This document shows, piece after piece, positions 1 to 64,000 of a DNA stretch of 64,000 bases. Made by a program: the position numbers and the translations under genes. The stretch covers positions 434,001-498,000 of the forward strand of contig NZ_JAGWCB010000010.1 of the NCBI RefSeq assembly GCF_020387415.1, in the 5' to 3' direction. The notes beneath the pieces were generated by a model. It was not told where the DNA came from and did not search any database. It saw only the letters and a program-made list of their open reading frames with translations. The stretch is from Ideonella benzenivorans (GTDB lineage: Bacteria > Pseudomonadota > Gammaproteobacteria > Burkholderiales > Burkholderiaceae_C). Position 1 is the first letter of the stretch, and every line of letters starts with the position of its first letter.

Positions 1-89
1 TAGCCCAGGTTGTGCAGGATCTCGGCGATGCCGCTCATCCCGGCCCCCCCGATGCCCACGAAGTGGATGCGTTTGACGGCGTGTTTCAT
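1..89 (-). CDS. murC: UDP-N-acetylmuramate--L-alanine ligase MurC (N-terminal start only)
   Basis: Only the first 29 or so codons are inside the window; the gene runs off the left edge. The reading starts [20 protein letters not shown], which is the typical MurC N-terminus with the glycine-rich nucleotide-binding loop (GIGGAGMSG). MurC adds L-alanine to UDP-MurNAc in the cytoplasm, the first amino acid step of peptidoglycan stem peptide synthesis. The ATG overlaps the murG stop as ATGA (86-89), so the two are translationally coupled and belong to the dcw operon. The place directly after murG is the usual one for murC in this cluster. Confidence 0.93.
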
Positions 90-1180
90 GTCGGCTTCAC
101 CAGCCTTTCGATTTCATCGGCCACCTTGGCGGCGGCCTGCGGCCGGGCCAGCAGACGGGCCTGCTGGGCCATGGCCAGCAGCCGCTCGCGCGTGAGCTGC
201 GACAGCAGCTCCGCCAGCGACTGCGGGTTGAGTTCGTTCTGCGGCAGGTGGATGGCCGCGCCGCGCGCCGCCATCCAGGCCGCGTTGTCGCGCTGGTGCG
301 ACGTGGTGCTGACCACCAGCGGCACCAGCACGCTGGCCACGCCGGCCGCGCACAGCTCGCTGACCGTGATCGCGCCGGCCCGGCAGACGATCACATCGCA
401 GTCGGCCAGGCGGCGGTCCATGTCGTCGATGAAGGGCAGCACCTCGGCCTGCACGCCCAGCGTGGCGTAGCGGCCCCGCACGTCTTCCAGATGGGCCATG
501 CCGGTCTGGTGGGTCACCTGCGGCCGCTGCTCGGCCGGCAGATGCGCCAGGGCGGCCGGCACCTGTTCGTTGAGCACCCGGGCGCCCAGGCTGCCGCCCA
601 CCACCAGCACCCGCAGCGGGCCCTGGCGGCCGGCAAAGCGCTGGGCCGGGGCCGGCATGGCCTCGATCTCGGCGCGCACCGGGTTGCCGGTCACCACCGC
701 CTGCTTGACCTTCTCGACGGCGGGACCATCGAAGCCAAAGGCCACCTTGTCGGCCACCGGCAGCAGGGCCCGGTTGCTCATCAGCAGGGCGGCGTCGGCA
801 TTGACCAGCACCAGCGGCCGGCCGGTGAGCTTGGCCACCCAGCCGCCAGGGAAGCAGACATAGCCACCCATGCCCAGCACCGCGTCGGCGCGGCGGCGAC
901 GGAAGATCCAGAGACTGTCCCAGAAGGCCTTCAGCAGACGGAACACGCCGCCCACGCTGTGGGCCAGGCCCTTGCCGCGCAGGCCGCTGAAGGCCAGCCG
1001 GTCCATCGGAATGCCTGTGGGCGGCACCAGGCGGTTCTCCATCCCGCCCTCGGTACCCAGCCAGCTCACGGTCCAGCCGCGCGTGCCCATCTCCCGGGCC
1101 ACGGCCAGGCCAGGAATCACATGCCCGCCGGTGCCCGCGGCCATGATGACCAGATGACGGGTGGTGGCCATCGCGCTCAT
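86..1180 (-). CDS. murG: UDP-GlcNAc:lipid I N-acetylglucosaminyltransferase MurG
   Basis: MurG transfers GlcNAc to undecaprenyl-diphospho-MurNAc-pentapeptide (lipid I to lipid II) on the cytoplasmic face of the membrane. The 364-residue protein has the family length. It begins with a GT-B N-domain carrying the glycine loop [15 protein letters not shown], the second G loop near [11 protein letters not shown], and the C-domain donor site near [12 protein letters not shown] and the [15 protein letters not shown] stretch. The ATG at 1180 overlaps the ftsW stop as ATGA, which favours this start over the second Met three codons later. It sits between ftsW and murC as in other dcw clusters. Confidence 0.97.
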
Positions 1181-2448
1181 GCCCGGCCTCCTCGCATGAG
1201 CTGCCTGTTTTCTTGGTCCACTCGCAGCACGATGGACAGTGCCACCAGGTTGAGCAGCACGCCCGAGCCGCCGTAGGACAGCAGCGGCAGGGTCAGGCCC
1301 TTGGTGGGCAGCACGCCCAGGTTCACGCCCATGTTGATGAAGCTCTGCGCACCGAACCAGATGCCAATGCCCTGGGCCATCAGCCCGGCAAAGACGCGGT
1401 CCAGCGCGATGGCCTGACGGCCGATCACGAAGACGCGGCGGGTGATCCAGAAGAAGGCCAGGATCACGACCACCACGGTGACAAAGCCCAGTTCCTCGCC
1501 GATCACCGCCATCAGGAAGTCGGTGTGGGCCTCGGGCAGGTAATGCAGCTTCTCGATCGAGTTGCCCAGACCCTGGCCGAAGAACTCACCGCGGCCGAAG
1601 GCGATCAGCGAGTGGGTGAGCTGGTAGGCCTTGCCCTGCGCGTAGTTGGGGTTCCACGGGTCCAGGTAGGCGAAGATGCGCTGGCGGCGGAATTCGCTGA
1701 ACACGATCATCAGCACGAAGGCGCCCACCAGCACCGCCACGCTGAGCAGGAACATGCGGCCGTTCACACCGCCCAGGAAGAGGATGCCCAGCGCGATCGC
1801 GGCGATCACCATGAAGGCGCCCATGTCCGGCTCGGCCAGCAGCAGCACGCCCACCACGCCCAGCGACACCGCCATCGGCCAGACCGCCTTGATGAAGTTC
1901 TCCTTGACTTCCATCTTGCGCACCATGTAGCTGGCCGCGTACATGGCCATGGCCAGCTTGCACAGCTCGCTGGGCTGGAAGTTCATGATGCCCAGCGGGA
2001 TCCAGCGGCGCGCACCGTTGACACCCTTGCCGATGAAGGGGATCAGCGTGACGATCAACAGGGCCAGCGTGGTGGCGAACAGCCAGGGCGCCCACTTCTC
2101 CCAGGTGGCGATCGGGATCTGCAGCGTGATCACCGAGGCCACGAAAGCCACCCCGACGAAGATGGACTGCCGGACCAGAAAGTAGCTGGTGTCGTAGCGC
2201 GAGAACTTCGGGCTGTCGGGCATGGCCACCGAGGCCGAATAGACCATCACCAGGCTGAAGGCCAGCAGGCAGACCACCACCCAGATCAGCGCGGCGTCGA
2301 AGCCGGACACCGCGGCCGGCCGCGTCGTGCTGCCGCCCACCCAGTCGCGGATGGGCAGATGCTCGCTGCCGTCACGACCGCGCGCCCACAGCCCGGCCAG
2401 GCGCTCACGCGCCTCGGACCAGTTCGGCAGGGCGGCGGCCAGCTTCAT
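1177..2448 (-). CDS. ftsW: Lipid II polymerase / cell division protein FtsW
   Basis: FtsW is the SEDS-family peptidoglycan glycosyltransferase of the divisome and works with FtsI. The 423-residue protein has a soluble N-terminal tail of about 50 residues and then about ten hydrophobic helices. The SEDS signatures are visible: [10 protein letters not shown] in the middle and the C-terminal block with [13 protein letters not shown]. The open frame extends ten codons upstream, but the ATG at 2448 forms an ATGA overlap with the murD stop and is the better start. Gene order murD-ftsW-murG is standard. Confidence 0.96.
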
Positions 2449-4226
2449 GCGAGCACCTCGCCGTGGTCGGCCGCCCATTGCTGGACGGCGGCGATGAACA
2501 CCTGCGAGCGGTGGGCGTAGTCACGGAACATGTCCATGCTGGCGCAGGCCGGGCTGAGCAGCACGGCATCCCCGCTGCGGGCCTGCGCGAAGCACCAGGG
2601 CACGGCGGCCTCCAGCGTGGCATGGCGCTGGAAGGGCACGCCAGTGCCTGCCAGCATCGCCTCGATGGCCTCGGCGTCGCGGCCGAGGGTGGCCACGGCG
2701 CGCACATGGCGCGCCACCGGCTCGGCCAGCGGGGCGAAATCCTGCCCCTTGCCCAGCCCGCCCAGGATCACCACCAGCTTGCCGTGGCGGTCGGCGCCCA
2801 GGCCGTCCAGTGCGGCCACGGTGGCCCCGACATTGGTGCCCTTGCTGTCGTCAAAGGCCTCGATGCCGCCGACGATGCCGACTGATTCGACCCGATGCGG
2901 CTCACCGCGGTACTCGCGCAGGCCATGCAGCATCGGTGCCAGCGGGCAGTCGATTGCGGTGGCCAGCGCCAGCGCGGCCAGCGCGTTGGCCGCGTTGTGG
3001 CGGCCGCGGATGCGCAGCGCATCGGCCGGCATCAGGCGCTGCAGGATGATCTCTTCGGGCTCGTCCTTGCGGCGCTTGATCGTCTCGTCGGCCGGCATCG
3101 CCCGCACCAGCCAGGCCATGCCGCCCTCCACCACCAGGCCGAAGTCACCCGGGTGTTGCGGCGGGTTCAGGCCGAAGCGGCAGACCCGGCGGCTGACCGC
3201 CTTCTTGGGCCGGCCGCGGCCGGGGCTGACCATCACCGGCGCCGGCTCCATGGCCTCCACCAGCGGGTCATCGCGGTTGATCACCATCACCGCCTGCTGG
3301 CCGAAGATGCGCGCCTTGGCCGCGGCATAGGCTTCCATCGAGCCGTGCCAGTCCAGGTGGTCCTGGGTCACGTTCAGCACAGTGGCGGCGCTGGGCTCGA
3401 AGCCTTGCACGCCGTCGAGCTGGAAGCTGGAGAGCTCCAGCACCCAGGCCTGGGGCAGGTGCTCGAACACCGGTTCGGCCGCCGGCGGCGGGGCCAGCAC
3501 CACGGTGGGGGCTTCGTCGTCCACTGGCGCGGCGTCGGCGCCCTCTTCGTCTGCGGCATCAGGCCCATCCGCGGCGTCGCCCTCGGTGTCACTCTCGGTC
3601 TCGGCCGGCAGCTGGGCGTCGGGGGCCTCGGCCACCGGGGCTTGCGCCGCCACGTCGGCCTGGGCCGCCTCCGCCTCGGCCTGCTCGGCCGCCAGCGCAC
3701 GGGCCTCGGTCTCGGCCAGCCAGACGGCGGTCAGCGTGTCCAGCAGGGTCGGCCCGATGTTGCCAGCCACCGCCACGCGGCGGCCGCAGCGCTCGACCAA
3801 CTGCGCGGTCAGCGAGGTGGTGGTGGTCTTGCCGTTGGTGCCAGTGATGGCCAGCACCTTGGGCGCATAGCCCCAGTCGGCCTGCAGGTCGGCCAGCGCG
3901 TGGGCGAACAGGTCCAGTTCGCCGTTGAGCGGCACGCCCACCGCCTGGGCGGCTCGCAGCAGCGGCTGCAGCTCGGGCTTCAGGGGCGACAGGCCCGGGC
4001 TCTTGAGCAGCAGCCGGGCATCGCCCAGCGTCTCGGCCGTCAGCGGGCCACTGAAGAAAGCAGCGGCCGGCACGTCGGCGGCCAGCGCCACCGCCTGCGG
4101 CGGGTTGGCGCGTGAATCCCAGACCCGGATGCGCGTTGCCCCGTGGCGGGCGCACCAGCGCGCCATCGCCAGGCCGGAATCTCCCAGGCCCAGGATCAGC
4201 ACGGACAGGTCTTGCAGATGCTTCAT
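2445..4226 (-). CDS. murD: UDP-N-acetylmuramoyl-L-alanine--D-glutamate ligase MurD with a large acidic insert
   Basis: MurD adds D-glutamate to UDP-MurNAc-L-Ala in the cytoplasm. Motifs in order: N-terminal Rossmann loop [13 protein letters not shown] (about 13-25), ATP-binding P-loop [11 protein letters not shown] (127-137), [11 protein letters not shown] (155-165), ELSSFQLDG (264-272), and [15 protein letters not shown] in the C-terminal half. At 593 residues it is about 150 longer than the E. coli enzyme. Most of the excess is an Ala/Glu/Asp-rich, probably disordered insert at about residues 171-255 (bases 3462-3716), between GNIG and ELSSFQL. A second, milder extension (basic RGRPKK stretch and the following block) looks like the usual Burkholderiales form. 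No frameshift is evident, because motifs on both sides are intact. Confidence 0.95.
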
Positions 4227-4236
4227 CGTCTTGCCT

Positions 4237-5418
4237 TCAACGCAGCTTCAGGCTGGCCAGACCGACCAGGCACAGCAGCATCGTGATGATCCAGAAGCGG
4301 ATCACCACCTGGGTCTCGTTCCAGCCGGACTTCTCGAAGTGGTGGTGCAACGGCGCCATCTTCAGCAGGCGCCGGCCCTCGCCGTACTTCTTCTTCGTGT
4401 ACTTGAAGTAGCTGACCTGCAGCATCACCGACAGGGCCTCGGCGACGAACACGCCGCCCATCACGCCCAGCAGGATCTCCTGCCGCGTGATGACCGCGAT
4501 GGTGCCCAGCGCGCCGCCCAGCGACAGCGCACCAACGTCGCCCATGAAGACCTGGGCCGGATGGGCGTTGAACCACAGGAAGGCCAGCCCGGCGCCGACG
4601 ATGGCGGCGCAGAAGATCATCAGCTCGCCCGCCCCGGGGATGTAGGGGAACAGCAGGTACTTGGAATAGACCGCGTTGCCCACCACGTAGGCGAAGATGG
4701 CCAGCGCCCCCGAGACCAGCACCACCGGCATGATGGCCAGCCCGTCCAGGCCGTCGGTGAGGTTCACCGCGTTGCTGGCGCCGACGATGACGAACCAGGT
4801 CAGGGCCATGAAGCCGAACACCCCTAGCGGGTAGCTGACGCTCTTGAAGAAGGGCAGCATCAGGTCGGCCTTGGGCGGCAGCTCGTTGGAGAAGCCGCTC
4901 TGCACCCAGCGGATGAACAACTCGAACACCCGCACGTTGGTCGTCTCCGACACGCTGAAGGCCAGGTAGAGCGCGGCCACGATGCCGATCAGCGTCTGCC
5001 AGAAGAACTTCTCGCGCGAGCGCATGCCCTCGGGGTTCTTGTCAACGACCTTGCGCCAGTCGTCGGTCCAGCCGATGGCGCCGAAACCGAAGGTCACCAG
5101 CATCACGACCCAGACGAAGCGGTTGCTCCAGTCGCTCCACAGCAGCGTGGCCACGCCAATGCCGATCAGGATCAGCGCGCCGCCCATGGTGGGCGTTCCG
5201 GCCTTGGCCAGGTGGGTCTGCACCCCGTACTCGCGGATGGGCTGGCCGATCTTCAGCTCGGTCAGGCGGCGGATCAGCCAGGGGCCGAAGGCCAGGCCGA
5301 TGACCAGCGCGGTCATGGCCGCCATCACCGCCCGGAAGGTCAGGTACTGGAAGACGCGCAGAAAGCCGAACTGCTCCGGGTAGAGCGCCTGCAGCCACTG
5401 GGCCAGACTAAGCAGCAT
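4237..5418 (-). CDS. mraY: Phospho-N-acetylmuramoyl-pentapeptide-transferase MraY
   Basis: MraY is the integral membrane enzyme that transfers phospho-MurNAc-pentapeptide to undecaprenyl phosphate, making lipid I. The 393-residue protein has about ten hydrophobic helices. Family signatures include [12 protein letters not shown] near the N-terminus, the acidic pair WTDDWRKV, the [10 protein letters not shown] block, and the C-terminal [12 protein letters not shown] motif. The frame is open seven codons further upstream, but the ATG at 5418 matches the family N-terminus (MLLSLAQWL) and overlaps the 3' end of murF by 11 nt. The gap to murD is 10 nt. Confidence 0.97.
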
Positions 5419-6793
5419 GGGTGTCCTCCCCCGCGGCAATGGTCTGCAGGGCAGCCACCACCTGTTCCATCTTCATGAAGCGCGAGCCCTTGACCAGCAC
5501 CGAGGCGAAGGCCGGGCGTTCCCCCAGCGCCGCCACCAGCGCGGCCGTGGTCGCGAAATGCCGGGCGCCGGGGCCAAAGGCCCGCGCGGCATCGGTCGTG
5601 GCCTCACCGGCGCACCAGAGCTGGTCGATGCCGGCGGCCTGGGCCGCCTGCCCCACCTCGGCGTGGAAGGCCGGGCCCTGGTCACCCACCTCGCCCATGT
5701 CGCCCAGCACCAGCCAGCGCGGGCCGGGCAGCTCGGCCAGCACGGCGATCGCGGCCTGCACCGAATCGGGGTTGGCGTTGTAGGTGTCGTCGATCAGCGT
5801 GCGCGGCTGGCCGGCCAGCACCAGCGGCCGCACCAGCGAACGGCCCTTGACCGGTGTGAAGGCCTGCAGGCCCTGCACCACCGCGGCCAGCGGCACACCG
5901 GCCGCCAGGGCGCAGGCGGTGGAGGCCAGCGCGTTGCGGATGTTGTGGCGCCCGGCGATGGCCAGCTTCACCGCGGCGTCACCCGCCGGGGTGTGCAGCT
6001 GCAGGGCCCAGTGGTCCAGCTGCCAGGTGGCCTCGCCCGTGACATCGGCGTTGGCCGGGGCAAAGCTCAGCACGCGGCGCGCGCCGGCCAGATCGCGCCA
6101 CAGCGGGGTGTAGGCGTCATCGGCCGGGAACACCGCCACGCCGTCGGCCGGCAGGCGGCTCAGCACGCCGCCGTTCTCGCGCGCCACGGCCTCGACCGAC
6201 TGCATGAATTCCAGGTGTTCGCGCTGGGCGTTGTTGACCAGCGCCACCGTGGGCTGGGCGATGGCCGCCAGCTCGGCGATCTCGCCGGGGTGGTTCATGC
6301 CCAGCTCGACCACCGCGGCCCGGTGGTGCGCCCGCAGGCCCAGCACGGTCAGCGGCACGCCGATGTGGTTGTTGAGGTTGCCCGCCGTGGCCAGCGCAGC
6401 GTCGCCGTGGGCGGCGCGCAGGATGCTGGCGATCATCTGGGTGGTGGTGGTCTTGCCGTTGCTGCCGGTCACGGCGATCAGCGGCAGGGTGTGGCGCGCG
6501 CGCCAGCCGGCGGCCAGCTGCTGCAGTGCCTGCAGCGTGTCGGGCACCTGCAGGCCGGGCAGGCCGCTCTCGGCCACGCCACGGCTGCCGATCACCGCCA
6601 CCGCACCCGCGGCCGCGGCCTGCGGCAGGAAGTCGTGCGCATCAAAGCGCTCGCCGCGCAGCGCGACGAAGCAGTCGCCGGCGGCCAGCGTACGGGTGTC
6701 GGTGTGCACGCGGCGCAGCACCGGATCGCCGGCTCCCACGCGCTGGGCGCCGGGGATCAGCTGGGCCGCCAGGGACAGGGTGAGTTCGGTCAT
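5408..6793 (-). CDS. murF: UDP-N-acetylmuramoyl-tripeptide--D-alanyl-D-alanine ligase MurF
   Basis: MurF joins the D-Ala-D-Ala dipeptide to UDP-MurNAc-tripeptide in the cytoplasm. The start is the ATG at 6793 ([15 protein letters not shown]), which overlaps the murE stop as ATGA; the open frame continues upstream only as antisense-free shadow inside murE. Visible motifs are [26 protein letters not shown], the P-loop [39 protein letters not shown] and [13 protein letters not shown]. The length of 461 residues is normal for the family. Confidence 0.96.
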
Positions 6794-8307
6794 GCCGCGC
6801 TCCTGGCCTGCAGCCCGGCCTGGGCCACCTCGATGTCCGAGAACGGGTGCTTCACACCGGCCACGTCCTGGTAGTCCTCGTGGCCCTTGCCGGCCAGCAG
6901 CACCACGTCCTGGGCGCCGGCCGCGGCCAGGGTCCGCAGGATGGCCTGACGCCGGTCCACCTCGGCCTGCACCGTGGCGGAGCCGCTCACATCGGTCATG
7001 CCGGCCACGATCTGGTCGACGATGGCCTGCGGCGCCTCGTGGCGCGGGTTGTCGCTGGTCACGACCACACGGTCGGCCAGACGCTGGGCGATGGCGCCCA
7101 TCAGCGGGCGCTTGGTGGCGTCGCGGTCGCCGCCGCAGCCGAACACGCACCACAGCCGGCCACCGCGGGCCTGGGCCAGCGGCTGCAGTGCGGTGATCGC
7201 CTTGTCCAGCGCGTCGGGCGTGTGGGCATAGTCCACCACCACCTCGGGCTGGCCCTCGCCGCTGGGCACGCGCTGCATGCGGCCCGGCACCGGGGTGACA
7301 TGGTGGGCGATCAGCGCCGCATCGGTGAGCGGCACGCCCAGCGCACGCAGGCCGCCGATCACACCCAGCAGGTTGCTGATGTTGTACTGGCCGATCAGGC
7401 CGGTCTGCACCGGCAGCTCCTGCTCACCACCGGCCTCGGCCAGCGTGAAGCGCAGACCCTGGGCGGTGTAGCCGATGTCGCGGGCCTCGATGCGGGCAGC
7501 GCCCTGGGCGGACACGGGCCACAGATCCAACCCGCGGCCGGCCAGCTCGGCCACCAGCGCGGCGCCTTGCGGGTCGTCCACGTTGACCACCGCCGACTTC
7601 AGGCCCGGCCAGCGGAACAGCCGGCGCTTCTCGGCCCAGTAGGCGGCCATGTCGCCGTGGTAGTCCAGGTGGTCGCGCGTGAAGTTGGTGAACAGCGCCA
7701 CCTCGATGCGCGTGCCGGCCAGGCGTTCCTCGGCGATGCCGATCGACGAGGCCTCGATCGCGCAGGCCGCGAAGCCCTGGGCCGCCATGTCCGCAAACGC
7801 CGCCTGCAGCAGCACCGGGTCCGGCGTGGTCAGGCCGGTGAAGCGGATGTGGCCTTCGCCACGGCCGGGCACCGGCGGTTCACCCACGCCCAGTGTGCCG
7901 ACCACGCCGCAGCGCCGGCCCAGCAGGTTCAGCGCTTGGGCCGTCCACCAGGCACTGGAGGTCTTGCCGTTGGTGCCGGTCACGGCCAGCACCTGCAGCT
8001 TGCGACTGGGCTGGCCGAAATAGGCGTCGGCGATGCGGCCGGTGGCCTCCTTCAGGTTGGCGAGGCAGGCAATGCGGGTGTCTTCGAAGCCGAAGGCCTC
8101 CACGCCATCCAGCTCGACGATGCAGGTGGCCGCACCGGCCGCCAGCGCGGCCTGCACATATTGGCGGCCATCGGCCACCTGGCCGGGCCAGGCGATGAAG
8201 CCATCCCCCGGTTGCACCAGGCGGCTGTCGGTGCGCAGCGTGCCAGTGACCCAGGATTGCAGCCAGCGGGCCGCCGCCTCGGGACTCTTCAGATGGGTGA
8301 TGCTCAT
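6790..8307 (-). CDS. murE: UDP-N-acetylmuramoyl-L-alanyl-D-glutamate--2,6-diaminopimelate ligase MurE
   Basis: MurE adds the third residue of the stem peptide. The 505-residue protein shows DSRLVQPGDGF, the P-loop AVTGTNGKTSSAWW, the TRDHLDYHGD block containing the usual carbamylated-lysine region downstream, and a VVTSDNPRHEAP stretch. The DNPR motif is the known marker for meso-diaminopimelate as substrate rather than lysine, as expected in a Gram-negative cell. The gene follows ftsI after a 49-bp gap and overlaps murF by four bases. Confidence 0.96.
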   Translation of the reverse strand: MSITHLKSPEAAARWLQSWVTGTLRTDSRLVQPGDGFIAWPGQVADGRQYVQAALAAGAATCIVELDGVEAFGFEDTRIACLANLKEATGRIADAYFGQPSRKLQVLAVTGTNGKTSSAWWTAQALNLLGRRCGVVGTLGVGEPPVPGRGEGHIRFTGLTTPDPVLLQAAFADMAAQGFAACAIEASSIGIAEERLAGTRIEVALFTNFTRDHLDYHGDMAAYWAEKRRLFRWPGLKSAVVNVDDPQGAALVAELAGRGLDLWPVSAQGAARIEARDIGYTAQGLRFTLAEAGGEQELPVQTGLIGQYNISNLLGVIGGLRALGVPLTDAALIAHHVTPVPGRMQRVPSGEGQPEVVVDYAHTPDALDKAITALQPLAQARGGRLWCVFGCGGDRDATKRPLMGAIAQRLADRVVVTSDNPRHEAPQAIVDQIVAGMTDVSGSATVQAEVDRRQAILRTLAAAGAQDVVLLAGKGHEDYQDVAGVKHPFSDIEVAQAGLQARSAA

Positions 8308-8356
8308 GCCCGGGTCCCTCCGGTCAAGGCGATCTGATGCGATGGGACGCGCATCA

Positions 8357-10144
8357 TCAGTGCTGCTCCACTTCTTCGTTCTCTGCCGCAGCCGCGGCAG
8401 CCGCCGTCATCACTTGCGGCGGCTTCATGTCCATGTCCGGTGGCACACCCAGGGTGCGCAGCGTCTGCTCCGCCACCGCCTTGAACACCGGCGCCGAGAC
8501 CAGACCGCCGTAGTGAATGGGCGTGGGCTCGTCGACCATCACGGAGATGATCACGCGCGGGGTGTCGATCGGGGCGATGCCGGTGAACCAGGCGCGGTAT
8601 TTTCCCGCAGCGTAGCCACGCCCTTCCTGTTTGGCCGCCGTGCCGGTCTTGCCACCGGCGGAATAGCCGGTCAGCGCCGCCAGCGGCGCCGTGCCTTCCT
8701 TGCTCACGGTGCCGCGCAGCATCTGGCGCATGGTGCGGGCCGTCTGCGGCTTGAAGATGCGCACCGGCGCGCCCGTCGGATGGCCCTTGACCAGGGTCAG
8801 CGGGGCCAGTTCGCCGTCCCGCGCGATGGCGGTGTAGGCGTGGGCGATCTGCAGCAGCGAGGCCGACAGGCCGTAGCCATAGGCCATGGTCGCCTTCTCG
8901 ACCGGCTTCCAGGTGCGCCAGGGGCGCAGCTTGCCGGTGGCCACGCCCGGGAAGCCGATCTGCGGCTTGGTGCCGAAGCCCACGGCCGCATAGAGCTCAC
9001 CCATTTCGCGCGGGTCCAGATGCTGCGACAGCTTGACCGTGCCGACGTTGCTGGACTTCTGGATGATCTGCGCCACGCTCAGCGAGGGGTGCGAGTGCGC
9101 GCCGTCGTTGACACGCAGCGGGCCGACCATGAACGGATTGGTGTCCAGCACCGTGTCGGGCGTGGCGTAGCCGTCCTCGATCACCTTGCTGACCACGAAG
9201 GGCTTCACCGTCGAGCCGGGCTCGAACACATCGGTCACGGCCCGGTTGCGCAACTGGCCACCGGTCAGGTTGTGGCGCTCCTCCGGCGTGTAGCTCGGGT
9301 AGTTGGCCATGGCCAGGATCTCGCCGGTCTGCGCATCCAGCACCACCACACTGCCGGCCTTGGCGTGGAACTGACCCACGGCATCGCGGATGCGCTGGTA
9401 GGCGATGGCCTGCAGCTTGGAGTCGATCGTCAGCTGCACATCGCTGCCGTCGCGCGGGTCCACCGGCTCGCCCAGGTCTTCGACGATGCGGCCCAGCCGG
9501 TCCTTGACCACGCCGCGCGAGCCGCTGTGGCCCTGCAGCTGCGTCTGGTAGGCCAGCTCGATGCCTTCCTGGCCCTTGTCCTCGATGTCGGTGAAGCCCA
9601 CCACCTGGGCCGCCGCCTCGTTCTCGGGGTAGCGGCGCAGGTAGCCCGGCTCCAGCGTCAGGCCCTTCACGCCCAGGGCGCGGATCTGCTGGGCGATGCC
9701 GCCATCGACCTGGCGCTTGAGCACCGCATAGGCGCCGCCGTCGTCCAGCTTGGCCTGCAGCTCACCGCCCTTGAAGCCCAGCAGCGCCGACAGAGCGCGC
9801 TTTTGCGCGTCGTTGGCCTTGAACTGCTGCGGGTTGATCGACACCGTGGGCGCGTAGACGCTGATGGCCAGGATCTGGCCGTTGCGGTCCAGGATGCGGC
9901 CACGGTTGGCCGGCATGTTCAGCGTGGCGGCGTAGCGTTCCTCGCCCTTCTTCTGGAAGAAGTCGGCGTTGAGCACCTGCACGTAGAGCGCCCGCGCGAT
10001 CAGCACACTGAAGCCCAGCCCCACCAGCAGCACCAGGAAGCGGCTGCGCCAGGGCGGCGTCTTCGAGGCCAGCAGTGGGCTGGTGGAGTAGTTGACGCCG
10101 CGCACCGAGCTGGCGCCACCGGCCCGACGGGTGCCCGAGCTCAT
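8357..10144 (-). CDS. ftsI: Peptidoglycan D,D-transpeptidase FtsI (PBP3)
   Basis: FtsI is the class B penicillin-binding protein that crosslinks septal peptidoglycan with FtsW. The 595-residue protein has a cytoplasmic N-terminus, one transmembrane helix at about residues 36-54, a pedestal domain beginning with MPANRGRILDRNGQILA, and a C-terminal transpeptidase domain. All three active-site motifs are present: S311-T-V-K314, S364-S-N366 and K499-T-G501. The ATG overlaps the ftsL stop as ATGA. The order ftsL-ftsI-murE is standard. Confidence 0.97.
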   Translation of the reverse strand: MSSGTRRAGGASSVRGVNYSTSPLLASKTPPWRSRFLVLLVGLGFSVLIARALYVQVLNADFFQKKGEERYAATLNMPANRGRILDRNGQILAISVYAPTVSINPQQFKANDAQKRALSALLGFKGGELQAKLDDGGAYAVLKRQVDGGIAQQIRALGVKGLTLEPGYLRRYPENEAAAQVVGFTDIEDKGQEGIELAYQTQLQGHSGSRGVVKDRLGRIVEDLGEPVDPRDGSDVQLTIDSKLQAIAYQRIRDAVGQFHAKAGSVVVLDAQTGEILAMANYPSYTPEERHNLTGGQLRNRAVTDVFEPGSTVKPFVVSKVIEDGYATPDTVLDTNPFMVGPLRVNDGAHSHPSLSVAQIIQKSSNVGTVKLSQHLDPREMGELYAAVGFGTKPQIGFPGVATGKLRPWRTWKPVEKATMAYGYGLSASLLQIAHAYTAIARDGELAPLTLVKGHPTGAPVRIFKPQTARTMRQMLRGTVSKEGTAPLAALTGYSAGGKTGTAAKQEGRGYAAGKYRAWFTGIAPIDTPRVIISVMVDEPTPIHYGGLVSAPVFKAVAEQTLRTLGVPPDMDMKPPQVMTAAAAAAAENEEVEQH

Positions 10145-10446
10145 GGCGTCCCCCCGGGGGCGACGGACGACGCGGCCGGGCCGCGGCTGTCATTGACGTA
10201 GAGCGTCACGTCCGGTGTGGCCAGACGCATCGCCAGCTTCTCGCGGGCGTCGCGCTCGACGCGCAGGTGCGTGCCTTCGCTGCGGCGCTCGGCCTCCAGC
10301 CGCACGGCGTCGGTGGCCAACTGGCGCTCCTCGGCCTTGGCCTTCTCCAGGTCGGCGAAGGCGCGGCGGGCCTCGTAGCTGGTCTTGACCAGGTACATCG
10401 CGCTGCCCACCAGCGCGATCAGCAGGACCAGGCTCAGCCGGTTCAT
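10141..10446 (-). CDS. ftsL: Cell division protein FtsL
   Basis: This small bitopic protein of 101 residues matches FtsL in size, topology and place between rsmH and ftsI. It has a short N-terminus, one membrane helix (about residues 4-22), and a coiled-coil segment rich in Glu, Lys, Arg and Ala (about 25-75), followed by a short Pro/Ser tail. FtsL forms the periplasmic FtsQLB complex that recruits and activates FtsWI. Sequence conservation in the family is low, so position and topology carry much of the call. Both ends overlap the neighbours by four bases (ATGA). Confidence 0.92.
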
Positions 10447-11381
10447 GCGCCCTCCCCGGCCTGCGGCAGGCGCTCGGCCACGCGCAGCACCGCCGAGCGC
10501 GAACGGGGATTGCCCTTGATCTCGTCGGCCGAGGGCTTGATGCGGCCCAGCGGCTTCAGGCGCAGGGCGCGGGTCGGCGGTGCGAAGGGGGCGCGCCGGT
10601 CGATCTCCTCGCGGCTCTCGTGCGCGATGAAGGTCTTGACGATGCGGTCTTCCAGCGAATGGAAGCTGATGACGGCCAGATGGCCGCCCGGCGCCAGCAG
10701 GCCCAGCGCGGCGCTCAGACCTTGCTCGAGCTCTTCCAGTTCGGCGTTGACCAGAATCCGAAGGGCTTGAAACGTCCGGGTCGCGGGATCCTGCCCCGGC
10801 TCGCGGGTGCGGACCGAACGAGCCACGAGTTCGGCCAGCTCGCCGGTGGTGCGAAGCGGCTGTCCGCTCTCGCGGCGAGCCACAACCGCCTTTGCAATGG
10901 ATGCAGCAAACCGTTCTTCGCCGTAATCACGGATCACCTGTGCGATGTGACGCTCATCGGCGCGCGCCAGGAAATCCGCGGCGCTTTCGCCCCGCGTGGT
11001 GTCCATGCGCATGTCCAGCGGCCCGTCGAAACGGAAGCTGAAGCCGCGAGCTGGGTTGTCGATCTGGGGCGAACTGACGCCCAGGTCCAGCAGAACGCCG
11101 GTCACGCCGCCGGCAGGCAGCACCTCGCCCATGCGGGCGAAGCTGCAGTGATGGATGGCAAAGCGCGGGTCGTGGATCGCCCGCTCGCCCTCGGTGGCGG
11201 CGGCCACGGCCTCCGGGTCCTTGTCGAAGGCCACCAGACGACCCTGCGGGCCCAGGCGGGACAGCAGCAGGTGCGAATGGCCGCCGCGGCCGAAGGTGCC
11301 ATCGACATAGAGGCCGTTGGGGTCGGTCAGGACGGCGTCGACCGTCTCGTTGAGCAGCACGGTGGTGTGGACGAAGCTCAT
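10443..11381 (-). CDS. rsmH: 16S rRNA (cytosine(1402)-N(4))-methyltransferase RsmH
   Basis: RsmH (MraW) methylates N4 of C1402 in 16S rRNA using S-adenosylmethionine. The 312-residue protein has the expected N-terminus ([13 protein letters not shown]), the SAM-binding loop [14 protein letters not shown], the [11 protein letters not shown] motif, and the [16 protein letters not shown] and [12 protein letters not shown] blocks. It lies 10 bp downstream of mraZ and overlaps ftsL by four bases, the usual second gene of the dcw operon. Confidence 0.97.
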
Positions 11382-11391
11382 CGGGCGGGCC

Positions 11392-11832
11392 TCACATCAC
11401 CAGCTTGCTGACGCTGTCGGGCATGGGCTGCGCCAGCGTTGCATCTTCCAGGGCCTGGTGGCGGCCACGGTCCCAGATTTCCATCCGGGTGCCCATGCCG
11501 ACCAGCATCAGCTCGCGGTCCAGGCCGGCCCAGCGGCGCAGCTCGGGCGAGAGCTGGATGCGCGAGCCGCTGTCGATCTCCACGTCCAGCGCACTGCCGA
11601 TGAAGATGCGGCGCCAGGACTCGGCGTCCATCGGCAACCCCATCAGCTTGGCGCGGAACTGCTCCCAGGCAGGGCGGGGGAACAGCAGCAGGCAGCGCGA
11701 GGGGCTCTTGGTCACGGTCATCTGGCCGGCGCACAGGGCGGCCAGGCCGTCGCGATGACGGGCCGGGACGGTCATCCGCCCCTTGCCGTCCAGCGTCAGC
11801 TCGGACTCTCCCTGAAGCACAAATTCCGCCAC
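11392..11832 (-). CDS. mraZ: Transcriptional regulator MraZ
   Basis: MraZ is an AbrB-like DNA-binding protein that controls its own dcw operon. The 146-residue protein contains the two family repeats: [18 protein letters not shown] near the N-terminus and [23 protein letters not shown] in the second half, each with the DxKGR/L-x-Pro type pattern. The longest frame starts with GTG at 11832, which lies inside the last of the period-10 operator boxes. A second GTG at 11820 would begin [10 protein letters not shown] and aligns better with the usual family N-terminus (MFxGxxxL), so the true start could be either one. Confidence 0.94.
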
Positions 11833-11872
11833 GTGACCCCACTAAAGTGCACTTTCCCCCACTTTAATGCAC
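11828..11872 (-). promoter_or_regulatory. MraZ operator: five boxes with exact 10-bp period
   Basis: Read on the minus strand, five pentamers occur exactly every ten bases: GTGCA (11872), GTGGG (11862), GTGCA (11852), GTGGG (11842) and GTGGC (11832). Repeated GTGGG-type boxes with 5-bp spacers just upstream of mraZ are the known MraZ binding signature. They begin inside the -10 region of the predicted promoter and run into the start codon, so binding would block initiation. Confidence 0.82.
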
Positions 11873-11889
11873 CACCACCCCCCGGTCAA
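11861..11889 (-). promoter_or_regulatory. Predicted sigma-70-type promoter of the dcw operon
   Basis: On the minus strand TTGACC (11889-11884) is separated by 17 bp, including six consecutive G, from TAAAGT (11866-11861). These fit -35 and -10 boxes (5/6 and 4/6 matches). The predicted start is near 11853, about 20 bp before the mraZ GTG, within the MraZ boxes. The AT-rich stretch from 11890 to 12000 lies directly upstream. Confidence 0.6.
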
Positions 11890-12076
11890 CGCATTCAGGC
11901 CCAAAAAATCAATGAAATCAGTCACTTAGATGGCAATCCAAAGTGCAGGTTTCAGTTTTTTTCTCTTCAAAAGCAAGGACTTGCAGATTGCTCTCAAAGT
12001 GATGCATGAGATTGGTGCGGGCCCTGGCGGTGGCGCGGCCTCTCCCGAGGCCAGCGTCAGCGCACCGGCCGCGGGC

Positions 12077-13105
12077 TCAGCCCTGGGCCTGCTCGAGGGC
12101 CAGCGACGCGCCCGCCAGCGCGGCCAGGGTGTCGGTGATGAGCGCCACCGGCACGCTCTCCAGATAGGCTCGGTAGCGGCCTTTGCCGATCAGGCGCTCG
12201 CGAAAGCGCGAGCGGGCGAAGGCCTCGCCCAGGCGCGGCACGATGCCGCCGCCGATGTAGAGCCCGCCCCGGGCCCCCAGCGTGAGCACCGCATTGCCGG
12301 CCACCCCGCCCAGCAGGGCGCAGAAGTGGTCCAGCGTGCGGGCACACAGCACGTCCCCTCCGGCGTCCGGCGCGGCCAGACCGGCCTGCAGGATCTCGGC
12401 CGCCGTGCGTTCCGCCACGGACTGGCCGACCAGGGCGGCCACCGCTTGGTGCAGCAGCGGCAGGCCCAGGCCCGACAGCAGCCGCTCGGCCGAGACATGG
12501 GCATGGCGCTGTCGCACCCAGGCCAGCAGGGCCGCTTCCTCGTCGTCCGCGGCGGCCAGGGTCACATGGCCGCCCTCGCCCGGCACGGCCACCCAGCCGG
12601 CCGCGGTGGGCAGCACCGCCCCCACCCCCAGGCCGGTGCCGGGACCGACCACCGCCAGCGCCCGCTCAGGCGGGCCGGCCGGTGCGGGCCAACCGGCCGG
12701 GGTCCAGCGCTGGCCCGGCCCCAGCCGCGGCAGCGACAGGGCCAGGGCCTCGAAGTCGTTGAGCACCTGCAAGGCCCGCCAGCCTTGTTGCGCGGCCAGG
12801 GCGCGGGCCGAAAAGCGCCAGGGGCTGTTGGTGAAGGCCACGGCATCCCCGGTGACCGGGGTGGCCACGGCCAGCGCCGCCGCCACCGGCCGCACCGCGG
12901 GCCCCCCCTCCGCGATCAGGCCGGCCAGATAGGCCTGGATCGCCTCGCCCGGGCCCGCATGGTCGGTCACGGCCAGCCGGCGCACCCGGTCCACCGGTGC
13001 ACCCGGGTGCGCCACCAGCCCGAAGCGGGCATTCGTGCCGCCGATGTCGGCCACCAGCCAGGGCTGGTCGGGCGTGGCAGCGGGGGTGACGGAGGCGGTG
13101 GGCAT
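12077..13105 (-). CDS. glk: Glucokinase
   Basis: This 342-residue protein matches the bacterial Glk family (not the ROK family). It has the N-terminal ATP/phosphate loop ADIGGTNARFGLV, the glucose-binding NDFEALALS region, the second phosphate loop VVGPGTGLGVG, and VPGEGGHVTLAA, followed by a C-terminal GARGGLYIGGGI segment. It would phosphorylate glucose to glucose-6-phosphate in the cytoplasm. It is transcribed toward mraZ but is separated from it by 244 bp containing the mraZ promoter, and it lies 82 bp after the nuclease gene with a terminator between. Confidence 0.93.
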   Translation of the reverse strand: MPTASVTPAATPDQPWLVADIGGTNARFGLVAHPGAPVDRVRRLAVTDHAGPGEAIQAYLAGLIAEGGPAVRPVAAALAVATPVTGDAVAFTNSPWRFSARALAAQQGWRALQVLNDFEALALSLPRLGPGQRWTPAGWPAPAGPPERALAVVGPGTGLGVGAVLPTAAGWVAVPGEGGHVTLAAADDEEAALLAWVRQRHAHVSAERLLSGLGLPLLHQAVAALVGQSVAERTAAEILQAGLAAPDAGGDVLCARTLDHFCALLGGVAGNAVLTLGARGGLYIGGGIVPRLGEAFARSRFRERLIGKGRYRAYLESVPVALITDTLAALAGASLALEQAQG

Positions 13106-13123
13106 GGGCGACGGCCGGCAACG

Positions 13124-13159
13124 AAAAAGGGACCGGCCCCATCATACGGGGCCGGTCCC
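13124..13159 (-). terminator. Intrinsic terminator downstream of the nuclease gene
   Basis: A perfect 12-bp GC-rich stem (13129-13140 with 13148-13159) closes a 7-nt loop. On the minus strand it is followed at once by five T residues (13128-13124). It lies 29 bp after the stop of the nuclease gene and ends its transcription before glk. Confidence 0.88.
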
Positions 13160-13187
13160 GGCAGAGGCGCGCGGAGCGCCCGGCGCG

Positions 13188-16031
13188 TCAGTGCACGCTG
13201 GCGCGGCTGCGCTTGGACGCCACGGCGCTGACGCTGCCCGTCAGCCACAGGTCGCGGGCCGGGTCGATCTGGCTCAGGTTCAGGCCGTTGAGCGCGGCCA
13301 CCACCTTGTACTTGCCGGTGGCCGGGTTGTAGACCTGCACATGCACGCCGTCGACATGGTTGCGCAGCTGCACCACGCGGTCGCCGATCGGGTCGCTGCC
13401 GGTGTAGCCGAGGCTGGCCAGCAGGCCGCGCAGATCCACCACATCCTCGCCCGGGGTGAAGTCAGCGATGGTGTCGCGGGCGTCGCCCAGCGCGGTCAGG
13501 CGGAACTGGTCGTGGCCGGCGCCGCCGGTCAAGGTGTCGGCCTTGCCACCGGCGATGAACAGATCGTCCCCCGGCGTGCCCACCAGGGTGTCACGCTTCT
13601 GGGTGCCGCTGATCACGTTGAGCAGGTTCAGCGCCATGACCATGGGGTCGTGGTCCGAGGAGCGGTAAGCGGTGGCGCTGTAGTAGTCCGGGCCGCAGGT
13701 GGCGCAGGCCGGCTGCTTGTACTCGGTGTTGTAGTCGATCACCGAAGGCTCGTCCGCATTGATGTGCCAATCCACCGCATCCGCCACCTTGGACGACAGC
13801 GAGGCACTGGCCAGGCCGTGGTCCAGCCGGCCCGAGGCGCCGTCGAACACATAGGAATAGCCGAAGGCGTTGAAGCGGTTGATCTGGTCGACAAAGCCCG
13901 CGCTGGTCAGCGAGACGATCGGGTCTTCCTGCGCGTAGGCATTGAAGTCGCCCAGCAGCACGGCGTCCGAGGTGCCGGCGCCGTCAGCCAGCGTGCCCAC
14001 CCAGGTCGCCAGGCGTTCGGCCTGCTGGATGCGCTTGCCGTTCCAGCAGCCTTGGCCGTCGCCGCTGTCGAAGTTGCCGGCGTAGTCGCTGTCGCTGGTC
14101 GACGGGCAGCTGCCCTTGGACTTCAGGTGGTTGACCACCAGCGTGAAGCGCTGGCCGTTGAGGGCGGCGAAGGTCTGGGCCAGCGGCGGGCGGCTGTTGA
14201 CCGGGTCGGTGTCGGACTGGGCTTCCCCCATGCGGCTCAGGCGGGCCGGCTTGTAGATCATCGCCACCTTGATGGCATCGCTGCCGGTGCCCGCAGCCGG
14301 GTCCGGCACCACGGCATAGGTACCGGCGCCCAGGCGGGCGTTCAGCCCGTCCACCAGGTTCTGCACCGCGGCCGAGCCGTTGTTCTGCATCTCCATCAGG
14401 CCGAGGGCATCGGCATTGAGGGCGGCGATGGCGGCCACGATCTTGTCGCGCTGGCGGTTGAACTCGGCCAGGTTGTCGGCGCCGCGGCAGTTGCTGGCCG
14501 AGGTGCTGCCCCCCTGGCTGCACCCCTGCCCGCTCTGACCGTCGGCGGTGGTGCCATCGGTGAAGGTGGTGAAGTAGTTCAGCACGTTGAAGCTGGCGAG
14601 CTTCAGGTTGCCGGCCACCAGGGCGGGCACCTCGCTGCGCGGATTGTCGCGGCTGAAGACGACCGGCGCGGTGGGCTGGATCTTGTAGTCACCGGCCCCG
14701 GTGTTGCTGGCCGTGGCCAGGCCGTAGTCGACCACGCCGGTCACCGACGCGGTGGTGTCCCCGGCGCGCAGCGTGTTGTCCACGCCGATGAACGGGGTCG
14801 GATTCGGGTTCTGCAGCGAGCTGCCATCGTCCAGGATGATGCGGCGGCGGGCATTCTCGTCGGCCAGCGCCACGGCCTCGGTGCTGCCAGGACGGTAGCG
14901 GTTGGTCGGGGTTTCCATGCGGCCACCGACCGACACGGTCACCTCACCATAGCGGCCCTGGAAGTAGTTCTGCGAGACCGTCAGCGGGCCTTGCAGCGTG
15001 ACCAGCATGCCCTCGTAGCGCTCCAGGTCGCCGTCCACCGCCTCGGGCAGCGCCACCACCACCGGCGTGATGGTATTGCCCTGGCTGAGCACGGTCAGAC
15101 CCGAGGGGCTGCTCAGCTCGGTCACGGTGTGGGCGGCAGTGTCGGCATTGCTGCTGGCGCCGACGTTGTACTCGACCACGCTGGCGCTCAGCTGCACCCA
15201 GTCGCCCACGGCCACGGTGGGCGCGGTTCGGGTGTAGACGAACACGCCGTCGGAGGTGCTGGCATCGCCGTCGCCGGACGGGTCCTGCAGGAAGAAACCG
15301 TTTTCGAGCAGCAGCGTGACCACGCCGCTGGTCTGCACGGTTTTCCCGGCCAGCGGGCTGGTGGCACCGCGGCCCTGGATCTGCGGGATGGTGGCCGCCA
15401 CCGGGCCCGGGGCCGCGCCGCAGGTGCCCAGCGGGCTGGCGCTGTTGCGCGGCGACGGGGCCGCGGCACTGAAGTCGCTGCCGTTGCTGTCGGTGTCGGT
15501 GCACCCCGAGGCCGCGCGCAACAGCGCCGTGGTGTTGGAGGGGGCCGGAGCCACCGACCCTTCGAACCAGTTGGCCGAGCCAAAGCCCACCAGGTCCACC
15601 AGCGCACTGCTGCTGGGGGTGGCACCGCTCAGCGCGGTGGTGCTGCTCAGCAGGGCCACCTTGCCGCTGCTGGCGCTCAGCGCGATGGTGCCGATGGCAT
15701 CGGGCGTGGGCAGGGCGTCGGTGCCGGCGCTGCCCTGGGCTTCCTGCACCAGGTGGTACTGGCCGGGCTGCAGGGTCACGTCACTCAGCGGGGTGACCTG
15801 CCAGCTGCCGGTGCCGGTGCTGGAGTTGTACTGCACCGACCAACCGGCCAGGGAGACCGCGCTGGTGCCGGCGTTGTAGAGCTCGATGAAGTCGTTCTTG
15901 AGCGTGGCACCGCTGTTGCCGCCACCGCCATAGACCTGGCTGATGACGATGCCGCTGGTCGAGGCCAGCGCCAGCGGGGCCGTGCAGGCCAGCAGGGCCG
16001 CCACGGCCGCTGCGAGAGGATGGAATTTCAT
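13188..16031 (-). CDS. Secreted ExeM/NucH-type endonuclease with RTX C-terminus
   Basis: This 947-residue protein begins with a signal peptide (MKFHPLAAAVAALLACTAPLALA). An N-terminal lamin-tail-like domain follows (ISQVYGGGGNSGATLKNDFIELYN, about 30-150), then an OB-fold-like middle region, then an endonuclease/exonuclease/phosphatase domain (about 490-820). That domain shows LKLASFNVLNYF, the metal-site Glu in LGLMEMQNNG, VVNHLKSKG, LLGDFNAY and the final SSDHDP. The last 120 residues carry RTX-like Gly/Asp nonapeptides (GTPGDDLFI, GGAGHDQFR), which bind calcium in exported proteins. The architecture matches extracellular nucleases of the ExeM/NucH type, used to degrade environmental DNA for phosphate or nitrogen. 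The ATG at 16031 is chosen because it precedes the signal peptide directly; the frame is open 29 codons further. A strong terminator follows. Confidence 0.9.
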   Translation of the reverse strand: MKFHPLAAAVAALLACTAPLALASTSGIVISQVYGGGGNSGATLKNDFIELYNAGTSAVSLAGWSVQYNSSTGTGSWQVTPLSDVTLQPGQYHLVQEAQGSAGTDALPTPDAIGTIALSASSGKVALLSSTTALSGATPSSSALVDLVGFGSANWFEGSVAPAPSNTTALLRAASGCTDTDSNGSDFSAAAPSPRNSASPLGTCGAAPGPVAATIPQIQGRGATSPLAGKTVQTSGVVTLLLENGFFLQDPSGDGDASTSDGVFVYTRTAPTVAVGDWVQLSASVVEYNVGASSNADTAAHTVTELSSPSGLTVLSQGNTITPVVVALPEAVDGDLERYEGMLVTLQGPLTVSQNYFQGRYGEVTVSVGGRMETPTNRYRPGSTEAVALADENARRRIILDDGSSLQNPNPTPFIGVDNTLRAGDTTASVTGVVDYGLATASNTGAGDYKIQPTAPVVFSRDNPRSEVPALVAGNLKLASFNVLNYFTTFTDGTTADGQSGQGCSQGGSTSASNCRGADNLAEFNRQRDKIVAAIAALNADALGLMEMQNNGSAAVQNLVDGLNARLGAGTYAVVPDPAAGTGSDAIKVAMIYKPARLSRMGEAQSDTDPVNSRPPLAQTFAALNGQRFTLVVNHLKSKGSCPSTSDSDYAGNFDSGDGQGCWNGKRIQQAERLATWVGTLADGAGTSDAVLLGDFNAYAQEDPIVSLTSAGFVDQINRFNAFGYSYVFDGASGRLDHGLASASLSSKVADAVDWHINADEPSVIDYNTEYKQPACATCGPDYYSATAYRSSDHDPMVMALNLLNVISGTQKRDTLVGTPGDDLFIAGGKADTLTGGAGHDQFRLTALGDARDTIADFTPGEDVVDLRGLLASLGYTGSDPIGDRVVQLRNHVDGVHVQVYNPATGKYKVVAALNGLNLSQIDPARDLWLTGSVSAVASKRSRASVH

Positions 16032-16199
16032 GGGTTGGAGTGTGGTGAGCGGAAAGGCTCCGCAGCTTCCACACCCCGGATGACGGGTCCGTGTCGTGCC
16101 TGTGAACAGCAGGGTCATGCCCGCATGGCCCGCTTGGCACGCCAGATCACCGTGCGATGAAACCTCGGCGAACAGACCGGGTTCCGCCGCCAGAAGGCC

Positions 16200-17246
16200 T
16201 CATTGGCCGTCCTTGATCAAGCGCCCCGACAGGGGCTGCACCGGCCGTGCATTCATGGGATACAAACGCGCAAAGATGTCGATCTGAGCTGACGAGACGG
16301 TGACAGGCTGCTTCATCACCAGCCACAACACGCCCTCGGTGCAGGGCGGCGTGGTCAGCGAGCCCATGTAGGTCAGATAGCGGGCGTCCTGGGGCAGCAG
16401 CGCCGGCAGGTCGATGGGCACGGGCGAGGCCAGGCTGTCGCCGCGCTCCAGCGGCAGGGCATTCCAGACGGCCTGGACCTGGGGCTGCGGTGCATCCCCC
16501 CGCTGCAGCAGCACCGCCACCACCGCCAGGTGGCCTTCGGCATCCCGGTGCACCAAGTGCACCACCATGTCGAAGACCCGGCCGTTCAAGCGCTCCTCGG
16601 ACGGCTTGTGGAAATGGAACTGCACCAGCTCGTAGCGGCGGCCGTTGACGACGATGCTGTTGCCAGCCTCGGGGGTCACCTGAATGGTGTGGCCGTTGTC
16701 CAGCACGCTGAAGCCGCTGGGGCGGTAGTCGAACTGGATGGGCGGCAGCTGCACCGGGATGCCGTCACGGATGTCGACCGGGCTCTGGCGGTGGCCACTG
16801 GCGCATTGCGCGTATTCGGGCGCCAGCCGAGCCCAGGCCTGCGGCCCCTCGAGGCCGTCGTAACTCCAGTGCGGCGGGTGGTCGCCGTGCACGGCCGGGG
16901 CTGGCGGTTCGTTGGCCGGGGCATGGGCCGGCGCGCTCTTGTGCGCCGGCTTGGCGGCGGATTTGCGCGCGGACGGTGCCTTGGCCTCGCCCTCGGTCTT
17001 GTTCTCCACCCGCACCACATAGGGCGTCGGACTGCCCGGGGCCCGGGTGGCGCCCAGCTTCTCGGCCAGCTTCTCGCGCAGGTCATCCATCGACATGGGA
17101 CGGCGCGGCGCCGAGGCGCTGGCGGACGCCGGCAGGGCGGCTTCGGGCTGGCCGGCCGCCAGGCCCGGGTCGGCCGACAACACGGCCAGAGCCGCACCCC
17201 ACACGCGGGGCTGGAACAGGGAGGAGACAGAGAGGGACGGACGCAT
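16200..17246 (-). CDS. Alpha-type carbonic anhydrase
   Basis: Carbonic anhydrase interconverts CO2 and bicarbonate, here probably in the periplasm. The C-terminal 230 residues form an alpha-CA domain: HWSYDGLEGPQAW, QSPVDIRDG, the zinc ligands in QFHFHKPSEE and MVVHLVHRD, and the GSLTTPPCTEGVLW block. The N-terminus is a weak signal-like segment (hydrophobic to about residue 31, ending LAAG). It is followed by a long Ala/Pro/Lys-rich linker (about residues 33-120) that is longer than in typical alpha-CAs. The start at 17246 is the only one giving a signal-like N-terminus. Confidence 0.92.
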   Translation of the reverse strand: MRPSLSVSSLFQPRVWGAALAVLSADPGLAAGQPEAALPASASASAPRRPMSMDDLREKLAEKLGATRAPGSPTPYVVRVENKTEGEAKAPSARKSAAKPAHKSAPAHAPANEPPAPAVHGDHPPHWSYDGLEGPQAWARLAPEYAQCASGHRQSPVDIRDGIPVQLPPIQFDYRPSGFSVLDNGHTIQVTPEAGNSIVVNGRRYELVQFHFHKPSEERLNGRVFDMVVHLVHRDAEGHLAVVAVLLQRGDAPQPQVQAVWNALPLERGDSLASPVPIDLPALLPQDARYLTYMGSLTTPPCTEGVLWLVMKQPVTVSSAQIDIFARLYPMNARPVQPLSGRLIKDGQ

Positions 17247-17319
17247 GTCCGCGATATCGGCCGGCCCCGCGGCCGGCTTGAGCCCCGCCCCATGGGCAGG
17301 AACCCGCAGAGCGGGTGCC

Positions 17320-18564
17320 TCAGCAGGCGGGCTGGGCCTCCACCTGGGCGCTGACCGGCCGGGGCAGGCGGTGCCGCACCCACAACCAGGCCAGCAGGCC
17401 CACGGCCATCATCGCCAGCGAAGCCCAGGCCAGGCCCAGCAGCGAATGCATGACCAGCGGCGCAAGCACGCCCGCCACCACCGCGTTGGCCACGCTGGCG
17501 ATGCAGGCCTGCAGCGAGGACGCCATGCCCCGGCGGTCCGGCGCCTGGTCCAGCACCAGCAGCGTCACCACCGGCACCATCATCGCCCAGCCCAGCGAAT
17601 ACACGCCCAGGATGGGCAGCGCCCACCAGGGGCTGAGCGGGGCCAGCCAGTTCAGCAGCACATTGAGCACGCCGACACTGCCCATGATCCAGAAGCCATA
17701 GCGCACCTGCTGCTGCGGCGCCACCTTGCCGGCCAGGCGGCCCGACAGCCAGGCGCCGGACATGATGCCGCCGATGGTCATCAGGAACAGGTAGAAGAAC
17801 TGCGTCGGCGCCAGGTGCAGGTGCTCGCCCAGGAACACCGGGGCCGAGAGCACGTACAGGAACATGCCGTTGAAGGGCACGCCCGAGGCCAGGCACAGGG
17901 TCATGAAGCGGGCGCTGCCGCCCAGCTGCACATAGCCGCGCATCAGGTGGCCCGCGCTGAAGGGCTGGCGCTGCGCAGCCTCCAGCGTCTCGGGCAGGCG
18001 CAGGCCCATCAGCACCGCCAGCCCCAGGCCGATCAGCGCCAGCAGGCCGAAGATGCTGGGCCAGCCCAGCCAGACGAACAGCTGGCCACCGACGATCGGC
18101 GCGATGGCCGGCGCCAGACCGAAGAACAGCGTGACCTGCGACATCACCCGCTGCGCCTCGTGCGGCGGGAACATGTCGCGGATCACCGCCCGCGACACCA
18201 CCATGCCCGCGCCAGCCGACATGCCCTGCAGGGCCCGGAAGAACACCAGTTGGCCGATCGACTGCGACAGCGCGCAGCCCAGAGAGGCCAGTGCGAACAC
18301 CGTCATGCCCACCAGCACCACCGGCCGGCGGCCGAAACTGTCGGCCAGCGCACCGTGGAACAGGTTCATCAGCGCGAAGGCCAGCAGGTAGGCCGACAGG
18401 GTCTGCTGCATCTCCACCGGCGTGGCGCCCAGCGACTGGGCAATGCCCGAGAAGGCCGGGATGTAGGTGTCGATCGAGAAGGGCCCGATCATGCTGAGCG
18501 TGGCCAGCAGCAGGGCCAGGGTCCAGCGACGGCCGGGCCAGAGGTGGGAGGCGTTCGGATTCAT
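17320..18564 (-). CDS. Bcr/CflA-family MFS multidrug exporter
   Basis: A 414-residue major facilitator with twelve predicted helices. The Bcr/CflA subfamily pattern is clear: MIGPFSIDTYIPAFSGIA in helix 1, LADSFGRRPVVLVG between helices 2 and 3, and SRAVIRDMFPP after helix 4. Such proteins export drugs, sulfonamides or small metabolites by proton antiport; the substrate here cannot be read from sequence. The open frame runs 50 codons further upstream but that part lies next to and inside rnpB, so the ATG at 18564 (MNPNASHLWPGRRW) is chosen. Confidence 0.9.
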   Translation of the reverse strand: MNPNASHLWPGRRWTLALLLATLSMIGPFSIDTYIPAFSGIAQSLGATPVEMQQTLSAYLLAFALMNLFHGALADSFGRRPVVLVGMTVFALASLGCALSQSIGQLVFFRALQGMSAGAGMVVSRAVIRDMFPPHEAQRVMSQVTLFFGLAPAIAPIVGGQLFVWLGWPSIFGLLALIGLGLAVLMGLRLPETLEAAQRQPFSAGHLMRGYVQLGGSARFMTLCLASGVPFNGMFLYVLSAPVFLGEHLHLAPTQFFYLFLMTIGGIMSGAWLSGRLAGKVAPQQQVRYGFWIMGSVGVLNVLLNWLAPLSPWWALPILGVYSLGWAMMVPVVTLLVLDQAPDRRGMASSLQACIASVANAVVAGVLAPLVMHSLLGLAWASLAMMAVGLLAWLWVRHRLPRPVSAQVEAQPAC

Positions 18565-18602
18565 TCGGCGGGCCGGCGCGTGCTCGGGATCGTGATCGAT
18601 AA

Positions 18603-19003
18603 AAGAGTGAAGCAGACCGATAGGCCGGATTCTGTGCACCGCGCCGGCTTGCGCCGTCACGGTGTGACCGCCATTCCTCTGGGCCGGTGTGTTGCCACCC
18701 CGGCTCGATGCCACCTACCCGCCAGCTCAGCGAGCCGCGTCAAAGCTGGCCTATTTGGTGTTGCTGCGCGTAGAGATTGCCGCGTTTCACCCGGCGACGT
18801 CGGAGCGCGGCATGCCGTCTCCCAAGAAGGCTTGCGCCTTCCGTCGCCGACTCGTCTCTGTGGCTCTGATCCGCACCTCGCGGTGGACGGGCGTTACCCG
18901 CTACGCTGCTCTGTGCAGTCCGGACCTTCCTCCAGTGCGGCCTTTCGGCCCGGCGCTTGCGCGCCGCCTTGCGGATTGCACCAGCGGCGGTCTGGTCTGC
19001 TTC
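18603..19003 (-). ncRNA. rnpB: RNase P RNA (bacterial type A)
   Basis: The catalytic RNA that matures tRNA 5' ends. On the minus strand the transcript starts near 19003 with GAAGCAGACC, which pairs with GGTCTGCTTC at the 3' end (around 18609-18618), forming P1. The universally conserved block GGAGGAAGGTCCGGAC lies about 80 nt in, GGGTAACGCCCG follows, and the conserved 3' region ACAGAATCCGGCCTATCGG is near 18615-18633. The length of about 400 nt fits type A RNAs. A T-run follows near 18604. Exact ends are inferred from the P1 pairing. Confidence 0.93.
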
Positions 19004-19153
19004 ACAGGCGCCATTGTCCCATGCCTTGGGAAAGTACGCTGGCCAGACAGCAGCCCTCCACATAACTTGCAGTCAGAAGCTCATGGGAGACAGGGGGCGG
19101 GCCTTGGGGCATCATCGTTCGCACCTCATCGGGCACCGGCCCAGGAGACCCCC

Positions 19154-20077
19154 ATGAAAGCCAACAACGTTCTCGCCACGATCGGCAACACGCCGCACAT
19201 CCGCATCAACCGCCTGTTCGGCCCCGAGGCCCAGGTCTGGATCAAGTCCGAGCGCACCAACCCCGGTGGCTCCATCAAGGACCGCATCGCCCTGGCGATG
19301 GTCGAGGCGGCCGAGGCCAGCGGGGCGCTGAAGCCGGGCGGCACCATCATCGAACCCACCTCCGGCAACACCGGCGTCGGCCTGGCCATGGTGGCCGCCG
19401 TCAAGGGCTACAAGCTGATCCTGGTGATGCCCGAGAGCATGAGCCTGGAGCGGCGCCGTCTGATGCTGGCCTATGGCGCCAGCTTCGACCTGACACCCAA
19501 GGAAAAGGGCATGAAGGGCGCCATCGCCCGCGCCGAGGAGCTGGCCGCCAGCACGTCCGGCGCCTGGATCCCGCAACAGTTCGAGAACCCGGCCAACCTG
19601 GAGGTGCATCAGCGCACCACCGCACAGGAGATCCTGGCCGACTTCCCCGAAGGCCTGGATGTGCTGATCACCGGCGTGGGCACCGGCGGCCACCTCTCGG
19701 GCGTGGCCAGCGTGCTGAAGGCCAAGTGGCCGCAGCTCAAGGTGTTCGCGGTCGAGCCCTCGGCCTCGCCGGTGATCAGCGGCGGTCAGCCCGCCCCCCA
19801 CCCCATCCAGGGCATCGGCGCCGGCTTCGTGCCCAAGAACCTGAAGACCGAGCTGCTGGACGGCGTGATCCTGGTGGAAGGCGAAGCCGCCAAGGACTAC
19901 GCCCGCCGCAGCGCCAGCCAGGAAGGGCTGCTGGTGGGCATCTCCAGCGGTGCCACGCTGGCCGCCATCGCCCAGAAGCTGGCCGAACTGCCGGCCGGCA
20001 CCCGGGTGCTGGGCTTCAACTACGACACCGGCGAGCGCTACCTGTCGGTCGAAGGCTTCCTGCCCTCGGGCGCCTGA
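19154..20077 (+). CDS. cysK: Cysteine synthase A (O-acetylserine sulfhydrylase)
   Basis: This PLP enzyme makes cysteine from O-acetylserine and sulfide. The 307-residue protein has the PLP lysine in [11 protein letters not shown], the substrate loop [12 protein letters not shown], the phosphate-binding [10 protein letters not shown], and the C-terminal [10 protein letters not shown] serine site. The length matches CysK (A type) rather than the longer cystathionine synthases. The ATG at 19154 follows a clear AGGAGA ribosome site; the frame stays open far upstream only because it crosses the rnpB region in antisense. Confidence 0.94.
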
Positions 20078-20090
20078 GCGGACGGCGCCA

Positions 20091-20117
20091 CGGATCCGGC
20101 CGGGACGGCCCGATCCG
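20091..20117 (+). terminator. Possible terminator hairpin after cysK
   Basis: A near-perfect inverted repeat (12-bp arms, one C-C mismatch, 3-nt loop) begins 13 bp after the cysK stop. No T-run follows, so it may be a weak or Rho-aided terminator, or only an RNA-stabilising hairpin. Confidence 0.35.
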
Positions 20118-20203
20118 CACCAAGCCGGCGCAGCCCGGTGCGGCACTTGCCTCAGGGCAGTGCACCGCACCGGCCGTGACGGCAGGCCCCGACCACCGCG
20201 GCG

Positions 20204-20219
20204 TGGCACGGAACTGGCT
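20204..20219 (+). promoter_or_regulatory. Predicted sigma-54 promoter of the pyrimidine-type ABC importer
   Basis: TGGCACGGAACTGGCT has the GG (20205-20206) and GC (20217-20218) separated by exactly 10 bp, the -24/-12 signature, with a full TGGCACG -24 box. The first fifteen bases are identical to the site before preT (35051-35036). Transcription would start near 20230, just before the RutR-type operator. The -12 box reads TGGCT instead of the more usual TTGCT. Confidence 0.68.
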
Positions 20220-20234
20220 ACGAGGATTCCAAAC

Positions 20235-20250
20235 CTGACCGGTTGGTCAG
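20235..20250. promoter_or_regulatory. RutR-type operator (TGACC-N4-GGTCA)
   Basis: CTGACCGGTTGGTCAG is an inverted repeat of six bases with a 4-bp spacer. Its core and spacing match the known E. coli RutR site, TTGACCA-NN-TGGTCAA. It lies 28 bp before the ATPase start and about +5 to +20 from the predicted sigma-54 start, a repressing position. The likely binder is the TetR/RutR-like protein encoded at the end of this cluster. Confidence 0.7.
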
Positions 20251-20277
20251 CTTCCTCCACGTCACCTGCGCCGCCGC

Positions 20278-21117
20278 ATGATCGCCGAGTCCCTTCCCGC
20301 CGCCGAATCCATCGCAGCCCCCGCCGCACCGCAGGCTCCGGCCCGCGACGCCATCCGAGTCCAACGCGCCAGCGTCGTCTATCCGGGCGCCGATGCGCCG
20401 GTGCATGCCCTCAAGGAGGTGGACCTCACCATCCGACAGGGTGAATTCGTCTCGCTGATCGGCCCCTCGGGCTGCGGCAAGACCACCCTGCTGCGGGTGA
20501 TCGCCGACCTGGAACCCCTGAGTTCCGGCGAGATGTGGGTCAACGACATGACGCCGCAGGAGGCGCGCATGGCCCGCTCCTACGGCTATGTCTTCCAAGC
20601 ACCGGCGCTGTTCCCCTGGCGCACCGTGCTGGCCAATGTGATGCTGCCGCTGCAGATCCAGGGCCGGCTGCCGGCCCAGTGCGAGGAGATCGCCCGCGAG
20701 CAGCTGGCCCGGGTCGGGCTGGCCGGCTTCGAGAAGAAGTACCCCTGGCAACTCTCGGGCGGCATGCAGCAGCGGGTCTCGATCGCCCGCGCGCTGGGCT
20801 TCGAGCCGCGCCTGCTGATGATGGACGAGCCCTTCGGCGCGCTCGACGAGATCACCCGCGACAGCCTGAACGTGCAGCTGCAGGACCTGTGGCGGCGCGA
20901 GCAGCGCACGGTGGTCTTCGTCACCCACTCGATCGCCGAGGCGGTCTACCTGTCCAGCCGGATCGTCGTGATGTCGCCCCGCCCGGGCCGCATCGTGAAG
21001 ATCATCGACTCGCCGCTGCCCGCCGAGCGCACGCTGGCGATGCGCGACACCCCGGAATTCACCGCGCTGGCCCACGAGGTGCGCGAAGCCCTGGCCGACG
21101 GACACCATGATCACTGA
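20278..21117 (+). CDS. ABC importer ATPase, nitrate/taurine/pyrimidine type
   Basis: ATP-binding subunit (279 residues) of an ABC importer of the NrtD/SsuB/ThiZ class. It shows Walker A GPSGCGKTTLL, the Q-loop FQAPALFPWR, the signature LSGGMQQRVSIARA, Walker B LLMMDEPFGALDE, and the H-loop VTHSIAEA. The FQAP/LFPWR form is typical of the nitrate-sulfonate-thiamine precursor group. It overlaps the next permease gene by 11 nt. A sigma-54 promoter and a RutR-type operator lie upstream, so pyrimidine or a related nitrogen base is the inferred substrate. Confidence 0.9.
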   Translation: MIAESLPAAESIAAPAAPQAPARDAIRVQRASVVYPGADAPVHALKEVDLTIRQGEFVSLIGPSGCGKTTLLRVIADLEPLSSGEMWVNDMTPQEARMARSYGYVFQAPALFPWRTVLANVMLPLQIQGRLPAQCEEIAREQLARVGLAGFEKKYPWQLSGGMQQRVSIARALGFEPRLLMMDEPFGALDEITRDSLNVQLQDLWRREQRTVVFVTHSIAEAVYLSSRIVVMSPRPGRIVKIIDSPLPAERTLAMRDTPEFTALAHEVREALADGHHDH

Positions 21118-22003
21118 CCTCCTGCGCCGCCAGGTGCTGCCAGTGCTGGTGGTCGGTGCGCTGACCCTGCTGGTCTGGTATGGCGCCGCCATCGGCCTGA
21201 ACGCCCCCGGCGCCATTGAGCGGGTGCTGGACCCGCAAGGCCCCTGGACCTGGCAGGACCTGGTGCGGGCCACGCTGGCCATGCAGCGCCCGGTGCTGCC
21301 GGCCCCGCACCAGATCGCCGTGGACCTCTGGTCTGGTCTGGTGGACTGGCCCATCGACTCGCCGCGCAGCCTGGTGCTGCACACCTGGGTGACCGGGGAG
21401 GCCACGCTGCTGGGCTTCGTCGCCGGGGCCCTGCTGGGCATCGTGCTGGCGGTGGCCATCGTCCACGCCCGCACGCTGGAGCGGGCCCTGCTGCCCTGGG
21501 TGGTGGCCTCGCAGACCATCCCGGTGCTGGCCGTCGCACCGATCGTGATGGTGATCCTGGGCAGCCTGGGCTTCGAAGGCCTGATGCCCAAGGCGGTCAT
21601 CGCCACCTACCTCTGCTTCTTCCCGGTCACGGTGGCCATGGTGCAAGGCCTGCGCGCGCCGCAGCGGCTGGAGCTGGAGCTGATGCACACCTACGCCGCC
21701 AGCCGGGTGCAGACCTTCTGGACGCTGCGCCTGCCCTCTTCGCTGCCCTTCCTGTTCCCCGCCCTGCGCGTGTCGATGGCCGCCGGCTTGGTCGGCGCCA
21801 TCGTGGCCGAGCTGCCGACCGGTGCCCAGGCCGGCCTGGGCGCGCGGTTGCTGACCAGTTCCTACTACGGCAACACCGTGGCCATCTGGTCGGCCCTGGT
21901 CATGGCCTCGCTGCTGGGCCTGGTGCTGACCGGCGCCATCACCCTGATTGAGAAAGCCGTGCTGCGCCGCATGCGCCCGGCACCGACCCGGAGGGCCGCA
22001 TGA
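21107..22003 (+). CDS. ABC importer permease 1
   Basis: Integral membrane subunit (298 residues, about six helices) of the same importer. The permease-ATPase contact loop is visible as ELELMHTYAASRVQTFWTLRLPSSLPFLF, matching the EAA-loop pattern of the BPD_transp_1 family. It overlaps the ATPase gene by 11 nt and the second permease as ATGA, so all are made from one mRNA. Having two different permease genes fits the pyrimidine and hydroxymethylpyrimidine transporter group better than the homodimeric SsuC type; this is inference. Confidence 0.88.
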   Translation: MITDLLRRQVLPVLVVGALTLLVWYGAAIGLNAPGAIERVLDPQGPWTWQDLVRATLAMQRPVLPAPHQIAVDLWSGLVDWPIDSPRSLVLHTWVTGEATLLGFVAGALLGIVLAVAIVHARTLERALLPWVVASQTIPVLAVAPIVMVILGSLGFEGLMPKAVIATYLCFFPVTVAMVQGLRAPQRLELELMHTYAASRVQTFWTLRLPSSLPFLFPALRVSMAAGLVGAIVAELPTGAQAGLGARLLTSSYYGNTVAIWSALVMASLLGLVLTGAITLIEKAVLRRMRPAPTRRAA

Positions 22004-23109
22004 GCTCGACCACCCTCACCGCCCCCGCCGCCACAGCCCACCGGTCGCACGGCGGCGCGGGCTCCCTGACCGCCGTGCTGGCCCTGGCCCTGGCCCTGCT
22101 GGCCCCCACCCAGGGCACGCTGCGCCCCACCGGCGACCTGCTGCTGGGGCTGGCCGCGCTGGCCTCACTGCGCCCGCAGGCCCGGCTGGGATGGGCCGGG
22201 CTGCAACTGCTGCTGGTGCTGGCCGCCGCTGCCGTGCTGTCCCAGACACTGCCCACCCCGCTGCAGGGCGGCGATGGGCTGCGCCTGCTGGCGCTGCTGG
22301 CCCTGGCCCAGTGCAGCCTCCAGACCCTGGCGGCGCTGCCGGACGCGCGCTGGATCGGCACCGCCACCGCCAGCCTGTTTGGCCTCTGGCTGCTCTACTT
22401 CTGGGAAGTGGGCGTCACCGTGTTCGACGTGCCCCGGGTGCTGCTGCCCGCACCGTCGCAAGTGGCGGTCGCGCTGTGGGACAACCTGGGCACGCTGGGC
22501 GGCGACTTCGTGCAGACGGTGCTGAAGTCGGTGCTGATCGGCTATGTGCTGGGCAATGGCCTGGGCGTACTGACCGGCATCGCGATCGACCGCGCGCCCT
22601 TCCTGCAGCGCGGCCTGCAGCCACTGGCCGCGCTGACCAGCACCGTGCCGCTGGTGGGCGTGGCGCCCATTGCGGTGATGTGGTTCGGCTTTGACTGGCC
22701 CTCCAAGGCCGCGGTGATCGTGCTGATGACCTTCTTCCCCGCGCTGATCAACACCCTGGCCGGGCTGGAGGCCGCCGGCAAGCTGGAACGCGAGCTGATG
22801 CACAGCTACGCGGCCGGCTACCGCCGCACCCTGCTGTGGCTGCGCCTGCCCACCGCGCTGCCGCACATCTTCGGCGCGCTCAAGGTCAACGCCACGCTGG
22901 CCCTGATCGGCGCCATCGTCGCCGAGTTCTTCGGCTCGCCCACGGCCGGGCTGGGCTTTCGCATCTCGACCGAGGCGGCCCGCATGAACATGCCGCTGGT
23001 CTGGGGCGCCATCGTGCTGGCCTCCATCACCGGCTCGGTGCTGTACGCGCTGCTGTCGGTGCTGGAGCGCCGGGTGAACTTCTGGCACCCGGCCTTCCGC
23101 AGCCGCTGA
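22000..23109 (+). CDS. ABC importer permease 2
   Basis: Second permease (369 residues). Its N-terminal part has about three extra hydrophobic segments (residues 20-115), followed by a BPD_transp_1 domain with the EAA-type loop ERELMHSYAAGYRRTLLWLRLPTALPHIF. The loop closely resembles that of permease 1, so the two probably arose by duplication and form a heterodimer. It starts within the previous stop (ATGA) and is followed after 57 bp by the binding protein gene. Confidence 0.88.
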   Translation: MSSTTLTAPAATAHRSHGGAGSLTAVLALALALLAPTQGTLRPTGDLLLGLAALASLRPQARLGWAGLQLLLVLAAAAVLSQTLPTPLQGGDGLRLLALLALAQCSLQTLAALPDARWIGTATASLFGLWLLYFWEVGVTVFDVPRVLLPAPSQVAVALWDNLGTLGGDFVQTVLKSVLIGYVLGNGLGVLTGIAIDRAPFLQRGLQPLAALTSTVPLVGVAPIAVMWFGFDWPSKAAVIVLMTFFPALINTLAGLEAAGKLERELMHSYAAGYRRTLLWLRLPTALPHIFGALKVNATLALIGAIVAEFFGSPTAGLGFRISTEAARMNMPLVWGAIVLASITGSVLYALLSVLERRVNFWHPAFRSR

Positions 23110-23166
23110 GGCCGCTCCGTTTCCCGTCCCTCATCACCAACCCACTCCACACGAGGAGCTTTTTCG

Positions 23167-24174
23167 ATGATGCTTTCGATCCCGATGATCCGCCGCTCGG
23201 TGCTGGCCCTGGCCGCCGGTGCGTTCTGCCTGGGGGCCCAGGCGGCCGAGAAGGTCACGTTGCAGCTGAAGTGGGTGCCGCAAGCCCAGTTCGCCGGCTA
23301 TTACGTGGCCGCGGCCAAGGGCTACTACAAGGCCGAGGGCCTGGACGTGACGATCAAGGCCGGCGGCCCGGACATCTCGCCGGTGCAGGTCATCGCCGGC
23401 AAGTCGGCCGACGTGGTGGTCAACTGGATGCCCGACGCGCTGGCCGCCCGTGAGGCCGGTGTGCCGCTGGTCAACATCGCCCAGGTGTTCGACAAGTCCG
23501 GCCTGATGCTGACCTGCAGGAAGTCGGCCGGCGTGCACAGCCCCAAGGACCTCAAAGGCAAGACGCTGGGCGTCTGGTACGGCGGCAACGAGTACCCCTT
23601 CCTGAACTGGATGAACAAGCTGGGCTACAAGCCGGGCACCGACATCAAGATCCTCAAGCAGGGCTTCAACGTCGACCCGCTGCTGCAGAACCAGGCGGCC
23701 TGCATCTCGACGATGATCTACAACGAGTACTGGCAGGTGATCGATGCCGGCATCAAGGAAAGCGACCTGACCACCTTCTTCTATGAAAAGGAAGGCGTGG
23801 CCTCGCTGGAAGATGGCCTGTACGTGCTGGAAGGCAACCTCAAGAACAAGGCCTTCGTCGCCAAGATGGCCAAGTTCCTGAAGGCCAGCTTCAAGGGCTG
23901 GAACGAGGCGGTGAAGAACCCCGAGGAAGCCGCCAAGATCGTGGTGGCCCAGGACGCCTCGGGCAGCGCCACGGTGGCGGTGCAGAAGCGTCAGATGGAG
24001 AACATCGCCAAGCTGATCAGCAACGCCAACACGCCCAAGATCGGCTACCTGGACCCGGCCGCCTACCAGCGCACGGTCAAGGTGCTGATGAGCGGCGGCA
24101 GCTCGCCGGTCATCAAGAAAGACCCGGGCGCGGCGGCAATGACCCACGCCGTCTGGGACGCCGCTCAGAAGTAA
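23167..24174 (+). CDS. Periplasmic NMT1/THI5-like substrate-binding protein
   Basis: Solute-binding subunit of 335 residues with a signal peptide (MIRRSVLALAAGAFCLGAQAAE) and the NMT1/THI5 fold pattern: TLQLKWVPQAQFAGYYVAAAKGYYKAEGLDV, ADVVVNWMPDALAAREAG, and LGVWYGGNEYPFLNW. Members of this group bind pyrimidine-like bases such as hydroxymethylpyrimidine and thiamine precursors. Together with the shared RutR-type operator and sigma-54 box before preT, uracil or thymine is the likely ligand (inference). A GAGGAG ribosome site precedes the start. Confidence 0.87.
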   Translation: MMLSIPMIRRSVLALAAGAFCLGAQAAEKVTLQLKWVPQAQFAGYYVAAAKGYYKAEGLDVTIKAGGPDISPVQVIAGKSADVVVNWMPDALAAREAGVPLVNIAQVFDKSGLMLTCRKSAGVHSPKDLKGKTLGVWYGGNEYPFLNWMNKLGYKPGTDIKILKQGFNVDPLLQNQAACISTMIYNEYWQVIDAGIKESDLTTFFYEKEGVASLEDGLYVLEGNLKNKAFVAKMAKFLKASFKGWNEAVKNPEEAAKIVVAQDASGSATVAVQKRQMENIAKLISNANTPKIGYLDPAAYQRTVKVLMSGGSSPVIKKDPGAAAMTHAVWDAAQK

Positions 24175-24193
24175 GGGCTTGCGCCACGCGGGG

Positions 24194-24211
24194 CCCCGCC
24201 CACGGGCGGGG
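24194..24211 (+). terminator. GC-rich hairpin between the binding protein and tetR genes
   Basis: CCCCGCC and GGCGGGG arms form a 7-bp stem around a CACG loop, 20 bp after the binding-protein stop. It is followed by TCCTAT, not by a T-run. It could reduce read-through into the regulator gene. Confidence 0.45.
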
Positions 24212-24229
24212 TCCTATCATGGGCGCCCC

Positions 24230-24886
24230 ATGTCCACGACTGCCTCCTCCCTTCCCCGTTCCCACGCGGCCGACGGCCGCAAGGGCCTGATCCGTCAGGC
24301 CAACGAGGCCGCCATCCTGCGCGCGGCCGAGCAGGTCTTCGCCCACGCCGGTTTCGAGGGCGCGACGATGGCCGAGATCGCCGACAAGGCCGGTCTGCCC
24401 AAGGCCAATCTGCACTACTACTTCGGCAGCAAAAAGGACCTCTACGAGGCCGTGCTGGACACCGTGCTGCACGACTGGCTGGCCCCGACCGAGGTGATCC
24501 GCGCCGAGGCCGATCCGCGCGACGCCCTGACCCAGTACGTGAAGGCCAAGCTCGCGCTGAGCTTCGAGCGGCCCGATGCCTCCAAGGTCTTCGCCAACGA
24601 GCTGCTGCACGGCGCACCGGTGGTGGGCGAATCGCTGCGCGGTGAGCTGCGCCGCCTGGTGCTGGACAAGGCGGCCGTGGTCGATGGCTGGATCGCCGCC
24701 GGTCGGATGGCCCCGGTGGACAGCACCCATCTCTTCTTCACGATCTGGGCCGCGACCCAGACCTACGCCGATTTCGACGTGCAGGTGCGGGCCGTGCTGG
24801 GCCACCGCAGCTTCACCGCGGCCGACCAGGCCCGGGCCGAAGCCCATGTGCTGGGCATGGTGCTGCGCGGCTGCGGTCTGGCCTGA
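24230..24886 (+). CDS. TetR-family regulator, RutR-like
   Basis: A 218-residue repressor with an N-terminal TetR helix-turn-helix (ILRAAEQVFAHAGFEGATMAEIADKAGLPKANLHYYFGSKKDLY, about residues 26-70) and a C-terminal domain of the YcdC/RutR type (HDWLAPTEVI, KVFANELLHGAP, FTIWAATQTYADFDVQV). E. coli RutR senses uracil and thymine and binds TTGACCA-NN-TGGTCAA. Matching operators occur before this cluster (20235) and before preT (35003), so this protein is the likely local pyrimidine sensor. The ATG at 24230 is chosen over an in-frame start 17 codons upstream inside the hairpin region. Confidence 0.85.
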   Translation: MSTTASSLPRSHAADGRKGLIRQANEAAILRAAEQVFAHAGFEGATMAEIADKAGLPKANLHYYFGSKKDLYEAVLDTVLHDWLAPTEVIRAEADPRDALTQYVKAKLALSFERPDASKVFANELLHGAPVVGESLRGELRRLVLDKAAVVDGWIAAGRMAPVDSTHLFFTIWAATQTYADFDVQVRAVLGHRSFTAADQARAEAHVLGMVLRGCGLA

Positions 24887-24975
24887 ACCCGGACCGCGGC
24901 CGGCACGGCCCGCCCGCGCAGTGTCATCATCGGCCCTGTTCCAGTCCCCGGGGCCACGCGGCTCCGCTGCCTCCC

Positions 24976-26829
24976 ATGAGTTCTTCTTCCGGTGCACGTG
25001 GCGACACGATCGCCCTGCGCATCCTGGCCAGTGCGGCCATCCTGGCCCTGATCGTCCTCGGCCGTGACGTGCTGATGCCCATCGCGCTGGCGGCGATGTT
25101 CGCCTTTGTGCTGAGCCCGCTGGTGCGGCAAGTCCGCCGCTTCGGCCTGGGCCAGACCGGGGCCTCGCTGTGGGCCCTGGGCCTGGTCGGCCTGCTGATG
25201 GCCGGCATTGCGGCCGCCCTGGCGCTGCAGCTGGCCAGCCTGTCGAGCAACCTCCCCAGCTACACCGCCCATCTGCGCGCCAAGGCCGAGGCGGTGCGCT
25301 CGCTCAGCCTCGGACCCTTGTCCTCCCTGGCCAGTCTGGGCCCGAGCCACGAGGGCACGCCACAGGACGGCGCGGCTTCCCTGCCCCAGATGCCCTCGGC
25401 AGGGGGGCCGGCCACCCCCGAAGGCGGCGCCGGCTCCTCGACGGCCCTGCTGGCGCGCGTGCTGGGCACGCTGTGGGGGCCGCTCGGCACGGTCGGCGTG
25501 GTCGCCCTGGTGCTGGTGTTCCTGCTGCTGGAACAGGACGCCTTGCGCGACCGGCTGCTGCGGCTGGCCGGTGGGCAGGACCTGCGCGGCGCCACCGTGG
25601 CCTTCGACGACGCGGGCCAGCGGCTGTCGCGCTACTTCGCCTCCCAGGTCGCCGTCAACGCCGGGGTGGGCGTGGTCACCTGGGGGCTGCTGGCGGCCAT
25701 CGGCGTGCCGCAGCCGGTGGTCTGGGCCGCACTGGCCGCGCTGCTGCGCTTCGTGCCCTATGTGGGCTATCCCGCGGCCGCCCTCAGTGCCGCCGCCATG
25801 GCCGCTGCGGCCGAGCCCGGCTGGGGACTGGTCGGCAGCACCCTGCTCATCTTCGCCGTGATCGAGCTGATCGCAGCCAATGGCGTCGAGCCCCATCTGT
25901 ATGGCCACAGCACCGGACTGTCGCCGTTCTCGGTGGTGGTGTCGGCCATCTTCTGGGGTGCCGTCTGGGGGCCAGTGGGCCTGCTGATGTCCACCCCGCT
26001 GACGCTGTGCCTGGTGGTGGCAGGCCGCCATGTGCCCACCCTGTCCTTCCTGGACCTGCTGCTGGGCGACTCACCGGCCCTGACGCTGGCGCAGCGCTTC
26101 TATCAGCGCAGCCTGACCGGCAACCTGGTGGAGATCGTCTCAGACGCCCAGGCCTATCTGAAGAAACACAGCCTGGCCCGCTACTTCGACCGCGTGGCCC
26201 TGCCCGCCTTCGAGCTGGCCCGGGCGGACTATGCCCAGGGCCTGATCAGCGAAGCCCAGCAGGCCAAGGCCCGCTGCGCCCTGAACGAGCTGTTCGACAC
26301 CATCGCCCGGGACCCGGCCACCCACCGCCGCGGACGGGATCGGCGGCGCCCCACCGCACTGGACAGCGCCCATCTGGGCCTGGGGCTGCGCCAGGCCCGG
26401 CTGCAGGCCAGCGGGGTCAGCCTCGGGCCGGTCCACGCCCCGCCGGGGTCGGTGACGCTGTGCCTGAGCACCGGCAGCACCGAATCCGAGCTGGTGGCCG
26501 AGCTGCTGGTGCGGGTGCTGCGCCACCAGGGCCTGGATGCCCGCCACTTCACGCTGGACGAATGCGTGACGCCCAAGGACGACGAAGCCCTCGACGCGCT
26601 GGGCCTGGTGTTCCTGGTCGAGCTGCCCGAGGCCGAGAGCCCGCAGGGCCATCGCGTGCTGCAGGCCCTGGGCGTGATCCGCCAGCGCGGCCTGGCCCGG
26701 CTGGTGCTGCTGCGCCCGCGCTGGGATCACGCCGATCCCCCGCCGCCGCCCGGCCCGCCCTGGCATTTCGATGCCACCGCGGACTCGCTGGAAGCCGCCG
26801 TGGCCTGGGCCGAGCCCACACGCACCTGA
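24976..26829 (+). CDS. AI-2E/PerM-family membrane protein with long cytosolic tail
   Basis: The first 360 residues contain about eight hydrophobic helices with the AI-2E (UPF0118/PerM) layout, including LEQDALRDRLLRLAGG, LLRFVPYVGYPAA and GVEPHLYGHSTGLSPFSVVVSAIFWG. The last 250 residues (about 365-617) are soluble, with an Arg-rich stretch (THRRGRDRRRP) and a Rossmann-like segment. Related proteins are efflux or autoinducer-type transporters, but the substrate cannot be inferred here. The tail is longer than in the standard 350-370-residue proteins. No functional link to the neighbours is visible. Confidence 0.82.
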   Translation: MSSSSGARGDTIALRILASAAILALIVLGRDVLMPIALAAMFAFVLSPLVRQVRRFGLGQTGASLWALGLVGLLMAGIAAALALQLASLSSNLPSYTAHLRAKAEAVRSLSLGPLSSLASLGPSHEGTPQDGAASLPQMPSAGGPATPEGGAGSSTALLARVLGTLWGPLGTVGVVALVLVFLLLEQDALRDRLLRLAGGQDLRGATVAFDDAGQRLSRYFASQVAVNAGVGVVTWGLLAAIGVPQPVVWAALAALLRFVPYVGYPAAALSAAAMAAAAEPGWGLVGSTLLIFAVIELIAANGVEPHLYGHSTGLSPFSVVVSAIFWGAVWGPVGLLMSTPLTLCLVVAGRHVPTLSFLDLLLGDSPALTLAQRFYQRSLTGNLVEIVSDAQAYLKKHSLARYFDRVALPAFELARADYAQGLISEAQQAKARCALNELFDTIARDPATHRRGRDRRRPTALDSAHLGLGLRQARLQASGVSLGPVHAPPGSVTLCLSTGSTESELVAELLVRVLRHQGLDARHFTLDECVTPKDDEALDALGLVFLVELPEAESPQGHRVLQALGVIRQRGLARLVLLRPRWDHADPPPPPGPPWHFDATADSLEAAVAWAEPTRT

Positions 26830-26862
26830 CCCCGCCTGCCCCGACATCCGTCATTGCACGCC

Positions 26863-27489
26863 ATGCTGAGCCCCGAACAGTTCTTCGCCTTCCTCGCCGC
26901 CGCGCTGCTGATCACCGCCTCGCCCGGGCCGGACAACCTGATGGTGCTGGGCATGGGCATGTCCCGGGGCCGGCGCCCGGGCATGGCCTTCGGCCTGGGC
27001 TGCGCGATCGGCTGCCTGAGCCACACGCTGCTGGCCGTGGCCGGGGTCAGCGCGCTGATCGCCGCCTCGCCGCTGGCCTTCACCGCGCTGAAGGTCTGCG
27101 GCGGGCTCTACCTGGTCTGGCTGGGCGTGCAGGCGCTGCGCAGCCGCGGCGGCACGCAGGTGCGGGCCGTGACGCCCGGCGAACCCTCGCTGGGGCGGCT
27201 GTTCTTCAGAGGCGTGTTCGCCAATGCGATCAACCCCAAGGTGGTGCTGTTCTTCCTCTCGTTCCTGCCCCAGTTCGTGCAGGCCGAGCGCGGCCAGGTG
27301 GGGCTGCAGATCGCCCTGCTGGGTCTGACCTTCACCGCCCAGGCGGCACTGCTGTTCGGCCTGCTGGGCTACTTCGCCGGGGCCATTGGCCAGTGGCTCA
27401 ACCGCCGCCCCCGCGCCGGCCTCTGGCTGGACCGCGTGGCCGGCACCGTTTTCGTCACGCTGGGGCTGCGGCTGATCGTCAGCCGCTGA
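26863..27489 (+). CDS. LysE/RhtB-family amino acid exporter
   Basis: A 208-residue membrane protein with about six helices. The LysE-type N-terminus is clear (LLITASPGPDNLMVLGMGMSRGRRPGMAFGLGCAIG), as are KVCGGLYLVWLGVQALRS and FFRGVFANAINPKVVLFFLSFLPQFV. Such proteins export amino acids or homoserine lactone-like compounds. An in-frame TTG exists three codons upstream, but the ATG at 26863 fits the family start (MLSPEQFFAF). Confidence 0.88.
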   Translation: MLSPEQFFAFLAAALLITASPGPDNLMVLGMGMSRGRRPGMAFGLGCAIGCLSHTLLAVAGVSALIAASPLAFTALKVCGGLYLVWLGVQALRSRGGTQVRAVTPGEPSLGRLFFRGVFANAINPKVVLFFLSFLPQFVQAERGQVGLQIALLGLTFTAQAALLFGLLGYFAGAIGQWLNRRPRAGLWLDRVAGTVFVTLGLRLIVSR

Positions 27490-27510
27490 ACCCCGGCCCG
27501 CCGCCCGGGC

Positions 27511-29373
27511 TCAGGCGGGGCAGGTCTGGCCTTCCGTCGCCTCTTCGCCCAGAAAGCCCCCGCTCTGGTGGGCCCACAGCCGGGCATACAGCCCGCCGCG
27601 CGCCAGCAGCTCGGCGTGGCTGCCTTCCTCCACCACCCGGCCGGCATCCATCACGATCAGCCGGTCCATCGCCGCGATGGTGGACAGGCGGTGCGCGATG
27701 GCCACCACCGTCTTGCCCTCCATCAGCTTGTAGAGGCTCTCCTGGATGGCGACCTCCACCTCGCTGTCCAGGGCGCTGGTGGCCTCGTCCAGCAGCAGGA
27801 TGGGCGCGTCCTTGAGCATCACCCTGGCGATCGCGATGCGTTGGCGCTGGCCACCGGAGAGCTTGACGCCCCGCTCCCCCACCTGCGCGTCGTAGCCGCG
27901 CCGGCCCTTGGGGTCGCTCAGGGCATCGATGAAGCCCGCCGCCTCGGCCCGCTCGGCCGCCGCCCGCATCGCGGCCTCGCCCGCATCGGGTCGGCCGTAG
28001 AGGATGTTCTCGCGCACCGAGCGGTGCAACAGCGAGGTGTCCTGCGTCACCATGCCCACCTGCGCGCGCAGGCTGTCCTGGGTGACGTGGGCAATGTCCT
28101 GGCCGTCGATCTGCACCTGGCCGGCCTGCACGTCATGAAAGCGCAGCAGCAGGCTCAGCACCGTGCTCTTGCCGGCACCGCTGCGCCCCACCAGGCCGAT
28201 CTTCTCGCCCGGGCGGATGGTCAGGTTCAGGTGGTCCACCACGGCCCGACCGCCCCCGCCATAGCCGAAGCTGACGTCCTGGAAACGGATCTCGCCTGCG
28301 CGCACCTGCAACGGCCGCGCATCGGCCGCGTCCACCACCCGGCGCGGCCGGGCCAGCGTGCCGATGCCGTCCTGCACCGTGCCGATGTTCTCGAACAGCG
28401 AGGCCATCTCCCACATGATCCAGTGCGAGATGCCGTTCAGGCGCATGGCCATCGCGGTGGCCGCCGCCACGGCCCCCACACCGACGGCGCCGGCCGTCCA
28501 ACGCCACAGCGCCACGCCAGCAATGCCAAGGATCAGCAGCACGCTGAGCAGGTGGATGACCACCTCGAACCAGCTCACCAGCCGCATCTGCCGGTGCACG
28601 GTGCCCAAGAATTCCTGCATCGCGCCACGCGCATGGGCGGCCTCGCGCCGGTCATGTGCGAACAGCTTGACGGTGGCGATGTTGGTGTAGGCGTCGGTGA
28701 TGCGGCCGGTCATCAGCGAGCGCGCATCGGCCTGGTTCTTGGACACATGGGCCAGGCGCGGCACGAAGACCCGCATCGCGAGCAGGTACAGCACCAGCCA
28801 GCCCGCCAGCGGCGCCAGCATCCACGGGTCGAAGCCGCCGACCACCGCCATCAGCGTCACGAAGTAGATGATGATGAAAACCAGGATGTCGCAGACGGTG
28901 AACCACACGTCGCGCACCGCCAGCGCGGTCTGCATCACCTTGGTGGCGATGCGGCCGGCGAACTCGTCCTGAAAGAAGGCCATGCTCTGGCCCAGCATCA
29001 GGCGATGGAAGTTCCAGCGCAGCCGCATCGGGAAGTTGCCCGCCAGCGTCTGGTGCTTGAAGGTGGTCTGCAGCGCCACCGCCAGCGTGCTGCCCAGCAG
29101 CACCGCGCCCAGCACCAGCAAGGTCTTCCCTTCACGGGCCCACAGCTCGGCCGGCGGGATGCCGGCCAGCCAGTCCACCAGTTTGCCCAGCAGCGAGAAC
29201 AGCCAGGCCTCGAACACACCGATCAACGCGGTGAACAGCGTCATGCCGGCGATGTAGCCGCGCAGGCCATCGGTGGCGCGCCACAGGAAGGGCCAGAACC
29301 GGGCTGGAGGCAGCGCCGGCTCGGCAGCGGGAAAGGGGTCGACGAGGGCTTCGAAACGGTCAAACCAGGACAA
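27511..29373 (-). CDS. ABC exporter, fused permease and ATPase (MsbA/MDR type)
   Basis: A 620-residue half transporter: an N-terminal membrane domain with six helices (about residues 40-330) and a C-terminal ATPase (about 370-600). Walker A is GRSGAGKSTVLSL, the signature is LSGGQRQRIAIARV, Walker B is PILLLDEATSALDSE, and the H-loop is AIAHRLSTIA. It resembles lipid or drug exporters of the ABCB group; the substrate is unknown. It lies 127 bp after pydC on the same strand and could be read through, but has no obvious role in pyrimidine breakdown. Confidence 0.9.
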   Translation of the reverse strand: MSWFDRFEALVDPFPAAEPALPPARFWPFLWRATDGLRGYIAGMTLFTALIGVFEAWLFSLLGKLVDWLAGIPPAELWAREGKTLLVLGAVLLGSTLAVALQTTFKHQTLAGNFPMRLRWNFHRLMLGQSMAFFQDEFAGRIATKVMQTALAVRDVWFTVCDILVFIIIYFVTLMAVVGGFDPWMLAPLAGWLVLYLLAMRVFVPRLAHVSKNQADARSLMTGRITDAYTNIATVKLFAHDRREAAHARGAMQEFLGTVHRQMRLVSWFEVVIHLLSVLLILGIAGVALWRWTAGAVGVGAVAAATAMAMRLNGISHWIMWEMASLFENIGTVQDGIGTLARPRRVVDAADARPLQVRAGEIRFQDVSFGYGGGGRAVVDHLNLTIRPGEKIGLVGRSGAGKSTVLSLLLRFHDVQAGQVQIDGQDIAHVTQDSLRAQVGMVTQDTSLLHRSVRENILYGRPDAGEAAMRAAAERAEAAGFIDALSDPKGRRGYDAQVGERGVKLSGGQRQRIAIARVMLKDAPILLLDEATSALDSEVEVAIQESLYKLMEGKTVVAIAHRLSTIAAMDRLIVMDAGRVVEEGSHAELLARGGLYARLWAHQSGGFLGEEATEGQTCPA

Positions 29374-29500
29374 GGGGGGTTCCCTTCTTCAGAACAGAGC
29401 GGGCGCGGTAGCACCCCAAACCATCAAGCGTACCGGAGCCGCGTGACGCCGTCGTCCCGAAGAAGGAATGCCCCCGGTGTCCCGTTCGACCGCGCGGGTG

Positions 29501-30763
29501 TCAGCCCGCCACGCCGGCACGCTCGAGCATCGCGCGCAGCAGCACGTTGCAGCCGGCGGTGATGTGGACCGGGTCGGCATCCTCGATCTCGTTGTGGCTG
29601 ATGCCGTCCTTGCAGGGAATGAAGATCATCCCGGTGGGCGCCAGCTGCGACATATAGACCGCGTCGTGGCCGGCCCCGGAGACGCAGCGCATGGCGCTGT
29701 AGCCCAGCGCCTCGGCGCCCAGCGCCACCGCGTTCACGCAGTCCGCGTGGAAGGGCTGCGCCGGGTAGGAGGACACCAGATCCAGCTGGATCGTCAGGCC
29801 GGTCTCGCGCACCAGGCGGTCGGCCACGGCGCGGATGTCGGCGTCCATCGCATCGCAGTCCGCATCGGTGGCGTTGCGCATGTCGATGCTGAACTTCACC
29901 TGGCCGGGAATCACGTTGCGGCTGTTCGGGAAGACCTGCACCATGCCCACGGTGCCGCGGCCTTCGCTGCCATGGCGGCCGGCGCAGGCCACCACTTCCT
30001 GCATCAGCCGGGTGGCCACCTGCAGCGCGTCCTTGCGCAGGTGCATCGGCGTCGGGCCCGCGTGGGCTTCCATGCCGGTCACGGTGCAGTCGTACCAGCG
30101 GATGCCCAGCACGCCAGTGACGATGCCGATGGTCTTGCCGTTGTCCTCCAGGACCGGGCCCTGCTCGATGTGGGTCTCGAAATAGGCGCCGATCGGATGC
30201 TGGCCCGGCACCTCGGTGCCCAGGTAGCCGATCTTCTGCAGCTCGTCCTTGACGGTCTTGCCGTCCACGTCCTTGGCGGCATAGGCATGTTCCAGCGTGA
30301 AGGCGCCACGGAACACGCCCGAGCCCATCATCACCGGCACGAAGCGCGAGCCTTCCTCGTTGGTCCAGAAGGCCAGCTCCAGCGGGGCCTCGGTCTCGAT
30401 GCCCTGGTCGTTCAAGGTGCGCATCACCTCCAGGCCGGCCAGCACGCCGTAGTTGCCGTCGAACTTGCCGCCGGTGGGCTGGGTGTCGATGTGGCTGCCG
30501 GTGACGATGGGCGGCAGGCTGTTGTTGCGGCCGGCGCGGCGCATGAAGACGTTGCCGATCTGGTCGATGGTGACGGCCAGGCCGGCGGCCTTGGCCCAGC
30601 CGACGACCAGGTCACGCCCCTGTCCATCCAGCTCGGACAAGGCCAGACGGCAGACGCCGCCCTTGGGGGTGGCGCCGATGCGGGCCAGATCCATCAGGGA
30701 TTGCCACAGACGCTCGCCATTGACGCGCAGATCGGCGACGGGGGTGGTGCTTGCAGTGCTCAT
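29501..30763 (-). CDS. pydC: Beta-ureidopropionase-type amidohydrolase (Zn-dependent, HyuC/PydC family)
   Basis: The 420-residue M20-like hydrolase shows the metal and active-site pattern of N-carbamoyl amino acid and allantoate amidohydrolases: [47 protein letters not shown] and [10 protein letters not shown]. As last gene of preT-preA-hydA-pydC it is placed to hydrolyse N-carbamoyl-beta-alanine to beta-alanine, CO2 and ammonia, the third step of reductive pyrimidine breakdown. A close paralog lies at 40123-41379. The gap to hydA is 46 bp. Confidence 0.9.
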   Translation of the reverse strand: MSTASTTPVADLRVNGERLWQSLMDLARIGATPKGGVCRLALSELDGQGRDLVVGWAKAAGLAVTIDQIGNVFMRRAGRNNSLPPIVTGSHIDTQPTGGKFDGNYGVLAGLEVMRTLNDQGIETEAPLELAFWTNEEGSRFVPVMMGSGVFRGAFTLEHAYAAKDVDGKTVKDELQKIGYLGTEVPGQHPIGAYFETHIEQGPVLEDNGKTIGIVTGVLGIRWYDCTVTGMEAHAGPTPMHLRKDALQVATRLMQEVVACAGRHGSEGRGTVGMVQVFPNSRNVIPGQVKFSIDMRNATDADCDAMDADIRAVADRLVRETGLTIQLDLVSSYPAQPFHADCVNAVALGAEALGYSAMRCVSGAGHDAVYMSQLAPTGMIFIPCKDGISHNEIEDADPVHITAGCNVLLRAMLERAGVAG

Positions 30764-30809
30764 GAAGAACTCCTTGGACCGTGGGTTGCCCCACGGGAAT
30801 GGGCTCGCC

Positions 30810-33580
<2,771 letters not shown>

Positions 33581-33614
33581 GGTGAATGCCTTCCTCGGTC
33601 GTTCGTTGTGCGGT

Positions 33615-34964
33615 TCAGGCCGCGCAGGCGGCTTGGGTGATGCAGGCGTCGATGGACAGCGCGGCCTGCTTGCCGTGCTCCACCGCCTCCACGGTCAGGT
33701 CGCGGCCGCCGGCCACGCAGTCGCCGCCGGCCCAGACGCCCGGCAGGCTGGTGTGGCCGGTGGCATCGACGACGATGCGGCCCCCGGTCAGCGCCAGCCC
33801 GGCGTCGGCGGCCCAGCCGGCCGACAGCTTCTGGCCGATGGCCTTGAGCACCTGGTCGGCCGGCAGGGTTTCCAGCGCGCCGGTGGGCACCAGACGGCCG
33901 TCCACCAGTTGCTGGCCGGCCAGCGTGATGCCGGTCACCCGGCCGCCTTCGCCCACCATCGCCTGCGGCGCCAGCCAGTGGCGGATCACCACGCCATGGG
34001 TCAGGGCCCAGCGCTGCTCCACCTCGGAGGCCGACATCGCCTCCGGGCCGCGGCGGTAGGCCAGCGTGACCTGCTCGGCGCCCAGCAGCTTGGCCTGCAC
34101 CGCGGCATCGATGGCGGTCATGCCGCCGCCGATCACCACCACCTGGCGGCCCACCTTCAGCGTGGACAGGTCGGCAGCCTGGCGCAGGCGGGCGATGAAG
34201 TCCACCGCGTCCTCCACGCCGTCCAGCGTGTCGCCGGGCACGCCCAGCGCCTGGGTGCTGCCCAGGCCGATGCCCAGGAAGACCGCGTCGAAGCTCTCGC
34301 GCAGCTCGGCCAGCTGGGCCGCGCTCTCCAGCCGCCAGCCGGTGCGCACGGTGATGCCGCCGGTCTGCAGCAGCCAGGCAATCTCGCGCTGTGCGAAGTC
34401 GTCGGCCGTCTTGTAGCTGGCCAGGCCGTATTCGTTCAGGCCCCCCGCCTTGGCGTGGGCGTCGAACAGCACCACGCTGTGGCCCTTCAGCGCCAAGCCG
34501 TGGGCGCAGGCCAAGCCGGCCGGGCCGGCGCCCACCACCGCCACGGTGCGGCCGGTCGCCGGCGCGCGGTGGAAGAAGATGGTGGCCGGCAGCGTCATCG
34601 CCGCGTCCACCGCCAGGCGCTGCAGGCGGCCGATGGCGATCGGCTGGCCTTGCTGCGTGTTGCGCACGCAGACGGCCTCACACAGCTCCTCGGTCGGGCA
34701 GACCCGGGCGCACATGCCGCCCAGCGGGTTGGCCGCCAGGATGGCCTGGGCCGCGCCGCGCAGGTCGCCGTCGCCGATGCGACGGATGAACTGCGGCACC
34801 GGAATGTGGGTGGGACAAGCCTGCTCGCAGGGCGCCTCGTGGCAGTACAGGCAACGCTCGGCTTCGAGCGCAGCCTGGCCGCGGGTCAGCGGGGCTTCTG
34901 CCGCCGCGGCAATGGCTTCGGCGGGGCTGCCGGCATGCAGGACAGGATGGGGGTTCAGGGACAC
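33615..34964 (-). CDS. preT: NAD-dependent dihydropyrimidine dehydrogenase subunit PreT
   Basis: PreT is the FAD and NADH subunit of the PreTA pyrimidine reductase. The 449-residue protein begins with an Fe-S cluster domain (CLYCHEAPCEQACPTHIPVP, GGMCARVCPTEELCEAVC), followed by an FAD loop VVGAGPAGLACAHGLA, an NAD loop VVIGGGMTAIDAA, and VWAGGDCVAGGRDLTVEAV near the end. The start is the GTG at 34964, five bases after a strong GAGGAG ribosome site. The frame is open to a TTG at 35018, but that codon is the edge of the RutR-type operator and has no ribosome site, so it is not the start. Confidence 0.94.
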   Translation of the reverse strand: MSLNPHPVLHAGSPAEAIAAAAEAPLTRGQAALEAERCLYCHEAPCEQACPTHIPVPQFIRRIGDGDLRGAAQAILAANPLGGMCARVCPTEELCEAVCVRNTQQGQPIAIGRLQRLAVDAAMTLPATIFFHRAPATGRTVAVVGAGPAGLACAHGLALKGHSVVLFDAHAKAGGLNEYGLASYKTADDFAQREIAWLLQTGGITVRTGWRLESAAQLAELRESFDAVFLGIGLGSTQALGVPGDTLDGVEDAVDFIARLRQAADLSTLKVGRQVVVIGGGMTAIDAAVQAKLLGAEQVTLAYRRGPEAMSASEVEQRWALTHGVVIRHWLAPQAMVGEGGRVTGITLAGQQLVDGRLVPTGALETLPADQVLKAIGQKLSAGWAADAGLALTGGRIVVDATGHTSLPGVWAGGDCVAGGRDLTVEAVEHGKQAALSIDACITQAACAA

Positions 34965-35002
34965 GCGAACTCCTCGTCTCGGTGGGAGGGTGGGCTCAGA
35001 AC

Positions 35003-35018
35003 TTGACCGTTTGGTCAA
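35003..35018. promoter_or_regulatory. RutR-type operator before preT
   Basis: TTGACCGTTTGGTCAA has perfect 6-bp arms around a 4-bp spacer and matches the E. coli RutR consensus TTGACCA-NN-TGGTCAA in core and spacing. It lies 39-54 bp before the preT GTG and about +7 to +22 from the predicted sigma-54 start, so bound repressor would block initiation. Confidence 0.75.
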
Positions 35019-35035
35019 CTTTCAAAACGCACCCT

Positions 35036-35051
35036 TGCCAGTTCCGTGCCA
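35036..35051 (-). promoter_or_regulatory. Predicted sigma-54 promoter of the preT-preA-hydA-pydC operon
   Basis: On the minus strand TGGCACGGAACTGGCA gives GG and GC with exactly 10 bp between. Fifteen bases are identical to the site at 20204 before the ABC importer. The predicted start is near 35025. The operator follows directly, as it does at the importer. Confidence 0.68.
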
Positions 35052-35079
35052 ACGCGGGCCACGGAACGCCGAAAGGAGC

Positions 35080-36018
35080 TCAGTCCACCGGGGCCGGCGG
35101 CTGCGGATGGGCCCGGCGCAGCGCCTCCAGAAAGGCCCGCGCCGCCCGGGGCGCCGGGGGGGACGCCCGGGTGATGGCGACGAACTGCACCGGGTAGCTG
35201 GCGTCGTCCGGGCCGACGCGGCGCAGCCGGCCGTCGCGCAAGAAGATGTCGGCGTAGTGGTCCGGCAGGAAGCCGAGGTAGCGGCCCGACAGGATCAGCA
35301 GCGCCAGCGCCTCCTGATCGGTCACCGTTGCGGTGCGCCGCAAGCCGAAACGGTGCGTGACCTCCATGTTCGGGGAATGGAAGGCCAGGCCGGCGTAGTC
35401 CTGCCCACGCAGCTCGTCCCAGCCCACCGCCCCCATCGGACGGTCATACAGCGGATGCCCCTGGCCGCAGTACAGCCACATGGTTTCCGGGAACAGCGGC
35501 AGGTAGTTCAGACTGTCGGAGCGGCGGTGGTCGGGCACCACGGCCAGGTGCAGGCGACCGTCGATGACCGCCGTCTCCAGCGCGTTGAGCGAGCCCACCG
35601 TGATGTCCAGCGTGACCTGCGGCGCCTCGTCGCGGAAGGCCCCCAGCGCCTGGTGCAGCCGGGCCGCCGGGTTGGTGGCGATCTTGTCGAACAGGCCCAG
35701 CGACAGCGGCCCCTGCAGGCCCGCGTGCAGGTCGCGCACATCGGCGCGGAAGCCGTCGAGCGCCGTCAGCAGCCGCAGCGCGGCGTCGTACACCCGCTGG
35801 CCGTCGGGCGTCAGCGCGAAGCCGCTGCGGCCGCGCCGGCACAACAGCAGCCCCAGGCGCTGCTCGAGGTCCTTCACATGGCGGCTGACGGTGGAGCGGC
35901 CGATGTTGAGCTCCAGCTCGGCCGCCGCCAGTCCGCCGCACTCCACCACCGACTTGAAGATGCGCAACAGGCGGATCTCGGTGTCCCCCACCTGCCCCAG
36001 CAAGGCCTTCTTGACCAT
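35080..36018 (-). CDS. LysR-family transcriptional regulator
   Basis: A 312-residue LysR-type regulator with an N-terminal winged helix (EIRLLRIFKSVVECGGLAAAELELNIGRSTVSRHVKDLEQRLGLLLCRRGRSGFALTPDG cut into the usual helix pattern, about residues 11-70) and an effector-binding C-terminal domain. It is divergent from the beta-alanine:pyruvate aminotransferase across 125 bp, the classic LysR arrangement, so it probably controls that gene and may sense a pathway intermediate. The ATG at 36018 (MVKKALLGQVGD) follows an AGAGGA ribosome site; the open frame extends 17 codons into the shared promoter region. Confidence 0.88.
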   Translation of the reverse strand: MVKKALLGQVGDTEIRLLRIFKSVVECGGLAAAELELNIGRSTVSRHVKDLEQRLGLLLCRRGRSGFALTPDGQRVYDAALRLLTALDGFRADVRDLHAGLQGPLSLGLFDKIATNPAARLHQALGAFRDEAPQVTLDITVGSLNALETAVIDGRLHLAVVPDHRRSDSLNYLPLFPETMWLYCGQGHPLYDRPMGAVGWDELRGQDYAGLAFHSPNMEVTHRFGLRRTATVTDQEALALLILSGRYLGFLPDHYADIFLRDGRLRRVGPDDASYPVQFVAITRASPPAPRAARAFLEALRRAHPQPPAPVD

Positions 36019-36024
36019 CTTGGT

Positions 36025-36059
36025 TGCAATCCTCTGCGCGTGAATAAGCAAAGATTGCA
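36025..36059. promoter_or_regulatory. Inverted repeat between the lysR and aminotransferase genes
   Basis: TGCAATC (36025-36031) and GATTGCA (36053-36059) form 7-bp arms with 21 bp between, in the divergent promoter region. LysR proteins often bind such spaced dyads. Further TGCA-containing motifs follow up to 36072. Operator function is inferred only from position and symmetry. Confidence 0.4.
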
Positions 36060-36143
36060 GTTTATGCAAACCAAGCCCATGCCCAGAATCAAGGCTTCAC
36101 CCCCTTTTTGCTGAGCCTCTCCTTTCACCCCTGGAGCTGCCCC

Positions 36144-37484
36144 ATGGACATGAGCGACCTGCCCGAACAACCGCTGACCGAAGCCCAACTGAAGGCGCAC
36201 TGGATGCCCTTCACCTCCAACCGCGCCTTCAAGAAGGACCCGCGCATCCTGGTGGAGGGCAAGGGGGTCTACTTCAAGGACGACCGCGGCCGTCAGATCT
36301 TCGACGGTCTGTCGGGCCTGTGGACCTGCGGCCTGGGCCACGGTCGCCAGGAAATCGTCGACGCGGTGAGCCGCCAGGTCGCCACGCTGGACTACGCGCC
36401 GGGTTTCCAGTTCGGCGTCAAGGGCTCGTTCCAACTGGCCGAGCGCATCGTCTCGCACATGCCCGCCGGCCTGGAACACGTGTTCTACGCCTGCTCCGGC
36501 TCGGAAGCGGCCGACACCTCGCTGAAGATCGCCCGCGCCTACTGGCGCCAAAAGGGCCAGGCCAGCAAGACCCGTCTGATCGGCCGCCTGAAGGGCTACC
36601 ACGGCGTGAACTTCGGCGGCATCAGCGTCGGTGGCCTGGGTGGCAACCGCAAGATGTTCGGCGAAGCCCTGCAGTGCGACCACATCCCCCACACCCAGCT
36701 GGCCAGCAACGCCTTCAGCCGCGGCATGCCCGAGAACGGCGCCGAACTGGCCAATGAGCTGCTGGATGTGATCGGCCTGCACGACGCCTCCAACATCGCC
36801 GCCGTGATCGTCGAGCCCTTCTCCGGTTCGGCCGGCGTGGTGGTGCCGCCCAAGGGCTACCTGCAACGCCTGCGCGAGATCTGCACGCAGAACAACATCC
36901 TGCTGATCTTCGACGAGGTCATCACCGGCTTTGGCCGCACCGGCGCCTGGACCGGCTCGGAAGCCTTCGGCGTCACGCCCGACATGATCAACTTCGCCAA
37001 GCAGGTGACCAACGGCACCATCCCGATGGGTGGCGTGGTCGTCAAGAGCGAGATCTACGACACCTTCATGGCCGCCGGCGGCCCGGAACACGCGGTCGAG
37101 TTCCCGCACGGCTACACCTACTCGGGCCACCCGGTGGCCTGCGCGGCCGGCCTGGCCACCTTCGACATCCTGGAGAAGGAAAACGCCATCCAGCAGGCCA
37201 AGGAGCTGGCCCCGTACTTCGAGAACGCGGTGCACAGCCTGAAGGGCGCCAAGCACATCACCGACATCCGCAACTACGGTCTGGCCGCCGGCCTGACCAT
37301 CGCGGGTCGCAACGGGGACGCCGCCATCCGCCCGTACGAGATCGGCCTGAAGTGCTGGGAAAAGGGTTTCTACGTGCGCTTCGGCGGCGACACCATCCAG
37401 CTGGCGCCGCCGTTCGTCACCACCCCGGCCCAGATCGACGCCCTGATCAACGCGCTGGGCGAGGCGATCAACGCCACGGCCTGA
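36144..37484 (+). CDS. Beta-alanine:pyruvate aminotransferase (omega-amino acid transaminase)
   Basis: A class III PLP aminotransferase of 446 residues. The PLP lysine is K286 in MINFAKQVTNGTIPMGG, preceded by LLIFDEVITGFGRTG (Asp257) and the phosphate-contact ACSGSEAAD. Sequence style and length match the beta-alanine:pyruvate transaminases (EC 2.6.1.18), which make malonate semialdehyde and alanine. This consumes the beta-alanine released by the pyd operon next door. The ATG at 36144 follows TGGAGC. Confidence 0.92.
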   Translation: MDMSDLPEQPLTEAQLKAHWMPFTSNRAFKKDPRILVEGKGVYFKDDRGRQIFDGLSGLWTCGLGHGRQEIVDAVSRQVATLDYAPGFQFGVKGSFQLAERIVSHMPAGLEHVFYACSGSEAADTSLKIARAYWRQKGQASKTRLIGRLKGYHGVNFGGISVGGLGGNRKMFGEALQCDHIPHTQLASNAFSRGMPENGAELANELLDVIGLHDASNIAAVIVEPFSGSAGVVVPPKGYLQRLREICTQNNILLIFDEVITGFGRTGAWTGSEAFGVTPDMINFAKQVTNGTIPMGGVVVKSEIYDTFMAAGGPEHAVEFPHGYTYSGHPVACAAGLATFDILEKENAIQQAKELAPYFENAVHSLKGAKHITDIRNYGLAAGLTIAGRNGDAAIRPYEIGLKCWEKGFYVRFGGDTIQLAPPFVTTPAQIDALINALGEAINATA

Positions 37485-37580
37485 TCCTGGCCAACACCCC
37501 TGCGGCTGTCACCGGTGAACGATGACAGCCGCCGGGGGCTGCAGTACAAGGGCATTCCCAACACACTACCGGGACATGCC

Positions 37581-38108
37581 ATGCGACTGAACCTCCTGCT
37601 GGCGGCCACCTTGGGCGCCGCCGCCTCCACGGCCGCGCTGGCGGCCGAAGCCACCGTCACGCTGCAAGCCGCCACCCCGGAAGGGCCCGGCGCCGCGCTG
37701 GGCACGGTGAAGCTGGTGGAGACGCCCTACGGGCTGGCGCTCTACCCCATGCTGCAGGGTCTGGCGCCCGGCCTGCACGGCTTTCACGTGCATGAGAAGG
37801 GCTCCTGCGCCCCGGGCGAACAAAACGGCAAGCCCGTGCCGGCCCTGGCCGCCGGCGGCCACCTGGACCCGGCCGGCACCAAGAAGCATGCCGAGCCCTG
37901 GGGCGATGGCCACCTGGGCGATCTGCCGCCGCTGTACGTGGCCGCCGATGGTTCGGCCAGCCAACCCGTGCTGGCCCCGCGTCTGAAGCTGGCCGATGTG
38001 CAGGGCCACGCCCTGATGGTGCATGCCGGCGGCGACAACCATGCGGACCACCCGGCGCCATTGGGCGGTGGCGGGGCCCGCGTGGCCTGCGGCGTGATCC
38101 CGGGCTGA
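37581..38108 (+). CDS. sodC: Periplasmic Cu-Zn superoxide dismutase
   Basis: A 175-residue SOD with a signal peptide ([21 protein letters not shown]). Copper and zinc ligands are in [34 protein letters not shown] and [13 protein letters not shown]. The disulfide cysteines are in GSC and VACGVIPG. It dismutates superoxide in the periplasm. The ATG at 37581 is chosen because it precedes the signal peptide; the frame is open 22 codons upstream. Confidence 0.94.
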
Positions 38109-38133
38109 GCGCCCGGGGCGCCGGCCTCAGCCC
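38102..38133. terminator. Hairpin shared by the converging ends of sodC and pyrC
   Basis: GGGCTGAG (38102-38109) and CTCAGCCC (38126-38133) form 8-bp arms, with more GC-rich pairing inside. Each arm contains one gene's stop codon, so the structure could terminate both transcripts. No T-runs are present. Confidence 0.4.
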
Positions 38134-39167
38134 TGCAGCTTCCAGTGCAGGGTTTCGCCGCCGCGCAGCGGCTTCAGGCTGGCGTCGCCGAAGGCCACGG
38201 CCTCCGGCAGGGTCCAGGGTTCGCGCACCAAGGTCACGGTGCCGGCGTTGCGCGGCAGGCCGTAGAAGGCCGGGCCGTGTTCGCTGGCGAAACCCTGGAG
38301 CTTGTCCAGCGCCCCGGCAGCCTCGAAGGCCTCGGCGTACAGCTCCAGCGCCGACAGGGCGGTGTAGCAGCCGGCGCAGGCGCTGGCGTGCTCCTTCAGG
38401 TGGGCCGGGTGCGGTGCGCTGTCGGTGCCCAGGAAGAAGCGGTCCGAGCCGCTGGTGGCCGCGGCCACCAGGGCCTGGCGGTGCACCTCGCGCTTCAAGA
38501 CCGGCAGGCAGTAGTAGTGCGGCCGCAGCCCGCCCTGGAAGATGGCGTTGCGGTTGTAGAGCAGGTGGTGGGCGGTGATGGTGGCCGCGGTGAAAGCTCC
38601 GGCGCTGGCCACATAGTCGGCCGCTTCCTTCGTGGTGATGTGCTCGAACACCACCTTCAGCTCGGGGAAATCGCGGCGCAGCGGCTGCATCACGCGGTCG
38701 ATGAACACCGCCTCGCGGTCGAAGATGTCCACCGCCGGGTCGGTCACCTCGCCGTGCACCAGCAGCAGCAGGCCGGCGCGCTGCATGGCCTCCAGCGTCG
38801 CGTAGGTCTTGCGGATGTCGGTCACGCCGGCATCGCTGTTGGTGGTGGCGCCGGCCGGGTAGAGCTTGAGCGCCACCACGCCGGCCGCCTTCGCCGCGGC
38901 GATCTCGCTGACCGGCGTGTTGTCGGTCAGGTAGAGCGTCATCAGCGGCTGGAAATCCACACCGGCCGGCACCGCGGCCAGGATGCGCTCGCGGTAGGCG
39001 ATGGCCTGGGCCGCCGTGGTCACTGGCGGCTTCAGGTTGGGCATGATGATGGCGCGGCCGAACTGGCGCGCCGTGTGCGGCACGACAGCCGCCAGGGCCG
39101 CGCCGTCGCGCACATGCAGGTGCCAGTCGTCGGGGCGGGTGATCGTCAGGGTGGTGGGGGCGCTCAT
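38127..39167 (-). CDS. pyrC: Dihydroorotase (type II, PyrC)
   Basis: PyrC closes N-carbamoyl-L-aspartate to dihydroorotate in de novo pyrimidine synthesis. The 346-residue length and N-terminus ([21 protein letters not shown]) match the E. coli type II enzyme. Metal-site motifs are present: [10 protein letters not shown], the carboxylated lysine in [22 protein letters not shown], and the Asp in [11 protein letters not shown]. The ATG at 39167 gives the family length. Confidence 0.96.
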
Positions 39168-39281
39168 GGGCTGAATTGTCCCATCGAGCGGGGATGCGCC
39201 CGCCGGTATCGGGCCCGAAAACTGCATGCATTTCATTTGCATTGCATCGACAATCGATTCCAACATATAGGCAAAACCTGC

Positions 39282-40112
39282 ATGCCGCCCAAGTCCTCCC
39301 CTCCACCCGCGGCCGCCGCCCCCCAGACCGCCGACGCGCCAGTGCGTCGCGCCGACCCGCTGTTCAACCAGTCGCTGGAAAAGGGGTTGGAGGTGCTGCG
39401 CGCCTTTGACGCCGCCCACCGCACCCTGACCCTGTCGGAGCTGGCCGAACTGACCCAAATGAGCAAGGCCTCGGCCCAGCGCACGGTGCACACGCTGCAG
39501 GTGCTGGGCTACGTCGGCAAGCACCCGCAGACGCGGCGCTTTCAGCTGCTGCCCAAGGTCATTGAGCTGGGCTTCAACTACCTGGCGGCGCACCCGCTGA
39601 TCCGCGCCGCCCACCCCTACCTGTCCCAGCTCGCCAATGCCAGCGGCGAGACCGCCAGCCTCACCGAGGCGGTGGGCACCGACATGGTCTATGTGGCGCA
39701 GCTGCTCACGCCCAAGTTCATCCCCGTGCTGACCCCCGTGGGCATGCGCGTGCCGATGTACTGCACCAGCACCGGCCGGGCCTGGCTGAGCTGCCTGAGC
39801 GATGCCGAGGCGCGCGCGCTGCTGGAAGCCACCCCCCGCCCGGCCCGCACCGCGGCCACGCTGACCTCGGTGGACGACATCATGGCCAAGGTGGCGGAAT
39901 GCCGGCGGGTGGGCTACGCCACCAACTGCGAAGAGCTGTTCCTGGGCGACATGGGCATTGGCGCCCCGGTGGTGGACAGCCGCGGCCGGCCGGTGGCCAC
40001 GGTGCACCTCGCCCCGCCCACCAGCCGCTGGACGCTGGAAGACGCCCAGCGCAAGCTGGGTCCGATGGTGATCGAGTGCGCCCGCGCCGTGTCGCAGGCG
40101 ATGACGCACTGA
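39282..40112 (+). CDS. IclR-family transcriptional regulator
   Basis: A 276-residue regulator: a Pro/Ala-rich N-terminal tail (1-25), a winged helix-turn-helix ([43 protein letters not shown] cut as the usual IclR pattern, about 30-75), and a C-terminal ligand domain ending with [20 protein letters not shown]. The ATG at 39282 follows an upstream AT-rich promoter-like stretch. It converges on the HyuC/AllC-like gene at 40123. E. coli AllR, the allantoin regulator, is also IclR-type, which fits the ureide context, but the ligand here is unknown. Confidence 0.88.
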
Positions 40113-40122
40113 ACAAGACGCG

Positions 40123-41379
40123 TCAGTCGGCGCGGCCGGCGCGCTCCAGCATGGCCAGCAGCAGCACATTGGCGCCGGCGGCCAGGTGCTCCGGCTGGGC
40201 GTCTTCGATCTCGTTGTGGCTGATGCCATCCTTGCAGGGCACGAAGATCATGCCGGTGGGCGCCAACGCGCTCAGGTAGACCGCGTCGTGGCCCGCACCA
40301 CTGACCACGTCCATGTGCGGCAGGCCCAACTGCTCGGCCGCGTGGCGCACGCTGGCCACGCAGTCGGGGTGGAACTGCGCCGGCTCGAACTTGCAGACCT
40401 GCTCGATCGCCACGCGGCACTGGCCATCCCGGGCCAGCGCCGCAAAGCCCTCATGCATCGCCGCATCCATCCGGTCCAGCCCGTCCTGCGCCAGGTGGCG
40501 GAAGTCGACCGAGAAGCGCACCTCGCCCGGGATGACGTTGCGTGAGTTGGGGATCACCTGCGCGAAGCCCACCGTGCCCCGGCCGTGCGGCGCCTCGTCC
40601 TTGGCGATGCGGTTGACCAGGTCGATCATGCGGGCCGCGGCCAGCAGCGCGTCATGGCGCAGCTCCATCGGGGTCGGGCCGGCGTGGGCGTCCTGCCCGG
40701 TCACCACCACGTCGTACCACTGCTGGCCCAGCGCGCCGGCCACCACGCCGATGGGCAGGCCCTTGGCTTCCAGGATCGGGCCCTGCTCGATGTGGGCCTC
40801 GAAATAGGCCCCGAACATGCCGCCCGGCACCTGGCCGGCCGGCACCTGGCCGCGGTAGCCGATGCGCGCCAGCTCGTCGCCCACGCTCAGGCCGTCGATG
40901 TCGCGCTGGGCCCGCACAAAGTCGGGCGTGAAGACACCCGTGAAGGCGCCGGAGCCCATCATCACCGGCGTGAAGCGGGAGCCTTCCTCGTTCATCCAGA
41001 ACGCGACCTCGATCGGCGCCCGGGTGCGGATGCCGCGGTCGTTCAGAGTGCGCACCACCTCCAGGCCGGCCATCACGCCGAAGTTGCCGTCGAACTTGCC
41101 CCCCGAGGGCTGGGTGTCGATGTGGCTGCCGGTGGCCACGGCGCGGGCTGCGGCATCCGTCCCGGCGCGGCGGCCGAAGACATTGCCCACCTCGTCGATG
41201 CGCACCTCCAGGCCAGCCTCGCGGAACCAGCCGACCACCCGGTCCCGCCCCTGGCGGTCTTCGTCCGTCAGGGCCAGCCGGCGCACACCACCTTTGGGCG
41301 TTGCACCAACCTGGGCCAGATCCATCAGCGATTGCCACAGGCGGGCTGCATTGATTCGGGGCATTTCAAGGGTCGTCAT
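40123..41379 (-). CDS. Second HyuC/AllC-type amidohydrolase (ureidopropionase or allantoate type)
   Basis: A 418-residue M20-like enzyme closely similar to pydC at 29501, with the same motifs: [47 protein letters not shown] and [10 protein letters not shown]. It could act on N-carbamoyl amino acids or on allantoate. It is divergent from an ABC importer operon ending in an amidase and followed by allA, and it is convergent with an IclR regulator. That context favours a ureide role, whereas the high similarity to PydC favours carbamoyl-beta-amino acids. Confidence 0.85.
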
Positions 41380-41476
41380 GGCGATTCATCCGGTCAGGTA
41401 ACAAGATCACGGTGATGCTGCAATTCCCGGACCAACATATCTCTATCCTCTATAGACAACGCGGCAATCACATCTT

Positions 41477-41499
41477 ATGAATCGTTTATCGATATTCAT
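41477..41499. promoter_or_regulatory. Inverted repeat in the divergent promoter region
   Basis: ATGAAT (41477-41482) and ATTCAT (41494-41499) form 6-bp arms with 11 bp between, 10 bp upstream of the sigma-54 box at 41509. It is a candidate binding site for the IclR-type regulator or a sigma-54 enhancer protein; only symmetry and position support this. Confidence 0.35.
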
Positions 41500-41508
41500 G
41501 TGGTTCAC

Positions 41509-41524
41509 TGGCATACGGTTTGCT
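41509..41524 (+). promoter_or_regulatory. Predicted sigma-54 promoter of the oligopeptide-type ABC operon
   Basis: TGGCATACGGTTTGCT has GG (41510-41511) and GC (41522-41523) with exactly 10 bp between and a perfect TTGCT -12 box. The predicted start is near 41535, 33 bp before the binding-protein ATG at 41568. The -24 box differs from TGGCACG in two bases. Confidence 0.65.
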
Positions 41525-41567
41525 TCAAGCCATTCCATCCTTCCACCCCTCGACGAGGTACCCAGTG

Positions 41568-43241
41568 ATGTCCTTGACCCCGCGTTTCCCGTCTTCCCGC
41601 CAGGCCGTGTTGAGCCTGGCCCTGGTCGCCGCCTTTGGCGCCCTGGGCAGCACCAGCGCCCTGGCACAGGAAAAGGTGCTGCGCATCGCCATGACCGCCG
41701 GTGACATTCCCCGCACCTCCGGCCAGCCGGACCAAGGCTTCGAGGGCAACCGCTTCACCGGCATCCCGATGTACGACGGCCTGACCCAGTGGGACCTGAG
41801 CTCGGCGAGCAAGCCCAGCGTGGTGATCCCCGATCTGGCGCTGTCCTGGGCGGTGGACCCGAAGGACCACACCAAGTGGGTGTTCAAGCTGCGTCCGGGC
41901 GTGAAATTCCACGACGGCTCGGCCTTCAATGCCGACGCCGTGGTGTGGAACGTGCACAAGGTGCTCGACAAGAGCGCGCCGCAGTACGACCCGGCCCAGG
42001 TGGGCGTGACCGCCTCGCGCATGCCCACGCTGCGCAGCGCCCGCAAGATCGACGACCTGACCGTCGAGCTGACCACCAGCGAGCCCGATTCCTTCTTGCC
42101 GATCAACCTGACCAACCTGTTCATGGCCTCGCCGGCCGCCTGGCAGAAGAAGTACGACGCCGTGCCCGCCAGCGTGACCGACCACGCCGAGCGCGGCAAG
42201 CAAGCCTGGACCGCCTTTGCCGCCAGCCCCTCGGGCACCGGCCCGTTCAAGGCGTCCAAGTTCGTGCCGCGCGAACGCCTGGAGATGGTCAAGAACCCCG
42301 AGTACTGGGATGCCAAGCGCCGCCCGAAGATCGACCGCGTGGTGCTGCTGCCGCTGCCCGAGGCCAACTCGCGCACCGCCGCGCTGATGTCCGGCCAGGT
42401 GGACTGGATCGAGGCCCCGGCCCCCGACGCGCTGGCCACGCTCAAGCAGCGCGGCTTCAAGGTCTACGCCAACCTGCAACCGCACATCTGGCCGTGGCAG
42501 TTCTCCTTCCTGCCGGGCTCGCCCTGGAATGACGTGCGCGTGCGCCACGCCGCCAATCTGTGCGTGAACCGCACCGCGATGAAACAGCTGCTGGGCGGCA
42601 TGATGGCCGAGGCCACCGGCATCGTGGAGCCGGGCCACCCCTGGCGCGGCTCGCCGAAGTTCCAGATCAAGTACGACGTGCCGGCCGCCCAGGCGCTGAT
42701 GAAGCAGGCCGGCTACGGCCCCAACAAGCACCTGAAGGTCAAGGTGCAGACCTCGGCCTCGGGTTCGGGCCAGATGCTGCCGCTGCCGATGAACGAGGTG
42801 ATCCAGCAGAACCTCAAGAGCTGCTACATCGACGTGGACTTCGACGTGGTCGAGTGGAACACGCTGTTCTCCGGCTGGCGTCTGGGTGCCAAGGACCCGG
42901 GGGCCCACGGTGCCAACGCCACCAACGTGACGGCTGCGACGATGGACCCGTTCTTCGCGATGGTCCGCTTTGTCAGCACCAAGGCCTTCCCGCCGGTGTC
43001 GAACAACTGGGGCTACTTCAGCGACCCGAAGGTGGATGCCATCGTCGCCAAGGCCCGCACCAGCTTTGATGACAAAAAGCGCGACGCCGCCCTGGCCGAG
43101 CTGCACACCCAGATCGTGGACCAGGCCCCGTTCCTGTTCGTGGCCCACGACGTCGGCCCGCGTGCCATGTCGGCCAAGGTCGGCAACGTGGTGCAGCCGC
43201 AGAGCTGGTTCATCGACATCGCCACGATGACCGTGAAGTGA
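41568..43241 (+). CDS. Family 5 ABC substrate-binding protein (DppA/OppA type)
   Basis: A 557-residue periplasmic binding protein with a signal peptide ending near ALAQE (residue 30-34) and the family 5 pattern: YDGLTQWD, WVFKLRPGVKFHDGSAFNADAVVWN, GTGPFKASKF, and NPEYWD. Such proteins bind oligopeptides, opines or related compounds. The operon context (amidase, allA and amidohydrolase nearby) suggests a nitrogen-rich small molecule rather than peptides. The ATG at 41568 follows a CGAGG ribosome site. Confidence 0.88.
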   Translation: MSLTPRFPSSRQAVLSLALVAAFGALGSTSALAQEKVLRIAMTAGDIPRTSGQPDQGFEGNRFTGIPMYDGLTQWDLSSASKPSVVIPDLALSWAVDPKDHTKWVFKLRPGVKFHDGSAFNADAVVWNVHKVLDKSAPQYDPAQVGVTASRMPTLRSARKIDDLTVELTTSEPDSFLPINLTNLFMASPAAWQKKYDAVPASVTDHAERGKQAWTAFAASPSGTGPFKASKFVPRERLEMVKNPEYWDAKRRPKIDRVVLLPLPEANSRTAALMSGQVDWIEAPAPDALATLKQRGFKVYANLQPHIWPWQFSFLPGSPWNDVRVRHAANLCVNRTAMKQLLGGMMAEATGIVEPGHPWRGSPKFQIKYDVPAAQALMKQAGYGPNKHLKVKVQTSASGSGQMLPLPMNEVIQQNLKSCYIDVDFDVVEWNTLFSGWRLGAKDPGAHGANATNVTAATMDPFFAMVRFVSTKAFPPVSNNWGYFSDPKVDAIVAKARTSFDDKKRDAALAELHTQIVDQAPFLFVAHDVGPRAMSAKVGNVVQPQSWFIDIATMTVK

Positions 43242-43303
43242 TGGTCGCGGGCGCCCGCCTCGCGCGGGCGTCCGCATTTCCTTCCTTGCCCACGCCGCCG
43301 CCC

Positions 43304-44257
43304 ATGCTTGCCTACCTGCTCCGCCGCATCCTCTACACCTTGCCCATCCTGCTGGGCGTGGCCCTGGTGTGCTTCGCCCTGGTGCACATCGCCCCCGGCG
43401 ATCCGCTGGTCTCCGTGCTGCCGGCCGACGCCTCGGCCGAGCTGCAGGCGCAGCTGCGCACGCTCTACGGTTTCGACCGACCGCTGCCCGAGCAGTTCGG
43501 CCGCTGGATCTGGCGCGCGCTGCACGGCGACCTGGGCATGTCCATCGCCACCAGCCGCCCGGCCACCTCCGAAGTGATGACGGCCGTCGTCAACACCCTG
43601 CGCCTGGCTCTGGTCGCCACCGTGATCGGCTTCGTGCTGGGCAGCCTGTTCGGCTTCGTGGCCGGCTACTTCCGCAACTCCTGGCTGGACCGGATCGCCT
43701 CGGGCATCTCGGTGCTGGGCGTGTCGGTGCCGCACTACTGGCTGGGCATGGTGATGGTGATCATCTTCTCGTCGCTGCTGATGTGGCTACCCGCCACCGG
43801 CGCCGGCCCCGGCGGCTCCGAGGACTGGGCCTGGAACTGGGAGCATGTGCAGTTCATGATCCTGCCGGCCATCACGATGTCGGTGATCCCGATGGGCATC
43901 ATCGCCCGCACCGTGCGCGCCCTGGTGGCCGAGCTCCTGGACCAGGAGTTCATCACCGGCCTGCGCGCCAAAGGCCTGTCGCATGTGGGCGTGTTCCGCC
44001 ACGTGCTGAAGAACGCCGCCCCCACCGCGCTGGCCGTGATGGGCCTGCAGCTGGGCTATCTGCTGGGCGGCTCGATCCTGATCGAAACCGTCTTCTCCTG
44101 GCCGGGCACCGGCTTCCTGCTGAACCAGGCCATCTTCCAGCGCGACCTGCCGCTGCTGCAGGGCAGCATCCTGGTGCTGGCCCTGTTCTTCGTGCTGCTG
44201 AACCTGCTGGTCGACATGGTGCAGACCCTGCTCGATCCGCGCATCGCCCGCCAGTGA
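43304..44257 (+). CDS. ABC permease, DppB/OppB type
   Basis: A 317-residue membrane subunit with about six helices. The DppB pattern is visible: MLAYLLRRILYTLPILLGVALVCFALVHIAPGDPL at the N-terminus and the EAA loop ITGLRAKGLSHVGVFRHVLKNAAPTALAVMG. The frame is open 22 codons upstream, but the ATG at 43304 is the family start. It pairs with the next gene to form the membrane channel. Confidence 0.93.
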   Translation: MLAYLLRRILYTLPILLGVALVCFALVHIAPGDPLVSVLPADASAELQAQLRTLYGFDRPLPEQFGRWIWRALHGDLGMSIATSRPATSEVMTAVVNTLRLALVATVIGFVLGSLFGFVAGYFRNSWLDRIASGISVLGVSVPHYWLGMVMVIIFSSLLMWLPATGAGPGGSEDWAWNWEHVQFMILPAITMSVIPMGIIARTVRALVAELLDQEFITGLRAKGLSHVGVFRHVLKNAAPTALAVMGLQLGYLLGGSILIETVFSWPGTGFLLNQAIFQRDLPLLQGSILVLALFFVLLNLLVDMVQTLLDPRIARQ

Positions 44258-44279
44258 ACACGCCCGTGAGGACACCGAC

Positions 44280-45170
44280 ATGAACACCCTTGCCTCTCCT
44301 TCCGTGGCCGTGGAGCCCGCCCCGCCGCGCAGCCGCGGTTACTGGGCCGCCGTGTTCGGCCGCTTCGTGCGCGACCCGGTGGCCATGGGCGCCGGCGTGG
44401 TGCTGCTGCTCCTGCTGATGATGGCCCTCTTCGGCCCGCACCTGGCGCCGGCCGACCCCTATGCCAGCTCGATGTTCAAGCGCCTGCAGCCCATCGGCTC
44501 GCCGGACTACCCGCTGGGCAGCGACGAGCTGGGCCGTGACCTGCTCTCGCGCCTGATCGTCGGCGCCCGGCTGTCGCTGTTCATCGGCATCACGCCGGTG
44601 CTGCTGGCCTTCGTCATCGGCACGGGCATCGGCGTGCTGGCCGGCTATGCCGGCGGCGTGACCAACACGGTCATCATGCGCACGATCGACGTGTTCTACG
44701 CCTTCCCCTCGGTGCTGCTGGCCATCGCGCTGTCGGGCGCGCTGGGTGCGGGCATCTTCAACTCGCTGGTCTCGCTGACCATCGTCTTCGTGCCGCAGAT
44801 CGCCCGCGTGGCCGAAAGCGTCACCGCCCAGGCCCGCAACCGGGACTATGTGGAGGCCGCCCGCGCCACCGGCGCCAGCGCCTTCACCATCGTGCGGGTG
44901 CATGTGCTGGGCAATGTGCTGGGCCCCATCTTCGTCTTCGCCACCAGCCTGATCGCGGTGTCGATGATCCTGGCCTCGGGCCTGTCCTTCCTGGGCCTGG
45001 GCGTGAAGCCGCCCGAGCCCGAGTGGGGCCTGATGCTCAACACCCTGCGCACGGCCATCTACACCCAGCCGCTGGTGGCGGCGCTGCCGGGCGCGATGAT
45101 CTTCATCACTTCGATCTCCTTCAACCTGCTGTCGGACGGCCTGCGTTCGGCCATGGACCACAAGGGCTGA
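44280..45170 (+). CDS. ABC permease, DppC/OppC type
   Basis: A 296-residue membrane subunit with the DppC-type layout: N-terminal helix, then the HPLGSDELGRDLLSRLIVGARLSL-like segment (here YPLGSDELGRDLLSRLI), and the EAA loop YVEAARATGASAFTIVRVHVLGN. It lies 22 bp after the DppB-type gene and 4 bp before the next ATPase gene, in the same operon. Confidence 0.93.
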   Translation: MNTLASPSVAVEPAPPRSRGYWAAVFGRFVRDPVAMGAGVVLLLLLMMALFGPHLAPADPYASSMFKRLQPIGSPDYPLGSDELGRDLLSRLIVGARLSLFIGITPVLLAFVIGTGIGVLAGYAGGVTNTVIMRTIDVFYAFPSVLLAIALSGALGAGIFNSLVSLTIVFVPQIARVAESVTAQARNRDYVEAARATGASAFTIVRVHVLGNVLGPIFVFATSLIAVSMILASGLSFLGLGVKPPEPEWGLMLNTLRTAIYTQPLVAALPGAMIFITSISFNLLSDGLRSAMDHKG

Positions 45171-45174
45171 CACC

Positions 45175-46209
<1,035 letters not shown>

Positions 46210-46219
46210 GGAGACCCCG

Positions 46220-47230
46220 ATGAGCACCCCCGCCCCTTCCTCGGCCGAACCCCTGGTGGACGTGCGCGACCTGCGCGTCACCTTCACCGGCGGCCGCCGG
46301 CCCGCCCAGGTCGTCAACGGCGTCACGCTGCAGATCCCGCGTGGCCAGTCGGTCGCGCTGATCGGCGAATCCGGCTCCGGCAAGAGCGTCACGCTGCGCA
46401 CGCTGCTGCGCCTGCACCCCGAGCGCCGCACCCGCATGGAAGGCCAGGTCCACGTCGGCGGCCGGGACATCCTGGCCATGAAGGAAAAGGAACTCTGCGC
46501 CTACCGCGGCAAAGTCACCTCGATGATCTTCCAGGAGCCACTGCTGGCCCTGGACCCGGTGTACCCGGTGGGCGCGCAGATCACCGAATCCCTGCGCCGC
46601 CACGAAGGCCTGAGCGCCGCCGCCGCCGAGGCCCGCGCGTTGGCGCTGTTCGAGCGGGTGCGCATCCCCAGCCCGGCGCAGCGGCTCAAGGCCTACCCGC
46701 ACGAGATGTCCGGTGGCATGCGCCAGCGGGCCATGATCGCGCTGGCCCTGGCCTGCAACCCGCAGGTGCTGCTGGCCGACGAGCCCACCACCGCGCTGGA
46801 CGCCACGGTGCAGATCCAGATCCTGCTGCTGCTGCGCGAACTGCAACGCGACCTGGGCCTGACCATCCTCTTCGTCACCCACGACATCGGCGCCGCCATC
46901 GAGGTGGCCGACCGCATCGCGGTGATGTATGCCGGCCGCATCGTCGAGGAAGGCACGGCCCGCGAGCTGATCCACGCCCCGCGCCACCCCTACACCCGCG
47001 CCCTGCTGATGAGCCGGGCCCACGGCGCGATGGAACGCGGCGCGCCGCTGCAGACCCTGGCCGGCTCGCCGCCGGACCTGACCGCCCTGCCGCCCGGCTG
47101 CGCCTTTGCCGCCCGCTGCCCGCTGGCCGATGCCGGCTGCCGCGCCAGCGTGCCCGAGGCGGTCGAGCTCTCCCCCGGCCATGTCGTGCGCTGCCTGCGC
47201 CTGGCCGAAACCGCCACCCCGGTGGCCTGA
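46220..47230 (+). CDS. ABC ATPase, DppD/OppD type
   Basis: A 336-residue ATPase with Walker [17 protein letters not shown]-loop [15 protein letters not shown], signature [15 protein letters not shown], Walker [13 protein letters not shown] and H-loop VTHDIGAA. The C-terminal oligopeptide extension ([15 protein letters not shown]) is present. It follows the F-type gene after 10 bp; in most Dpp operons the D gene comes first, so this order is swapped. Confidence 0.92.
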
Positions 47231-47247
47231 CCGAACCGCACCCCACC

Positions 47248-48432
47248 ATGCCCCTGCACGATCCTTCCCACGGCTTTCTGCCCTATCCCGAGGCCCCCGT
47301 CCCCCACGCCGGCACCGGCCCGTTGATCGGCCTGTCCTTTGGCGTGAAGGACCTGTTCGATGTGGCCGGCTACCCCACCGGCGGCGGCAACCCCTTCGTG
47401 CTGGCCGCTTCGGGCATCAAGACCCGCACGGCCCCCACCGTGCAGAAGCTGCTGGACGCCGGTGCCCGCATGGCGGGCAAGACGGTGACCGACGAGCTGG
47501 CCTTCTCGATGAACGGCAACAACGCCCACTTCGGCGCGCCCGTCAACGGCGCGGCGCCGGAGCGCATCAGCGGCGGCTCGTCCTCCGGCTCGGCCGCCGC
47601 CGTGTCCTGGGGCCTGTGCGACTTCGCCCTGGGCACCGACACCGGCGGCTCGGTGCGCGCGCCGTCCAGCCACTGCGCGCTCTATGGCCTGCGGCCCACG
47701 CACGGCCGGGTCAGCCTGCAAAACGCCCTCGACCTGGCCCCCAGCCTGGACACCTGCGGCTGGTTCGCCCGCGAGGTGCAGACCTTCGCCCGCGTGGCCG
47801 ATGTGCTGCTGGACGCCGACCCCGCGCCGCTGCCTGCCAGCGTGCGCCTGCTGCGCCCGACCGACATCTGGGCCCTGGTGGAGCCGGCCGTGGTCGACGC
47901 CCTGGCCCCCGCCGTGGCGCGGGTCGAAGCCACCCTGGGCGCGGCCCAGCCCACCACGGCCGTGCTGGACTCGCTGAACACGATGTACTGGGCCTTCCGC
48001 TACGTGCAGGGCCGCGAGGCCTGGCTGGTGGACGGCCCGCTGATCGAGCGCTATGCACCGCCGCTGGGCCCGGGCGTGGCCGAGCGCTTCGCCTGGTCCA
48101 AGCAGGTCACCGATGCGCAGGTCACCGAAGCCCGCGCCTTCCGCGCCCGCTTCCGCGCCCATCTGGCCGCGCTGCTGGGCACGGACGGCGTGCTGGTGCT
48201 GCCGACCATGCCGGACATCGCGCCGCTGCGCAGCACGTCCGAGGCCGATCTGGAAACCTACCGCAACCGCGCCACGCAGATGCTGTGCATGGCAGGCCTG
48301 GCCGGCTTCCCGCAGCTGTCAATGCCGCTGGGCCGGCGTGAGGGGGCGCCGCTGGGGGTGTCCTTGCTGGGCCCGGCCGGCAGCGACCGCAGCCTGATCG
48401 CCCTGGCCGAGCGCATCGCCGCGGCGGCCTAA
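47248..48432 (+). CDS. Amidase-signature hydrolase
   Basis: A 394-residue member of the amidase signature family. The catalytic triad is visible: lysine in GLSFGVKDLFD, cis-serine in GGSSSGSAAAVSWG and the nucleophile serine in GTDTGGSVRAPSS. The family includes allophanate and biuret hydrolases and general amidases; the substrate cannot be fixed. As last gene of the ABC operon (18 bp after the ATPase) it probably acts on the imported compound. Its stop overlaps that of the converging allA gene by four bases. Confidence 0.88.
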   Translation: MPLHDPSHGFLPYPEAPVPHAGTGPLIGLSFGVKDLFDVAGYPTGGGNPFVLAASGIKTRTAPTVQKLLDAGARMAGKTVTDELAFSMNGNNAHFGAPVNGAAPERISGGSSSGSAAAVSWGLCDFALGTDTGGSVRAPSSHCALYGLRPTHGRVSLQNALDLAPSLDTCGWFAREVQTFARVADVLLDADPAPLPASVRLLRPTDIWALVEPAVVDALAPAVARVEATLGAAQPTTAVLDSLNTMYWAFRYVQGREAWLVDGPLIERYAPPLGPGVAERFAWSKQVTDAQVTEARAFRARFRAHLAALLGTDGVLVLPTMPDIAPLRSTSEADLETYRNRATQMLCMAGLAGFPQLSMPLGRREGAPLGVSLLGPAGSDRSLIALAERIAAAA

Positions 48433-48923
48433 GCCAGCCGGAGCTCGACAGGCCCGTCCAGGGCCTGTTCCTCGCAGTCCACCGCGGCCGCGCGGCGCTC
48501 GATCACGACGAAGTCCCCTTCGTCGATGGCCAGCAGTGCGTGGTGCCAGGTGCCCGGGGCCAGCACAAAGCCCTGGTCGCCCCGCACCGCAAAGGCCCGC
48601 AAGGCGTCGGCAGACAGGGGCTGCCCCGCGGGCGCCACCACGATCACGCAGCGCGCGCCGGCCAAGGGCACAAAGGTCTGAGAGCCCAGGCGATGGCGCT
48701 CCAGTTCACCCAGCCGCAGTGGAAAAGCCCGGGCTTGCGCGTGGAACAGCGCCAGCATCGGGCAGCCGCCCTCGGCCTGCAGGTCCACGTCGGCCAGCAG
48801 GTCATGGCGGCGGGAGGTGCCGCCGTTGATGGCGCGCCCGCCCTGGCCGGCGGGCCGCTCGATCACCGTGCCGAACGGCGCGAAACCTGCGGCCGTCAAC
48901 GGCACCGGCAGCAGTCGGCGCAT
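48429..48923 (-). CDS. allA: Ureidoglycolate lyase
   Basis: AllA splits ureidoglycolate to glyoxylate and urea, the last step of allantoin use. The 164-residue protein matches the family in size and pattern: PLTAAGFAPFGTVIERP, AINGGTSRRH, ELERHRLGSQTFVPL and APGTWHHALLAI. It begins 11 bp after gltL on the minus strand, so it could be read with the glt operon, and it ends tail to tail with the amidase gene. The ATG at 48923 is chosen; the frame is open further upstream inside gltL. Confidence 0.85.
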   Translation of the reverse strand: MRRLLPVPLTAAGFAPFGTVIERPAGQGGRAINGGTSRRHDLLADVDLQAEGGCPMLALFHAQARAFPLRLGELERHRLGSQTFVPLAGARCVIVVAPAGQPLSADALRAFAVRGDQGFVLAPGTWHHALLAIDEGDFVVIERRAAAVDCEEQALDGPVELRLA

Positions 48924-48933
48924 GACGCGCCGA

Positions 48934-49668
<735 letters not shown>

Positions 49669-49692
49669 GGCATTGACGCGGGTGGGTGATGC

Positions 49693-50361
49693 TTAGCGAA
49701 CGATCGCAATCTTCTTCTGCAATTGCCGGACCAGCATGGACAGACTGAAGCAGATGGCGAAATAAACGACGGCGGCGAGCAGATAGGTCTCGACCGGCCG
49801 GTTGAAGTTCTTGCCGGCCACCTCGAAGCCCTTGAGCAGGTCGTAGGCGCCGATGGCGTAGACCAGCGAGGTGTCCTGGAACAGCACGATGGTCTGCGTC
49901 AGCAGCACCGGCAGCATGTTGCGGAAGGCCTGCGGCAGGATCACCAGCTGCATGGTCTGCCGGTAGGTCATGCCCAGCGCATAGCCGGCATACCCCTGCC
50001 CCTTGGCCACGCTCTGGATGCCGGCCCGCATGATCTCGGAATAGTAGGCGGCCTCAAACACGGTGAAGGTCAGCACCGCGGAGAGCTCGGCCCCCATGGC
50101 TTCGCCGGTCAGCAGCGGGATCAGCAGGAACACCCACAGGATCACCATCACCAGCGGCACCGAGCGCAGCGTGTTGACGTAGAACGAGGCGGGCCCGACC
50201 AGCCAGGGCTTGCCCGACAGGCGCATCAGCGCCAGCAGCGTGCCGATGGCGATGCCGCCCAGCATGGCCACCAGGGTCAGCTGGATCGAAAAGAAGAAGC
50301 CCTTGGCGACGAAGTCCGACAGGACCTGCCAGGAGACGAAGGAGAAGTCGAGGTTCAGCAT
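49693..50361 (-). CDS. gltK: Glutamate/aspartate ABC importer permease GltK
   Basis: A 222-residue membrane protein of the polar amino acid permease type: an N-terminal MLNLDFSFVSWQVLSDFVAKGFFFSIQLTLVAM pattern (cut short here), RSVPLVMVILWVFLLIP, and the EAA-type loop GYAGYALGMTYRQTMQLVILPQAFRNMLP. The ATG at 50361 is one base from the gltJ stop. An open frame 24 codons upstream is inside gltJ and is not used. Confidence 0.93.
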   Translation of the reverse strand: MLNLDFSFVSWQVLSDFVAKGFFFSIQLTLVAMLGGIAIGTLLALMRLSGKPWLVGPASFYVNTLRSVPLVMVILWVFLLIPLLTGEAMGAELSAVLTFTVFEAAYYSEIMRAGIQSVAKGQGYAGYALGMTYRQTMQLVILPQAFRNMLPVLLTQTIVLFQDTSLVYAIGAYDLLKGFEVAGKNFNRPVETYLLAAVVYFAICFSLSMLVRQLQKKIAIVR

Positions 50362-50362
50362 C

Positions 50363-51103
50363 TCAGTGCGCCCCCACCATGCCCGGCACGCGCAGCTTCT
50401 TCTCAATGACGAGCGCGACACGGTTGATGGCAAACGCCGACACGAAGTACAGCGCCGTCACCGCCAGGTAGATCTCGACGCCGCGCGAGGTCTCTTCCTG
50501 CGCCTGCATCGCGAACTGGGTCAGCTCGGCAATGCTGACGGCAAAGGCCACCGAGGAGTTCTTGATGATGTTCATCGACTCGCTGGTGAGCGGCGGAATG
50601 ACGATGCGCATGGCCATCGGCAGCAGCACATAGCGGTAGGTCTGCGGCAGCGTCAGCCCCATGGCCAGGCCGGCGTAGCGCTGGCCCTTGGGCAGGCTTT
50701 GGATGCCGGCCTTCACCTGCTCGGCCACCCGGGCCGAGGTGAAGAAGCCCAGGCCCAGCACCACCAGCATGAAGGGCGGCACGTCCCTCAGCGGCGGCAC
50801 CAGCGAGGGCACCACGTGGTACCAGAGGAAGATCTGGACCAGCAGCGGAATGTTGCGGAAGAGCTCCGTCCAGGCATTGCCCAGGGCCACCAGGCCCTTG
50901 TTCGGCACCGTGCGCAGGATGCCCATCAGGGCCCCCACCACCAGCGCCACGACCAGGGCCAGCAGCGACACGCTCAGTGTCCAACCCCAGGCCGACATCA
51001 GCCAGTCCAGATAGGTGATGTCTCCCCCGCTGCCGAAGCAGCGCGGCATCACCTCGCCATCGATGGTGTTGCGGCAGAAGACCTGCCAATCCCAATTGCC
51101 CAA
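50363..51103 (-). CDS. gltJ: Glutamate/aspartate ABC importer permease GltJ
   Basis: A 246-residue permease that aligns with E. coli GltJ: DITYLDWLMSAWGWTLSVSL, GILRTVPNKGLVALGNAWTELFRNIPLLVQ, GLFTSARV-type segment, and AGLAMGLTLPQTYRYVLLPMAMRIVIPP. The start is a TTG at 51103 with a GGGAG ribosome site about nine bases upstream; no ATG fits the family N-terminus. Confidence 0.93.
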   Translation of the reverse strand: MGNWDWQVFCRNTIDGEVMPRCFGSGGDITYLDWLMSAWGWTLSVSLLALVVALVVGALMGILRTVPNKGLVALGNAWTELFRNIPLLVQIFLWYHVVPSLVPPLRDVPPFMLVVLGLGFFTSARVAEQVKAGIQSLPKGQRYAGLAMGLTLPQTYRYVLLPMAMRIVIPPLTSESMNIIKNSSVAFAVSIAELTQFAMQAQEETSRGVEIYLAVTALYFVSAFAINRVALVIEKKLRVPGMVGAH

Positions 51104-51177
51104 CGGAGGAACTCCCGAGTGTCGATCAAAGAAAACGCGCAGCGGGCCGGCGCGTCAGCACCGGCCCGGGAGCGGGC

Positions 51178-52113
51178 TTACTTCTTGGCCGCGTAGTCTT
51201 CCATCGGCTTGTCGTTCGGGTGCGCCCAGGCGTCCTTCGTGGCGGCCGACAGAGCCAGACCCACCGGCACATTGGCGGGGGGGATCGGCTTCATGAACCA
51301 CTTGTCATAGAGCTTGGCCAGGTCGCCGTTCTTCATCATGCCCTTGATGCTGTCGTCCACCGCGGTCTTGAAGGCGGGGTCGTCCTTGCGCAGCATGCAG
51401 GCGATCGGCTCAACCGACAGCACTTCGCCGACGATCTTGAAGTCCTTGGGGTTCTTGGACTTGCTGATGTTGCCCGCCAGGATCTGGCCGTCCATCACGA
51501 AGGCATCGGCGCGGCCCGATTCCAGCAGCAGGAAGCTGTCGGCGTGGTCCTTGCCATAGAGCTCCTTGAAGTCGATGCCGGTGGCGCGCTCGTTCTTGCG
51601 CAGGGTCTGCACCGAGGTCGTGCCGGTGGTGGTGGCCACGGTCTTGCCAGCCAGGTCCTTGATGGACTTGATGTTCGAGTTGGCCTTGACGGCGATGCGC
51701 ACTTCCTCCACGTAGGTCGTCACGGCAAAGGCGACGTCCTTCTGGCGGGCGCGGTTGTTGGTGGTGGAGCCGCATTCCAGGTCCACGGTGCCGTTTTGCA
51801 CCAGCGGGATGCGGTTCTGCGAGGTGACCGGCTGGTACTTCACAGTGATCGAGCTCATGCCCAGCTTCTTGCGGATGTCCTGCGCCACGCGCTCGGCCAT
51901 CTCGGTGTGGAAGCCCACGTACTTGCCGGCGCCGACCGTGTAACCCAGCGCGCCGGAGGACTCGCGCACCCCCAGCGTGATGGTGCCGGTGTCCTTGATC
52001 TTCTTCAGGGTGTCCGTCGTCTCCGCGTGCGCGGCGCCGCCCAGCACGGCGGAAAAGACCGCCAACGCAAGCGCGGTACGGCGGGTCGGGGAAGAGATAC
52101 GGGTTGGTGTCAT
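51178..52113 (-). CDS. gltI: Glutamate/aspartate-binding protein GltI
   Basis: A 311-residue periplasmic binding protein (PBP2 GltI group) with a signal peptide ending near GGAAHAE. It shows ITLGVRESSGALGYT, YQPVTSQNRIPLVQNGTVDLECGST and FLLLESGRADAFVMDG, typical of glutamate/aspartate binders. The ATG at 52113 lies five bases after GGAG; a GTG directly upstream is too close to it. Confidence 0.93.
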   Translation of the reverse strand: MTPTRISSPTRRTALALAVFSAVLGGAAHAETTDTLKKIKDTGTITLGVRESSGALGYTVGAGKYVGFHTEMAERVAQDIRKKLGMSSITVKYQPVTSQNRIPLVQNGTVDLECGSTTNNRARQKDVAFAVTTYVEEVRIAVKANSNIKSIKDLAGKTVATTTGTTSVQTLRKNERATGIDFKELYGKDHADSFLLLESGRADAFVMDGQILAGNISKSKNPKDFKIVGEVLSVEPIACMLRKDDPAFKTAVDDSIKGMMKNGDLAKLYDKWFMKPIPPANVPVGLALSAATKDAWAHPNDKPMEDYAAKK

Positions 52114-52157
52114 CACAACTCCATCAAGGTCAAAGAAAACCGGGAACCGTCACACCC

Positions 52158-53105
52158 TCACGGCGAGGGGCGATCGTCCGGCTGGCGGAACAATTTGAGC
52201 AGAGCTTCCGACGCAGGCCAATTCAGGTTGAGCCCGCGGGGCGGAATGGGCCGCTGAAACCAGCGGGTGTAGATTTTCATGGCTTCGCCCGAGGTCATCA
52301 CCCGGGTCAGCGCCCGGTCCACCACGGCTTTGAAGCCCGGGTCGTCCTTGCGCATCATGCACCCATAGACCTCGGCCGACATCGGCGTGCCGGTGACGAT
52401 CCAGTCGTCCGGGTTGCGCGCCTTGGCCCGCTCACCATAGAGCAGCGCGTCATCCAGCATGAAGGCATCCACCTGGCCGTTTTCCAGCGCCTGGAAGGCG
52501 TCACCGTGGTCGCGCGCGGCCAACAACTGGATGCGCCCGCCGTGGGCCTCGTTGTAGCTGCGCAGCAGACGCTCGGAGGTGGTGCCAGCCGTGACCACCA
52601 CACGCCGGCCCGCCAGCTCGGAAAAATCGCGCAGCCCACTGTCGCGCTTGACCAGCAGCCGGGTGCTGACCACGAAGAAAGAGGTTGAGAACGCCACCTG
52701 CCGGCCGCGCTCCACCGTGTGCGAGGTGGAGCCGCATTCCAGATCGACCGTGCCGTTCTGCACCAGCGGAATGCGGTTTTGCGAGGTGACCGGCACCAGA
52801 CGCAGCGTCAGCGCCGGCAGCTTCAGCTCGGCCTTGATCGCATCGACCACCTTGAGCATCAGGTCCTGCGAATAGCCCACCACCTGGCGCTTGTTGTCGT
52901 AGTACGAGAACGGCACCGAAGACTCGCGGTGGCCCAGGTTGATGGTGCCCGTCTCGGCAATGCGGGCCAGGGTGGGCGATTCCGGCTGGGCCGGGCTGGT
53001 TGGCGCCTGCGGCGCGCCCCAGGCAGCCACGCCAGCGCCCATGCCCACGGCGGCCAGGCCCAGGGCCAGGCAGCAGGACAAGAGGGAGCGGCGCGCCGAA
53101 AACAT
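52158..53105 (-). CDS. Second GltI-like amino acid-binding protein
   Basis: A 315-residue paralog of GltI that shares TSQNRIPLVQNGTVDLECGST and the overall fold, but has a different signal region (MFSARRSLLSCCLALGLAA) and ligand-contact loops. It is the first gene of the operon and may widen substrate range with the same GltJKL. The ATG at 53105 lies only two bases after the predicted sigma-54 start, so the mRNA could be nearly leaderless; no clear ribosome site is seen. Confidence 0.87.
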   Translation of the reverse strand: MFSARRSLLSCCLALGLAAVGMGAGVAAWGAPQAPTSPAQPESPTLARIAETGTINLGHRESSVPFSYYDNKRQVVGYSQDLMLKVVDAIKAELKLPALTLRLVPVTSQNRIPLVQNGTVDLECGSTSHTVERGRQVAFSTSFFVVSTRLLVKRDSGLRDFSELAGRRVVVTAGTTSERLLRSYNEAHGGRIQLLAARDHGDAFQALENGQVDAFMLDDALLYGERAKARNPDDWIVTGTPMSAEVYGCMMRKDDPGFKAVVDRALTRVMTSGEAMKIYTRWFQRPIPPRGLNLNWPASEALLKLFRQPDDRPSP

Positions 53106-53117
53106 GGGGGCCACTCT

Positions 53118-53133
53118 TGCAGGCAACGTGCCA
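53118..53133 (-). promoter_or_regulatory. Predicted sigma-54 promoter of the glt operon
   Basis: On the minus strand TGGCACGTTGCCTGCA has a full TGGCACG -24 box and GC exactly 10 bp after the GG. The predicted start is near 53107. The two symmetrical sites at 53224-53267 lie about 123 and 155 bp upstream, a normal enhancer distance. Confidence 0.68.
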
Positions 53134-53223
53134 GGCCCATTGATGCGGCGCAACACGCACCCAAGTGCCTGTCGCATCATGGGCGCTGGTCTGACGGCCG
53201 CCCACCCGGCGGCCCCACCACGG

Positions 53224-53267
53224 ACGGATTTCCGTTCGCCCGTCGATCCAGGCGGACGGAAATCCGT
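53224..53267. promoter_or_regulatory. Paired enhancer-like sites upstream of the glt promoter
   Basis: ACGGATTTCCGT (53224-53235) and ACGGAAATCCGT (53256-53267) are reverse complements of each other; each is an ACGGA-N2-TCCGT dyad. Their centres are 32 bp apart, about three helical turns, so both lie on the same DNA face. This fits binding of a dimeric sigma-54 activator such as the DctD-like protein at 58094. Confidence 0.55.
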
Positions 53268-53339
53268 TCATCCCCGCCTCTCCCCTGCCCTCCCCGCCCG
53301 GCCCCCCCCAAAGGCGCCGCTTTGCGCTAGGGTTGGCCC

Positions 53340-53711
53340 ATGCAAAACCTGCTTCTTCTGCTGCAGGGCCTGGAGGTGGAACTGCACCACCCCGGCACAC
53401 GCTGCAGCCCCGCGCGCCTGGACGCGCTGCTCCATCCCCAATTCCACGAGATCGGCCGATCCGGCCGCGCCTACGACCGCGAAACGGTGCTGGGCTTCCT
53501 CGCCTCCCTGAGCGAGCACCCGCCGGTGGAGTCGGAGGGGTTTGAGGTGGCGCTGCTGGCGCCCCAAGTCGCCCTGCTGACCTACCGCAGCGCCCATCGG
53601 CGAGCCGATGGGACTTTGCATCTGCACACCCATCGCTCGTCGGTGTGGGTGCAGGACGGCGGTGGGTGGCGGCTGAGGTATCACCAGGGAACGCCGTCAT
53701 CCTCAAATTGA
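53340..53711 (+). CDS. DUF4440 / NTF2-like protein
   Basis: A 123-residue protein matching the DUF4440 branch of the NTF2-like fold: DALLHPQFHEIGRSGRAYDRETVLGFL and a C-terminal SSVWVQDGGGWRLRYHQGTP. Function is not known; such proteins often bind small ligands or act as accessory units. It diverges from the glt operon across the enhancer region and is the last high-GC gene before the cassette array. Confidence 0.8.
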   Translation: MQNLLLLLQGLEVELHHPGTRCSPARLDALLHPQFHEIGRSGRAYDRETVLGFLASLSEHPPVESEGFEVALLAPQVALLTYRSAHRRADGTLHLHTHRSSVWVQDGGGWRLRYHQGTPSSSN

Positions 53712-53881
53712 CGGACTCAAGCCCGCTTTGTCTCGATGAGCCATTTGTCGTTCTGTTACGCAGTGATACCGTGTGAGGAATTGATCGGAAATTCAACCGC
53801 GACAGCTACATGGCGAAGATTCAATCGGGGATGTTCGGGAGCACCCCAGTTGTTGGTGGCGCAAAGTGGGGTCGATAACTA

Positions 53882-53888
53882 GTTAGGC
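53882..53888 (+). other. First cassette core site (GTTAGGC)
   Basis: GTTAGGC matches the GTTRRRY core that begins integron cassettes and lies 15 bp before the acetyltransferase start. The 170 bp to the left (53712-53881) show no gene and no clear attC partner, so this may be the end of an attI site or of a lost upstream attC. Confidence 0.55.
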
Positions 53889-53902
53889 ATCAAGAAATCC
53901 TT

Positions 53903-54313
53903 ATGCACATTATCGAGAACCCTCCGGTCAAAAGACTTATGCCCCTGCAAGAGATGCTTGAGCGCGAGCGTGCTCCAGGCATCGTTGACATTTGGGTGTG
54001 TGTCAAACCGTACTACCTTGCCATCGAACATGATGGCGACATAGTTGGCGTCGCTTCCATTAGCATGGGCGAGGATGTAGCAGAAATCTACAAAATCTAT
54101 GTTTTGCCAAATCATAGAAGGAGCGGTTTTGGTAAGGCGTTGTTTGGCGAGACACTGAATCGCCTGTTCAACAGTGGAATTAGCGAAATCCTTGTGGAGA
54201 CTGCTAGCGCAGAAGGCTTTGCACTTGTTAAATCTTCGGCTTCCAATTTTCAGCTGGTTGAATACGGCCCTGATAAATATGGCATCCAACTTAATGTGCG
54301 GACTGACACGTAA
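53903..54313 (+). CDS. GNAT-family N-acetyltransferase (cassette 1)
   Basis: A 136-residue GNAT protein. The acetyl-CoA-binding pattern is clear: IVGVASISMGEDVAEIYKIYVLPNHRRSGFGKALF (motif A, RRSGFGK, about residues 72-90), followed by the ILVETAS beta strand. The substrate is unknown; cassette-borne GNATs include antibiotic and toxin-modifying enzymes, but nothing here points to one. The G+C and codon use are much lower than in the flanks. It lies 15 bp after the core site and ends 60 bp before attC1. Confidence 0.85.
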   Translation: MHIIENPPVKRLMPLQEMLERERAPGIVDIWVCVKPYYLAIEHDGDIVGVASISMGEDVAEIYKIYVLPNHRRSGFGKALFGETLNRLFNSGISEILVETASAEGFALVKSSASNFQLVEYGPDKYGIQLNVRTDT

Positions 54314-54372
54314 AGTGCAACACCCAAAACTGTCGGTCAGGGCATCATGAAAGCCTTCCACCTCGCGCCCCA

Positions 54373-54485
54373 GCCTAACTGTCGGTTCAACGCGGACGCC
54401 AACATAGGCCATGCCTTCGGCATTTTCACGGCCTATGTTGGTTCCCTCCAGCCTTCGGCTTCCGGCGCCGGTTAACCTGGGCGTT
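54373..54485 (+). repeat. attC site 1 (interrupted in its R' core)
   Basis: Starts with the inverse core GCCTAAC (54373-54379), followed by CGGTTCAACGCGGACGCC. It ends with GGCGCCGGTTAACCTGGGCGTT, which pairs back with one bulged base, the usual attC hallmark. Inside lies a further dyad, AACATAGGCC (54401-54410) with GGCCTATGTT (54430-54439). The R' core is split: GTT at 54483-54485 is followed by the inserted element, and GTTAGCC resumes at 54644-54650. Confidence 0.75.
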
Positions 54486-54643
54486 GAGGCTGTAGCAAAA
54501 CCCTTTGAAGCGCTGATTAGATGCTTGTGCTGAAAGATCGAACGCTCAGATCGACCGAGGATCGCCGATCGAGGGATGGGCAAGGGGTGAAGGACCCCTG
54601 GATTCCGAGTGGTTCTTCATGATCGGACTTTTTCTACAACCTC
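54486..54643. mobile_element. ~158-bp MITE-like element, copy a, inserted in an attC core
   Basis: The ends GAGGCTGTAG and CTACAACCTC form terminal inverted repeats (9 of 10 pairs, continuing into an A/T run), and GTT is duplicated on both sides. The element is about 85-90% identical to copy b (55724-55880) by eye. It carries no complete gene; a short minus-strand frame reads RSERSIFQ. Length and ends fit a non-autonomous miniature transposable element that targets the attC core. Confidence 0.65.
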
Positions 54644-54665
54644 GTTAGCCCTCAGAGATGCAGTC

Positions 54666-55664
54666 ATGGCTACCCCTCGCGTTTTCATCAGCTCCACCTG
54701 CTACGACCTCAAGTACATCCGGGAGAACCTGCGGTACTTCGTCAAGACCCTCGGGTACGAGCCGATCCTCAGCGAAGACGGCAGCGTCTTCTACAGCCCC
54801 GCGCTCCACACTCATGATGCGTGCCTGACCGAGATCCCAAACACTCAGATGTTTGTGCTCATCATCGGCGGTCGTTATGGTGGAAAGTTTAAAGAGTTGG
54901 ACTCGTCGATAACTAATGCTGAGTACCGGGAAGCTGTTAGACTCAAGATCCCAGTGTTCGCTCTAGTGGACAGCGCCGTCTACAACGAACATCACCTCTA
55001 TCTCAAGAACGCAAAGAACACGGACGTCGACCTCACTAAACTGGTGTTCCCGGCCGTCGATTCCACCAAGGTTTTTGACTTCATTGACGAAGTCAGAGGT
55101 TCGACAATCAACAATGCCTTGGTTCCGTTCCGAGACTTCGGAGACATTGAGAGCTACTTGCGACAGCAGTGGGCAGCAATGATGTTTGACTTTCTCAGTC
55201 AGCGAAACGAGGGTCGGCGAGTTTCTGACACTCTCGCGACGCTCGCCGAGATGAACAGTCGTATCGAGATACTCTCAAAGCAGATCTTGGTGTCTGTCGG
55301 AACCGAGGATGCCAAGATTGATGCCGAGCTGTATGAAGAGATGCTCACGTCGGAGGCCATCCGCGACTTGGCGTATTGCAAGGTAAGGCCGACCCCAGTC
55401 CACGTCTTCGTCAATTCTTCCTATCGAGCCTGCGCCAAGTCACTCGGACTCAATCTCAAGATACTTGAGAGAGAGGGCAGCTCCATCTCTCCGAACGGCG
55501 AAATATCGAGGTATCGCTTCACCAAGCAATCCGCCGACTACAGGGCATTGAGACAAAACATGCTCGCGCTTCTCAAGGCTCGAGGAACAACGGCAGAGAA
55601 GTACCTCGGCAACCGGCCGAAAGCCATGCCGGGCGAACTTGAGCATGACGAAACTGAGGGCTAA
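54666..55664 (+). CDS. DUF4062-domain protein (cassette 2)
   Basis: A 332-residue protein whose first 90 residues match the DUF4062 pattern: RVFISSTCYDLKYIRENLRYFV, PILSEDGSVFY, and NTQMFVLIIGGRYGGK. This domain resembles TIR-like effector folds and often occurs in defence-related or stress-response proteins. The rest (about 100-332) has no recognised domain. It starts 16 bp after the GTTAGCC core and ends inside attC2, as cassette genes usually do. The ATG at 54666 is the first Met matching the domain start. Confidence 0.82.
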   Translation: MATPRVFISSTCYDLKYIRENLRYFVKTLGYEPILSEDGSVFYSPALHTHDACLTEIPNTQMFVLIIGGRYGGKFKELDSSITNAEYREAVRLKIPVFALVDSAVYNEHHLYLKNAKNTDVDLTKLVFPAVDSTKVFDFIDEVRGSTINNALVPFRDFGDIESYLRQQWAAMMFDFLSQRNEGRRVSDTLATLAEMNSRIEILSKQILVSVGTEDAKIDAELYEEMLTSEAIRDLAYCKVRPTPVHVFVNSSYRACAKSLGLNLKILEREGSSISPNGEISRYRFTKQSADYRALRQNMLALLKARGTTAEKYLGNRPKAMPGELEHDETEG

Positions 55665-55723
55665 TTCCTCCATCGAGTGGACATTCCCATACAAGCCGGG
55701 TCATGCCGCTCATGTCGAACGTT
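55659..55723 (+). repeat. attC site 2 (interrupted in its R' core)
   Basis: Begins GGCTAATTCCTCCATCGAG, overlapping the DUF4062 stop codon, and ends CTCATGTCGAACGTT. This is very close to the common attC layout GCTAACnnnTCCATCGAG...CTCATGTCAAACGTTAGGC. GTT (55721-55723) is followed by element copy b, and the core resumes as GTTAGTC at 55881-55887. Confidence 0.75.
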
Positions 55724-55880
55724 GAGGCTGTAGAAAAATCCGCTGAAGCGCCGATTTGATGCTTGGGCTGAAAAATCGACCGCTCGGATCGATCCAGGAT
55801 CGCCGATCGACGGCTGGGCAAGGGGTGAAAGACCCCTGAATTTTGGGTGGTTCTTGATGATCGGACTTTTCTACAACCTC
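55724..55880. mobile_element. ~157-bp MITE-like element, copy b, inserted in an attC core
   Basis: Same element as copy a, one T shorter near its right end, with the same terminal inverted repeats and the same GTT duplication. It is inserted at the identical place of a different attC site. The matching minus-strand frame again reads RSERSIFQ. Differences between copies suggest independent insertions, not an array duplication. Confidence 0.65.
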
Positions 55881-55897
55881 GTTAGTCATCCTCCATC

Positions 55898-56557
55898 ATG
55901 CGTAACCTCAAGTCTCTCGCTCTCGTTTTCATAGGTTTGGCATTCTTGGCGGGATGTGCAGGCCTGATGGCATGGGCTGTGTACGCCTTCTTTCAGTACC
56001 TCAACACCATTCCGAAAGAGCTTGCCGCGCCGCTGATAGCCGCTTCGGCTACCGTGTTTGTTGCCACGGCAACGGTAATGGTGGGTCGGTACTACGAGAG
56101 GAAGAAGGAACTCGACTCCCTGTACCGGGACAAGAAGACCGAGATCTATGATGAGTTCCTCAAGGAGTTCTTTGCGCTCTCTTTCAATTCTGGCGAGGAC
56201 AGCGCGAAGGCAGAGAAGGATCTGGTTCCTTTCTTTCGAGATTTCACGCGCAAGCTTGTCCTATGGAGCGGCCCAGAAGTAATCGAAGCTTTCGTCGCCT
56301 GGAAGGATCACCTCGCCAAGGGAAACCCAGACGCGAAGTCGATCTTCCTCACGGAAGCATTCCTGCTTGCAATCCGCAAAGACCTGCGACACACGAACAG
56401 GTCGCTCCGCAAAGGGTTCTTTGCTCGCCTGTTCCTTCGCGAGGGCGCGCTATTCCTTGCAATGGCGGAGAAAGATCCGAACGTTACGTTGTCTGCGCTC
56501 GCGGAGATTGAGAATGCACTTGCGCTGCAAGCAACAGCGGTTCAGAAAGGCAGCTAA
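55898..56557 (+). CDS. Two-TM membrane protein of unknown function (cassette 3)
   Basis: A 219-residue protein with two predicted membrane helices (about 6-30 and 38-63), then a charged cytoplasmic region (YYERKKELDSLYRDKKTEIYDEFLKEFF) likely helical or coiled-coil. A C-terminal domain of about 130 residues follows. No known family is recognised. The stop lies inside attC3 and the gene begins 11 bp after the GTTAGTC core, so it is a whole cassette. Confidence 0.75.
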   Translation: MRNLKSLALVFIGLAFLAGCAGLMAWAVYAFFQYLNTIPKELAAPLIAASATVFVATATVMVGRYYERKKELDSLYRDKKTEIYDEFLKEFFALSFNSGEDSAKAEKDLVPFFRDFTRKLVLWSGPEVIEAFVAWKDHLAKGNPDAKSIFLTEAFLLAIRKDLRHTNRSLRKGFFARLFLREGALFLAMAEKDPNVTLSALAEIENALALQATAVQKGS

Positions 56558-56613
56558 CACCCCCGTCAAGGGGACGTCCCCCAAGCGGGCGACCCATACG
56601 AAAGTTGTTAGGC
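56552..56613 (+). repeat. attC site 3 (intact)
   Basis: A compact 62-bp site from AGCTAAC (overlapping the stop of cassette 3) through GTCAAGGGGACGTCCCC to the complete core GTTAGGC (56607-56613). The internal GGGGACGTCCCC stem is characteristic. It is the only one of the three sites without an inserted element. Confidence 0.7.
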
Positions 56614-56661
56614 CACACAGAACAACCGTCCACCAGCATCAACACCTCAAGGGAGACCATC

Positions 56662-57366
56662 TTGGCCACAAGTGCAACATATCCGAAGATCGGCCGAAAG
56701 ATCTGGGCGCTGGTCCGAGATCGATTCAAGAAATCGTTGCCTTCAACCGTGACACCAACATTCATCGGCTCGTTGGCGACCATGACAGACGCGTCGGCAA
56801 AAGCGAATGTCATCAGTCCGCTTCGGCAACTTGGCCTACTGGACGACGCGAACAAGCCGACTGAACTGGCAAGTCGGTGGAGGCACGACGACGAGTACAA
56901 GTCCGTGTGCGACGAGATACGCAGCAAGACATATCCCAGCGAGCTGCTGGAAGCTTTCCCAGACGCCGATTCAGGCCAAAAGAAGCAGATTGAGACGTGG
57001 TTCATGAAGGTTGGCCACGTTGGCGAGTCAGCAGCGCGGCTGTACACAGACACGTACATGCTGTTGACGGAAGCCGACGCTGGGAAGCTTGCGGAGAAGG
57101 CATCGAACGGCGGCCAGGCCAAGGCCTCAGCGACGAAGACTCCTCAGAAGCGGCGCAGCGCTCAGAAGGTCGAGAAGTCGGACCAGCCACCTGCTCTTCC
57201 TGCACACCCGCCTGCGCCTGTGGATCCGCCACAAAGCCACGGAACTCGTCGTCTGCCGGCGATCCACATCGACGTTCAGGTTCACATCTCCCCAGAGACA
57301 CCACCCGAACAGATTGACCGAATCTTTGAGAGCATGGCCAAGCATCTTGGCACCTACATCAAGTAG
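56662..57366 (+). CDS. DUF5343 protein (cassette 4, first gene)
   Basis: A 234-residue protein. The first 150 residues match the DUF5343 pattern: YPKIGRKIWALVRDRFKKSLP, ISPLRQLGLLDDANKPTELASRWRHDD, SELLEAFPDAD and a final helix (ESAARLYTDTYMLLTEAD). A basic, Pro/Ala-rich linker (about 152-205) and a short C-terminal segment (AIHIDVQVHISPETPPEQIDRIFESMAKHLG) follow. Function is unknown. The start is the TTG at 56662, seven bases after GGGAGA; the open frame extends upstream into attC3. It lies 4 bp before the next gene. Confidence 0.78.
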   Translation: MATSATYPKIGRKIWALVRDRFKKSLPSTVTPTFIGSLATMTDASAKANVISPLRQLGLLDDANKPTELASRWRHDDEYKSVCDEIRSKTYPSELLEAFPDADSGQKKQIETWFMKVGHVGESAARLYTDTYMLLTEADAGKLAEKASNGGQAKASATKTPQKRRSAQKVEKSDQPPALPAHPPAPVDPPQSHGTRRLPAIHIDVQVHISPETPPEQIDRIFESMAKHLGTYIK

Positions 57367-57370
57367 ATTA

Positions 57371-57889
57371 ATGCCCGACCACCCGGTTACAGACGTTCTA
57401 TCGCTTGCGGCTTCTCTCCAAAAGGCAGCGGCTGATGTTGTGCGACCATCGTCGGAGATCGCGCCATCTCGCAGCGAGCCCATTGTCTATATGGCCTTAG
57501 TACGAGGGACAAGGGGCTACATTGAGCGAGTTGCGCACCAAGTAAATGGTGCCTACGCCAACGGCTGGTACGACGCAAGCGCCGTTATGCTCCGCCGGCT
57601 GATCGAGACACTCATCATTGAGTGCTTTGAGGCCCACAAAATTGAGGCCAAGATCAAGGACTCCAGCGGGAACTACTACTTCCTGAAAGACTTGGTCGAT
57701 CTGGCGTTGAGTGAGCACTCTTGGACACTAGGAAGAAGCGTGCGATCGGCTCTTCCAAAGCTCAAGGAGGTCGGCGATAAATCTGCTCACAGCCGCCGAT
57801 ACAACGCGCACCGGGAGGACATAGACAAGCTACTCAGAGAGATACGAGACACAGTGCAAGAGCTACTCGTGCTCGCTCGATTGAAGTAG
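57371..57889 (+). CDS. HEPN/DUF4145-like protein (cassette 4, second gene)
   Basis: A 172-residue, mostly helical protein. The segment YDASAVMLRRLIETLIIECFEAHKIEAKIK and the C-terminal LKEVGDKSAHSRRYNAHREDIDKLLREI resemble DUF4145/HEPN-type domains, with GDKSAH at the usual GNxAxH position and an R-x4-H (RRYNAH) pattern. HEPN proteins often are RNases in toxin-antitoxin or defence systems; that role is inferred here. The ATG is 4 bp after the DUF5343 stop, so the two form an operon. An IS3-type end begins one base after the stop. Confidence 0.72.
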   Translation: MPDHPVTDVLSLAASLQKAAADVVRPSSEIAPSRSEPIVYMALVRGTRGYIERVAHQVNGAYANGWYDASAVMLRRLIETLIIECFEAHKIEAKIKDSSGNYYFLKDLVDLALSEHSWTLGRSVRSALPKLKEVGDKSAHSRRYNAHREDIDKLLREIRDTVQELLVLARLK

Positions 57890-57890
57890 C

Positions 57891-58058
57891 TGAACCGCCC
57901 CGGATTTCACGGAGGCCAGTTGGCTAAGTGTCAGGCCACGGCCTTGTCGTAACTGTCCCCCATGGAGCCCACGTATGGTTCGATAGCCTGCTGACTTGGC
58001 TGCTGTTGGTTGGTCCGCCCGCCGTGTCTGCGGCCTACTTTGCTGCTTTGCAGCGGCG
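57891..58058 (-). pseudogene. Remnant of an IS3-family insertion sequence
   Basis: TGAACCGCCCCGGATTTCACGGAGG at 57891-57915 resembles the terminal repeat of IS3-family elements of this group. On the minus strand a short frame reads QAIEPYVGSMGDSYDKAVA and then stops (57931-57933), which is the DDE transposase block normally reading GSVGDSYDNALAE. The rest of the transposase and the other end are missing. It separates the cassette array from the DctD-like gene. Confidence 0.65.
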
Positions 58059-58093
58059 CGGCTTCCCAACTTCAGCCCTTGAGTCCTGAGCCA

Positions 58094-59424
<1,331 letters not shown>

Positions 59425-59428
<4 letters not shown>

Positions 59429-61317
59429 GGGGCGGTGGGGGTGGGCACGGGCGGCAGCCACAGGGTGAAGCAGGCGCCGCCGTCGGGGTGATTGTCCGCC
59501 TCCAGCTCGCCGCCGGCCTCGCGGGCGATGTCGCGTGAGATGGCCAGGCCCAGGCCCAGGCCACCGCCGGCCGCCTTGGTGCTGAAGAAGGGCTCGAAGA
59601 CGCGGTCGCGCACGGCGGGGTCCAGGCCGGGGCCCTGGTCGCGCACGCGCAGGGCCACGCGGCCGTCCTGCGCAAAGGCGTCGATCCACAGCGCGCGCTG
59701 CGGCTGGTCGCGCATGGCGTCCAACGCGTTGCCGATCAGGTTGATCAGCACCTGCTCCAGCCGGTTCGGGTCGCACCAGGCGGCCAGCGGCAGGCCGGCC
59801 GTGGCGTCGTGCACGGCCACGCCTTCGCTGCGCAGCCGTTGGTCGTAGAGGAACAGCGCGTTGCGCACCGCGGTGGCCAGCACCGCCGCCTGCGGCTGGG
59901 CCTTGGACTTGCGGGCAAAGCCCTTGAGCGGCTCGATGATGGCGCCCATCTGCTCGGCCAGGCGGGCCATGATGCGCAGGTTGCCGCTCACCGCATCCAG
60001 CTGGCCGCGCTCCATGAAGGCGACCGCGTTGCCCGACAGGGTGCGGATGGCGCCCAGCGGTTGCGTCAGCTCGTGGGTGATGCCGGTGGCCAGCTGGCCC
60101 AGCGCGGCCATCTTGCCGGCGTGCACCAGTTCGTCCTGGGCCTCGCGCAGGGTGTGCTCGGCCTGCTGGCGTTCGCGCACTTCCTTGCGCAAGCGCACGT
60201 TGGTGTCGCTGAGCGCCTGGGTGCGGCGCGCCACCTGGTCTTCCAGCTGGGCGTTGAGCTGCAGCTTCTGTTGCACGATGCGCCGGCGCTGGTTGACCAG
60301 CAGCATCAGCAGCAGCACGAAGCCGGCGCTGACGCCGGCCAGCAGGCTGTCTTGCGCGGCCTGCGCGCGCACCGGCTGCAGGTTGGCGAACATCAGCAGA
60401 CGCCAGTCGGTGCCGTCCAGCGTGCGGCCCAGCACCAGCATGCCGCGGTTGGCGGCCATGCGCCCACCCGGCCCGCTGGCGCCCAGGCCGGCCGGCAGCA
60501 CGCCTTCGACGATCTGGCTGTCCTCGTCCACCCGCAGGTCCACCTGCAGCGGAAAGCGGGTGATGCGATGGTCGCCGTACAGGCGGGACAGTTGCAGGTC
60601 GACCCGCCGCTCCAACGGCAGCTCGGCCAGGGCGGTGTAGGTCCATTCCGGGCGGGAGGACAGGATGACCACCTGGTTGGAATCGGCCAGCAGTGCGGGC
60701 GAGCCCAGCATGCCCCAGGCCTCGCCCACCGGGTCCAGCCCGATCTTGAGCACGGCCACACCCACCACCTTGGGCCCGTCGTGGATGGGGTGGGAGACGT
60801 AGTAGCCCGGCAGGCCGTCGCGCACGCCGATGGCGAAGTGCCGGCCCACCCGGCCCGACAGGGCTTCGAGGAAATAGGGGCGGAAGGAGAGGTCGTCCCC
60901 CACCAGGGCCGGATCGCTGGCCGCCAGCACGGTGCCGCGCTGATCCTGCACGAACAGCAGCGCCCCCCCCAGGTGGGCGTTCAACCGCCGCAGGTAGGTG
61001 CTGGCGGCCTGCGCGCGCGCGGCACTGCCCGGCTGACGCAGCAGGGCCTGCACCTCGGTGCTGAGCTGGATGGTGGCCGGCAGCGGCTCCAGCCGCAGCA
61101 CCATGCCCTGCACCGCGGCGGCAAACAGGTCCAGCTGGTGGTTGGATTCGGCCCGCAGCTGCTCGGTGCCCCGCTGCACGCTGACGGTGAAGCCGGCCCA
61201 GCCGGACATCAGCATGATCACCAGCGCGGCCAGCCCCGCCACGAGGGAGCGGCGCTGACGCCAGCGCTGGGCGACGGGGACGCGGACCGCCGCCTCGCCC
61301 CGTTCCTCAGCCAGCAT
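59425..61317 (-). CDS. Sensor histidine kinase (DctB type)
   Basis: A 630-residue membrane kinase: first helix at about 28-48, a periplasmic double-PAS/Cache sensor domain (about 50-320), a second helix (about 335-352), a coiled-coil linker (QLNAQLEDQVARRTQALSDTNVRLRKEV), and the kinase core. The phospho-histidine lies in GITHELTQPLGAIRTL and the ATP site in LINLIGNALDAM, DQGPGLDPAVRDRVFEPFFSTK and GLGLGLAIS. DctB-type kinases sense dicarboxylates or acidic amino acids. It overlaps the LysR gene by 11 nt. Confidence 0.92.
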
Positions 61318-62233
61318 CGTTCGCCCGGGCCTGCAGGAAGTCCCAGACCTCCTGCGCCACCGGCTTGGCGTGGCGGCTGCCGCCGGGCCGTTCGCGGTAG
61401 ATGCGCACTTCCATGGTCAGCTCGTCGTCGGGGGTGCCGGCCGGCACCAGGCGGCGGGCGCGCAGTTCCTTGCGCACCGAGCTGACCGGCAGAAAGGCCA
61501 GGCCGTGGCCTTCCAGCGCCATCGCCTTCAGGCCTTCGGCCATGTCGGTCTCGTAGATGGGGTCCAGGTGGGCCGGCTGCGAGGCGCGCTTGAGCACCTG
61601 CTCCACCAAGCGGGCCAGGTAGGCGCCGGAGGCGTAGCTCAGGAAAGGCACCGGCTGGCGCGGCGTGCCGGGCAGGCGGAACAGCGGCTCGCCGTCCGGC
61701 CCGGCCTTGGCGAACGGGGCCAGGGTTTCGTAGCCCAGGCAGAGCATGTCGTAGCGGTCGGCGCTGAGCTGCAGCGGCTGGGTGGCGTGGTGGTAGGCGA
61801 TCAGCAGGTCGCAGCTGCCTTCGGCCAGGCGCAGCGCGGCGTCGTGCACGTTCAGCGCGATCAGCCGGCTCTTGAGGCCGCGGAAGTGCTGCTTCAACTC
61901 CATCAGCCAGTGCGGGAAGAAGGTGAAGGCCAGCGTGTGCGGCGCGGCGAACTCGATCATGTCCTGCCCGGCCACCTGGTGGCTGCGCATCATGTTGCGG
62001 GTGGCCTGCAGCGCGCCCAGCATCTCCAGCGCCTGGGCGTGGAAGGTCTCGCCCGCGGGGGTGAGCCGCGTGGGATAGCTGGAGCGGTCCACCAGGTCGA
62101 TGCCGGCCCAGGCCTCCAGCGCCTGGATGCGGCGCGAGAAGGCCGGCTGGGTCACATGCCGCAGCTGGGCCGAGCGCGAGAAGCTGCGCGTCTCGGCCAG
62201 GCTGATGAAGTCTTCAAGCCACTTGGTGTCCAT
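61307..62233 (-). CDS. LysR-family transcriptional regulator
   Basis: A 308-residue regulator with the N-terminal winged helix (MDTKWLEDFISLAETRSFSRSAQLRHVTQPAFSRRIQALE in the usual LysR pattern) and a substrate domain with a DMAEGLKAMALEGHGLAFLP segment. It lies in one strand with the kinase and response regulator downstream and overlaps the ABC gene upstream by 20 nt, so all four may be one transcript. Its target is not visible. Confidence 0.88.
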   Translation of the reverse strand: MDTKWLEDFISLAETRSFSRSAQLRHVTQPAFSRRIQALEAWAGIDLVDRSSYPTRLTPAGETFHAQALEMLGALQATRNMMRSHQVAGQDMIEFAAPHTLAFTFFPHWLMELKQHFRGLKSRLIALNVHDAALRLAEGSCDLLIAYHHATQPLQLSADRYDMLCLGYETLAPFAKAGPDGEPLFRLPGTPRQPVPFLSYASGAYLARLVEQVLKRASQPAHLDPIYETDMAEGLKAMALEGHGLAFLPVSSVRKELRARRLVPAGTPDDELTMEVRIYRERPGGSRHAKPVAQEVWDFLQARANDAG

Positions 62234-64000
62234 GGGTGTTCTTCTCGGTGGCGGAGGGGCGGGGGCTGCTGTGCTGCAGGGCCCACATGCGGGCATAGGC
62301 ACCAGCGCGCGCCAGCAGCGCGGCGTGGGTGCCGCGCTCAACGACCTGGCCGGCCTCCATCACCAGGATTTCGTGCGCATCCACCACGGTGGACAGGCGG
62401 TGGGCGATGACCAGCGTGGTGCGCCCGCGGGCGGCGCTGGCCAGCTCGGTCTGGATGGCGCGCTCGTTGGCCGAATCGAGGGCCGAGGTGGCTTCGTCAA
62501 AGACCAGGATGGGCGGGTTCTTCAGCAGCGTGCGGGCGATGGCCACGCGCTGCTTTTCGCCGCCGGAGAGCTTCAGGCCGCGCTCGCCCACCATGGTGTC
62601 GTAGCCCTTGGGCTGGGCGACGATGAAGTCGTGGATGCGGGCGGCGCGGGCCACCGCCTCCACCTCGGCCGGCGTGGCGCCGGGCCGGCCGTAGGCGATG
62701 TTGTAGGCGATGGTGTCGTTGAACAGCACCGTGTCCTGCGGCACGATGCCGATCGCCTTGCGCAGGCTGTCCTGCGTCACCGCCCGGATGTCCTGCCCGT
62801 CGATGGTGATGCGCCCGCCCTGCACGTCGTAGAAGCGGTAGAGCAGACGGGCCAGCGTGCTCTTGCCCGCGCCGCTGGCGCCCACCACCGCCACCGTCTG
62901 GCCGGCCGGGATGTCGAAGGACAGGCCCTTGAGGATGGGCCGCGCCGGGTCGTAGGCGAAGTCCACCGCCTCGAAGCGCACGGCGGCGCCCCGCAGCTGC
63001 AGCGGCCGGGCGTCGGGGGCGTCGGCCACCTCGCGCTCGCGGGCCATCAGCGTGAACATCTTGTCCAGGTCAGTCAGGCTCTGCTTGACCTCGCGGTAGA
63101 GCACGCCCAGGAAGTTCAGCGGGATGTAGAGCTGGATCAGCAGGGTGTTGATCAGCACCAGGTCACCCAGCGTCAGATGACCGCTCACCACGCCGGCGGT
63201 GGCCCGCCACAGCATGGCCAGCAGCGAGACAGCGATGATGGCCTGCTGGCCGACGTTGAGCAGCGAGAGCGTGGTCTGCGAGGTGATCTGGGCGCGGCGG
63301 TAGGCGTCCAGCCCCTCGTCGTAGCGCCGGGCCTCGAAGTCCTCGTTGTTGAAGTACTTGACCGTCTCGTAGTTCAGCAGCGCGTCGATGGCGCGCTGGT
63401 GGGCCTTGGAATCCAGCTCGTTCATCTTGCGGCGGAACTGGGTGCGCCACTCGGTCAGGCTGATGGTGAAGACGCCGTAGGCCACCAGCGCCGCCAGCGT
63501 GATCCAGACAAAGCCCAGGTCGAACTGGCTGCCCAGCAGCACCAGCGCCAGGCCCAGCTCCACCAGCGTCGGCAGGATGGTGTAGAGCGAGTACGAGATG
63601 AGCGACTGCAGGGCGCGGGTACCGCGCTCGATGTCGCGCGTCATGCCGCCGGTCTGGCGCTCCAGGTGGAAGCGCAGCGACAGCGCGTGCATGTGACGGA
63701 AGACCTGCAGCGCGATCTCGCGCGAGGCGCCGTGCGTGGCCTTGGCGAACACCAGCTCGCGCAGCTCGGTGAACAGCGAGGCCAACAGCCGCAGCGCCGC
63801 ATAGCCCAGCAGCAGGCCAGCTGGCACCACCAGCAGGGCGCGTGGGTCGCTGGCGGGCAGGTTCATTGCGTCCACCAGGTGCTTGAGCAGCAGCGGCACG
63901 CCCAGGTTGGCCACCTTGGCCGCCACCAGGCAGGCCAGCGCCAGCACCACCCGGGTGCGGTACTGCCAGAAATACGGCGCCAGCTGCCGCAGGATGGCCC
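62214..64000 (-). CDS. Atm1/HMT1-type ABC exporter (5' end outside the window)
   Basis: A fused permease-ATPase half transporter; at least 595 residues are visible and the frame continues to the window edge (LRQLAPYFWQYRTRVV at the edge). The membrane domain has KATHGASREIALQVFRHMHALSLRFHLERQTGGMTRDIERG, a strong marker of the Atm1/HMT1 group, and YFNNEDFEARRY. The ATPase has Walker A GASGAGKSTLARLL, signature LSGGEKQRVAIART and Walker B PILVFDEATSALDS. Such exporters carry glutathione-linked metal or sulfur compounds. Confidence 0.9.
   Translation of the reverse strand, partial: AILRQLAPYFWQYRTRVVLALACLVAAKVANLGVPLLLKHLVDAMNLPASDPRALLVVPAGLLLGYAALRLLASLFTELRELVFAKATHGASREIALQVFRHMHALSLRFHLERQTGGMTRDIERGTRALQSLISYSLYTILPTLVELGLALVLLGSQFDLGFVWITLAALVAYGVFTISLTEWRTQFRRKMNELDSKAHQRAIDALLNYETVKYFNNEDFEARRYDEGLDAYRRAQITSQTTLSLLNVGQQAIIAVSLLAMLWRATAGVVSGHLTLGDLVLINTLLIQLYIPLNFLGVLYREVKQSLTDLDKMFTLMAREREVADAPDARPLQLRGAAVRFEAVDFAYDPARPILKGLSFDIPAGQTVAVVGASGAGKSTLARLLYRFYDVQGGRITIDGQDIRAVTQDSLRKAIGIVPQDTVLFNDTIAYNIAYGRPGATPAEVEAVARAARIHDFIVAQPKGYDTMVGERGLKLSGGEKQRVAIARTLLKNPPILVFDEATSALDSANERAIQTELASAARGRTTLVIAHRLSTVVDAHEILVMEAGQVVERGTHAALLARAGAYARMWALQHSSPRPSATEKNTHGHQVA

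What the first reader, a model, noticed from the sequence alone, without database searches (positions are those of the whole stretch)
53882..57890. Integron cassette array with defence-like genes and no integrase nearby
Four low-G+C cassettes with three attC sites sit inside a high-G+C chromosome between glt and dctBD. The contents (GNAT, DUF4062, two-TM protein, DUF5343 plus HEPN-like pair) are unrelated to the flanks and resemble accessory defence or stress genes. Known: cassette arrays in other bacteria can carry phage-defence genes. Inference: this array is a possible source of new ones.
Basis: partly seen in the sequence, partly recalled or inferred. Interest (0 to 1): 0.8.

Follow-up and report, generated by a model that had tools for sequence, protein, structure and literature searches.

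The report
Cassette array on an orphan attI
A small gene-capture array in an Ideonella chromosome sits on its own docking site without the enzyme that normally lies beside it, and related species carry other such stand-alone docking sites, which suggests that one integron may be spread over several places in a genome.

Summary
Window 53699-53888 is homologous to integron attI sites yet has no integrase gene beside it, and the cassettes start at its core GTTAGGC (53882). The genome belongs to Ideonella. attI units of two related types (A, B) were found 20 times in four Ideonella genomes: 4 beside intI, 16 orphan, at up to 12 chromosomal places. In the stretches searched, none of the 16 orphans has intI or the LexA-type box that all 4 linked units have. 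At orthologous orphan loci, this one included, species agree up to the crossover and then differ, as at the intI-linked locus. Best reading: orphan attI sites are, or were, filled in trans by an integrase encoded elsewhere. In this genome the matching integrase has lost its HxxR stretch; a related intact one exists. How the units spread is unexplained. A covariance model finds attC1 strongly, attC2 weakly, attC3 not at all; attC1 and attC2 are each split at GTT by a 157-158 bp hairpin element. The defence idea is plausible but untested. No paper found in ten searches of an open-access library describes dispersed orphan attI sites.

The parts
53340..53711 (+). left flank gene (DUF4440); its 3' end runs into the attI unit
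   Evidence: PF14534, 1.6e-17; homology with G006 and G009 at this locus stops at 53695-53696
53699..53888 (+). orphan type-A attI unit; core GTTAGGC 53882-53888, crossover between G53882 and T53883 (position of the crossover is recalled from known integrons)
   Evidence: 75% identical over 152 bp to the intI-linked site of the same genome (C17); 81-90% to five orphan copies and 70-74% to three more in this and related genomes
53903..54313 (+). cassette 1: GNAT acetyltransferase
   Evidence: PF00583 1.3e-12
54373..54650 (+). attC1, split by a hairpin element at its GTT (right end GTTAGCC 54644-54650)
   Evidence: R1 model 47.1 bits, E 1.2e-8; intact homologue in G001
54486..54643 (+). MITE-like hairpin element copy 1 (158 bp), flanked GTT/GTT
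54666..55664 (+). cassette 2: DUF4062 protein
   Evidence: PF13271 5.1e-22
55659..55887 (+). attC2 (weak), split by a hairpin element at its GTT
   Evidence: R1 14.5 bits, E 0.3
55724..55880 (+). MITE-like hairpin element copy 2 (157 bp), 87% identical to copy 1, flanked GTT/GTT
55898..56557 (+). cassette 3: 219-aa protein, hydrophobic N-terminus by eye, no Pfam match
   Evidence: 0 families; its stop codon overlaps the left box of attC3
56552..56613 (+). attC3 candidate (AGCTAAC ... GTTAGGC)
   Evidence: sequence only; not found by R1 at E<=10
56662..57366 (+). cassette 4, gene 1: DUF5343
   Evidence: PF17278 1.1e-9; PDC-M34A 4.4e-12
57371..57889 (+). cassette 4, gene 2: DUF4145
   Evidence: PF13643 1.7e-5; pair also in L153 and L154
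57890..57984 (.). fragment like the end of an IS3-family element (family recalled); may have replaced the last attC
   Evidence: a similar terminus stands before transposase-like ORFs in L130; matches two pieces downstream of the G001 C2 array

Best explanation
The block is a cassette array on an orphan attI site: the attI half of an integron platform without intI and without the LexA-type box found before intI. It is one of many such units in Ideonella genomes. Circular cassettes were inserted at its G|TT crossover, and others lost, by an integron integrase made elsewhere in the genome and acting in trans. Shown: the site, its homology to intI-linked sites, the missing intI and LexA-type box, and an orthologous orphan locus in a second species with different cassettes and a break at the crossover. 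Inferred: the enzyme acting in trans, expression of the cassettes from the unit, and a stress or defence role of the cargo. In this genome the cognate IntI-A (contig C17) has lost its HxxR stretch, so the array may now be frozen unless the intact C18 integrase accepts type-A sites.
For: attI homologues: 20 A/B units in 4 of 16 genus genomes. intI within the 2.6-6 kb searched upstream in 4 of 4 linked and 0 of 16 orphan units. LexA-type box CTGT-N8-ACAG within 180 bp in 4 of 4 linked, 0 of 16 orphan. Window locus: G000 and G001 are collinear at 90.6% up to the attI core and again from 58100 at 92%; the 80 bp before the crossover agree 69/80, the core 7/7, the next windows 35/99, 31/86, 21/119. 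The same break is seen in three genome pairs at a second orphan locus, in one pair at a third, and in three pairs at the intI-linked locus as control. attC hits downstream on the right strand in 11 of 16 orphan loci at E<0.02, and in a twelfth only at E 0.24-0.31 (five of these loci gave training sequences). A second set in G011: two orphans 90-92% identical to that genome's own linked attI, again breaking just after GTTAGGC.
Against: No integration was observed; the trans step is inferred from comparison. In G000 the cognate IntI-A lacks the HxxR stretch. No promoter-like site was found in 53600-53960. The window attI is about as similar to orphans at other loci (87% G006 C1, 86% G006 C10) as to its ortholog in G001 (86%). 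One orphan (G009 C56) has no GTT core. Identical DNA after three attI-B sites of G009 encodes a tyrosine recombinase and may be an insertion sequence, so I do not count it; it also stands after the crossover in the G009 member of the second locus. C14 of this genome and G013 show attI units with intI remnants, which favours decay of whole platforms as an origin. One E-type orphan of G011 keeps the LexA-type box, and the D-type linked attI has no exact box. The A/B carriers are four related genomes, so independent events are few.
Confidence: 0.6

Rival explanations
1. Relic: whole platforms (intI, attI, cassettes) were copied to several loci and each copy lost intI by deletion; the cassettes date from before that loss and nothing acts in trans.
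For: Intermediates exist: C17 intI-A with an internal deletion, C14 attI with intI fragments, G013 L135 with a partly deleted intI in a 679-bp stretch 98% identical to L134.
Against: Cassettes differ between species at orthologous orphan loci whose left junction is shared, so content changed after the orphan state arose. No intI match (E<=1e-3) upstream of 16 of 16 A/B orphans in 2.6-6 kb. Left edges are mostly sharp and shared within a type, though some units share 70-100 bp more.
Confidence: 0.27
2. Plain CALIN: cassettes inserted off-target at a chance (attG-like) chromosomal site.
For: No intI nearby; off-target insertion is a proposed origin of CALINs (PMC8618304, passages seen; CALINs at several loci in Xanthomonas, PMC12444791, passages seen).
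Against: About 190 bp before the first cassette are homologous to intI-linked and other orphan attI units.
Confidence: 0.06
3. The array or its attI unit is carried by another mobile element that inserts attI plus cassettes into new places; turnover reflects replacement of whole elements or homologous exchange between arrays.
For: The window locus has a type-A unit in G000 and G001 but a type-B unit in G006, while G001 and G006 share the distal end of the array. Units of a type share left edges.
Against: I saw no transposase tied to the units and no shared right edge, but did not search for them systematically. Identity breaks at the G|TT crossover rather than at the unit's left edge in orthologous pairs. 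The G006 locus is split over two contigs, so its adjacency is not shown.
Confidence: 0.07

Closest known systems
Sedentary chromosomal integron (intI + attI + cassettes)
   Same: attI homologous to intI-linked attI, attC-bounded cassettes, break of synteny at the crossover
   Different: no intI and no LexA-type box at the site; several attI sites per genome
[quoted passage not shown]
   Same: attC cassettes without intI; scattered loci as reported for Xanthomonas (PMC12444791, passages seen)
   Different: anchored on a recognisable attI; the CALIN passages that I saw report no attI, and IntegronFinder 2.0 states that attI is poorly described and not detected outside class 1 (PMC9024848, passages seen)
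attG insertion sites and delta-attI cassettes
   Same: integrase acting at sites other than its own attI (PMC12901181, abstract and passages seen; the attG paper of Loot et al. seen only as a reference there)
   Different: attG sites are described there as strongly divergent from classical att sites, and delta-attI sites are part of cassettes; here attI units of about 160-190 bp lie at chromosomal places, some shared between species

Membership tests
complete integron | intI adjacent to attI | tested here: not met
complete integron | attI site at the head of the array | tested here: met
   by homology to intI-linked attI; first cassette starts at GTTAGGC; function not tested
complete integron | cassettes bounded by attC sites | tested here: met
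   attC1 E 1.2e-8; attC2 weak, attC3 not detected
CALIN | at least two attC sites (threshold quoted in PMC12444791) | tested here: inconclusive
   one strong, one weak site
CALIN | no proximal intI | tested here: met
orphan attI used in trans (proposed here) | insertion at the orphan site by an integrase made elsewhere | not testable with these tools
   comparative evidence only
anti-phage defence system | match to a known system | tested here: not met
   only candidate profile PDC-M34A and a weak PDC-M16A
anti-phage defence system | protection against phage | not testable with these tools
   no assay

The most novel reading that the evidence does not exclude
Ideonella runs a distributed integron: one integrase fills many attI sites at different places on the chromosomes in trans, and the attI unit itself spreads as a short piece that leaves the integrase and its SOS-type promoter behind, so that each chromosomal place becomes an independent landing and expression site.
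Probability: 0.4. Interest if true: 0.8.

Novelty: new variant of a known kind. Interest (0 to 1): 0.6.

Why it matters
Where CALINs come from (off-target insertion, loss of intI, rearrangement; listed in PMC8618304, passage seen) is an open question. Arrays that keep a recognisable attI make it testable. If they are filled in trans, an integron need not be one place in a genome, cassettes could be expressed from several sites, and some arrays now scored as CALINs by programs that do not detect attI outside class 1 would be live platforms.

Tried and rejected
Identical DNA after three attI-B sites of G009 first looked like one cassette placed at three sites. Reading it showed a tyrosine recombinase ORF followed by another long ORF (IS91-like, recalled), so I dropped it as proof. 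Home-made attC finders were crude and gave way to a covariance model; the versions had 0 hits in 50-54 kb of window flank. Rfam gave nothing at gathering score in 53650-58100. The hairpin element had no match in plasmids. DUF5343 and the 219-aa ORF had no plasmid match; DUF4062 matched 7 plasmid records at 29-39% identity. PDB sequences gave no meaningful DUF4062 match (one at E 0.23). Folds: DUF4062 model pLDDT 41, not searched; DUF5343 pLDDT 67.6, Foldseek against PDB 0 matches at E<=0.001, best E 1.1 to MarR-type regulators. In the all-against-all comparisons of array DNA I noticed no near-identical whole cassette at two attI loci of one genome apart from the G009 case; not every shared piece was identified.

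Paper searches: 'orphan attI' held by 0 papers; 'Ideonella' with 'integron' 2 papers, by titles and abstract starts not about Ideonella integrons. Papers of subscription journals are mostly not held, so absence from print is not shown.
Full report
What is there. The window is part of contig C9 of a 4.49 Mb genome in 21 contigs. A scan of named genomes with the core of the site described below hit only Ideonella (3 contigs of I. oryzae NS12-5, 1 of Ideonella sp. B508-1), and those contig lengths equal contigs of G006 and G009, which genome search places in the same genus as the window; so the genus is taken as Ideonella. The block 53699-57889 has G+C 0.51-0.56 against 0.67 and 0.71 on the two sides. 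It holds GNAT, DUF4062, a 219-aa ORF without Pfam match, and a DUF5343-DUF4145 pair.

attC sites. A covariance model was built from nine attC sites of other Ideonella arrays, none from the window. In the 64 kb window, filters off, it gives 23 matches at E up to 10. attC1 is first (47.1 bits, E 1.2e-8), attC2 second (14.5 bits, E 0.3); the other 21 lie outside the array, the best at 14.3 bits. attC3 is not among them. So one site is firm, one weak and one rests on motif alone.

The hairpin elements. attC1 and attC2 are each cut by a 157-158 bp element with inverted ends, 87% alike. An uncut homologue of attC1 in G001 shows the empty target: the element sits in the GTT of the crossover, with GTT on both sides. 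Of eight copies examined in G000, G001 and G009, six have GTT on the left and seven on the right, and by eye most follow attC-like sequence; a partial 66-base match in G047 was left out. A search of 100 relatives found matches in 4 genomes, G047 being of another genus.

The attI unit. The stretch before the first cassette matches the stretch between intI and the first cassette on contig C17 of the same genome (75% over 152 bp). As a query over 100 relatives it hits 5 genomes, all of the genus; the hit in G004 is only 24 bp and is dropped. The carriers are G000 (own), G001, G006 and G009. A second type (B), found because the G006 copy of the DUF4440 locus carries it, occurs in the same four of 16 genus genomes. 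Together there are 20 units: four beside intI (type A in G000, G001 and G006; type B in G009; all four at one locus by shared flanks) and 16 orphans. By shared or unshared upstream flanks (up to 8 kb compared) they fall into up to 12 places; orthology of the single ones was not tested further.

Orphans against linked units. tblastn with five integrases (E<=1e-3) finds intI upstream of 4 of 4 linked and 0 of 16 orphan units, in 2.6-6 kb searched. A LexA-type box CTGT-N8-ACAG lies within 180 bp upstream in 4 of 4 linked and 0 of 16 orphan units (the motif is recalled). A palindrome CCCCC-N4-GGGGG stands at the left edge of all 8 type-B units and in the 3 linked type-A units, but in none of the 9 orphan type-A units at that place. 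attC hits on the right strand follow 11 of the 16 orphans at E<0.02, window included, and G001 C2 only at E 0.24-0.31 (five of these loci supplied training sequences). The four without are G006 C10, G006 C29, G009 C56 and G009 C148; three of them have under 700 bp of contig left, and C56 lacks the core.

Turnover. At the window locus G000 and G001 are collinear up to the attI core and again from 58100. Before the crossover 69 of 80 columns agree; after the core 35/99, 31/86 and 21/119. The same break is seen in three pairs of genomes at a second orphan locus (G000 C16, G001 C1:1610974, G009 C27; in G009 an IS-like insertion stands after the crossover), in one pair at a third (G001 C2, G006 C1, where only about 0.4 kb of left flank is shared), and in three pairs at the intI-linked locus, which serves as control. 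G001 and G006 share the distal part of the window-locus array (94% over 722 bp, which runs into dctD), but G006 is split over two contigs there. G011 and G014 have the dctD-type gene about 0.3 kb from the glt-type gene, without array. G009 has other DNA between DUF4440 and dctD.

Beyond types A and B. An attC search of five congeners, G001 included, found matches at E<=0.05 in all five; the other congeners were not scanned. In G011, two arrays on other contigs start with a unit 90-92% identical to that genome's own linked attI, breaking just after GTTAGGC. A third is 73% like the linked attI of G014 and keeps the LexA-type box, while the linked attI of G011 has no exact box; these are exceptions to the LexA rule above. 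In these types the left edge is CCCTTGGCA, where the intI ribosome site would be (inference). Contig C14 of this genome has an attI like that of the C18 integron with only fragments of intI, and G013 L135 has a platform copy with a partly deleted intI. So whole platforms also decay here.

Which integrase. IntI-A is intact by alignment in G001 and G006; in G000 it lacks about 55 residues including the HTLRH stretch. IntI-B is intact in G009. The C18 integrase of G000 is intact and 64-71% identical to the intact IntI-A and IntI-B proteins. The window array may therefore be frozen, or served by C18.

Cargo. DUF5343 has relatives in 2 of 398 other genomes of the order drawn, one at about 50% and one marginal. 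Two viral contigs carry the DUF5343-DUF4145 pair together, in one case next to a phage integrase; the 50% relative in L130 has no DUF4145 beside it. A viral contig carries a 69% relative of the DUF4062 protein next to a phage integrase. A DUF4062 gene (35% identity over 216 residues) also sits among the G001 cassettes of the same locus. This fits accessory defence cargo but proves nothing.

Literature. Passages seen in PMC8618304, PMC12444791, PMC12901181 and PMC9024848 describe CALINs, attG and delta-attI cassettes. PMC9024848 says that attI is poorly described and not detected outside class 1. No held paper has the phrase 'orphan attI'. I therefore call this a new variant of a known kind.

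Noticed in passing
window 54486-54643 and 55724-55880; L011, L027, L028, L030, L031: A 157-158 bp hairpin element family at the GTT of attC-like sites, with GTT on both sides in most copies; an attC-targeting MITE, or an element that the integrase itself might move. No parent element found.
   Followed up: partly
L037 (G001), L107 and L105 (G006), L110 (G009), L115 (G000): Two further repeat families in or beside attC sites (TACAAGGGCTTCCCC..., CAGGGACTTCCCC...); nearby ORF pieces look like IS110/IS1111 transposase by eye, so probably attC-targeting IS1111 relatives.
   Followed up: no
L075, L077, L114 (G009): The same DNA with a tyrosine recombinase ORF follows the crossover of three different attI-B sites (520/520 and 381/384 identical); possibly an IS that targets attI.
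   Followed up: partly
L117 (G000 C14, about 2122-2600): attI of the C18 type with only fragments of intI: a platform caught in decay.
   Followed up: partly
L135 against L134 (G013): A second platform copy, 98% identical over 679 bp, with internally deleted intI.
   Followed up: no
L132 (G006 C23), just after the left gene of the second orphan locus: CCCCCAAATGG directly after the stop codon, like a cut-off left edge of a type-B unit, followed by other DNA; maybe a relic.
   Followed up: no
L116 (G000 C6, 4250 bp): A short contig with seven attC hits: a further array of this genome whose attI was not found on the contig.
   Followed up: no
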